Below, piece by piece: positions 1 to 35,983 of a DNA stretch of 35,983 nucleotides (position 1 is its first letter; each line of letters starts with the position of its first letter). Position numbers and translations under genes: made by a program. Location: IMG/VR virus record IMGVR_UViG_3300021960_000233, positions 1 through 35,983 of that record, one strand, 5' to 3'. The notes under the pieces were generated by a model, which saw only the letters and a list, made by a program, of their open reading frames with translations, had not been told where the DNA came from and did not search any database. The DNA is from a virus.

Positions 1-1046
1 GCAGTCGTGCCAGTGTCTTCGTAGAATGAGACGTCTCCGTTGTTAGCTATATCAAATCGCTTTGTGGCATTAGTCGACAGCCTAACAGATGATTGTCCTT
101 GTATATTTAAGGTGCTGTTTATTGACTGCACTAAATGCTGTGAAGAATCCGTAGTATCTGTAAATATAATGGTAGGACTCGGCTCTGTAAGGTTTACATC
201 GCCCTCTACAGTCAAACCATCTGCTGTGACAGTGCCTGTGACGTCTACGCTGCCTGTGAAATCACCAGTCCCAAAAGTAACATTGTCGTTAGGCTGAACA
301 GCACTATCAGCTAATGCGCCTTGAGCTGTAGTAGCTTTGCCGTCTAGCTGCGTTTGGATAGCTGATGTTACACCGTCTACGTAGTTTAGTTCTGTAGTGG
401 TGGCTGTAAGCCCATCTGTAATATTTAATTCAGAAGCTGTAGCAGTTACACCATCAAGGATATTTAGCTCTGCTGTGGTAGCTGTCACACCATCTAGAAT
501 GTTCAATTCAGTCGTTGTAGCTGTAATACCATCTAGGACATCTAGCTCTGTTGTTGTTACACCAGTAGCACGTAAGTCTTTAGCGTAGTTTAGGTCGTCT
601 ACAGAGCCTGTGAAGCCGTCTAGCTTGTTGATTTCTGCAGTCGTTGCAGTAACTCCATCAAGGATGTTGAGCTCCGCAGTAGAACCTGTATAGCCGTCAA
701 GCTTGTTCAACTCTGCTGTAGACGCTGTAATGCCGTCTAACGTGTTTAATTCAATAGTTGTGGCTGTAAGACCGTCAAGAATATTAAGCTCTGTAGTAGA
801 GCCTGTGAAGCCGTCTAGGCTGTTTAGTTCTGCTGCAGACGCAGTAATTTCCACTCCATCAATACGGAGCGTAGCTGCATCTAAATCTGTAGGGGAGGTT
901 GATAGTTCAATGATTGTACCGTCAGACTGTTTAGTGAACAGACGCTTGTCTGCTAAGTTGACCGCTAATTCACCAACTGCTATATCGCCTGTAACAGGGA
1001 TTGCAGAGGCTGTGGAACTTCTTTTGATTTGTATTGTTGTTGACAT
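1..1046 (-). CDS. Tail fibre, N-terminal part (3' end runs off the window)
   Basis: The minus strand is open from ATG 1046-1044 to the window edge (348 codons, no stop). The protein begins MSTTIQIKRSSTASAIPVTG, a start typical of phage fibre proteins. Residues about 68-226 are roughly eleven copies of a 13-residue unit of the form T-A-T-T-x-E-L-N-x-L-D-G-x, broken once near residues 146-162. A region resembling fibre shaft (NDNVTFGTGDFTGSV) follows, and the open end reads SFYEDTGTTA. It follows the capsid gene by 83 bp. The missing C-terminal half is probably the fragment at 34994-35983. Its role would be host recognition at the tail. Receptor and fold cannot be told from sequence. The plus-strand ORFs over this stretch are shadows. 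Confidence 0.85.
   Translation of the reverse strand, partial: MSTTIQIKRSSTASAIPVTGDIAVGELAVNLADKRLFTKQSDGTIIELSTSPTDLDAATLRIDGVEITASAAELNSLDGFTGSTTELNILDGLTATTIELNTLDGITASTAELNKLDGYTGSTAELNILDGVTATTAEINKLDGFTGSVDDLNYAKDLRATGVTTTELDVLDGITATTTELNILDGVTATTAELNILDGVTATASELNITDGLTATTTELNYVDGVTSAIQTQLDGKATTAQGALADSAVQPNDNVTFGTGDFTGSVDVTGTVTADGLTVEGDVNLTEPSPTIIFTDTTDSSQHLVQSINSTLNIQGQSSVRLSTNATKRFDIANNGDVSFYEDTGTT
369..845 (-). repeat. 39-bp (13-residue) tandem repeats in the tail fibre
   Basis: About eleven tandem copies of a 13-codon unit carry the invariant core E-L-N-x-L-D-G, with the first position T and alternating TGS/TAT tripeptides. One interruption (residues 146-162) contains D-L-N-Y-A-K. 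Such LDG repeats occur in phage fibre shafts. Tandem DNA repeats of this kind can change copy number by recombination and so alter shaft length. Confidence 0.85.
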
Positions 1047-1129
1047 GTACTCTTCCTGTATTGGATGTGTATTTAGAATTATTTATAATAGAGGCTCGTT
1101 AGAACCCCTATGAAAATAACTCTAGGCTA

Positions 1130-1993
1130 TTAAGCCGGTAAAGCAATAACTAAACCTGACTCTGGACGGTAAACGTCTAAGCCATAAAGTGTATCAGCAG
1201 TGTACAAGGTTGCTAAGAACTCTTGCTTATACTGAGTTTGTGAACGTACAGCCATTTGCTCGCATAATACGAACGCATCTTTGTGCATTAACAGACCGGC
1301 TTTAACACCAGTTTCCATGACAGGAGCGTTAGTAGAAACGTAAACGTCAATACCATACAACGTACCAATCTTACCAGTAGATACGCTACGTCCGTCTACA
1401 AAGTCTGCTGAGTTATAACGGTCAATACCACGAATCTCATTAACAGCAGAAGGTGGGATTACTAAACAACGACCGTCCATTGGAACGTTTTCGTCATCAA
1501 GTGCTTGGATAAGGTCACGGAAACCATTATCGTTGAAAGCACCAACATCAGCAGTACCGTCTGCATCGTATGCTTCAGCAGCGCCAGTAGTAGCGTTAAA
1601 CTGATAAGCAGCAGAGTGAACCCAAGAAGAACCGTCACCGTCACCTAGTTTCTTACCTAGTGCAAACAAGTCTTGGTCAACTTTAAGACCTAATGCATAG
1701 CCTGCATCTTCTGTGTAGAAACGACGAAGTGAATCGAACGCTTGTACGTCTGTAATGTCTTCGATAAGACGTGAATACTCGAAGTGACTGTCGATAGTAA
1801 TAATCAATTCATCATTGGTGTTTTGCTGAATAGTTACTGTATCGGCAGCAGTCTTAGCGTTAGCTGAACCACGAGTAGGTTTAGGGATATGCATCGTATC
1901 CCCTTTTTTGCCCTTCATAGGCATCTTTTGAACTAGGTTTGCTAGTACAAGAGATTTCTTATATGCAGCGATAACTTCATCACTCCACAATTC
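1130..1993 (-). CDS. Major capsid protein, exon 2
   Basis: This encodes residues 23-309 of the capsid protein, beginning E-L-W-S-D-E-V-I-A-A-Y and ending at TAA 1132-1130. The open frame alone would have to start at a TTG at 1996 with no ribosome binding site, and it lacks the usual capsid N-terminus. That N-terminus lies 587 nt upstream at 2581-2646. Joining the two gives ...ATHFIP/ELWSDEV..., the continuous motif expected in this capsid family. Later landmarks are KGDTMHIPKP and a long region rich in D, Y and G. The protein would form the icosahedral shell, with an HK97-type fold inferred from family knowledge. It lies between scaffold and tail fibre. The splice is inferred and not shown experimentally. 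Confidence 0.9.
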   Translation of the reverse strand, partial: ELWSDEVIAAYKKSLVLANLVQKMPMKGKKGDTMHIPKPTRGSANAKTAADTVTIQQNTNDELIITIDSHFEYSRLIEDITDVQAFDSLRRFYTEDAGYALGLKVDQDLFALGKKLGDGDGSSWVHSAAYQFNATTGAAEAYDADGTADVGAFNDNGFRDLIQALDDENVPMDGRCLVIPPSAVNEIRGIDRYNSADFVDGRSVSTGKIGTLYGIDVYVSTNAPVMETGVKAGLLMHKDAFVLCEQMAVRSQTQYKQEFLATLYTADTLYGLDVYRPESGLVIALPA

Positions 1994-2580
1994 CAAATAG
2001 CATTACGGCTATTCCGACTATCGCATCACAAGACAGCTAATATAGCTTCCTGTGCCTGTTCACTTAGTCTGTGCGGGTCACGCTTCAATCGCTTCATCTC
2101 ATCTTTAAGAACTTTTACAGCTTCTGCTGATAAACTACGTCCTTTAACGTGTGTTTCCATCCAAAGAGCTAACTTTGTTTGTTCACGTTTTACGATGACG
2201 TGATTCTTAATATTCCTTAAAAACGTACAGGCTCTATTATAGCCTGACGCATTCCAAGTTATAGAATCACTCCAATTAGGATTAGTTACTGTACGGTATT
2301 CTCTATTGCCTTTGTAGTTGTTACAAATAGTGTCCATAAGCTCTTCAGCTACTACACACATTGTAATTCTAACTCTAGGCTGAACATAGTAGGTGTCTCC
2401 ACGTTTATTAACTACAACGTCTATACAGCCTTCTCCGTCTACTAATCCTGCGATATACTTCCAACTTAATCTCTTCATACTACCTCCGTAGTGAACTTAG
2501 TGATTGGTCTGTCGTGTTCCCTCTGGTTACTTTCGCTCCCAGTTATTCAGAACAGGTTTTACATCCCCAAATTATAGGCT
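1994..2580 (-). other. Group I self-splicing intron in the capsid gene
   Basis: Minus-strand intron of 587 nt. The 5' exon ends ATCCCT. An internal guide GGGGAT lies 12 nt inside the intron and pairs with it fully, giving a U-G pair at the splice site (P1), as group I chemistry requires. The last intron base is G and the 3' exon begins GAATTGTGG. The 5' core has a CTGG...CCAG stem and the segment GTTCACTACGG. The 3' core, after the endonuclease gene, has GATAGT, which can pair with ACTA (P7), followed by the hairpin CGG-AATAG-CCG (P9). The endonuclease ORF sits between these halves, where P8 loops often carry ORFs. Removing the intron restores the capsid reading frame. Confidence 0.88.
2026..2478 (-). 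CDS. Intron-encoded LAGLIDADG homing endonuclease
   Basis: 150 aa. Residues 9-17 (I-A-G-L-V-D-G-E-G) match the LAGLIDADG helix, with E16 at the catalytic acid position. Only one such motif is visible, so the enzyme would work as a homodimer. The family cleaves intronless alleles at a long target site, copying the intron into them, and some members also help splicing as maturases. The gene lies wholly inside the capsid intron, starts at ATG 2478 behind GGAGGTAGT, and ends 32 nt before the 3' splice site. The predicted target is the joined capsid sequence around codons 22-23. Confidence 0.9.
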   Translation of the reverse strand: MKRLSWKYIAGLVDGEGCIDVVVNKRGDTYYVQPRVRITMCVVAEELMDTICNNYKGNREYRTVTNPNWSDSITWNASGYNRACTFLRNIKNHVIVKREQTKLALWMETHVKGRSLSAEAVKVLKDEMKRLKRDPHRLSEQAQEAILAVL

Positions 2581-2646
2581 AGGGATAAAGTGAGTTGCAT
2601 TTGCTTTAGTAACTGTGTTACTGGTTGATGGTGTTAAGTTAGCCAT
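2581..2646 (-). CDS. Major capsid protein, exon 1 (22 codons)
   Basis: ATG 2646-2644 starts MANLTPSTSNTVTKANATHF followed by I-P, then the sequence runs into S-L-stop if not spliced. This is the standard N-terminus of podoviral capsid proteins and fits exon 2 (1993 onward) in frame. Together they give 309 residues. The start lies 28 bp after the scaffold stop, with an AAACTT-rich leader. Unspliced message would give only a 24-residue peptide, so capsid production depends on splicing. Confidence 0.88.
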
Positions 2647-2674
2647 TTTAAGTTTCCTTAGATATTATTAAAAG

Positions 2675-3502
2675 TTATTTGACTCGCCCTTCTGAATAGG
2701 CTTGTCTAATCTCGGCAGCTAAACTCTGATAACGTTCAGGGTCTTTTGCCATTAGTTCTACAATGTCTGCACGTCTGTAGATTTTCTTTCTGCTTGGTTC
2801 GCCAGAGCCTTTAGTGTTGCCTGTTGAGCCTGATTTAACAGACTGTCTGCGAGCGTTTGTCTCGGTCTGAACAGCGGAATTAACCATCTCCTGTCGTTCT
2901 TTCCAAGATGTGAACAACTCATCAGCGCTGTCATAATCATAAGCATCAGCCTGACGTAGCAGTTGAGAGCGAACCTTTGACTTACCTACCCATTCAATAA
3001 ACTTAGCATCAGATACAATATTAGTGAAATCTGGATGGTTAGCCTTTAGTTGTGCAACAGTGTTTTGTTGCGCTAGGTGGTTTGCCATTTGTCTGCTTTG
3101 TTGTACTGATGGATGGTTCTCTAGCATTCTTGAGATAGCTTGTTTTGGATTCTCAAAGAAGTCTAAATCGTCAAGGTCATCTTCAGCCTGTACAGGGGCT
3201 TGTTTTTGTTGTTGTGCAATAGTTTGTGTCTGTATGAAGTTATCAACGACTTTACGTAGCTCACCTACTTCAGAAGATTGCTTGCCTAAGAGCTTTTCAG
3301 CGTTCTGGTGCATAGCAACAATATCTTTAACATCCTTACCTTTGTACTTCTCTGGTAAGTCATCTTCGACTTCTGGTTCTTGCTCAGGTGCTGCATAGTC
3401 TTCGTAGCCTCTTGATTCCGGTTGTTCCTCTACAGGAGCTTCATCAAAGGTTTCAAAGGTTTCTTCGTTGTAGTCTTCTGGACGACTATTTTCATTTGCC
3501 AT
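2675..3502 (-). CDS. Scaffolding / capsid assembly protein
   Basis: 275 aa, acidic and hydrophilic. The N-terminal about 50 residues are rich in E, D and P. The family-typical segment LPEKYKGKDVKDIVAMHQNA is at about residues 49-68, followed by E-V-G-E-L-R-K-V-V-D. The middle is Q-rich helical, with E-D-D-L-D-D-L-D-F-F near residue 110, and the C-terminus is basic (RKKIYRRADI). It should assemble the procapsid with the capsid protein and then be expelled. It sits directly before the capsid gene, as expected. It shares the 3838-3866 promoter with the small gene upstream. Confidence 0.85.
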   Translation of the reverse strand: MANENSRPEDYNEETFETFDEAPVEEQPESRGYEDYAAPEQEPEVEDDLPEKYKGKDVKDIVAMHQNAEKLLGKQSSEVGELRKVVDNFIQTQTIAQQQKQAPVQAEDDLDDLDFFENPKQAISRMLENHPSVQQSRQMANHLAQQNTVAQLKANHPDFTNIVSDAKFIEWVGKSKVRSQLLRQADAYDYDSADELFTSWKERQEMVNSAVQTETNARRQSVKSGSTGNTKGSGEPSRKKIYRRADIVELMAKDPERYQSLAAEIRQAYSEGRVK

Positions 3503-3569
3503 TATTGTATTCTCCGTACTTTAATAGTATTGTGGAAAGTTAAAACGTCTAAGCCTTTAGCCCACAAGG

Positions 3570-3803
3570 TTAATTAGACTCTTTTGTGTTGTTGTAGCCT
3601 TGGTTGATAAACTCTTCCAAACCTAACAACAAACGGATGATGGAAAGTTCACCTTGTACTTTGTAAAGGTCTTTCTCATCTTTTATATAACCTACATCGT
3701 AAGTAGAGGCTTTAGCTTGTAGTTCTTCTACTACTTGCTTCCACCCCTCCGTACCAAATAAGTCAAAATAATTGTTATAATATAATTCTTCTTCTTTTGT
3801 CAT
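3570..3803 (-). CDS. Small conserved protein between portal and scaffold
   Basis: 77 aa, starting at ATG 3803 behind a strong AGGAGGG site. The sequence has YYNNYFDLFGTEGWKQVVEE near the N-terminus and a helical second half (KVQGELSIIRLLLGLEEFIN). Small proteins with the Y-x-D-L-F-x-T-x-G-W-K pattern recur at this position in T7-like phages. Their function is unknown to me. It is the first gene after a consensus promoter, so it leads the scaffold-capsid-fibre transcript. Confidence 0.75.
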   Translation of the reverse strand: MTKEEELYYNNYFDLFGTEGWKQVVEELQAKASTYDVGYIKDEKDLYKVQGELSIIRLLLGLEEFINQGYNNTKESN

Positions 3804-3837
3804 GTTACCCTCCTAGGCATGATTGTATATACTATAT

Positions 3838-3866
3838 ATTATAACACATTTTTATTCAAATGTCAA
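3838..3866 (-). promoter_or_regulatory. Sigma70 promoter A (scaffold/capsid operon)
   Basis: On the minus strand, TTGACA (3866-3861), a 17-bp spacer ending TGT, and TATAAT (3843-3838), so both hexamers match consensus and an extended -10 TGn is present. It is followed by ATATAGTATATA, shared with promoters B and D. It fires into the gene starting at 3803. The upstream AAAAAGC is also shared with promoter B. Confidence 0.9.
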
Positions 3867-3874
3867 GCTTTTTC

Positions 3875-5869
3875 TTAATTTATTTCTTGACTTTGTGATT
3901 GAGCTGTGTTAGGCGCTGTTTTACTAGCTATATCAGCTTCTTGACGCTGTTTCTTTAACGTCAGTTCAGCCAATCTCATACGCTTCTCAAACTCTCTATC
4001 GTCTGCATCACCCTCTCTAACATTAGTCGATGCAGCTTTGATACGCTGTGTCTCAGAGTTGTATTGTTCCAGACCGGCTTCCACTTGATACTTCTGCGCT
4101 CTAGCATTTGCTTCAGCTGCTTGTGCATTAAGGGCTGCTGCTGTAGCTTGCTCTTTAGCCATCTGTAACTGCATTTGTTGCATCTGCATTTGCTGCTCTT
4201 GTTGAGCTGCTTGTTGCTGTTCAGGTGTAGGTTGTTGACTTTCACGAATACGTTTAATCATCTCTTCACGATTAGACAAGTTCATGTTCTCAACAATACT
4301 TTCAATCAGCATTGAATGCGTTGGACTATCAGCAGGCATTGTCTGTAACAATTGAACAAGCTGTGTAACCTCATACTCACGTGCCATCATACCAAGGGTT
4401 GACGTAGGAATGAATTTAAAGTCCTGTGCAGGGTAGAGTTCAGGGTTGTACTGCATGTAACGCCAAGCTGTTTTCTGTACCATTGGAATCAGGAACATTT
4501 CTTGGAAGTTAATCAGAGTGCGCTTGTGACGCTTTATAATCGCTCCAAGTGACATACTGATACCAGCGGCAGTGGCTTCTCCGTTAACGCCTCCTGCAAC
4601 GCCTGAGGAGTCTACAGCGCCTGTTGCTTGCTGTACCATCTGTTCTAGCTGACCGGCTTGTGCAAATGTTACTTGACCTACTTGACCGAAGTTAAACGGT
4701 TGTAACACTTCAGCAGGATTACCATTAGTAAGGAATATTTTACCCGGTCGTACTTCTGGCTTCATTCCTCGTGGTAGACGTGACGCATCAATAGCCATCA
4801 TTGGATGGATGGTTAACGCTAACGCATCAATACGGGCACGTAACTCTGTATCTAACGCTTTCTGTGAGTTATATCCTTTCTCACAAACACCCCGACCCCA
4901 GAAGCGATTAGGGACAACATCCCAAGGGAATGCTACGATAGGGCGGTCTTGCATCATATAAGGGTTTTCTTCAACCTTCATAAGCACACCGTTAGCTAAA
5001 ATAACAATTGCTTCAATGTATTCGCTTTCATCTTCGTCTTCGTCACTTAAAGAAACAACCTCTTCATCGTCCTCTTCAGCTATTGCATTGTTAAACAAGT
5101 CACGTGGCACTAAGCCATAATACTTAACTAATCTAACTTTATCTTCAGGGTAGTGAGATAGTTCTCGGTCAGGCTCTAAATCTGTATCGGTACTAGCAAT
5201 GCCTACATCTTCATCATTGTACACGCCTTGTTCTTGTAACATTCTAACTTGATGTGTAGGTACAAACTGGTCAACTGCACAGCCTAAAGCGTCCTCTACA
5301 GTAGAAGCTACAGGGTCAATCAAGAAGTTCTGTGGTAAGACAGGGTTTAGCTTTACAACGAAACGGTCTGCAATCTCAACGCCTACAGCCTGCATAGCAC
5401 CTTCCATAATAGGCTGTGTAGCAGGTTTCATTTCTTTAACTTCTTCAATCACTATCTCACCGATACCTGTACCGTAGATAGCACCGTTAAGAATAGCTTC
5501 TGCTACTGTTTTACGTGCTTTAGTGAATGTAAAATCTTCTTGTAGTTGATTGCGAATCTGTTGAATATCCACTTGGTTTTGGTCTGCAATATCATCACGA
5601 ATGTCAAACCACTTACCACGTCCAAACGTTGCTTCTTCTACTTCGGCTACTGAGCTTTCGACTGCTTGCTGTAAAGCCGGTGCAATTAGTTTAGAACGTT
5701 CTGATTCACGTAATGTGTCTGAGCCATCCCATATACCACGCCATAAGCGGAAATACTCTTCGTGCTTTTCTTGATAGTTTGATTCGTAGTGGTCACGCCA
5801 CTCTTCGCACTTATCCAACACCCATGATTCTAGGCTTTGTTCCATGTTAAAATCTTCATAATCTGTCAT
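3875..5869 (-). CDS. Portal (head-tail connector) protein
   Basis: 664 aa. The N-terminal part has F-R-L-W-R-G-I-W-D-G and a helical segment typical of podoviral portals. A central region contains the motifs FPWDVVPNRFWGRGVCEKGY and VDSSGVAGGVNGEATAAGIS. The C-terminus from about residue 543 is Q/A-rich and probably coiled (runs of QQMQMQQ), ending with charged helices. The protein forms the dodecameric ring through which DNA is packaged and ejected. It begins 16 bp after the large terminase stop and is longer than T7 gp8 because of the Q-rich tail. Confidence 0.9.
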   Translation of the reverse strand: MTDYEDFNMEQSLESWVLDKCEEWRDHYESNYQEKHEEYFRLWRGIWDGSDTLRESERSKLIAPALQQAVESSVAEVEEATFGRGKWFDIRDDIADQNQVDIQQIRNQLQEDFTFTKARKTVAEAILNGAIYGTGIGEIVIEEVKEMKPATQPIMEGAMQAVGVEIADRFVVKLNPVLPQNFLIDPVASTVEDALGCAVDQFVPTHQVRMLQEQGVYNDEDVGIASTDTDLEPDRELSHYPEDKVRLVKYYGLVPRDLFNNAIAEEDDEEVVSLSDEDEDESEYIEAIVILANGVLMKVEENPYMMQDRPIVAFPWDVVPNRFWGRGVCEKGYNSQKALDTELRARIDALALTIHPMMAIDASRLPRGMKPEVRPGKIFLTNGNPAEVLQPFNFGQVGQVTFAQAGQLEQMVQQATGAVDSSGVAGGVNGEATAAGISMSLGAIIKRHKRTLINFQEMFLIPMVQKTAWRYMQYNPELYPAQDFKFIPTSTLGMMAREYEVTQLVQLLQTMPADSPTHSMLIESIVENMNLSNREEMIKRIRESQQPTPEQQQAAQQEQQMQMQQMQLQMAKEQATAAALNAQAAEANARAQKYQVEAGLEQYNSETQRIKAASTNVREGDADDREFEKRMRLAELTLKKQRQEADIASKTAPNTAQSQSQEIN

Positions 5870-5884
5870 ATTTGTTTCCTGTAA

Positions 5885-7141
5885 TTAATATCCGGCTATT
5901 GCGTCAAGGGGCTCAAAGTCCATATCCATATCGATTAAGTCTGAATGGTAAGCTACTTTTGCCAACTGGTCGATGTAGGCTAATGAGTCTATTAAATCGT
6001 CATGTACTAGGTGGTTAGGGAATTGAAACAACTGGTCTAGAAACTCACTGTTCCACTCGTCTTTGTTTAACGTAACAAGTCCATTCTCAAACCGTCCTTG
6101 CAATGCCCAAACAATCCTGTCTGTTTTCTTTTGGTTACCGTGTGTCAGCTCTTCAATACGAAAGAAACGACTGTTCCTACGCATCATATCGGACAGAGGA
6201 GACATAACAGCCTGTTTAGCTATACCTCTCTCGATACCAACCGAAACAGGTCTGTAACGTTCTACAGCCTTGAATATCTTCTGAGCTGTTTCTTCTAGTG
6301 TCCATCTGCCATATATAATGTCTTTTATATACCACCCATGTTCACTAACTTTAACAACACTGATTGCCGTACTATCCAAACGTTTGTTCTTCTTAGAACG
6401 TGACGTAGGGTCATCAAAGCCTGCTAAATCCACTGCTATGTAGTAGTCGCCTATCTCAGGTTCTTCTTCGCTAAACTGCACCCAATGCTCTTTGAATATC
6501 TCACTGCCTAGGGCTTCAAAGCTACTCATAAACTCTTGACGGAATGCAAAAGATGACATAGACTTTTTAGCTAAGTTTATCTCTTCAGGGTCTAGTGTCT
6601 CGTTGTCATAGGATGTGAAGTGCCATGCAGCAAATGATTCATCCTCGCCTGCGTCAGCGTAACAATACAAGTCGTAGAAGTGGTTACGACCTTTAGGTGT
6701 ACCGATGAAGAGACAATCACCCTTTCTATCGGCAAGTGCAGGACGTAGGATTTCTTCAAAGACCTGTTGCTTAACATCGGCGTATTCATCTATTACAAGA
6801 TATTCCAAACTAACACCACGCATGGTATCTGGTCTATCACCGCCTTTCAGCATTATTTTACTACCATTAACAAGTTTAAACTCCATGTTGTTAATGTGTT
6901 TAGAGGCAATAACAGGGTGCGCTAGTTCTTCTAATAAACTCCATAGTATGTCACGAGATTGTCCTTGCGTAGGTGCAACATAAAATATAGTGCATTTCGG
7001 TACTTGCAAAGCTCTTACAATCATTGACCAAGCGGCAAGGCGGCTTTTACCACATCGTCTACCGGCTGCAACGACTTTAAAACGAACAGGACTTGAAAAC
7101 ACCTCTTGCTGCCATTTTAACAGCTGTATATTAAGCTCCAT
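5885..7141 (-). CDS. Terminase large subunit
   Basis: 418 aa. The ATPase domain has Walker A A-G-R-R-C-G-K-S (residues 26-33) and Walker B L-V-I-D-E (D118, E119), then the coupling segment F-I-G-T-P-K-G. The nuclease domain begins Y-I-A-V-D-L-A (D238) and ends with a D-rich V-H-D-D-L-I-D-S-L-A-Y-I-D motif, supplying metal-binding acids. It drives DNA into the procapsid and cuts it. The ATG at 7141 lies inside the 3' end of the upstream HNH gene (11-bp overlap), so translation is probably coupled. The protein looks complete. Confidence 0.95.
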   Translation of the reverse strand: MELNIQLLKWQQEVFSSPVRFKVVAAGRRCGKSRLAAWSMIVRALQVPKCTIFYVAPTQGQSRDILWSLLEELAHPVIASKHINNMEFKLVNGSKIMLKGGDRPDTMRGVSLEYLVIDEYADVKQQVFEEILRPALADRKGDCLFIGTPKGRNHFYDLYCYADAGEDESFAAWHFTSYDNETLDPEEINLAKKSMSSFAFRQEFMSSFEALGSEIFKEHWVQFSEEEPEIGDYYIAVDLAGFDDPTSRSKKNKRLDSTAISVVKVSEHGWYIKDIIYGRWTLEETAQKIFKAVERYRPVSVGIERGIAKQAVMSPLSDMMRRNSRFFRIEELTHGNQKKTDRIVWALQGRFENGLVTLNKDEWNSEFLDQLFQFPNHLVHDDLIDSLAYIDQLAKVAYHSDLIDMDMDFEPLDAIAGY

Positions 7142-7541
7142 AATGTCCTTCTTTTTTTAAATATGTTAATGCCTCTTCTAAAAGAGCAGGACTATCGTTA
7201 AATAAACCTAATGCTCTATTGCATTTATCACAAAGTAAACCCCTGACCTCACCTGTTTCGTGATTATGGTCTACACATAAAGGACGTTCAAAACTCATTT
7301 GATGTGTTTTACATATCCTACAGCATCCTTTCTGCTCTGCAAAAATTGAATTGTAATTGTTTAGTGTTAGATTGTACTTTTTTAATAAATCTCTTTCATA
7401 GCGCATTTGTTTCACTTCTGGCGACAGGCGGTACTTTTGTTCACATTTTCTGCACTGCTCTCTACGTCCATCTTTTCTTCTACTTGATTTGTTAAACTCT
7501 TTGTATTCTTTAAATTTATCACACTTCGTACATTTCTTCAT
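7131..7541 (-). CDS. HNH endonuclease, Endonuclease VII type (free-standing)
   Basis: 136 aa from ATG 7541, chosen over GTG 7553 because GGAGGTAG sits just before it. N-terminal zinc-ribbon cysteines appear in K-K-C-T-K-C and C-R-K-C. The catalytic block has C-R-I-C, C-V-D-H-N-H-E-T-G-E-V-R-G-L-L-C and C-N-R-A-L-G, diagnostic of the recombination endonuclease VII fold. It lies between lysin and large terminase and overlaps the terminase start. It is probably a mobile homing-type gene. A Holliday-junction or packaging role is the alternative. Confidence 0.88.
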   Translation of the reverse strand: MKKCTKCDKFKEYKEFNKSSRRKDGRREQCRKCEQKYRLSPEVKQMRYERDLLKKYNLTLNNYNSIFAEQKGCCRICKTHQMSFERPLCVDHNHETGEVRGLLCDKCNRALGLFNDSPALLEEALTYLKKEGHYGA

Positions 7542-7599
7542 ATCTACCTCCACGTAGAAATAAGGCTACTCACTGGTGGAGCAGCTTTCACCTTTAAAC

Positions 7600-7959
7600 T
7601 TAGTAAGCCCACACAACGTTAGAAGGGAAACGACTAGCATAACGGTCAGCAATATCCATGTGTATAAACGCCTTGTTAATACCAAAGCGTGTCACACCAT
7701 GTTTCTTTGCTATTTCCATTATCTTGTATTTCTGATGACTGTTAGCTCTAATGTCTATAGCACAGCCCATAGAATGACTACCTGCTTTTGTTTTTCTTTT
7801 TTCAATTGAATGTTCAGGGGAACGATAACCACTGGTAACAACGAAAGGGAAGCCACACTCTTCTCTGATAGTGTCTAACAAATCTATAAAGACCTGTTCC
7901 ATTCCTTCCTCGCCTGTTTCTTGGCAACGTAACTCCTGAGCTGTAAAGTATTTACTCAT
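7600..7959 (-). CDS. Endolysin, peptidase M15 family
   Basis: 119 aa from ATG 7959 (MSKYFTAQELRCQETGEEGM). Zinc and active-site features of M15 D-Ala-D-Ala peptidases are visible: S-H-S-M-G-C-A-I-D at about residues 67-75 and I-H-M-D near residue 100. V-T-S-G-Y-R-S-P-E-H precedes them. It should cut peptidoglycan cross-links at lysis. No signal peptide is seen, so export needs the holin encoded far away at 33749-34093. The longer frame upstream to 8079 overlaps the small terminase gene and is not the gene; the true start overlaps its stop by 8 bp. Confidence 0.9.
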   Translation of the reverse strand: MSKYFTAQELRCQETGEEGMEQVFIDLLDTIREECGFPFVVTSGYRSPEHSIEKRKTKAGSHSMGCAIDIRANSHQKYKIMEIAKKHGVTRFGINKAFIHMDIADRYASRFPSNVVWAY

Positions 7960-8368
7960 CAGTGTTAATCTCCTCATAGTCACCATCAACAACGTCATTA
8001 CCAACTTTAACGTTAGGAACACCGCTAATATTAATGCTAATCGAATTACTACCACCATTCTTGATAACGTCTTTCTCAAAGGCAGCTACTGGTGCTATTC
8101 TATCTATAACTAATTTCCATGCGGCTGCTTGATTCTTATGTTCGTTGTCTAAGGCAGCATCAAAGATAGCTTCTAACACTTTACTTGATTTAGGAGAAGC
8201 TAACATACGGGCTTTATATTCGTTAATAATAGAAGCATCCCCTTTAGGACGTCCTACTTTACCCCTACCACCTTGTTGTTTAGCTAACACGTCTTCTTTA
8301 CGTGGTCTTCCTCTTTTCTTCTTAACAGGTGTGTTAGAAATAACACTCTCATTGTTAACGTCTGTCAT
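7952..8368 (-). CDS. Terminase small subunit (probable)
   Basis: 138 aa, ATG 8368 behind AAAGGAAAA. The N-terminus carries two AT-hook-like basic patches, K-K-K-R-G-R-P-R-K and G-R-G-K-V-G-R-P-K-G (residues about 17-43), suggesting DNA binding. A helical middle (SSKVLEAIFDAALDNEHKNQ) and an acidic C-terminus follow. Its place at the head of the late block, one gene away from the large terminase, supports the role. It is first after promoter B, with a leader of about 190 nt. Confidence 0.75.
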   Translation of the reverse strand: MTDVNNESVISNTPVKKKRGRPRKEDVLAKQQGGRGKVGRPKGDASIINEYKARMLASPKSSKVLEAIFDAALDNEHKNQAAAWKLVIDRIAPVAAFEKDVIKNGGSNSISINISGVPNVKVGNDVVDGDYEEINTDE

Positions 8369-8412
8369 AGAGTTTTCCTTTTAATTGTTTAGGGCTCTTC
8401 TATATAGGTCTA

Positions 8413-8540
8413 GTTGTTCATGTTAACAACGGCTTAATATAGTTGCTTCTTAGAAACGGTTGTCATGGTGGTAAACAACCGTTCTTAGTAGTAACTAATA
8501 TATCGTTTAGTTAGTTGAACATTCTTATGTTGGATGTTCA
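8413..8540 (-). promoter_or_regulatory. Hairpin-rich leader of the small-terminase transcript
   Basis: Three inverted repeats lie between promoter B and the gene: TGAACAT/ATGTTCA (8516-8522 with 8534-8540), AACGGTTGT/ACAACCGTT (8455-8463 with 8475-8483, 11-nt loop), and GTTGTT/AACAAC (8413-8418 with 8425-8430). None is followed by a T-run on the minus strand, so they are more likely leader structures than terminators. Confidence 0.6.
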
Positions 8541-8565
8541 GACCTATTTAGTCTATATACTATAT

Positions 8566-8594
8566 ATTATAGCATACTTTTAAGCAAATGTCAA
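8566..8594 (-). promoter_or_regulatory. Sigma70 promoter B (late block, small terminase)
   Basis: On the minus strand TTGACA (8594-8589), 17-bp spacer ending TGC (extended -10), TATAAT (8571-8566), then ATATAGTATATA. The 15 bases around the -35 box match promoter A. It directs transcription leftward into the terminase-lysin-portal genes. Confidence 0.9.
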
Positions 8595-8679
8595 GCTTTT
8601 TCTTCTACTTTCTGTTAATTAATTACTACTACCATTTAACTAGACAGCTAGTCATCCCTATGCGCATGTTCTGTATAGC

Positions 8680-9137
8680 TATTTAGCCTTTATAATCAAC
8701 TATTTAGCCCTATTTAGCCCTATGTACTAGCATGTGGTCTATTTAGCTAATATTTAGTCTGTTTAGCTAAAGGTCTGTACAGTCTTTTTAGCAAATCTGT
8801 GAGGCTACTACAACTAAACAGCCTATGAATCCCCTCCCCCGCCCCCTAAATAGCCTATTCAGACTGGTCAGACCTCCGACCTCTTACCTGTTGACTGGTC
8901 AGACCTGTTAAGGCTTGACAGACTATGCAGCCTATGCTAGGCGTTGGACTATGCAGGCTATTGAGCTGTACAGTTGGATGTGTAGGTCTGTTAAGCTACC
9001 TATAAAGCTAAACAGGCTAAACAAACTAAACAGGCTAATCACACACACTACAACTAAACAGTCTAAGCACTAGCGTATAGTCTATATAGGCTAAACAGTT
9101 TAAAAAGTGGATAAACAGCCTAAACAATATAAAGCTA
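8680..9137. repeat. Array of TTTAGC / GCTAAACAG boxes in opposed orientation
   Basis: The left half (8680-8790) has about seven TTTAG boxes, five of them inside TATTTAG (for example 8680, 8701, 8711, 8750). The right half (8813-9137) has about nine boxes reading CTAAA, mostly CTAAACAG (for example near 8814, 9008, 9017, 9027, 9054, 9091, 9130). No box in the wrong orientation was seen in either half. The switch occurs next to a C-rich core CCCCTCCCCCGCCCCC. This resembles iterons or a multi-site operator. Confidence 0.7.
8862..8906. repeat. Two direct copies of GACTGGTCAGACCT, 31 bp apart
   Basis: Copies at 8862-8875 and 8893-8906 are identical over 14 bp. Each contains the dyad GGTC-A-GACC. 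The 31-bp start-to-start distance is about three helical turns, placing both on the same face of the DNA, as expected for cooperative binding of a dimeric protein. Confidence 0.7.
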
Positions 9138-9185
9138 AACAAATCAACAACATATAAATTAATATAAAATAATTACAATAAAAGG

Positions 9186-9213
9186 TTGACTTATAATTCA
9201 TAGTGTTTATAAT
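9186..9213 (+). promoter_or_regulatory. Sigma70 promoter F (early genes)
   Basis: TTGACT (9186-9191), 16-bp spacer, TATAAT (9208-9213), following an AT-rich stretch. It reads into the first early gene at 9273. It lacks the downstream motif shared by promoters A to E, so it may be an early promoter regulated differently. Confidence 0.75.
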
Positions 9214-9272
9214 TGGTAACAAGTCAGGGCAACAACGCAATGACAACAAGTAAACAAAACAAAGGTGATATT

Positions 9273-9530
9273 ATGAATACTTACAACGGTTGGACAAATA
9301 AAGAAACATGGCTTGTAAACTTACATTACGGTGACGCTATCACTGAACAAGTGGAAGAACAAGGGCACATGGAAGCAAACGAAATGCAGGAATGGGTAGA
9401 GTATGTTGCGCTTGAATGTGAAGCGATGAGTTGTTTGCCTAGTGGCTTACTGATGGACTTTATTAATACATGTTTTAGTGAAGTTAATTGGGACGAGTTA
9501 GCAAGTCATTACATTGTAGAAGAGGCTTAA
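9273..9530 (+). CDS. Conserved early phage protein with NGWxNKETWLVNL motif
   Basis: 85 aa. The start at ATG 9273 is chosen for its AAAGGTGAT site; the upstream TTG 9213 lies in the -10 box. The N-terminus NGWTNKETWLVNLHYGD defines a small family seen in many phages (I believe DUF7249), of unknown function. The rest is acidic, with several conserved-looking W, C and E positions. It is the first gene after promoter F, a place where host-takeover or anti-defence genes are often found; a role for it is not shown. Confidence 0.75.
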   Translation: MNTYNGWTNKETWLVNLHYGDAITEQVEEQGHMEANEMQEWVEYVALECEAMSCLPSGLLMDFINTCFSEVNWDELASHYIVEEA

Positions 9531-9531
9531 C

Positions 9532-9702
9532 ATGCTAGATATATCAATACATAAAATTCAAAGTATTATAATAAAAAGCAATACTTTAAGTAGTGGCACA
9601 GAAGTTAAGACGTTAGTTATAACCACAGAAACAGGTAAGCACGACGTTACGTTGTTCGCTGATAATCTCGAGCAATTAGATTTTAAAACACAGGAGAAGT
9701 AA
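9532..9702 (+). CDS. Small early hypothetical protein
   Basis: 56 aa (MLDISIHKIQSIIIKSN...). It starts 2 bp after the previous stop. A mixed beta pattern (TLVITTETGKHDVTLFADN) suggests a small compact fold. I do not recognise it. The AAACACAGGAGAAG at its end supplies the ribosome binding site for the next gene. Confidence 0.6.
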   Translation: MLDISIHKIQSIIIKSNTLSSGTEVKTLVITTETGKHDVTLFADNLEQLDFKTQEK

Positions 9703-9704
9703 AG

Positions 9705-9899
9705 ATGACACAATTAAAGAATGGTCGCATTATGTTTAATAATATGTTCGGTAAAGGGTTTATTGCAGTACGTAAACATAAAAAGCGTTACGGGTTGCAA
9801 AGTGGTAAATGCTTCCGTATGGTACACATAGGCTTGAGGTCTTTCTATTTCGAAAAAGGCTCAGCAATGCGCTATCTAGGTCAAACATTTGGACGCTAA
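9705..9899 (+). CDS. Small basic early protein
   Basis: 64 aa, strongly basic and aromatic (FGKGFIAVRKHKKRYG, then K-C-F-R-M-V). It starts 3 bp after the previous stop behind AGGAGAAG. A nucleic-acid-binding role is possible from charge alone. No family recognised. Confidence 0.65.
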   Translation: MTQLKNGRIMFNNMFGKGFIAVRKHKKRYGLQSGKCFRMVHIGLRSFYFEKGSAMRYLGQTFGR

Positions 9900-9910
9900 C
9901 ACAAACCATT

Positions 9911-9976
9911 CTAAGCAGTTCTAAACAGAACCAATAGGATTGCTTAGCTTACTACATTATAACGCCTCACAAGGCG
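9911..9976 (+). other. Structured intergenic RNA candidate (three stems)
   Basis: Outer stem CTAAGCA/TGCTTAG (9911-9917 with 9941-9947) encloses stem GTTCT/AGAAC with an AAAC tetraloop (9918-9931). A separate stem CGCCT-CACA-AGGCG follows (9963-9976). No T-run follows, so a terminator is unlikely. It may be an RNA processing or translation-control site between early genes. Confidence 0.5.
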
Positions 9977-9995
9977 ATACAGGAACAATCAGACA

Positions 9996-10223
9996 ATGTT
10001 TAGATATATTAAGAACAACACAACTGGTACATTATTGATTGACTATGGGTTATATCATCGAGGGATGGGCTCGGTGCTGTATCCTGTTAAACAGGGGTTT
10101 ACCGAAGTTTACAAAGGACTACCTAGCTATAATGCGGCTAGTGTTAGGCATAAGCGTAGCATGGTTGCACAGAAAGCTAGCGAAGCCCGCTATTATCAAA
10201 ACAATACAACGAGGTTTGAATAA
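9996..10223 (+). CDS. Early hypothetical protein
   Basis: 75 aa (MFRYIKNNTTGTLLIDYGLY...), with many Y, R and N residues and a basic C-terminal half (RHKRSMVAQKASEARYY). The ATG lies 11 nt after AGGA. Its TAA shares an A with the next ATG. A second frame at 10039-10257 overlaps it but lacks a good start, so this frame is preferred. Function unknown. Confidence 0.6.
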   Translation: MFRYIKNNTTGTLLIDYGLYHRGMGSVLYPVKQGFTEVYKGLPSYNAASVRHKRSMVAQKASEARYYQNNTTRFE

Positions 10224-10366
10224 TGAAAGATTTACACGTACTAATCAGAGAGATTAAGGACAGTTACGACACATTAGGGATAGCATACAATAAAGATGAT
10301 ATTATTAATGTATTGATTAGCTACTATGGGTTAAAACCTTATCAGATTGAGGAGTTGAAGTTATGA
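10223..10366 (+). CDS. Small early hypothetical protein
   Basis: 47 aa (MKDLHVLIREIKDSYDTLGI...). It starts on the A of the previous TAA and ends with ATGA overlap into the next gene, a tight operon arrangement. It looks helical and has no recognised domain. Confidence 0.6.
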   Translation: MKDLHVLIREIKDSYDTLGIAYNKDDIINVLISYYGLKPYQIEELKL

Positions 10367-10552
10367 TTGACAACTGCATAGACTATTTAGAACAAAACGG
10401 GTATTACGGTAATGTGGATGATGACATAACTTCGGCAATAGCCTTTAAAGCCGCCGAGGAGCTCTGTTACCGCTTTACAGATAAAGACGGGGGGCGAAGT
10501 ACCAGATAATGTTTTCGACGTCGTGGTGGGCTTAATAGAAGGTGAATTATGA
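10363..10552 (+). pseudogene. Early gene with apparent +1 frameshift at a G6 run
   Basis: The frame from ATG 10363 reads MIDNCIDYLEQNGYYGNVDD and runs to T-D-K-D-G-G-R-S-T-R-stop (10509). At the run of six G (10489-10494), skipping one base gives D-G-G-E-V-P-D-N-V-F-D-V-V-V-G-L-I-E-G-E-L and a stop at 10550-10552 that overlaps the next ATG (10549) as ATGA, the pattern used throughout this operon. The intended product is therefore probably 62 aa. The cause may be a homopolymer sequencing error, a real mutation or programmed slippage. Confidence 0.65.
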
Positions 10553-10761
10553 TATATATAGTAACAAAGAGAAACGAAAAAGGCTATTCAGAACTTGTCA
10601 AAGCGTTTAAATCCGCTCACATAGCGAGGCGATACGTGTTAGACCATAATAATAGCAGTTGGCAGGATGGTGAGGATTACACGTTCACTGTGGAGGCTAT
10701 GCACTTAGACGGAGTGCACCATCAAACACCTATCAGGGGAGTTGAACAACTATGTTTATAG
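10549..10761 (+). CDS. Early hypothetical protein
   Basis: 70 aa (MIYIVTKRNEKGYSELVKAF...). The N-terminal beta strand, helix (FKSAHIARRYVLDHN) and second strand (DYTFTVEAMHLDGVHH) suggest a small alpha/beta fold. The next protein (10752) has a similar strand-helix layout, so the two may be distant paralogues. It overlaps the next gene by 10 bp. Function unknown. Confidence 0.65.
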   Translation: MIYIVTKRNEKGYSELVKAFKSAHIARRYVLDHNNSSWQDGEDYTFTVEAMHLDGVHHQTPIRGVEQLCL

Positions 10762-10907
10762 TGATACAATGTTGCACTAAGACAGGTCATGAGAGTGAAC
10801 TGGCAGCTTTTAAGACGATGAGTAGGGCTTATGCGTTCTTGATGAATAAACAGTCTGCATATCCTGAATTAGAATTTTACATATTACCGGAGTTAGAAGA
10901 TGAGTAG
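10752..10907 (+). CDS. Small early hypothetical protein
   Basis: 51 aa (MFIVIQCCTKTGHESELAAF...), ending F-Y-I-L-P-E-L-E-D-E. It overlaps both neighbours by a few bases. The opening strand, helix (TMSRAYAFLMNKQ) and closing strand mirror the preceding protein. No domain recognised. Confidence 0.6.
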   Translation: MFIVIQCCTKTGHESELAAFKTMSRAYAFLMNKQSAYPELEFYILPELEDE

Positions 10908-10977
10908 TTTGGAGTTTACATTATGGATGGTTGTTATAATTGGCATTGTTTGGGCAATATATGAGGATTTTGAATAA
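10900..10977 (+). CDS. Very small membrane peptide
   Basis: 25 aa (MSSLEFTLWMVVIIGIVWAI, then Y-E-D-F-E). Nearly all of it is one predicted transmembrane helix with an acidic tail. Start and stop are interlocked with both neighbours (ATG inside the upstream gene, TAATG at the end), which argues that it is translated. Role unknown. Confidence 0.55.
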   Translation: MSSLEFTLWMVVIIGIVWAIYEDFE

Positions 10978-11198
10978 TGAGATGTTTAGCATGTAACGTA
11001 GAATTAAATGATTATGAGAGTACAAGACGCAATAACGATGGGGAGTATTTAGATTTATGTAACTATTGTTATAATAGCGTTAAAGAGGATGTAACAGTGG
11101 CAACAAATCACGACACTGGTATTGTAGACCATGGCTTAATAGACAGTAGCATAAACTTATTTGTAAATGATTACGCTCCTACTATTGACAACGAATGA
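10977..11198 (+). CDS. Small zinc-ribbon early protein
   Basis: 73 aa. C-L-A-C near residue 4 and C-N-Y-C near residue 28, after the stretch ELNDYESTRRNNDGEYLDL, form a likely zinc ribbon. Proteins of this form occur before the primase-helicase in many T7-like phages. The acidic C-terminal half has no motif. Promoter E overlaps its 3' end. Probably a protein- or nucleic-acid-binding regulator. Confidence 0.7.
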   Translation: MRCLACNVELNDYESTRRNNDGEYLDLCNYCYNSVKEDVTVATNHDTGIVDHGLIDSSINLFVNDYAPTIDNE

Positions 11199-11213
11199 AA
11201 AACATGATAAAAT
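11185..11213 (+). promoter_or_regulatory. Sigma70 promoter E (replication genes)
   Basis: TTGACA (11185-11190), 17-bp spacer ending ATGA, TAAAAT (11208-11213), so extended -10 TGn is present. The downstream ATATTACTATATAGT is identical to that after promoter C. The -35 box lies inside the zinc-ribbon gene. It reads into the primase-helicase leader. Confidence 0.85.
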
Positions 11214-11222
11214 ATTACTATA

Positions 11223-11291
11223 TAGTTTGCTTCAAAGCCTTTTAAGAATGGTTTTTGTTACCATTACAAAAAACCACTATAAAGCAAACTA
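11223..11291 (+). promoter_or_regulatory. Structured leader RNA before primase-helicase
   Basis: The transcript from promoter E should begin at about 11220. An outer stem TAGTTTGCTT/AAGCAAACTA (11223-11232 with 11282-11291) encloses an inner stem TGGTTTTT/AAAAACCA (11249-11256 with 11269-11276). An alternative inner stem AATGG/CCATT (11247-11251 with 11261-11265) uses some of the same bases and so excludes it. No T-run follows. The layout suits a leader that shields the message end or switches expression. Confidence 0.6.
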
Positions 11292-11314
11292 AAAAGCCTA
11301 TATAGGAGAGAATA

Positions 11315-12895
11315 ATGGCTTATGTAAAGAGTGGGTTACCATGCCCTATGTGTAATAGTTCGGATGCCTATGGAATTGACGAAAACGATTGGGGTAATTG
11401 CTTTAGCTGCAAACAACGACGATACGAGGGTGATAACACTTATCAGAAACAGGCTGCAAAGCCCTACAAAGGAAAAACAATGGAACATAGGTTAGATATA
11501 CAGGCGATAGCAGATAGGAAGTTAGCGTTTGATACATGTAAGTTTTACAATGTTGGTTACAAGGGCGATGATTTATATTTCCCTATTGACAACTCAAAAG
11601 CCTACAAAGTACGAATTAACGGTGAAAAGCTGTTCAAGATAGAGGGTAACTTCACAGACGCTACACAGCTATTTGGACAGGATAAGTTTGCAGAGGGTGG
11701 TAAGTTTGTTGTCGTGACAGAGGGTGAATTTGACGCTATGTCGTTCTATCAGATGTCAGGCAGGTATGCCACACCTAGCGTTAGTGTTAGGAACGGTGCT
11801 ACATCGGCTTTAAAAGACGTTAAGAACAACTACGACTTCCTTAATTCATTTGATGAAGTGATTATATGGTTTGACAATGACGATGCAGGCATTAAAGCTG
11901 CGAACGAATGCGCTGAAGTGTTAGGACACAAGGCAAAGATTGTTGGTGGTAGACCTGATTTTAAAGACTGTTCAGACTTTTTAATGGCTAACAAGTCAGC
12001 TGAAGCAATGAAACAGTTTTGGAATGCTAAACGATGGACTCCAGACGGCATTATAGGCGGTGCGAGTTTGTATGACGAGGTTATGAAGCCTTTAGAGAAG
12101 TCAGACTGCGATTATCCGTACAAGGGCTTGAATGAGCTTACATACGGCATACGCAAAGGTGAACTGGTAACAGTGACAGCAGGTAGTGGTTTAGGTAAGA
12201 GTCAGTTTTTACGTGAAGTGGTTTATCACATACTACAGAACACAGGTGATAACGTTGGTTTGATGTTCCTGGAAGAAAGCACACGTAAAACAGGGTTGAG
12301 TATCATGTCATTACATGCTAACAAACCTTTGCACATACCGACTACACAGGCTACACAGGAAGAGAAAGACGATGCGTTTAAAGCAACTCTTGGAACAGAC
12401 CGTATATTTATGTTTGACCATTTTGGGAGCAGTAGCATTGACAATATTGTTAATCGTGTTCGCTATCTTAGTAGAGTTACCGACTGCCAGTACATATTTT
12501 TAGACCATGTTAGTATCATTGTATCAGCACAGGACAATGGCGATGAACGTAAAGCAATAGACGAGATAATGACTAAGCTAAGAACGTTAGTACAAGAGAC
12601 AGAGATTTCGCTTATCATTGTATCGCACCTGAAAAGACCTGATAAGAAAGGACATGAAGAGGGGGCAGCTACAAGCTTAGCTCAACTGCGTGGTTCAGGT
12701 AGTATAGCACAGCTTAGCGACATGGTTTTGGGCTTAGAGCGTAATGGGCAAGCAGATGACCCGACAGTTAGAAATACAACGCATGTACGTGTATTAAAGA
12801 ATAGATTTGCAGGGGTAACTGGTAAGGCTTGTCAATTGCTATATGACTTAGACACTGGTAGAATGACAGAGACTTTTGAAGAGGAGGCATTATGA
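11315..12895 (+). CDS. DNA primase-helicase (T7 gp4-like)
   Basis: 526 aa. A zinc ribbon (C10, C13, C29, C32) and a TOPRIM domain (T-E-G-E-F-D near 135-140, and W-F-D-N-D-D at 185-190) make the primase. A RecA-like hexameric helicase follows, with Walker A G-S-G-L-G-K-S (290-296), Walker B Y-I-F-L-D-H (393-398), S-H-L-K (437-440) and K-N-R-F near the end. It unwinds the fork and lays primers for the polymerase encoded downstream. The start at ATG 11315 follows AGGAGAG. It overlaps the next gene by 4 bp. Similar in length to T7 gp4 (566 aa). Confidence 0.95.
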   Translation: MAYVKSGLPCPMCNSSDAYGIDENDWGNCFSCKQRRYEGDNTYQKQAAKPYKGKTMEHRLDIQAIADRKLAFDTCKFYNVGYKGDDLYFPIDNSKAYKVRINGEKLFKIEGNFTDATQLFGQDKFAEGGKFVVVTEGEFDAMSFYQMSGRYATPSVSVRNGATSALKDVKNNYDFLNSFDEVIIWFDNDDAGIKAANECAEVLGHKAKIVGGRPDFKDCSDFLMANKSAEAMKQFWNAKRWTPDGIIGGASLYDEVMKPLEKSDCDYPYKGLNELTYGIRKGELVTVTAGSGLGKSQFLREVVYHILQNTGDNVGLMFLEESTRKTGLSIMSLHANKPLHIPTTQATQEEKDDAFKATLGTDRIFMFDHFGSSSIDNIVNRVRYLSRVTDCQYIFLDHVSIIVSAQDNGDERKAIDEIMTKLRTLVQETEISLIIVSHLKRPDKKGHEEGAATSLAQLRGSGSIAQLSDMVLGLERNGQADDPTVRNTTHVRVLKNRFAGVTGKACQLLYDLDTGRMTETFEEEAL

Positions 12896-13215
12896 ATCCA
12901 AATTGGTCTGAATCACTAGAGTATCGAATTAAACCTAAACCTAAATGGGAAAAACGGCAAGAAGTCCCCTTGTTTTATGAAAGGTATGATTGTTACATTC
13001 CACAGAAAATTCATGATTTTGACACAATACACCAGTTTGTAACTGAGTTCGAAACTGACTGGGATAATCAAACTTGTGAAGTATTTAAGGACTTTAATAA
13101 AAACTATAAAGTGATTCTATGTGACACTTATCCATCTCTAGGTGTTGTGCGTATGTCAAAAGTATGCGCTGAAAAATTATGTGACATGTTGAACAATAAC
13201 GAGGTAGAACTATGA
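12892..13215 (+). CDS. Hypothetical protein between helicase and polymerase
   Basis: 107 aa (MNPNWSESLEYRIKPKPKWE...). ATGA overlap with the helicase gene indicates coupling. The sequence has a basic N-terminus and an alpha/beta middle (VILCDTYPSLGVVRMS). I do not recognise it. Its position within the replication operon suggests an accessory role. Confidence 0.7.
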   Translation: MNPNWSESLEYRIKPKPKWEKRQEVPLFYERYDCYIPQKIHDFDTIHQFVTEFETDWDNQTCEVFKDFNKNYKVILCDTYPSLGVVRMSKVCAEKLCDMLNNNEVEL

Positions 13216-13230
13216 CAGGGAACAATAACT

Positions 13231-13665
13231 ATGAAAAGACAACCAGAACTAGACCTAGGTATGGACTTGAAGAGTTTAAAGAACGAACTAAGCGAGACAA
13301 AGGAAATAAAAAAGTGCGACACGTGCAAAGAATGGTTATCAATTGACAGCTTTGCAAACAATTCTTACAAGCCTGATAATTTAGCTTCAACCTGTAAAGT
13401 ATGCAGCAAAGCGAACTACACCAGGAAGAAGATACACTACAAAGGACTGTATCAGCTACAAAATGGACGTTGTGCTATATGCAACTGTACAACCGAAGAC
13501 AATAGAAAGGACTTTGCAGTTGACCACTGCCACACCACTGGTAAGGTTAGAGAGTTGTTGTGCAACGGATGTAACAGTGGTATAGGTAGTTTTAAAGACA
13601 AACCTGAATTATTAAACAAAGCAATACAATATTTGGAAAAACATAATGAAACGTCTACTGATTGA
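13231..13665 (+). CDS. HNH endonuclease, Endonuclease VII type
   Basis: 144 aa. The N-terminal zinc ribbon has K-K-C-D-T-C and C-K-V-C. The catalytic block is C-A-I-C-N-C, F-A-V-D-H-C-H-T-T-G-K-V-R-E-L-L-C and C-N-S-G-I-G, with the closing L-N-K-A-I-Q-Y-L-E-K helix. It is homologous in pattern to the product of 7131-7541. It lies immediately before the DNA polymerase gene and overlaps it by 20 bp. It is probably a free-standing homing gene, although a Holliday-junction role in phage recombination cannot be excluded. Confidence 0.88.
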   Translation: MKRQPELDLGMDLKSLKNELSETKEIKKCDTCKEWLSIDSFANNSYKPDNLASTCKVCSKANYTRKKIHYKGLYQLQNGRCAICNCTTEDNRKDFAVDHCHTTGKVRELLCNGCNSGIGSFKDKPELLNKAIQYLEKHNETSTD

Positions 13666-15301
13666 CATAGAAACAAACCTGAAACACGACACGATATGGT
13701 GTGCTGTTACACAGGATATAGACACTGGTGAAGTAATTGTACATACCACACCAGAACGCCTGAAAAGCGTTGTAAAGGGTTATGACCTATTTGTAGGACA
13801 CAACATCATAGGATTCGATGCGCCTGTCCTGCGTCAAGTGTGGGGTGTTACACTGCGTCCTGACCAAGTACATGACACGTTAATGATGTCACGCTTATAC
13901 AATCCAATCCTAGAAGGCGGTCACTCGCTAAAGAATTGGGGTAAGATTATGGGCAACGATAAGATTAACTTTGCATCCGAAGACTTTGATGGCGGTCTTA
14001 CCGAGGAAATGCTAACCTACTGCAAGCAAGACGTAGCGTTAAACGTAGAAGTCTATAAACACTTGTTAACTAAACTAGCCACTTGGGGTGATTATGAAAA
14101 AGCATTACAACTCGAACACGAAGTCGCAGTCCATATCAGCAGACAAGAACGCAACGGCTTCAACTTTGACTTGGAGAAAGCCACAGTATTACAAGCAGAA
14201 GTTGCAGATAGAATGGCTACTATTACAGATGAATTGCAAGCTGTATTTCCGCCAATTGTGGAAGAACGTATTTCAGAGAAAACAGGCAAACGATTAAAAG
14301 ACAAAGTAACACGCTTTAACGTAGGCAGTCGCAAACAGATTGGAGATAGGCTAAAAAGCCTTGGATGGCAACCTAACGAGTTTACTGAGAGTGGACAACC
14401 TAAGATTGACGAGACAGTGTTGCGTGGCACAGACATACCACAGGCGAAGCCTATCGCTGAATACTTAACACTACAAAAGACTGATGGCTTCCTTGCATCG
14501 TGGATTAAGAATGTATGTTCAGACGGTAAGATTAGAGGTAGCGTTATCACTTGTGGCACAGTTACTAACCGTATGGCACATCATTCACCTAACCTTGGAC
14601 AAGTACCTAGTACAAAGTCATTGTATGGTGCAGAGTGTCGTAGTCTGTTCATAGCTAATGAGGGTGAAGTATTAGTAGGAGCTGACTTATCAGGTATTGA
14701 ACTACGCTGTTTAGCACACTACATGCAGGATAAGAAGTACACAGAACAGATATTAGACGGTGACATACACACCTACAACCAGAAAGCAGCAGGTCTACCA
14801 ACACGTGACAATGCCAAGACATTCATCTACGCATTTCTGTACGGCGCAGGCGCTGAAAAGCTTGGTCAGATTGTCGGCAAAGGTAGTCAAGCAGGTGGTA
14901 GATTGAAGTCTAAGTTTATGAAGAGTGTACCGAGCCTTGCTAAGTTGATTGAGAAAGTACAGCGTATATCACGCAAAGGTGCTGTACCTGCTATGGACGG
15001 ACGTTACATTCAAGTACAGTCCGAACACTCAGCACTAAACATGCTGTTACAGTCAGCAGGTGCTATCGTAGCTAAACAATGGATTGTAGAAACACACAAG
15101 CTAATGCGTGAACATCAAGTTAAATTCACACAGGTAGCTATGGTTCATGATGAAATACAAGCTAGTGTACCGCCTGAACAGGCTGAATTAGCAGGACAGT
15201 TAATGGTACAGGCTGCAAAGAATGCAGGCGAAGTGTTAAGATTTAGAATACCAGTGGATGCTGAATATTCTGTAGGAAAAAGTTGGCTAGAAACACACTA
15301 A
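13646..15301 (+). CDS. DNA polymerase, family A (T7-like)
   Basis: 551 aa. The proofreading exonuclease starts L-I-D-I-E-T (D7, E9), with H-N-I-I-G-F-D and D-V-A-L-N. The polymerase domain has motif A A-D-L-S-G-I-E-L-R (D347), motif B R-D-N-A-K-T-F-I-Y (387-395) and motif C V-H-D-E (500-503). The motif B residue equivalent to E. coli F762 and T7 Y526 is Tyr395. It is shorter than T7 gp5 (704 aa), mostly in linker and thumb regions. It copies the phage genome, probably with host thioredoxin as in T7; I did not locate a clear thioredoxin-binding loop. Confidence 0.96.
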   Translation: MKRLLIDIETNLKHDTIWCAVTQDIDTGEVIVHTTPERLKSVVKGYDLFVGHNIIGFDAPVLRQVWGVTLRPDQVHDTLMMSRLYNPILEGGHSLKNWGKIMGNDKINFASEDFDGGLTEEMLTYCKQDVALNVEVYKHLLTKLATWGDYEKALQLEHEVAVHISRQERNGFNFDLEKATVLQAEVADRMATITDELQAVFPPIVEERISEKTGKRLKDKVTRFNVGSRKQIGDRLKSLGWQPNEFTESGQPKIDETVLRGTDIPQAKPIAEYLTLQKTDGFLASWIKNVCSDGKIRGSVITCGTVTNRMAHHSPNLGQVPSTKSLYGAECRSLFIANEGEVLVGADLSGIELRCLAHYMQDKKYTEQILDGDIHTYNQKAAGLPTRDNAKTFIYAFLYGAGAEKLGQIVGKGSQAGGRLKSKFMKSVPSLAKLIEKVQRISRKGAVPAMDGRYIQVQSEHSALNMLLQSAGAIVAKQWIVETHKLMREHQVKFTQVAMVHDEIQASVPPEQAELAGQLMVQAAKNAGEVLRFRIPVDAEYSVGKSWLETH

Positions 15302-15305
15302 AGTG

Positions 15306-15334
15306 TTGACAGCCTATAAAAACCATGCTATAAT
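15306..15334 (+). promoter_or_regulatory. Sigma70 promoter D (SSB and nucleotide genes)
   Basis: TTGACA (15306-15311), 17-bp spacer ending ATGC, TATAAT (15329-15334), followed by ATATAGTATATA as at A and B. The region just downstream also holds an inverted repeat ATATATAGT/ACTATATAT (15333-15341 with 15356-15364). It begins 4 bp after the polymerase stop and drives the SSB gene. Confidence 0.9.
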
Positions 15335-15395
15335 ATATAGTATATAAAGTAACAAACTATATATATTTTTACAATAACCCGAAAGGAAAATTATT

Positions 15396-15803
15396 ATGTC
15401 AGACACATTAAAAATCAAAGCAGTAATCATGTATCCATACCTAACAGTCGCAAACGACCGCTTCAACCCAGACAACCCTAAGTATGAAGTATCCCTAGCA
15501 GAGTTATCAGACAAAGCTATCGGTGCTATCAAGGGCTTGGGAATGAAAGTGTATGATAAAGAAGGCATGGGCAGTAAAATCACTTGTAAGTCTGTTCAGC
15601 CTATTCGTGTCTTTGACAGCACAGGCAGCGAGATGGACGGCAGTACAGTCGGTAACGGCTCAGAAGCTATCGCTACTATCAGCTTCTACGAGAATAAGTA
15701 CGGACGTTTCCCACAACTAAGCAAGCTAGTAGTTACAAAGCTTGTTGAATACAATCCAGAAGGTGTCGGTGCAGGTGTTGACGATGACCTAGACGTCTTG
15801 TAA
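15396..15803 (+). CDS. Single-stranded DNA-binding protein (T7 gp2.5-like, probable)
   Basis: 135 aa. A beta-rich body (TLKIKAVIMYPYL, KYEVSLAELSD, YGRFPQLSKLVV) ends in an acidic tail, G-V-D-D-D-L-D-V-L, the hallmark of phage SSB proteins that contact polymerase and helicase through that tail. It has its own strong promoter and an AAAGGAAAA site, consistent with the need for many copies. It lies between polymerase and exonuclease genes. Assignment rests on tail, size and context. Confidence 0.8.
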   Translation: MSDTLKIKAVIMYPYLTVANDRFNPDNPKYEVSLAELSDKAIGAIKGLGMKVYDKEGMGSKITCKSVQPIRVFDSTGSEMDGSTVGNGSEAIATISFYENKYGRFPQLSKLVVTKLVEYNPEGVGAGVDDDLDVL

Positions 15804-16510
15804 TGCTTGCGCTAGTAGACAGTGATATTCTAGTCTATCGAGTTGGTTCAGTGAGCAATGATGACGCTGAACCACGTGCGCTTTCAAAGGTCGATGCGTT
15901 CATTGAGAACCTATTCCTTCTTGACTTACCAGAAGTCTTTGAATGGGAAATGCACCTTACAGGTAAAGATAACTTCCGACACGATAAAGCAGTTACAATA
16001 CCTTACAAGGGCAACCGCAAAGACACTGCAAAGCCTATACACTATAAAGCAATACGCAAACATCTAGTTGATAAGTGGGACGCTATAGTGACAGACGGCA
16101 TGGAAGCAGACGATAAATTAGCAATACGACAACACGAACTAACCAACAACTTTGAAGACAAGGACGCTTCAGTAATTGTTACACTTGACAAAGACCTAGA
16201 CCAAGTAGTTGGTTGGCATTACAACTTCGTTAAGAAAGAAATGTATTACATGGAACAGGGCGAAGCAGACTTAAGATTCTTTAAGCAGTTTCTGACAGGT
16301 GATAGGATTGACAACATACAAGGTGTACATGGCATAGGTGATAAGAAGTCGCAGAAGTTACTACAAGACCTTAACAACAAGGAACGGTGGGATTGTATTG
16401 TAGAACACCTAGGACTTGACAGGGCTGTTGAGAATGGTCATTTGCTGTATATGCTCAGGAGTGACGATGATGACTTTGAAGCGTGTGCTAAACGGGAGGG
16501 TTGGCTATGA
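15803..16510 (+). CDS. 5'-3' exonuclease (T7 gp6 / FEN family)
   Basis: 235 aa. Metal-binding acids appear in V-D-S-D (D6, D8), M-E-A-D-D (E101, D103, D104), L-D-K-D-L-D (D129, D131, D133) and G-D-R-I-D (D167, D170). A helix-3-turn-helix DNA grip, G-V-H-G-I-G-D-K-K-S-Q-K-L-L (174-187), follows. It should remove RNA primers and degrade host DNA for nucleotides. ATG and the previous stop share one base, and the 3' end overlaps the HNH gene by 4 bp. Confidence 0.93.
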   Translation: MLALVDSDILVYRVGSVSNDDAEPRALSKVDAFIENLFLLDLPEVFEWEMHLTGKDNFRHDKAVTIPYKGNRKDTAKPIHYKAIRKHLVDKWDAIVTDGMEADDKLAIRQHELTNNFEDKDASVIVTLDKDLDQVVGWHYNFVKKEMYYMEQGEADLRFFKQFLTGDRIDNIQGVHGIGDKKSQKLLQDLNNKERWDCIVEHLGLDRAVENGHLLYMLRSDDDDFEACAKREGWL

Positions 16511-16872
16511 GAGGAGTAAAAACTAGAGCAGGAGGTACATGGACAGAGGCTAGATACTTCTCATTCATACGCTCAGCCTTACGAGGTGCTTGGTCACGTT
16601 ACCCTGTTAAGCACCAGTTTATGAAGAGTAAGCAACTACCCTATAGTGGCAGTGATAAACGAACAAGGTTTGAATATGAGTGTTCAGAATGCAAGCAGAG
16701 GTTTGTTGGTAAAGACGTACAAGTAGACCACAAAGTCCCTGCAGGTAGTTTGAACAAGTATGAAGACCTGCCAAGCTTTGCAGAACGTTTATTCTGTGAA
16801 GCCGATAACTTACAAATTATGTGCAAACCTTGTCATAAGGTTAAGACACAAGAAGAGAGAAAAAAGAAATGA
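16507..16872 (+). CDS. HNH endonuclease following exonuclease
   Basis: 121 aa from ATG 16507, preferred to TTG 16501 because of the CGGGAGG site and ATGA overlap. Zinc knuckle C-S-E-C (C at about 58 and 61) and C-K-P-C frame the HNH core V-Q-V-D-H-K-V-P and L-Q-I-M-C-K-P-C-H. The N-terminal half is basic and aromatic. In T7-like genomes a structural endonuclease sits near here, so it may do replication or packaging work and not only homing. Both readings are open. Confidence 0.85.
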   Translation: MRGVKTRAGGTWTEARYFSFIRSALRGAWSRYPVKHQFMKSKQLPYSGSDKRTRFEYECSECKQRFVGKDVQVDHKVPAGSLNKYEDLPSFAERLFCEADNLQIMCKPCHKVKTQEERKKK

Positions 16873-17030
16873 TTGAGAAAATTGAAGTGTATAAAGTTGC
16901 TAACGGCTATGTAGTACAGATTAAGTGTTTAGGTATTAGTACGTCAACCACATTTGTTGTCGATGATATAGAGGGTCTAACAGACAATCTACCACTGTTT
17001 ATTAACAAAGTATTGGAGGACAAACTATGA
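16869..17030 (+). CDS. Small hypothetical protein
   Basis: 53 aa (MIEKIEVYKVANGYVVQIKC...). It is linked to both neighbours by ATGA overlaps. The alternating hydrophobic pattern suggests a small beta sheet followed by a helix (LPLFINKVLED). Function unknown. Confidence 0.65.
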   Translation: MIEKIEVYKVANGYVVQIKCLGISTSTTFVVDDIEGLTDNLPLFINKVLEDKL

Positions 17031-17254
17031 AGCAAGTTGTAGACGCTGTAGCTGCCTACTACCACGAGATAGCGTTAGCAGAAGCTTATGATAGAATAGC
17101 AAACACACAAGAGGACGTAGAGACATTCGTTACATTAGCTAAGAAGCACTACCTACTAGCTGAACAAGTCTATGACTACATTGTAGCGAGCTTCCAAGAA
17201 GATATGGCTCGACAGTCACAGACAATTAAAGAACACTTTGCAGGAGCACACTAA
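17027..17254 (+). CDS. Helical hypothetical protein
   Basis: 75 aa (MKQVVDAVAAYYHEIALAEA...), almost entirely helical by pattern, perhaps a helical hairpin, with repeated Y/A/E positions. It ends one base into the next ATG. No recognised domain; an accessory in nucleotide or replication metabolism by position only. Confidence 0.65.
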   Translation: MKQVVDAVAAYYHEIALAEAYDRIANTQEDVETFVTLAKKHYLLAEQVYDYIVASFQEDMARQSQTIKEHFAGAH

Positions 17255-17553
17255 TGGAAACAAATAAAGAATGGGAAGCCTACGTAGCTAAAGCAGAGTT
17301 GTTAGAAGCACTAGAACGCCTAAACAGCAAAGAGTGGAATCAAGAAGAATACCCAGACGAAATATGCCCTTCACACTATAACCATACAATCCAACCTTGG
17401 GAATATATGGAAAGTGTAATGACTGAAGACGGATTTGTAGGTTATCTGCAAGGCAATGTAATTAAATACATCTCACGCTTCCAAGACAAAGGTGGTCGAG
17501 AAGACCTAAGCAAAGCTAAGCATTACATTGACAAGCTGCTGAGTGTCTACTAA
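17254..17553 (+). CDS. DUF3310 protein
   Basis: 99 aa. The C-terminal half carries the DUF3310 signature: S-H-Y-N-H-T-I-Q-P-W-E (about 42-52), F-V-G-Y-L-Q-G-N-V-I-K-Y-I-S-R (about 63-77) and G-G-R-E-D-L-x-K-A-x-H-Y-I. This family is common in phages and sometimes labelled nucleotide kinase-like, without firm evidence. Its neighbours are nucleotide metabolism genes, which fits. Confidence 0.85.
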   Translation: METNKEWEAYVAKAELLEALERLNSKEWNQEEYPDEICPSHYNHTIQPWEYMESVMTEDGFVGYLQGNVIKYISRFQDKGGREDLSKAKHYIDKLLSVY

Positions 17554-17705
17554 TGACTATCGAGGAGTTAAAAGAGCGTCTCCTTCTAGTAGATGAAATA
17601 ACTCTGCTAGAAGTGTTGGAGATAGACGCAGAAGACCTAGTAAACAAGTTTGAAGACTTGATTATTGATAACTATGATAAGCTTGTAAGGATGTTAGATG
17701 ATTGA
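17553..17705 (+). CDS. Small acidic protein before nrdA
   Basis: 50 aa (MTIEELKERLLLVDEITLLE...), helical and acidic. It starts on the last base of the previous stop and overlaps the nrdA start by 8 bp, which implies coupled translation. Function unknown. Confidence 0.6.
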   Translation: MTIEELKERLLLVDEITLLEVLEIDAEDLVNKFEDLIIDNYDKLVRMLDD

Positions 17706-19446
17706 TTTAAGCAGAGATGAGTTAATTACTGAACAAGCTATGAAGCTGTTCAAAGACTTCTACATGACGCAGGAAGAGACAAGCCCACAAGAAGCATTAG
17801 CAAGAGCTGCTAAGGCATATTCAGGTGATGACGAAGCATTAGCAGAACGTATATACGAATACGCTTCTAAACAATGGTTTATGTTTGCATCGCCTATTCT
17901 TTCTAACGCTCCTAAGACTGGTGAAGCACACAAAGGTCTGCCTATTAGTTGTTTCCTATCGTATGTTCCAGACACTGTGGAGGGTTTGGTAGAACACCAT
18001 GCAGAGACAGCACGTTTAAGTGTTAGTGGCGGAGGTGTTGGTGGACACTGGTCAGATGTACGAGGCATTACTGACAAGTCTGTAGGTGTTATGCCTATGC
18101 TTAAAGTTGTAGACGCACAGATGACTGCATACAAGCAAGGTAAGACACGCAAAGGTAGTTATGCAGGATATTTAGACGTAACACACCCTGACATTATTGA
18201 GTTTATTAACTTTAAGTTACCTACAGGTGGTGACGTTAATCGTAAATGCTTTAACTTGTTTAATGCTGTCAACTTGAATGAAGAGTTTATGCAGGCTGTT
18301 CAGGATAATGAGTCTTACGGTATTATTGCTCCCGAAACAGGAAAAGAAATAAACCGACTACAAGCTAGAGACGTATGGCAACGCTTGTTAGAAGCACGTA
18401 TGCGTACAGGTAGTCCGTATTTAAACTTCATTGACACAGCTAACGATGCTTTGCCACAGTTTCAGAAGGACTTAGGTCTGCAGATTAACGGTAGTAACCT
18501 ATGTAACGAGATACACTTAGCGACTAATGCCTACCGTACAGCAGTCTGTTGTCTGTCTAGTGTAAACCTAGAGAAGTATGACGAGTGGAAAGATACTAAC
18601 ATGGTAGCTGACCTTGTAACTTTCTTAGATAATGTATTGGAGGTGTTTATCAATGTTGCGCCTAACGAACTTGAAAGAGCTACTTATTCTGCACATCGTG
18701 AGCGTAGTATTGGTATCGGTGCTATGGGTTTTCATGGGTATCTACAATCTAAAGGTATTGCGTGGGAGAGTTGGGAAGCGACTTCGGAAAACTACAAGAT
18801 ATTTAAAGACATTAAAACAAAAGCTAAAAGACAAACTCAAGTACTAGCAGAAGAAAGAGGTGAATGTATAGATGGTAAAGGATACGGTGTTCGTAACGCT
18901 CACTTGTTGGCTATTGCCCCTAACGCAAACAGCAGTATTCTTTGTAACTGCAGCGCTTCTATTGAGCCTATAAAAGCTAACATCTACGTACACAGAACAC
19001 GAGCAGGTGCAGATGTTATCAAGAACAAATACTTAGAAGAACTATTAGAACTTGAAGGTCACAACACCAAAGAAGTATGGGACAGTATCATGGCTAATGA
19101 CGGCAGTGTTCAGCACTTAGAAGTGTTCAATGATAATGAACATGCTAAAGAAGTGTTCAAGACTAGCTTTGAGTTAAACCAAGAGTGGGTTGTAGAGCAC
19201 GCTGTTAAACGTCAAGAGTTTATCTGCCAAGGTCAGAGTGTTAACTTATTCTTCCCTTCAGGAGCTGACAAGGGCTATGTAAATCGAGTCCACTTAAAAG
19301 CCTATACAGGCGGTCTGAAGGGCTTGTATTACTTACGGACTACAGCAGGCAAGACAGGTGACAAAGTAGGCTCTAAAGTGGCTAGAGAGGCTCTGAAGGA
19401 CTATGCGACTACTGAGGCTGATGAGTGTTTGAGCTGTCATGGATGA
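17698..19446 (+). CDS. nrdA: Ribonucleotide reductase class I, alpha subunit (compact)
   Basis: 582 aa. It reduces ribonucleotides to deoxyribonucleotides with the NrdB partner encoded at 20679. Visible sites: redox cysteine C85 (I-S-C-F), radical-site N-L-C-N-E (C269 and E271), partner redox Cys284 or Cys285 (V-C-C-L), radical-transfer pair Tyr544-Tyr545 (L-Y-Y-L) and the C-terminal relay C-L-S-C (577, 580). The N-terminal ATP-cone seen in E. coli NrdA is missing, so dATP feedback inhibition is probably lost, as in many phage enzymes. It is shorter than the host enzyme (about 760 aa). Confidence 0.95.
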   Translation: MIDLSRDELITEQAMKLFKDFYMTQEETSPQEALARAAKAYSGDDEALAERIYEYASKQWFMFASPILSNAPKTGEAHKGLPISCFLSYVPDTVEGLVEHHAETARLSVSGGGVGGHWSDVRGITDKSVGVMPMLKVVDAQMTAYKQGKTRKGSYAGYLDVTHPDIIEFINFKLPTGGDVNRKCFNLFNAVNLNEEFMQAVQDNESYGIIAPETGKEINRLQARDVWQRLLEARMRTGSPYLNFIDTANDALPQFQKDLGLQINGSNLCNEIHLATNAYRTAVCCLSSVNLEKYDEWKDTNMVADLVTFLDNVLEVFINVAPNELERATYSAHRERSIGIGAMGFHGYLQSKGIAWESWEATSENYKIFKDIKTKAKRQTQVLAEERGECIDGKGYGVRNAHLLAIAPNANSSILCNCSASIEPIKANIYVHRTRAGADVIKNKYLEELLELEGHNTKEVWDSIMANDGSVQHLEVFNDNEHAKEVFKTSFELNQEWVVEHAVKRQEFICQGQSVNLFFPSGADKGYVNRVHLKAYTGGLKGLYYLRTTAGKTGDKVGSKVAREALKDYATTEADECLSCHG

Positions 19447-19549
19447 TTTAAAACGTGACTTATTAACAGACTGTTTAGTGGCTGTAGTGGTTTTGTGTGT
19501 ATGGGCTGTAATCGCTATATGTTACGTAGCAGTAGGTCTATTACTATAA
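19439..19549 (+). CDS. Small membrane protein after nrdA
   Basis: 36 aa (MDDLKRDLLTDCLVAVVVLC...). A short charged head is followed by one hydrophobic helix. It overlaps nrdA by 8 bp. It could resemble glutaredoxin-free small phage membrane peptides, but I recognise no family. Confidence 0.5.
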   Translation: MDDLKRDLLTDCLVAVVVLCVWAVIAICYVAVGLLL

Positions 19550-19642
19550 ATGATATACTATGTACACTTTTATGCGTTTACTATACATAAGGGTGTACAT
19601 GTGTACAAGAAACACGATAATTTATATATGAGGAAGTTATGA
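19550..19642 (+). CDS. Possible tiny ORF
   Basis: 30 aa (MIYYVHFYAFTIHKGVHVYK...). The start adjoins the previous stop and the end overlaps the next ATG (ATGA). The linked frames are the main evidence; there is no good ribosome binding site. It may instead be leader sequence. Confidence 0.35.
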   Translation: MIYYVHFYAFTIHKGVHVYKKHDNLYMRKL

Positions 19643-19818
19643 CTAACGAACGTAAGCTGTACTTGCTTCAGAATGCCAGAGACCAATTAGACTGTAAGCG
19701 ATATTACGCAGAGTATTTAGAACTAGAGTCTCAGAACCTTGTACGTTGGATGTTAGGCATGGCGCTCTTAACCATCAAAGGTGAAGATGTTTTAAAGACT
19801 ATGGAGATTAAAGAATGA
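19639..19818 (+). CDS. Small hypothetical protein
   Basis: 59 aa (MTNERKLYLLQNARDQLDCK...). Helical by pattern. Behind TGAGGAAG, with ATGA overlap to the next gene. Not recognised. Confidence 0.6.
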   Translation: MTNERKLYLLQNARDQLDCKRYYAEYLELESQNLVRWMLGMALLTIKGEDVLKTMEIKE

Positions 19819-20027
19819 ACTATACGTTGCGTTACCACGTAGGGACACCAAGAAAATCTATAGTTGTATTCTCTGAAACTTTTGAAGCAGATAACGACCT
19901 ACAGGCAGACAAGATAAGACAAGAGCGTGAAAAAATATGCACCGCTAAGTACGACTTTAACTTAGTATGTCAAACAGAATACTTAGCTAAAGAAGGCTTA
20001 ACTGAGTCACTACAGAGAAAATTGTAA
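19815..20027 (+). CDS. Hypothetical protein before mazG
   Basis: 70 aa (MNYTLRYHVGTPRKSIVVFS...). Beta strands then an amphipathic charged helix (NDLQADKIRQEREK). It is followed after 11 bp by the MazG-like gene. Function unknown. Confidence 0.65.
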   Translation: MNYTLRYHVGTPRKSIVVFSETFEADNDLQADKIRQEREKICTAKYDFNLVCQTEYLAKEGLTESLQRKL

Positions 20028-20038
20028 AGGAAAAGAAT

Positions 20039-20347
20039 ATGATTAAACCACCACTAAGCAAATTAGTAGACGATGTTATTGAATGGCATTATGACCGTAA
20101 CCTTATTGACGGGTCTACAGACAAAGACCAGTTCTTTAAACTCCTAGAAGAAGTAATGGAGCTACAGAAGTCTATCATCACTGGACGTGACGTAGCAGAC
20201 GATATAGGCGACATCATTGTAGTGTTAATTAACATTGCAGAACGTAACGACCTAAGTATTAAAGACTGCTTAACTGTAGCGTACAACGACATCAAAGACC
20301 GTAAGGGTAAGATGATGGATGGTATATTTGTTAAGGAAATTGAATAA
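20039..20347 (+). CDS. MazG-like nucleotide pyrophosphohydrolase
   Basis: 102 aa. The two metal-binding helices of the all-alpha NTP pyrophosphatase fold are visible: L-L-E-E-V-M-E-L (about 38-45) and V-A-D-D-I-G-D-I-I-V-V-L (about 57-68). This single-domain form is common in phages. Proposed roles include removing unwanted nucleotides and lowering ppGpp. It fits the nucleotide-supply cluster with nrdA and nrdB. Starts 11 bp after the previous stop. Confidence 0.85.
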   Translation: MIKPPLSKLVDDVIEWHYDRNLIDGSTDKDQFFKLLEEVMELQKSIITGRDVADDIGDIIVVLINIAERNDLSIKDCLTVAYNDIKDRKGKMMDGIFVKEIE

Positions 20348-20682
20348 TGACCAAACCTGTATCTGAGATGGATGATGAAGAATACGCTCGACACAGAGAC
20401 GGAAGACTTAGACGCAGAAAGGCAAAACAAAACGCATTGTTAAGTATGTTTGATTATAAATGTAATAACTGTGGGTTGGTCGAACATACTTTAGGTTTTT
20501 TTGAGTTTCACCACAGAGACCCTAAAGAGAAAGATAGAGAAGTAGGAAGCATGTTAAATTCTGCTTCTTTTGAAAAAGTATTAGAAGAAGTGGAAAAGTG
20601 TGATATGCTTTGTCCTAACTGTCACAAAAGAGAACACCTAAAAGAAAATATGACACTATCAGAATTACGGAGTACACGATGA
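20347..20682 (+). CDS. HNH homing-type endonuclease between mazG and nrdB
   Basis: 111 aa. A basic N-terminal stretch (R-L-R-R-R-K-A-K) leads to C-N-N-C-G, then F-E-F-H-H-R-D-P, and C-D-M-L-C-P-N-C-H-K-R-E-H, the HNH core with a zinc knuckle. Start shares a base with the mazG stop and the end overlaps nrdB by 4 bp. Its position between genes of one pathway, next to a conserved nrd gene, is typical of free-standing homing genes. Confidence 0.85.
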   Translation: MTKPVSEMDDEEYARHRDGRLRRRKAKQNALLSMFDYKCNNCGLVEHTLGFFEFHHRDPKEKDREVGSMLNSASFEKVLEEVEKCDMLCPNCHKREHLKENMTLSELRSTR

Positions 20683-21626
20683 GTCTTTTAAAAGAAAACA
20701 CAGCATACAAACCTTTCACCTACCCATGGGCTATGCAGTATGCCGTAGAGCATGAATTACTGCATTGGGGCGAGCACGAAGCTAAACTACAGGACGACGT
20801 AAGCCAGTGGCAGAACAAGCTAAGTATTGAAGAGAAGAATCATATCACTCAGATACTACGTTTGTTTACTCAGTCTGATGTAGCTGTAGGTACTAACTAC
20901 TTACAACACTATATACCTAAGTTTAAGAACAATGAAATACGAGCGATGCTTACGTCATTCGCTAACCGAGAGTTCACACACCAAAGGAGCTATGCGCTAT
21001 TAAACGACACGCTAGGCTTACCAGAAGAAGAGTTCAGTGCTTTCACAGACGTAGAAGAGATGAAAGAGAAGCTAGAGTTCATGCAGGACATCAACATGGA
21101 CACGCTATCAGGGACTGCAAAGGCTGTAGCACGCTCAGCAATCAATGAAGGCATGAGTTTATTCTCAGCCTTTGTAATGCTCATCAACTACACACGCTTC
21201 GGCAAGATGCGAGGCATGGGAGAGATTGTTCAGTGGTCTATTCGTGATGAGACGTTACATGCAGAAGGCATGACAAAGCTGTTTAGAGCCTTCTGTGACG
21301 AACATCCACGTATTGTTAATAACGAGTTCAAAGAACACATCTATGGCATGGTACGTGAGGCTGTAGCTTTAGAAGACAAAGTGATTGACTTAGCTTATAA
21401 GATGGGTGGTATAGAAGGCTTGGAAGCCTATGAAGTTAAGCAGTATATTCGTTACATTGCTGACAGACGATTGATACAACTAGGCTTGAAAGGGAACTAT
21501 AAAGTTAAAGAGAATCCTCTTCCTTGGTTAGAACCACTAATCTCTCTAACCTCTCAAGACAACTTCTTCGAGACTACAGTTACGGAGTATAATTCTAACG
21601 GCTTAACAGGAGATTGGGGATGGTAG
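20679..21626 (+). CDS. nrdB: Ribonucleotide reductase class I, beta subunit
   Basis: 315 aa. Di-iron ligands and the radical tyrosine are visible: acid near D40, E98 and H101 in R-E-F-T-H, Tyr105 (R-S-Y), E157 (N-E-G-M), and E191 with H194 in E-T-L-H. Tyr105 is at the expected radical position, so this is a normal tyrosyl-radical enzyme and not a metal-only variant. It generates the radical used by NrdA. The C-terminus ends with aromatic W-G-W, which should dock to alpha. Confidence 0.93.
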   Translation: MSLLKENTAYKPFTYPWAMQYAVEHELLHWGEHEAKLQDDVSQWQNKLSIEEKNHITQILRLFTQSDVAVGTNYLQHYIPKFKNNEIRAMLTSFANREFTHQRSYALLNDTLGLPEEEFSAFTDVEEMKEKLEFMQDINMDTLSGTAKAVARSAINEGMSLFSAFVMLINYTRFGKMRGMGEIVQWSIRDETLHAEGMTKLFRAFCDEHPRIVNNEFKEHIYGMVREAVALEDKVIDLAYKMGGIEGLEAYEVKQYIRYIADRRLIQLGLKGNYKVKENPLPWLEPLISLTSQDNFFETTVTEYNSNGLTGDWGW

Positions 21627-21826
21627 AATATGTAGGCTTAACACTCTTTAACGGCTTCGGCTTACAACTAGAAAGGAATAAGAACACATTAAAATGGATG
21701 CCTACTGGAGAGGAAGACTTATACGCTATTTATATGTTCACAGGAGTGACAATTACATTAGGTTGTTTTAGAATCTGTTTAGGTAGTTTAATGCACGAAG
21801 AAGAGTTCTTTAACATGCAAGAATAA
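21620..21826 (+). CDS. Hypothetical protein at the end of the early block
   Basis: 68 aa from ATG 21620, chosen over TTG 21614 because AGGAG lies 7 bp before it. It overlaps the nrdB stop. One hydrophobic segment (YAIYMFTGVTITLGCF) suggests membrane association. It is the last gene before the terminator. Function unknown. Confidence 0.65.
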   Translation: MVEYVGLTLFNGFGLQLERNKNTLKWMPTGEEDLYAIYMFTGVTITLGCFRICLGSLMHEEEFFNMQE

Positions 21827-21830
21827 AACA

Positions 21831-21870
21831 AAGCCCTACATAGACTTAATAGGTCTGTGTAGGGCTTTTT
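21831..21870. terminator. Bidirectional intrinsic terminator between converging blocks
   Basis: A 15-bp stem AAGCCCTACATAGAC/GTCTGTGTAGGGCTT (21831-21845 with 21853-21867, one T-G pair) has a 7-nt loop. TTTTT follows on the plus strand and a T-rich TTTGTTTT on the minus strand. It lies 4 bp after the last plus-strand gene and 3 bp past the minus-strand stop, so it can end both transcripts. Confidence 0.93.
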
Positions 21871-21873
21871 AGT

Positions 21874-23877
21874 TTAGTTAGGCGAAGTAAAAGGCTCTGC
21901 TGCTAAATCAACACCTTCAGCTGCTAACAAGGTACGCATAGCATTTTCAGTTATCTTAACACCTTCAGGAGTCTTGCTGCTTCTGTTTAGGATGTTTAGC
22001 AATAAACCTTGTGTCTTAGGATTTAGAGCTATCTTAGCCATTAGTTTAGGTGCAAACAACGCAAATAAACCCACACCAACTCCACCAAAAGAACCGGCAG
22101 CAAGTGCTGTACCCGCCTGAAGCTCTTTCGAACGTAAAGCTAACATACCAACATCATTACCGGGCTTAACAGACGCATCAATTATAGCATTACGTATCTG
22201 ATTAAAGCGCCCAAAATCCTTACCCATTACAGTTTTAGCTTGTGATAATTCTTCCTTGGTCATTTTAGACATCTTAGCCGCATACTTACCAATATCAAAG
22301 CTAACGTCATTAACAGCAGGCAGTAAGTTCTGCATGTATGTAGACTTAATAGTCTTAAACAACTCATCTTTATTGGCAAAGCCTAACTGCTGAAGCTTTT
22401 CAGGCTTCATAGTCTTCACAGAGAAGTTCAAGGCTTTCCATGTCTTCTTAAACTGGTCTAAGTTGACGACACCCTCCTGTACGAAAACCTTACCCAATCT
22501 TTCATAGTCCTCTTTAGCTGCTGAGTTTATGATAGATTTGATGTTTTCAGGGCGTAAAGTCTTTATACCTTTCTTATACTGCTTCTTCATGCCGACATAC
22601 TTACCATAAGCCTCAGCGTTAACACCTAACATAGACTTATCAATTGATTTGCCTAGAGTGTTGGCTACTTTAGCTAAGTCGGCATCTATAGAACTATTGT
22701 ACAGACTACTCTGTGGATTACCCATCTCTGTAATAATCTTATTAACTTTCTTCTGCCATACAATCAACTCTTCAGCAGGTATAGCAACAGGCACTTTTTT
22801 AGTTCCTGTAACTTCCTTAACAGTCTTATACATTGTCTGTCCGAAAGCATTTGTATAGGGTTTTCTGACTTCCTTAACAACGTCAACTACCTTGAACCCA
22901 TTCGATAAATCACCTTTGATTTGTTTAAGCAATGACAGAGTACCATCTTGCAAAGCACTACCGCCTATCTTCTGCGAGTAAGCCTTAACAAAACCATCAA
23001 TAGCATTATGAATAGGTATGACATTAACTTTATCATTTTTAAGCATTCGCTGAACTTCATTCAAACCAAGTTCATATTGCTTGCTAAGTCCCTGTTTAGC
23101 TTCATGGAACAAAGAATCAACAGAAGCGCCTAGCTCACCCTTCATCATAACACCGGCGTCATTCTTCGCTACCAAGTCATTAACAGCACCTGAAACAGCC
23201 TCGTTAACCTTAACCATGTTATCATCAAACATCTTACCAGACAGTATACCACCCCTACCTAGGTTGTCATAGAACCCTAACACACCTTTCTCACCAAGCT
23301 GAATAGGCGTCAGTACAGCTCCTTTCTCCGCTAGTAACTCAGCAGTAGATTTTAGAGATAAAGGAGTACCTGCTTTCTGTGTAGCCTTAGTAGCTACCTT
23401 CTCAGCAATATCCTTACCCACTTCCTCGCCTGCAAAGCCTAATGCTTTCTTCCCTGCAAAATAAACAGGCTTCGCAAACTTTGCCGCACCCATAGTAGCT
23501 AAGTCAACTCCTAAAGATACCGCTGCCTCTTTAGCTGCATTAGCGTAGTTCAGCTCTTCTTCGGACATGACATCTTCAGCCAACTCACCACCGAAAGCGC
23601 CAAGAGCGCCTCCGATAATACCACCGGCGATTGTGCCGACACCCGGTAGAATGGCAGAACCTACGGCAGCACCTCCTAAAGCACCAGCTATAGAGCTTCC
23701 CATTCCTATAAGTTCATTACGCTCAGGCGCATCTATAGGCTTACCTGCTAGATACCTATCCAACTGCTCATCACTCATACTATCAAAGTCAAGTTCAGAG
23801 GACTGTTTAGAGGCTGGTGAGTTTTTTAGTAGATACTGGTCTAACTCCGCATCACTCATGCTATCAAAATCAGTCAT
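21874..23877 (-). CDS. Internal virion (ejection) protein, probable
   Basis: 667 aa. The N-terminus has two copies of D-F-D-S-M-S-D-x-x-L-D-x-Y-L (residues 3-16 and 29-42). A glycine-zipper stretch (GSSIAGALGGAAVGSAILPG and following residues, about 59-100) could insert into membranes, as ejection proteins do. The rest is K-rich and helical, ending near G-A-A-L-A-type hydrophobic segments. It is the last gene of the late block, after the 410-aa gene. Function is inferred from place, size and composition. Confidence 0.7.
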   Translation of the reverse strand: MTDFDSMSDAELDQYLLKNSPASKQSSELDFDSMSDEQLDRYLAGKPIDAPERNELIGMGSSIAGALGGAAVGSAILPGVGTIAGGIIGGALGAFGGELAEDVMSEEELNYANAAKEAAVSLGVDLATMGAAKFAKPVYFAGKKALGFAGEEVGKDIAEKVATKATQKAGTPLSLKSTAELLAEKGAVLTPIQLGEKGVLGFYDNLGRGGILSGKMFDDNMVKVNEAVSGAVNDLVAKNDAGVMMKGELGASVDSLFHEAKQGLSKQYELGLNEVQRMLKNDKVNVIPIHNAIDGFVKAYSQKIGGSALQDGTLSLLKQIKGDLSNGFKVVDVVKEVRKPYTNAFGQTMYKTVKEVTGTKKVPVAIPAEELIVWQKKVNKIITEMGNPQSSLYNSSIDADLAKVANTLGKSIDKSMLGVNAEAYGKYVGMKKQYKKGIKTLRPENIKSIINSAAKEDYERLGKVFVQEGVVNLDQFKKTWKALNFSVKTMKPEKLQQLGFANKDELFKTIKSTYMQNLLPAVNDVSFDIGKYAAKMSKMTKEELSQAKTVMGKDFGRFNQIRNAIIDASVKPGNDVGMLALRSKELQAGTALAAGSFGGVGVGLFALFAPKLMAKIALNPKTQGLLLNILNRSSKTPEGVKITENAMRTLLAAEGVDLAAEPFTSPN

Positions 23878-25110
23878 CTAAAACCTCCCAAAAAAGTCAG
23901 TCTCTATGTTTTGTCTTTCTCTCAGGCTGTTTACTTCACGCCTTTCTTTCGCTTTAGCCGCTTGTTCCATTGCCTTAGCCTTTGCTATCTTTTCAGCACG
24001 AGTCGCCACAATAGTATCTAACTCTGCCTGACGTTCATTAGCTTGCTTTTCAGCTCTTTTACGGTTAAACTCTTTACGCTCTGTGAAGTAACCCTTCAAG
24101 CTGCCTTTCTTATCATAATACTCCAACTGTGCACTTGATTCCTCAATAGCTACACTGTTTAGCCTGTTTAGTGCTGCAAACCACTCCTTCAATGCTTCCG
24201 GGTTGGCTGTACTAGGGAGCGTACCTTTTAATACCAACTCAACATCCTTATCAGTAGCAACACCCGGCGGTAAGTTACCAATAGCCTGCGCTACTCGCAG
24301 CGTCTCAATACGTGCCTTTAAAACACTTTCTGTATTCTGCGTACCAAATACATCCTTAAATATAGCGTTTATCTGTGCGGCTGCACCTGCCGTAGGTTTT
24401 ACGCTATCCAATAACTGCGTAATGGTCTTTATCTCAAGATTTTTACGTCTTAGTGTTGCTGTTTCATCTAGCAGGTTATTGTAACGTTCTGTATCTTTTG
24501 CTGACAAATCCTTTTCAGCTGCTGTTTCAGCCTCTTTTGAGGGGTATTTTAGTAAGTCCCTACCACTTCCATTTTGATTCTGTTCAGCCTCTATAGCAGC
24601 TATACCGGACTCAGCAGTTATACTACCGTTATTAACACCAAGCTGTACAGTCTTTATAAAATCTGCTGCTGTATTCTGAGGTGCGTCAGGTAGTCCATAT
24701 TTATTAATAACTTGCTCTGCTCGTTTACCTGTAGGGTCTTTCTGTATCGCCATTAACAAGTTGCTTGCTGCTTCCTCATTTAACGCAGGGGTTGCATATA
24801 TGGCATTTGTTGCTTGCTCACGAAGACTAGCTAATTCAGCTTCTCTTTTCTCTTTAGCCTGAACAGCCATCTGCTCACGTCTACCCATAGCAGGTACATT
24901 ACCCATCACAGCATTACCTAACTCTCGACCACCCTCTGTAGCCGAGCGAGCAGCGCCTGAGTAGGCTGATAAGAACCTACCCATAGCGTCATTACCGTAG
25001 TTAGCACCTTGCATACGAGCCTGTTGAGCCTTCTGCCGAGCCTCTTGGTCAAGTATTCTACCTAGTTGTGGATTTGCTTGAGCTAACAAGCCTTGCATTT
25101 GCTTGTCCAT
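23878..25110 (-). CDS. Internal virion protein, probable
   Basis: 410 aa, highly helical and charged (A/E/K/Q/R-rich). Landmarks are G-N-L-P-P-G-V-A-T-D-K-D-V-E (about 275-290) and a long C-terminal charged helix (ATRAEKIAKAKAMEQAAKAK). It begins on the last base of the previous gene's stop and ends one base before the next start. Neighbouring large proteins suggest the trio forms the ejected core. Not recognised further. Confidence 0.7.
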   Translation of the reverse strand: MDKQMQGLLAQANPQLGRILDQEARQKAQQARMQGANYGNDAMGRFLSAYSGAARSATEGGRELGNAVMGNVPAMGRREQMAVQAKEKREAELASLREQATNAIYATPALNEEAASNLLMAIQKDPTGKRAEQVINKYGLPDAPQNTAADFIKTVQLGVNNGSITAESGIAAIEAEQNQNGSGRDLLKYPSKEAETAAEKDLSAKDTERYNNLLDETATLRRKNLEIKTITQLLDSVKPTAGAAAQINAIFKDVFGTQNTESVLKARIETLRVAQAIGNLPPGVATDKDVELVLKGTLPSTANPEALKEWFAALNRLNSVAIEESSAQLEYYDKKGSLKGYFTERKEFNRKRAEKQANERQAELDTIVATRAEKIAKAKAMEQAAKAKERREVNSLRERQNIETDFFGRF

Positions 25111-27536
25111 TATTGTGAACCTCCGCCTACGAATATATTACTAATAGCACGTAACAACTCCGCATCCAATGTAGCACCACCAAGCCCTAACTCTTTCAGC
25201 ATACCTAATTCGGCAGTACCTAATTGAGCTAATGCACTTGTACCTGCTAACTGACCTGCTTGCTGTAACTGTGCTTGTTGTAGTGCAGGTGATAACATAG
25301 CCAACTGCTGTTGTAACGGAATACCCGATGCAGACAACGCTTGTGTAATGTTAGCCAACTGCTGACCTTCCATCTGAGAAGGTAACATAGAAGCTTGCTG
25401 ACCCATACCGAACATACCTTGTGCTCGTGCTAAGTCTTGCATCCCTAACTGTCCACCTAACTCTTGCGACTGTAACCCTAACCCTAACAAGCCTTGACCA
25501 AGCTGTTGCTGCTGTGTGCTAATACCTGCACCGGTCTGTGCAATCTGTGCAGCCAACTGTGCAGACGACTGTTGTCTACTCAAACCTTCAGACTGTAGCT
25601 GTGAAGCAATCTGTTCAGCAGACATACCAAGCTGTGCAAGCTGTGAAGCACGTGCCTGTGACTCCGAATCAAGCGCTGATTGAGCCTGTTGAGCACCAAT
25701 ACCTGCCTGACCTAGTTGCATTTGCTGACTAAATCCTTCAGACGCTAACTGCGCTTGAATCTGTTCAGCACTCAAACCTAATTGAGCCAACTGAGCTTGT
25801 CTGTTTTGCATCTCAGACTGTAGAGCTGATTGAGTTTGTGTAGCTTGTAAGTTAGCACCTGCAATAGCCATATCTTGACTAAAGCCTTCAGACAACAACG
25901 CATTCTGAACCTGTTCAGCTGACATCCCCATCTGACGCATCTGATTAGCTCTGCTTTGAGCTTCAGACTGTAACGCTGATTGAGTCTGTGCAGTCTGTAA
26001 ATCCGCTTGACCAAGCTGCATACCTTGACTGAAACCCTCTGAAGCCAGTTGGTTCTGAATCTGGTCAGCCGATAGTCCAAGCTGTGCAAGCTGTGCTTGA
26101 CGCTGTTGTACACTAGACTGTAAGTTTTCTTGTGTGGTTGCTTCAGACAGTTTAGCCTGTCCAAGTTGCATCTGTTGTCCAAACCCTTCACTGTCAAGTT
26201 GTGCTTGAATCTGTTCACCTGATAAGCCCATCTGACCAAGCTGTGAAGCCCTTGCTTGTTGTGATGTAGCTAACTGGTCAGCCATACTCATAGACTGTAA
26301 TGAAGCAGTGTTACGAGCTTCTGCTTGTGCCTTCTCCATAGCTAACTGTTCAGGTGTACCACCATAAGCTGCTGTGTTAACGCCAAGTCTACCTTGGGCA
26401 GCTAAACGATTCTCTAATGCAATACGTTGACGTTCTTCTTCTGGTGTCTGTGTAGCTCGAATCTGGTCGTAAATAGAAGAAGCTGTTGGTGTCTCGCCTG
26501 ACATAGCCTGTTGAGCCTGTGATAATAACCCTTGACTAAATTCACCTGCGCCTGTACGTGCTGTAGGTGCTTCAATACCTGCAAATGCACCTTGTACGTT
26601 CTGAGCCTGTGCACCTAAATCAGCTTGACCAAGTGCCTGACTAGCTAGTTGTCCTGCATTACCACTAAACTGTGATGGAGCTACTCCGCCAAACGCACCA
26701 CTAACATCAGCATATTGACCTGCTGCGTCAACACCGCCCATTGCTTGATTCTGTACAGCCTGTGCAGTACCTGTCTGGAAAGGACTACCACTAATACCAC
26801 CAAACATACCTGATACATCTGGAGCTTGTGCGCCAAAGTCCATACCTTGTGTAGCTGCTTGTCCGATGTTGCCGGCTGTACCTGATACGTTAGGTGCTTG
26901 TATACCGCTAAATGCTCCTGTAACGTCTGCTCCGCTGCCTGCGAAGTTAGCCTGACCTGACAGACCTTGCAAGCCTAATAAGCCCTGAGAAGGCTGTCCA
27001 GAAGCTGTTAAGCCCTGTGTAGTCATTGCAGTCTGTAGACGCTGTAACTCAGCAGGTGATTGAGCGTTAGCTATCTGCTGATTGCCCATATTAGCATACA
27101 TACTACCTAACTGGTTTGCTCCAAATCCACTATTAGCACCCATAGCTTGTTGAGCTTGTCCAAACGCTTGAGCGCCTGTTGAGCCTAATCCGGCTACACC
27201 CTGACCTAAACCACCCATCATACCCATAGCTTGTTGCTGTAGAGCCTGTTGGTTAGGGTCTTGTGATAACGTCAAACCTTGGTTGTCGAATGTACCAGTA
27301 CCTGCACCAGAAGTAACAGTGAATGGTTTAAATGTTGTACCACCTGCAATCTGTTCAGCTAATGATTGACCACCGGCTGTAACACCTGAACGTGACATTA
27401 AATCGTTCTGTATAGCTGTTAAATCACCCTTACCTTGGTTAATAGCGGCATTCGTAGCTGCTAAGCCTGTTGCGCCTGCTGCGATGTTACCTACGTTACC
27501 TGTAATATTATCCCATAAATCACCTAATAAACTCAT
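25110..27536 (-). CDS. Large repeat-containing virion protein
   Basis: 808 aa, extremely rich in Q, A, G and L. Residues about 203-324 have four units of about 36 aa of the form D-V-S-G-A-F-x-G-I. Residues 429-655 have 4.5 exact-length 50-aa units (starting at 429, 479, 529, 579, 629), each with L-A-Q-L-G-L-S-A-E-Q-I-Q and S-E-G-F-S-Q. The N-terminus is short and hydrophobic. Probably an internal virion or tail protein forming helical rods. Plus-strand and other-frame ORFs in the region are compositional shadows. Confidence 0.75.
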   Translation of the reverse strand: MSLLGDLWDNITGNVGNIAAGATGLAATNAAINQGKGDLTAIQNDLMSRSGVTAGGQSLAEQIAGGTTFKPFTVTSGAGTGTFDNQGLTLSQDPNQQALQQQAMGMMGGLGQGVAGLGSTGAQAFGQAQQAMGANSGFGANQLGSMYANMGNQQIANAQSPAELQRLQTAMTTQGLTASGQPSQGLLGLQGLSGQANFAGSGADVTGAFSGIQAPNVSGTAGNIGQAATQGMDFGAQAPDVSGMFGGISGSPFQTGTAQAVQNQAMGGVDAAGQYADVSGAFGGVAPSQFSGNAGQLASQALGQADLGAQAQNVQGAFAGIEAPTARTGAGEFSQGLLSQAQQAMSGETPTASSIYDQIRATQTPEEERQRIALENRLAAQGRLGVNTAAYGGTPEQLAMEKAQAEARNTASLQSMSMADQLATSQQARASQLGQMGLSGEQIQAQLDSEGFGQQMQLGQAKLSEATTQENLQSSVQQRQAQLAQLGLSADQIQNQLASEGFSQGMQLGQADLQTAQTQSALQSEAQSRANQMRQMGMSAEQVQNALLSEGFSQDMAIAGANLQATQTQSALQSEMQNRQAQLAQLGLSAEQIQAQLASEGFSQQMQLGQAGIGAQQAQSALDSESQARASQLAQLGMSAEQIASQLQSEGLSRQQSSAQLAAQIAQTGAGISTQQQQLGQGLLGLGLQSQELGGQLGMQDLARAQGMFGMGQQASMLPSQMEGQQLANITQALSASGIPLQQQLAMLSPALQQAQLQQAGQLAGTSALAQLGTAELGMLKELGLGGATLDAELLRAISNIFVGGGSQ
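25572..26252 (-). repeat. 150-bp tandem repeats (50 residues), 4.5 copies
   Basis: Five unit starts fall exactly 50 codons apart (R429, R479, R529, R579, R629). Conserved positions include Q-L-x-Q-x-G-x-S-x-E-Q-I and S-E-G-F-x-Q-x-M-Q-L-G-Q. Units differ at many codons, so expansion is old or maintained by selection. Confidence 0.85.
26565..26930 (-). repeat. Second repeat family, about 36 residues, four copies
   Basis: Unit cores at residues about 203 (A-D-V-T-G-A-F-S-G-I), 239 (P-D-V-S-G-M-F-G-G-I), 276 (A-D-V-S-G-A-F-G-G-V) and 312 (Q-N-V-Q-G-A-F-A-G-I) are spaced 36-37 residues apart. They precede the 50-residue repeats in the same protein. Confidence 0.75.
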
Positions 27537-27769
27537 TAGTATGAACCTCCGTCAATAGTACCCGCTTCCAATGTACCAGAGACAGTTACCGTAACGGCTG
27601 TCGTTGTACCTGTTAATATAGCGTTGTTTGTATTCGCCTTGCTGTTAACTGCTGTTGATAAGTTGTTAAACTCTACATCAAACTCAGCACCCTTAATAAC
27701 CTTTGCAGGGTCGCCTGATGTTAAAGCATCTTTTGCTGTGAAGTTTGTTGTTTTAGTGTAATTAGCCAT
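27536..27769 (-). CDS. Small structural protein, fibre-like
   Basis: 77 aa (MANYTKTTNFTAKDALTSGD...). The N-terminus resembles the first residues of phage fibres and tail-associated proteins, with A-E-F-D-V-E-F-N-N. The body is threonine- and valine-rich beta repeat, ending T-I-D-G-G-S-Y. It overlaps both neighbours by one base. It may be a tail tip or adaptor piece. Confidence 0.65.
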   Translation of the reverse strand: MANYTKTTNFTAKDALTSGDPAKVIKGAEFDVEFNNLSTAVNSKANTNNAILTGTTTAVTVTVSGTLEAGTIDGGSY

Positions 27770-29274
27770 TATACTACCCTTCCTAATACGGATTGCGCTG
27801 TTATTCTTTGAACTGAAATTGGACTACCATCAATGTTAACTTCCACACCTAGCTGTACAACTGAACCGGCTGAAGAGGCGTTAACACTTGGTCTATTAAC
27901 CAGTATCCCTTGATTGTATTCACCCACTCCAAACTCTGCAATCCCAAACTCAGCTATATTCTGCTCTGGTAATACAAACGCTCGTTTCTTGTAAGCGAAG
28001 TCATAATCGTAGCCGTAGTTTAATGTAACACTTGTGTCACTACCGCCAATAAATGTTATCTTTAAATTCTTAAGCATCTTCAAGTTAGAAGGTGCTCCAA
28101 AGTCTAAATAGTTTGTGAAGTAGGACATCTGATAACTACCACCACCAGAGCCATCTGTTGTTACTCCATCTAAATGCCCTGTGTATTTTGTAACGCCTGT
28201 TTCTTTACCAAGCAGTACATCATTCTCAACAGTCCTATACAGTAAACATAAAGGATTAATAGCATTCCAACGTGTAACACGACTTGAACCATCTTCTAAG
28301 TTGCCACGCATGTCGAATACATACACAACACCTGCACCACGAATGTTTAGCAAGTAGAAGGCTTCATCGGGTGAATAGACTGAACCGTAGCTGTAACCGG
28401 CTGTCAAATAACTGCCTAGCTCGTTACGTACGTTTTTAGACATATCACCAATAGGTGCTGACTTCTCTTGTATTGTACGGTTAATGGAACGAACACCTGT
28501 CTCAGATAAGAAGATTAAATCATTACCTGTGTTCTGTATCGTTCTGTGTTCTAAACAGCCTATGCCAACTATTGTGTCAGCTAAAGCCATTGTTGCAGGG
28601 TCTGATGCACCGCTGTAAACAATTATCTGACGCTTACCAAAGATGAACAAGAAGTTGTTATGTGTAGCTAAACCGGTGATAACGTCACTACCGCCTGACC
28701 ACACTTTACTAACGTCTATGCTGCCTGATGAGCCTGTATTCCAAGCTGCACCGATTAACAAGTCTGAGAAGTAAACAACTGTACCGTCTGCTACCCATAG
28801 CCTACCAAAAGCAGACAGTGGTATATTACCTTGTGGTACAGTGCCTGCATAGTTAGGGTGGTTGCTAACTAAATCACATGTTGTACCGTCATAATACAAA
28901 GGGTCTGTACCTTGACGGAAGATGTATGTAATGTTATTTAATGTAGCGTAGTTGTACTGTCCATCACTAACTGTATAGCCCGTAGGCGTTATATCTGTGA
29001 GTGTCTCTTCACCCTTGTAGATGGTAGAGGCTGTTGCGCTAATTAGCTCTGAAGAGCCGTCAGCATTAATATGCTCGTGCATGCTAACAACAGCATCACT
29101 TGTTGTGTTTAGGAATTGATAGCCCTTCCTAGCACCTATTCGACCAAATCTATCAATAACACAGTTCTCAGCTGTCAAGGCAAACTGTTCAGTAAGACCT
29201 GTTGGACTGTCCTGTGTATTTAAGCCGTAAAAACCCGGTGCTTGTATAACTATACTCTGTAGTGGCTTTGCCAT
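27769..29274 (-). CDS. Tail tubular protein B-like (tail nozzle)
   Basis: 501 aa. The N-terminus has the family signature A-P-G-F-Y-G-L-N-T-Q-D-S-P-T (about 12-25) and C-V-I-D-R-F-G-R-I-G-A-R-K-G. Beta-rich repeated Y/S/G segments follow. It forms the lower tail tube in T7-like phages, although this one is shorter than T7 gp12 (794 aa). It follows the tail tubular A-like gene, as in T7. Confidence 0.85.
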   Translation of the reverse strand: MAKPLQSIVIQAPGFYGLNTQDSPTGLTEQFALTAENCVIDRFGRIGARKGYQFLNTTSDAVVSMHEHINADGSSELISATASTIYKGEETLTDITPTGYTVSDGQYNYATLNNITYIFRQGTDPLYYDGTTCDLVSNHPNYAGTVPQGNIPLSAFGRLWVADGTVVYFSDLLIGAAWNTGSSGSIDVSKVWSGGSDVITGLATHNNFLFIFGKRQIIVYSGASDPATMALADTIVGIGCLEHRTIQNTGNDLIFLSETGVRSINRTIQEKSAPIGDMSKNVRNELGSYLTAGYSYGSVYSPDEAFYLLNIRGAGVVYVFDMRGNLEDGSSRVTRWNAINPLCLLYRTVENDVLLGKETGVTKYTGHLDGVTTDGSGGGSYQMSYFTNYLDFGAPSNLKMLKNLKITFIGGSDTSVTLNYGYDYDFAYKKRAFVLPEQNIAEFGIAEFGVGEYNQGILVNRPSVNASSAGSVVQLGVEVNIDGSPISVQRITAQSVLGRVV

Positions 29275-29283
29275 TTATTTCTC

Positions 29284-29934
29284 CTAAAGCACATCAAAGA
29301 TAAGCTCACCACCGTTATTGCCTGCATCTAAGGCAATGGCGTTTGCTAAGTCCTGACTCGCTATTATTGACTGTTCCATAGCATTCTGTCCACCTGTTTC
29401 GCCTCGTTCACGTAAAGCATATGAAAACGCTAGTTGAACAATAGGCTGTGTTGGTAACTTTGTAGTTGTTGCATCGGCTGCTAAGTCTGTATCTCGTAAC
29501 ACAACATTAGCTTCTACTTGATACACAGCATCGGGTGTAGGGTAGAATGTAACTTGTGTATCGTTGTTAACGTCTGTTCCATCGAATGCAAAGTAACGTG
29601 GTTTACCAGTGGAGTTATCAGGGTCTTTGTAATGCTTATCTTTAATATAAGCTTTTGTTCGTTGTCTTATTTCGTATTTCTCTGATACGTTATATAAAGA
29701 CATCAATTCACCTCGAATACCGAAGTCAGTTAACGAATATGTCTTAGTGTTGTTAACAGTTGATATGTCAATGTCTGTTCGTAATGAAGACCAATCCCAA
29801 GCGGCTTCAACGGACTTTACAGCATCATTAACAAAATCACCAACAAGTTTACTGTAATCGTTTTCGTTAACGGTTGTTACTTCATCTTCTCTTAACTTAC
29901 GAAGCACTGCGTTAACTAGTTGTAAATAGGTCAT
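29284..29934 (-). CDS. Tail tubular protein A-like (head-tail adaptor)
   Basis: 216 aa (MTYLQLVNAVLRKLREDEVT...). The N-terminal pattern L-V-N-A-V-L-R-K-L-R-E with W-D-W and the C-terminal F-S-Y-A-L-R-E-R-G-E are typical of gp11-type adaptors, which join portal and nozzle. The gene is first after promoter C and has an AAGGAATAA site. Length is close to T7 gp11 (196 aa). Confidence 0.85.
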   Translation of the reverse strand: MTYLQLVNAVLRKLREDEVTTVNENDYSKLVGDFVNDAVKSVEAAWDWSSLRTDIDISTVNNTKTYSLTDFGIRGELMSLYNVSEKYEIRQRTKAYIKDKHYKDPDNSTGKPRYFAFDGTDVNNDTQVTFYPTPDAVYQVEANVVLRDTDLAADATTTKLPTQPIVQLAFSYALRERGETGGQNAMEQSIIASQDLANAIALDAGNNGGELIFDVL

Positions 29935-29960
29935 CTGTTTATTCCTTACTATATAGTAAT

Positions 29961-29989
29961 ATTATAGCATGTTTTTGTTTAAATGTCAA
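29961..29989 (-). promoter_or_regulatory. Sigma70 promoter C (tail genes)
   Basis: On the minus strand TTGACA (29989-29984), 17-bp spacer ending ATGC, TATAAT (29966-29961), then ATTACTATATAGT as after promoter E. It overlaps the 3' end of the 830-aa gene and starts the tail tube and ejection gene message. Confidence 0.9.
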
Positions 29990-32478
29990 GAGAAAAGTTC
30001 ATTATTTAACAAAGGATTGTTTCGTAAGTCTTCAAATTGATATTGTTCACCATACTGTGTACGCATCTTAACTAGTGCGCTTTTATCAGCACTTGGCTGA
30101 CCAAACTTTTCTTGTGTAGCAGCAAGACCTGTATTTAAACCAGTCACAGCATCCCACAAACCACTTAACATATCTTGAACACCACTCATGTCAACATCAA
30201 GACCATCTATACTATCTAAAACACCTTCTATTTCTTCCTTGATAGGCTGTAAAACATTATCATCAAACCCTGCTAATTGCTCACGAACATATTTGTTTGT
30301 ATCAGATAAACCGTCTTTTAAGTTGCCTGCCATTGTCTCAATGTCGTCTTTTATAGGGTTTAAATAATCATCTTCAAAGCCTGACAACCCCTCTCTAAAG
30401 TCCTGATTAGTTTCCGACAATGCTTGTTGTATGTTATCTATATCTTGCTGAAAAGCCTTGTTAGTGTCTGACAAGTCCTGTTTAATTGGCTGTAGATAGT
30501 CTTTGTCAAAGTTAGCTAACTGGTCACGTACATCTTTATTTGTTTGTGACAGCTTCTCGTCAATAGGTTTAATGTAATCTTGGTTAAACGCACTTAACGT
30601 TGTGTCTACCTTTGTAATTACATCTTCTATATCTTTCTTTATAGGCTGTAGATTTTCATCATCAAACAATGCTAGTTGTGTTCTAACATTCTCATTTATT
30701 GTTGAAATCTCTTCTTTAACAGGCTGTAAATACTCTTTGTCAAAGTTAGCTAAATCTGTACGTACACTTTGATTTAGCTTAGAGAAATCTTCTTTTATAG
30801 GCTCTATAGCTGCTTGGAATGTCTCGTTCTGTTCAGACATATACTCTTGAACTTCGTCAATTATCTCACGCTGAACAAACTGATTAGCCTGTGAAGCTGC
30901 TTCTATAGCTCCTTGACCAAGAGTTTCAACGGTCTCAACAACAGGCTTGATAAAGTTCTCATTAGCCCATGAAGCTCCTTCAACTAACTTATCACCAATA
31001 GCCTTTATAGCTTCCGGTGTTTCCCAGTCTCCATTTCCAAAGTCAATGTCAAGGTCTATTTCCTTAATACCACCTTCTTTAACCCAAGTAGCTGCGCCTG
31101 ACTTAACACTATCCTCTAAGCTTTCACCTTGTAACTGCTTATCAATAACCTTAAGAATACCTGCTGTTTGTGCGTCAGAAGTACCTAGAGCCTCTTTAAT
31201 GTAACTTGCAGGTGAACCATTACCTGTTAAATCCAACGTGCTTGAGATAGCTCCTAGGACATCACCGCTGTCTACGGCTTTAATAATGTCAACACCGGTC
31301 TTGATAGACTGCATAGTGTCCGCAATAGCTATAGCTTCCTGTGTGGCGTCTACCGCTTCTGCCGCTACCTGTAGAGTCTCCACATGTTCCGCAAAACCTG
31401 CCGTTAAGGCTGACGTAGCTATTTCTTCTAGATTACCGCCTTGAGCCGCCGCAACAGCACCTGAAGCAAGCGCCGCTCCTGCTGTGCTACTGATACCTAA
31501 ACCTGCACTAAGAGCACTACCTGCACCGGCAGTTGCCATACTGAGCGCAATAGAAGCCGCTATTTTACCTGTCACTTCAAGGTCAGACACCTCATTTACA
31601 AGTTCAAACTTATTGTCCGTCCTATTAAACTTAATAAACAGACCGTCACCAACACGAATAGCTCCGCCCTGTAGCTCCTCAAGCCCTGTTAATATTCCTA
31701 AATCACCACCAACCTCTGTAGGAACTCCCCTAGCAGAGCCCGTAGATAAGACGCCAAAACCAATGTCAGGAACTTCAGTTATACTATTAGTTTCCCAGAA
31801 TTCTTTAGTCTGTGTGTCTTTCCAATTCTTATAAGTATCTGTGCTAATCAAAGAGTTCAAATAAGCTAACTTACCACCGGCAGAATCTATTTCCTCTAGT
31901 TTGCTGTTGACTTCCTCTTTATCATAAAGAATATTGTCATTGATAGCGGAAGACACCATATTGTTATATGCTGTTACGTTAGGCGCTTCTAAAGTTGACA
32001 TCTTATAAATATCGGCAGCATCACCGTATTTCACAACGTCCATAAATCCTGCACCAGAGCCAAAACCTTGAGAGCCTTGTACATTGCTTAAGGTGTCTAA
32101 GTTAGACGTAAATTCCTGTTGTTGTTCAGGGGCTAACTTAACACCAAAGTCCATCCCTAAGTCAATAGGCTTAGGCTGAACAGACTGTATAGCATCTGTT
32201 ATAGGGTCAGCAGGGGCTGCCGTGAGGTCTGGTGTAGTAGGGACAATAGCATTAGTAACAGCAGGAGAATACTTCACTTCTGGCTGCTTTGTTACTACTA
32301 CGTCTGCTGCGCCTTCTAAGACTTCTACTTTAGCTTCCGGTGTATTATTACTGACAATATCAATAGGGTCTGTTACTTTTTCTTCTTGTTTAGGCGCAAA
32401 GGCGCTAAAGTCAAAGTTATTCTTATTTAAGTTATTAGTGAAACCACCGCCAAACATACCCGAAAAGTTAAAATTCAT
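29986..32478 (-). CDS. Large virion protein with coiled-coil FD-YLQPIK repeats
   Basis: 830 aa. The N-terminus is N/F/G-rich, then a mixed region with an alanine-rich hydrophobic segment (about 307-345). Residues about 555-760 hold repeated units of the form V-R-x-x-L-A-x-F-D-x-D-Y-L-Q-P-I-K-x-D-I-x-x-x-N, five to seven copies, with heptad character. This is probably a fibre, spike or internal core protein. It sits between DUF5872-like and tail tubular A-like genes. I do not recognise a precise family. Confidence 0.7.
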   Translation of the reverse strand: MNFNFSGMFGGGFTNNLNKNNFDFSAFAPKQEEKVTDPIDIVSNNTPEAKVEVLEGAADVVVTKQPEVKYSPAVTNAIVPTTPDLTAAPADPITDAIQSVQPKPIDLGMDFGVKLAPEQQQEFTSNLDTLSNVQGSQGFGSGAGFMDVVKYGDAADIYKMSTLEAPNVTAYNNMVSSAINDNILYDKEEVNSKLEEIDSAGGKLAYLNSLISTDTYKNWKDTQTKEFWETNSITEVPDIGFGVLSTGSARGVPTEVGGDLGILTGLEELQGGAIRVGDGLFIKFNRTDNKFELVNEVSDLEVTGKIAASIALSMATAGAGSALSAGLGISSTAGAALASGAVAAAQGGNLEEIATSALTAGFAEHVETLQVAAEAVDATQEAIAIADTMQSIKTGVDIIKAVDSGDVLGAISSTLDLTGNGSPASYIKEALGTSDAQTAGILKVIDKQLQGESLEDSVKSGAATWVKEGGIKEIDLDIDFGNGDWETPEAIKAIGDKLVEGASWANENFIKPVVETVETLGQGAIEAASQANQFVQREIIDEVQEYMSEQNETFQAAIEPIKEDFSKLNQSVRTDLANFDKEYLQPVKEEISTINENVRTQLALFDDENLQPIKKDIEDVITKVDTTLSAFNQDYIKPIDEKLSQTNKDVRDQLANFDKDYLQPIKQDLSDTNKAFQQDIDNIQQALSETNQDFREGLSGFEDDYLNPIKDDIETMAGNLKDGLSDTNKYVREQLAGFDDNVLQPIKEEIEGVLDSIDGLDVDMSGVQDMLSGLWDAVTGLNTGLAATQEKFGQPSADKSALVKMRTQYGEQYQFEDLRNNPLLNNELFS

Positions 32479-32518
32479 TTAATTCACCATTTATCCTTGT
32501 TAGCACCTGTGGCTTTAG

Positions 32519-32782
32519 TTACCAATTCTTGCATGACCAATAACCTGCCGATAGTTTAGATTTCTTTTCATCACATTTATGTCTAGCATTAAAAGATTTC
32601 TTTTTACTTGCTTGATTCTTTTTAACACCTTGTTGACCGTAGCGAATCGTCTTAACTTTATCGCCCTCTTTAGCCACTACAACGTGTGATTTAGTTGGGT
32701 GATTAGGTGTTCTCTTGGGTTTATTAACGCCAGAAACACCTGCCCTTTCTACAGCTCTTTTGGCTTTATCTTTAACACTCAT
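32519..32782 (-). CDS. Conserved basic protein, probably DUF5872
   Basis: 87 aa, lysine-rich. The motif F/V-N-K-P-K-R-T-P-N-H-P-x-K-S-H-V-V-V-A-K-E-G-D-K-V-K-T-I-R-Y-G-Q-Q-G fits a small family I know as DUF5872, of unknown function, seen in phages of aquatic bacteria. The C-terminus W-S-C-K-N-W carries aromatic residues. Its start overlaps the GIY-YIG gene by 11 bp. Confidence 0.75.
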   Translation of the reverse strand: MSVKDKAKRAVERAGVSGVNKPKRTPNHPTKSHVVVAKEGDKVKTIRYGQQGVKKNQASKKKSFNARHKCDEKKSKLSAGYWSCKNW

Positions 32783-33227
32783 TAGATTTACCTTTTAAAG
32801 TATTAGATATTTTAAGATTAGTCTCTAAATCTCTTTTTTTACCTAACCAGTAGTTAGTCGGGTTTTTCTTCTTTGCATCAGATAGTTTTTTCTTATGCTC
32901 CTCAGAAAACTTACGACCCCTCATTTTAGCTTTTGATTCTTCTGTATGTTTATATCCTTCAGAACCTTCTCCGCCTTTTGTATAGTTTACTAGGTTATCT
33001 GTTTCTTTTAATTTCTTTATAAGAACACGCTCAAAGTTACAAGCTTCTTCGTTAGTAAGATGACTAGCTACTACACAGACAGTAAAACCGTGTTTATTAA
33101 CAACGTTATTCCAATGTTTATTTCTATTGTGTTTTTGGTTCTCACGCCATCTACGTCCTTTGCCTACATAAAATATACTACCATCTGATTCTTTTTGATG
33201 GACATACACTTTGTAATCACAATGCAC
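32772..33227 (-). CDS. GIY-YIG homing endonuclease with NUMOD3 motif
   Basis: 151 aa, GTG start at 33227 behind AGGAGG. The GIY-YIG domain has K-V-Y-V-H (6-10), F-Y-V-G-K-G (19-24), R28 and E66, then N-Y-T-K-G-G-E-G. DNA-binding NUMOD3 repeats follow: H-T-E-E-S-K-A-K-M-R-G-R-K-F-S-E-E-H (94-111). The free-standing enzyme would cleave and spread its own gene. It is inserted between two structural genes. It starts 1 bp after the upstream stop and overlaps the downstream start by 11 bp. Confidence 0.92.
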   Translation of the reverse strand: MHCDYKVYVHQKESDGSIFYVGKGRRWRENQKHNRNKHWNNVVNKHGFTVCVVASHLTNEEACNFERVLIKKLKETDNLVNYTKGGEGSEGYKHTEESKAKMRGRKFSEEHKKKLSDAKKKNPTNYWLGKKRDLETNLKISNTLKGKSNEC

Positions 33228-33228
33228 A

Positions 33229-33567
33229 TTAGCCTCCTTTGATAATATCGTTATGCTCTATCACACTCACAACAGCTGTCATAGGCTGACTAGCACTAAC
33301 TTGTATATAGTCACCTTCAGACATTATGACAAACTCGTAGTATTCACCACCTATCTGAAAGAAGTCTTTAGACGATAACACATGGTCATCAAAGAATGTA
33401 AACGTAGTTGCACTTTCTGCATTGTAATACGTTACGTCAAATGTACCATTACTGCTACTTACGTTACTAACCCAAAGCATCTTCCACTCGGCTTGTTTAC
33501 CGTTAGGCACTGTATAGATAGTCTGTAGGCTAGTCGTTGTGGTTAATGCTCTGGATTTTTTAATCAT
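33229..33567 (-). CDS. Beta-rich putative virion protein
   Basis: 112 aa (MIKKSRALTTTTSLQTIYTV...). Alternating beta strands with V-P-N-G-K-Q-A-E-W and V-S-N-V-S-S-S recall small virion-surface or tail-associated proteins of aquatic phages. No clear domain. It abuts the 59-aa basic gene, starting 1 bp after its stop. Confidence 0.6.
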   Translation of the reverse strand: MIKKSRALTTTTSLQTIYTVPNGKQAEWKMLWVSNVSSSNGTFDVTYYNAESATTFTFFDDHVLSSKDFFQIGGEYYEFVIMSEGDYIQVSASQPMTAVVSVIEHNDIIKGG

Positions 33568-33747
33568 TTACTTTGCCTTATTAGCTTTATTCTTAGCTGT
33601 ACGCTGTCCACGTTTAGGTTTAGTACGTACCTGCTGAGCAACAGAGCTTACCTCATTAGGGTTTTCTGCAAGCCTACGTTTAGCCGTCTTAGGTTTAGTG
33701 GGAGTAGAACCAAGTTTTGGTGCGTATAATACTGTAATTTTTGACAT
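33568..33747 (-). CDS. Small basic lysine/arginine-rich protein
   Basis: 59 aa (MSKITVLYAPKLGSTPTKPK...), pI very high by eye, with T-K-P-K repeats and a basic tail (RTKPKRGQRTAKNKANKAK). The start ATG 33747 and stop TAA 33568-33570 mesh with the flanking genes (overlap and 1-bp gap). DNA binding or virion packing is possible; unproven. Confidence 0.6.
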   Translation of the reverse strand: MSKITVLYAPKLGSTPTKPKTAKRRLAENPNEVSSVAQQVRTKPKRGQRTAKNKANKAK

Positions 33748-33748
33748 G

Positions 33749-34093
33749 TTATTTACCTTTAAAGTTTGTTAACGAACGAATACCAAATGAAGCAGCCACA
33801 GCAGCGCCTAAAAAGCCTTTGTACCAATCAGGCATAGTCTCTAGAACTGCAAAGCCCTGTTCAACGTATGGCACTAATGGTGGTATGAAGCACATGATAA
33901 GCGGTATACTGAACAACACAGTAAACCACTCGTCTTTCCATGAGCTTTGACTACCTTGGGCGTGTAGAGCTTCCCAGTCGCCTCCCTGCTGTATCAGCTC
34001 TAATTCCTTAGTCTGTATAGCCTTAGACTTCTCAGCCTTGTTAGAGAGCCATTGAGAGGCTATAGAGCCTATTGCTGTGATTAGCTGTATCAT
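33749..34093 (-). CDS. Holin (probable)
   Basis: 114 aa. After a short N-terminal helix and a charged stretch (KSKAIQTKELELIQ), there are two hydrophobic segments: W-F-T-V-L-F-S-I-P-L-I-M-C-F-I-P (about 56-72) and a second weaker one (W-Y-K-G-F-L-G-A-A-V-A-A-S-F-G, about 90-105). The layout matches the GTA/3-TM holin type. It would form holes to release the M15 lysin. It is followed by the small basic gene 1 bp on. Confidence 0.75.
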   Translation of the reverse strand: MIQLITAIGSIASQWLSNKAEKSKAIQTKELELIQQGGDWEALHAQGSQSSWKDEWFTVLFSIPLIMCFIPPLVPYVEQGFAVLETMPDWYKGFLGAAVAASFGIRSLTNFKGK

Positions 34094-34116
34094 ACCACTG
34101 TGTCCTTTATCTGCGC

Positions 34117-34398
34117 TTAACCGCTTATCCCGGCTTTCATCATCCAGACTACAAAGCTAACTAAACCACCAACAAATAACCAGAAGATTTTATCGGCAAA
34201 CTTAGCCACTCCTGAGTTATCCCTAGCAATTCTGTTAACCTCATCCAACTCACCTTCTAAGCCGTCCATACGGAACTCTAGCCTGTTCAGCTTAGAATCA
34301 TTAGCTGCCATCTTTTCCTCTACACGAGCAATAGACTCAACAACGTCTACGAGGCGGTCTAACTTCTGTTCAATCCTGTTGAGTCTATCTTCACTCAT
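34117..34398 (-). CDS. Coiled-coil protein with C-terminal membrane helix
   Basis: 93 aa. Long heptad-rich N-terminal half (I-E-Q-K-L-D-R-L-V-D-V-V-E-S-I) and a single hydrophobic helix W-L-F-V-G-G-L-V-S-F-V-V-W-M near the C-terminus. Similar small proteins next to holins act as holin partners or antiholins (XhlA-like). It lies 23 bp upstream of the holin gene. Function inferred. Confidence 0.65.
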   Translation of the reverse strand: MSEDRLNRIEQKLDRLVDVVESIARVEEKMAANDSKLNRLEFRMDGLEGELDEVNRIARDNSGVAKFADKIFWLFVGGLVSFVVWMMKAGISG

Positions 34399-34407
34399 GT
34401 TATCTCC

Positions 34408-34689
34408 TTACCAAGGTGTGCCACTGATTACCTGTGGCTGTGCTTGTGCTTCTAAGTCTGCGTCTAGAACTGATTCAATCTGAGTAGTCTCTTCTTCCGT
34501 GAACCAACCCACAATCGCATCTTCTGTTAAATCTTCAAAGGCTGTGAAGCCATCAGACTCAGGGTCAGGCGTGAAAGATTTCGTGCCGTATGTGTTAGCT
34601 GTTAAGTCGCCGTCTGTTTTTGTAGCTGTCCAGTGTGCCACTACAACACCACCGTCTTGTGTACGTTCTAAGTTTACAATGTTAATCAT
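34408..34689 (-). CDS. Conserved small protein downstream of the fibre
   Basis: 93 aa (MINIVNLERTQDGGVVVAHW...). The D-G-G-V-V-V-A-H-W-T-A-T-K-T-D-G and T-Y-G motifs, with an acidic helix near the end and a final G-T-P-W, match small proteins beside fibre genes in marine phages. A tail or chaperone role is likely. Overlaps the previous gene by 4 bp. Confidence 0.65.
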   Translation of the reverse strand: MINIVNLERTQDGGVVVAHWTATKTDGDLTANTYGTKSFTPDPESDGFTAFEDLTEDAIVGWFTEEETTQIESVLDADLEAQAQPQVISGTPW

Positions 34690-34943
34690 TCTACTGTCTC
34701 CGCTTGTGAAGCTGTGTAAGCGTCTTTAATCTCTTGTGTGAATACTGCGTTAGCTACTGCTGTAACTTCGTCTGATTCGGCTGTTAAGTCGTCTGTAGGC
34801 ATAACAACATGTCGATGATACGAGCTAGATAGTTCTGCTCCGTCTTCAACGATTGCTGTCTTTGTGCGTACTTGTAAGACTTTGTAGTCGCCTGTTGAGA
34901 CTACTTCAATCTTATCTTGTGTTACTTTCTTTTCTAATGTCAT
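34686..34943 (-). CDS. Conserved small protein next to the fibre gene
   Basis: 85 aa (MTLEKKVTQDKIEVVSTGDY...). Contains Y-K-V-L-Q-V-R-T-K-T and S-Y-H-R-H-V-V-M-P. It follows the fibre stop by 50 bp and overlaps the next gene by 4 bp. Proteins of this kind occur beside fibre genes in related phages and may help fibre folding or attachment. Confidence 0.65.
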   Translation of the reverse strand: MTLEKKVTQDKIEVVSTGDYKVLQVRTKTAIVEDGAELSSSYHRHVVMPTDDLTAESDEVTAVANAVFTQEIKDAYTASQAETVE

Positions 34944-34993
34944 TTGTGTTTCCTCTCGTTTTGTCTGTGCCTAGCATCCACTAGGCGTATGAG

Positions 34994-35983
34994 TTATGCT
35001 ATTTCGTAAGTTGCGACACCTGATAAAAGCGTTCCTGCACTAAGTTGACTAGCCTGTAAATATGAACCTGTAGTTGTTGTAAATTGCGCCAAAGCGTTTG
35101 TTGAATAAAATGTTAAACAACTTACGCTAGAATTTGATGAGTTATTTCTATCCACAGAACCTACAGACTTATTACTTCCTGTCATAGTGTTTGTAAAAGG
35201 CATTGTTATAGCGACATTCCCAGTTGTATGACTATAAGTGTTTAACTGAATAGTGAACCAAACCGTAACTTTATTACCAACCAGAGTATACCTACCGCTC
35301 TGTGTAGTGTAAGTCATTGAACCGCCACTGACTGCTGTAATGACAGGCGTAAACGCACCCTCCTCATAATCATCTAGCTTATTAGCCGCACCAGTTCCGC
35401 CAAGATACACACCGCCAGATAGGTATAGGTCTTTGAAGCGTGCGCCACTTGTACCGAGACCTATTAAGCCATCACGTACTGTTCCAGTCGTAGTGTTGAA
35501 TGGCTGTATTGCATCGGAATTTGAATTAGTAAACAACCCAGTATCATCACTGCCTATATACAGGCGACTTGAAGCAACACCAATACTACCAACTGTTGCG
35601 CCGTCTTTGCGGATATCAATAATAGTACCGTCACCACCTGCGCCATTCCTGTTAAAATATGCACAAGTACCTGGGCCTGATGTAATGATTCCACCATCAT
35701 ACAATCTTGCTCCTTGCTCTGTTGCTGATGTATGCAAGTCTGTACTTGTAGTACCAACCAACAGATTACCCGAGCTGTCTATACGTGCTCGTTCTGTGTT
35801 AGACGTGCCAAAAGTTAAAGCCTGTCCGCCTTTAGTGCTATTAATAGAAGTAAACCCATTACCTGCTGTGATTTGCAAGGCGGATGCGCCTGTACCGTCT
35901 TGGTTAACTCTGAATGTAGACTCTGTAGCATCGGCTACTTGTAAGTTAAAACTAGGACTAGCTGTACCAATCCCTACGTTGCC
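34994..35983 (-). CDS. Tail fibre, C-terminal part (5' end runs off the window)
   Basis: The minus frame is open from the window edge, so the internal Met at 35878 is not the start. The first residues are G-N-V-G-I-G-T-A-S-P-S, a fibre shaft motif. Further R-I-D-S-S-G-N-L-L-V-G-T-T-S and a C-terminal lectin-like module start at L-D-D-Y-E-E-G-A-F-T-P (about 208-218). This tip likely contacts the host surface. It is probably the missing end of the fibre at 1-1046. The direct junction is out of frame, so sequence is missing. Confidence 0.8.
   Translation of the reverse strand, partial: GNVGIGTASPSFNLQVADATESTFRVNQDGTGASALQITAGNGFTSINSTKGGQALTFGTSNTERARIDSSGNLLVGTTSTDLHTSATEQGARLYDGGIITSGPGTCAYFNRNGAGGDGTIIDIRKDGATVGSIGVASSRLYIGSDDTGLFTNSNSDAIQPFNTTTGTVRDGLIGLGTSGARFKDLYLSGGVYLGGTGAANKLDDYEEGAFTPVITAVSGGSMTYTTQSGRYTLVGNKVTVWFTIQLNTYSHTTGNVAITMPFTNTMTGSNKSVGSVDRNNSSNSSVSCLTFYSTNALAQFTTTTGSYLQASQLSAGTLLSGVATYEIA

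Follow-up and report, generated by a model that had tools for sequence, protein, structure and literature searches.

Among the closest described systems to the locus studied here is that of the mycobacteriophage LittleE (cluster J), whose major capsid gene carries a probable group I intron with a LAGLIDADG/I-CreI-like ORF, and for which splicing was demonstrated by RT-PCR and N-terminal protein sequencing (PMC3706429). The lactococcal phage Tuc2009 reportedly has a capsid gene with a group I intron as well, as cited in the same paper (PMC3706429). Furthermore, the intron endonuclease of phage PhiPA3 aids the competition between co-infecting phages (PMC11620839). A preliminary description of the present locus had called introns in phage capsid genes unusual, which is partly right given these two precedents and the large family described below. 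Full-text searches of the open-access literature returned no description of this capsid-intron family.

The window, i.e., the whole stretch of DNA analysed here, comprises the 35,983 bases of a virus record and also codes for a portal, a terminase, DNA polymerase A, a primase-helicase, and ribonucleotide reductase subunits. Its major capsid gene lies on the minus strand, where an insert of 587 nt (2580..1994) interrupts it, giving the following parts:

2581..2646, minus strand: exon 1 of the major capsid gene, 22 codons, with the ATG at 2646 and the translation ending in HFIP at 2581; sequence MANLTPSTSNTVTKANATHFIP
1994..2580, minus strand: putative group I intron, 587 nt, missing at the exact site in 80 of 80 relatives, with a covarying core in 44 homologues
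1130..1993, minus strand: exon 2 of the major capsid gene, 287 codons plus stop, ELWSDEV...LPA

Exon 2 encodes the major head protein (PHROG 267, E 4e-50; Pfam Phage_capsid_2, E 5e-7), and the ATG of exon 1 is preceded on the same strand by a scaffold-like ORF (3502..2675). Upstream of the scaffold and capsid genes, an element at 3866-3838 on the minus strand agrees with TTGACA-17-TATAAT at 12 of 12 positions. Promoter-like elements recur at window positions 3826-3876, 8554-8604, 11182-11226, 15306-15352, and 29948-29992, and these appear to be a sigma-70-type promoter set belonging to the phage itself. The gene downstream of the capsid gene contains imperfect repeats at a 39-nt spacing (360-847, plus-strand coordinates) and is probably a repetitive structural protein. 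Five further repeats, spaced by 150 nt, are located at 25608-26245 within a large ORF (27536..25110).

The preliminary description had proposed a comparison with capsid genes lacking the insert. Using exon 2 as the query, we retrieved the 80 best capsid relatives from IMG/VR (L001-L080, 64-93% identical), and all 80 run straight through the junction, reading FIP/ELWSDE or FIP/EIWSDE, with a few QIWSDE (the slash marks the junction). Most of them have an ATG shortly upstream of the junction, while L050 begins at the junction and L051 and L056 have no start. The N-terminus encoded by exon 1 is fused to the exon 2 sequence in L001-L006 and L011, and in the 11 nearest relatives the bases of the two exons abut exactly at 2581/1993. 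Because the sequence of the relatives is continuous across the junction, the boundaries of the insert are known to the base without any structural assumption. The insert coordinates, the 22-codon exon 1, and the reading frame given previously are exact, according to both the translation and these uninterrupted relatives. Among the 80 intronless relatives, exon 1 ends in A in 66 and in T in 10; in the intron-bearing capsid genes at the main site, exon 1 ends in T, as the P1 helix requires.

The window is a metagenomic contig, and the insert might for that reason be attributed to a chimeric assembly. A second contig of 7,301 nt (L145) is 100% identical to the window, insert included, which argues against a one-off misassembly, with the proviso that it may represent the same virus population. 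As 43 additional, distinct introns with this build are found on other contigs, we give a chimera a vanishingly small probability.

To describe the RNA core, we assembled homologous introns from 64 IMG/VR loci found with the endonuclease as the query, plus additional ones found with a pattern for the P4 region. After removal of duplicates, 44 distinct introns remained, including that of the window, and all 44 share a common layout. The elements assigned in the window, in the order of the transcript, are as follows:

2581..2586, minus strand: P1 5' strand ATCCCT, the last bases of exon 1 with the U at the splice site, pairing with 2563-2568
2569..2574, minus strand: P10 guide TAATTT, pairing with the first six bases of exon 2, GAATTG (1993-1988)
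2563..2568, minus strand: P1 3' strand or internal guide GGGGAT, with compensatory pair swaps in other introns
2550..2556, minus strand: P3 5' strand CCTGTTC, 7 of 7 bases paired with 2055-2061
2523..2542, minus strand: P4-P5 stem-loop, CTGG 2542-2539 with CCAG 2526-2523 and a GAAA-capped P5; invariant P4, local fold
2493..2519, minus strand: P6 candidate (weak), GAAC 2519-2516 with GTTC 2496-2493, near-invariant and without covariation
2065..2069, minus strand: P7 5' strand GACTA, within the endonuclease frame, 100% paired with 2016-2020
2055..2061, minus strand: P3 3' strand GAACAGG, within the endonuclease frame, pairing in 44 introns
2027..2054, minus strand: P8, CACAGGA 2054-2048 with TCTTGTG 2033-2027, spanning the last endonuclease codons and the stop; local fold z -3.1
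2016..2020, minus strand: P7 3' strand TAGTC, pairing with 2065-2069
1996..2013, minus strand: P9 hairpin AATAGC/GCTATT, local fold; homologues have similar hairpins ahead of the 3' splice site

The P1 pairing of the preliminary description, with a terminal U.G at the cut, is exact, and other introns carry compensatory variants of it (ATCCCT/GGGGAT, GTCCCT/GGGGAC, ACGCCT/GGGCGT, and TTGCCT/GGGCAA). Our automatic search for P1 fixed the U.G and picked the best register, so that P1 percentages are optimistic; individual runs misplaced the register in L083, L111, L130, or L202. P3, P7, and P8 were taken at fixed offsets from landmarks and compared with two controls, one with shuffled partners, which ignores relatedness, and one with a strand slid by 1-3 bases, which does not. 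Across the 44 introns, P3 is paired at 99.7% (81% with shuffled partners, 45-55% when slid), P7 at 100% (4-37% when slid), and P8 at 95.8% (59% with shuffled partners, 33-50% when slid). More specifically, P3 occurs in 20 distinct strand combinations, nearly all of them fully paired, and P7 shows double changes of the GACTG/CAGTC type in five introns. Conservation of the protein cannot explain the match of the P3 strands, since the 5' strand is non-coding and the 3' strand lies within the endonuclease frame; in L111, a change of encoded residues in the 3' strand is matched by a compensating change in the non-coding strand. The P10 guide is paired with exon 2 at 84%, compared with 75% for shuffled exons, a value reached by none of 2000 shuffles.

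P4 is paired in all 44 introns and never varies, and it thus adds no covariation support; the P6 candidate is absent or altered in L140, L208, and L249. The 5' half of the intron, folded alone, was no more stable than its shuffles (z -0.8), and single-sequence folding was hence not relied on. The final base of the intron is G1994, in agreement with the previously proposed terminal G. Of the P7/P9-like flanks mentioned earlier, P9 does adjoin the 3' splice site, and the 5' strand of P7 is part of an endonuclease ORF, a circumstance the preliminary description passed over. It had missed this 150-aa LAGLIDADG gene altogether and did not list P3, P4, P6, P8, or P10.

The exact empty site in 80 relatives, in combination with covarying P1, P3, P7, P8, and P10 in 44 homologues, supports the original assignment of the insert as a group I intron. 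The same observations bear on the idea that the capsid gene is instead interrupted without RNA splicing, either by a translational bypass element or by a homing endonuclease gene that stands on its own. Related LAGLIDADG genes in cultured phages can indeed be free-standing, as in Cyanophage PP, where one is situated between the terminase and the portal. Neither arrangement predicts the P1, P3, P7, P8, and P10 pairings, whereas a ribozyme fits a 587-nt insert with stop codons that is bounded by these covarying helices at the exon junctions, and we consider both arrangements very improbable.

An Rfam search for a group I fold, as suggested by the preliminary description, returned no group I match in the whole window or in sub-stretches of it, at either gathering or permissive thresholds. 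The family member L111 gives a weak, sub-threshold match to RF00028 (Intron_gpI) of 16.3 bits (E 0.002; G008 28632-28874), at the place where its intron lies. Since even this member scores only below the threshold, the miss most likely reflects the limited sensitivity of the model to a divergent core split by an ORF; a match to RF00028 helps in detecting group I introns and is no requirement of their structure. The intron of the window has in common with RF00028 the P1, P3-P9 architecture (with P4-P6 as a candidate domain), the GACTA/TAGTC P7, and the final G, but it is not scored at any threshold.

The intron contains one gene, directly preceded by a small hairpin:

2479..2492, minus strand: hairpin ACTAC-GGAG-GTAGT holding the Shine-Dalgarno sequence, flush against the endonuclease ATG
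2029..2478, minus strand, stop codon 2026-2028: predicted single-motif LAGLIDADG homing endonuclease, 150 aa (Pfam PF00961, AlphaFold2, Foldseek)

The ORF matches Pfam PF00961 (LAGLIDADG_1, E 5.3e-7), and an AlphaFold2 model based on 29 family members reached a pLDDT of 95.2. In Foldseek, this model found I-CvuI as the best match (E 4e-9), followed by I-CreI and I-MsoI, with E-values up to 1e-6. The protein has both the LAGLIDADG motif and, in the predicted structure, the alpha-beta-beta-alpha-beta-beta-alpha fold, and W-K-Y-x-A-G-x-x-D-G-E-G is invariant in the 29 family members. The three endonucleases share the single-motif fold with the window's protein at an identity of only ~14-20%; they belong to introns in algal chloroplast rRNA, while the window's counterpart sits in a phage capsid gene. 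PHROGs labels the relatives of this endonuclease 'HNH endonuclease', yet the motif and the predicted fold are those of a LAGLIDADG protein. The match here is to PHROG 5046 and 12980, and the label looks wrong for the members matched. In one subgroup (L117-L126, L140, and L143), the endonuclease has an additional C-terminal Cys-rich, zinc-finger-like segment that is coded within the P8 loop.

The 3' codons of the endonuclease double as the P7 5' strand, the P3 3' strand, and P8. According to the model, the ORF begins downstream of P6 (GTTC, 2496-2493), runs through P7, the P3 3' strand, and P8, and stops at the end of P8, with its exact position being less firm because P6 does not covary. The hairpin ahead of it reaches 4 bp or more in 39 of the 44 introns, with differing sequence, and averages 4.4 bp compared with 2.3 in shuffles. 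By covering the ribosome-binding site, it probably limits endonuclease translation. This would fit the tight control of expression described for ORFs that overlap a group I core, an arrangement known from other introns (PMC3984707).

The LittleE intron resembles that of the window in lying in the major capsid gene, in following an exon that ends in U, in ending in G itself, and in having a LAGLIDADG/I-CreI-like ORF. It differs in its length of ~819 bp, in the opposite strand of its ORF, and in a class left unclear by its authors, the comparison being one of described features. Tuc2009 is likened on the basis of the citation, for its capsid gene with a group I intron. With PhiPA3, the shared feature is an intron-encoded homing endonuclease in a phage gene, the effect on competition being a PhiPA3 result only.

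An intact endonuclease also bears on the possibility that the group I intron has decayed and lost the ability to splice, leaving a shortened capsid protein started within exon 2 or a dead capsid gene. An in-frame TTG at 1996 does open an ORF through exon 2, but no ribosome-binding site is evident before it. Moreover, the core helices and both splice sites are all intact, the endonuclease has an open frame and a predicted fold with a pLDDT of 95, and the capsid N-terminus has been kept in exon 1. Decay is thus unlikely in the extreme, if slightly less so than the arrangements without splicing.

The homologous introns reside at the FIP/E-x-W site, except that those of L180 and L202 seem to lie a few bases further downstream. 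The capsids nearest to that of the window (85-93%) have no intron, and the closest intron besides the identical L145 is that of L191, with an endonuclease 75% and a capsid 67% identical. Host capsids are down to 23-35% identical where the endonucleases are up to 66% identical. Since the endonucleases are far more alike than the capsids, the intron has either moved between diverged capsid lineages or persisted for very long. Endonuclease and capsid divergence are nevertheless correlated overall (Mantel r 0.67), so that both probably apply, and an old or vertical origin may account for much of the spread.

Searches of 50,697 phage records with three family endonucleases (tblastn) did not find the intron, and blastn against phage records returned only matches of ~25-31 bases, none over the intron. 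A scan for the endonuclease in one genome per GTDB species gave 50 pattern matches with no relative among them. Cultured phages held only distant endonuclease relatives, some free-standing and some inside DNA methylase genes. Additional group I introns occur shortly downstream in the same capsid gene in L099 (3530-4420), L114 (3564-3834), L127 (3500-5000; apparently a second and a third, three in a row in all), and L140 (3700-4600), and these carry a double-motif LAGLIDADG ORF, no ORF, or HNH ORFs. The one in L114 scores 81.4 bits against RF00028. Their presence identifies the N-terminal region of the capsid gene as an intron hotspot.

We therefore take the major capsid gene to carry a mobile group I intron that combines ribozyme splicing with LAGLIDADG homing, and place the probability of this reading at roughly 0.94. 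The transcript would fold into a group I ribozyme (P1, P3-P9) that cuts after U2581 and joins exon 1 to exon 2, with P10 guiding the reaction to G1993, which would restore the frame HFIP-ELWSDE. The intron would supply an I-CreI-like LAGLIDADG endonuclease, probably a homodimer, whose last codons would also serve as catalytic RNA and whose translation the hairpin probably restrains. This enzyme most likely cuts intronless capsid genes at the conserved FIP/E-x-W motif, and repair would then copy the intron in.

As a mechanism this is ordinary, consisting of group I splicing and LAGLIDADG homing, and capsid introns have precedents. What looks new is a widespread lineage of introns at a capsid site that the Rfam model misses, and the breadth of this lineage. 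It is well supported that this Rfam-invisible lineage is specialised on one capsid site and has moved between unrelated capsid lineages. The endonuclease may, by analogy with PhiPA3, be a weapon that cuts the capsid genes of co-infecting phages. The full picture, a large Rfam-invisible lineage at one conserved capsid site in uncultured phages that moves between unrelated capsids and arms its carriers against intronless competitors, is a tentative one that we regard as possible and rather doubtful as a whole.

The capsid protein is among the most heavily expressed phage proteins, and it follows from the structure of the gene, as the preliminary description had anticipated, that capsid production would depend on splicing by a ribozyme for every copy made here. 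Introns that keep to one motif in strongly diverged capsids mark the N-terminal capsid segment as a homing hotspot. In such viral contigs, capsid gene calls are truncated at FIP/E-x-W with the N-terminus hidden from view, and curated intron searches miss the introns responsible. The family offers a testable setting for endonuclease competition over an essential gene.
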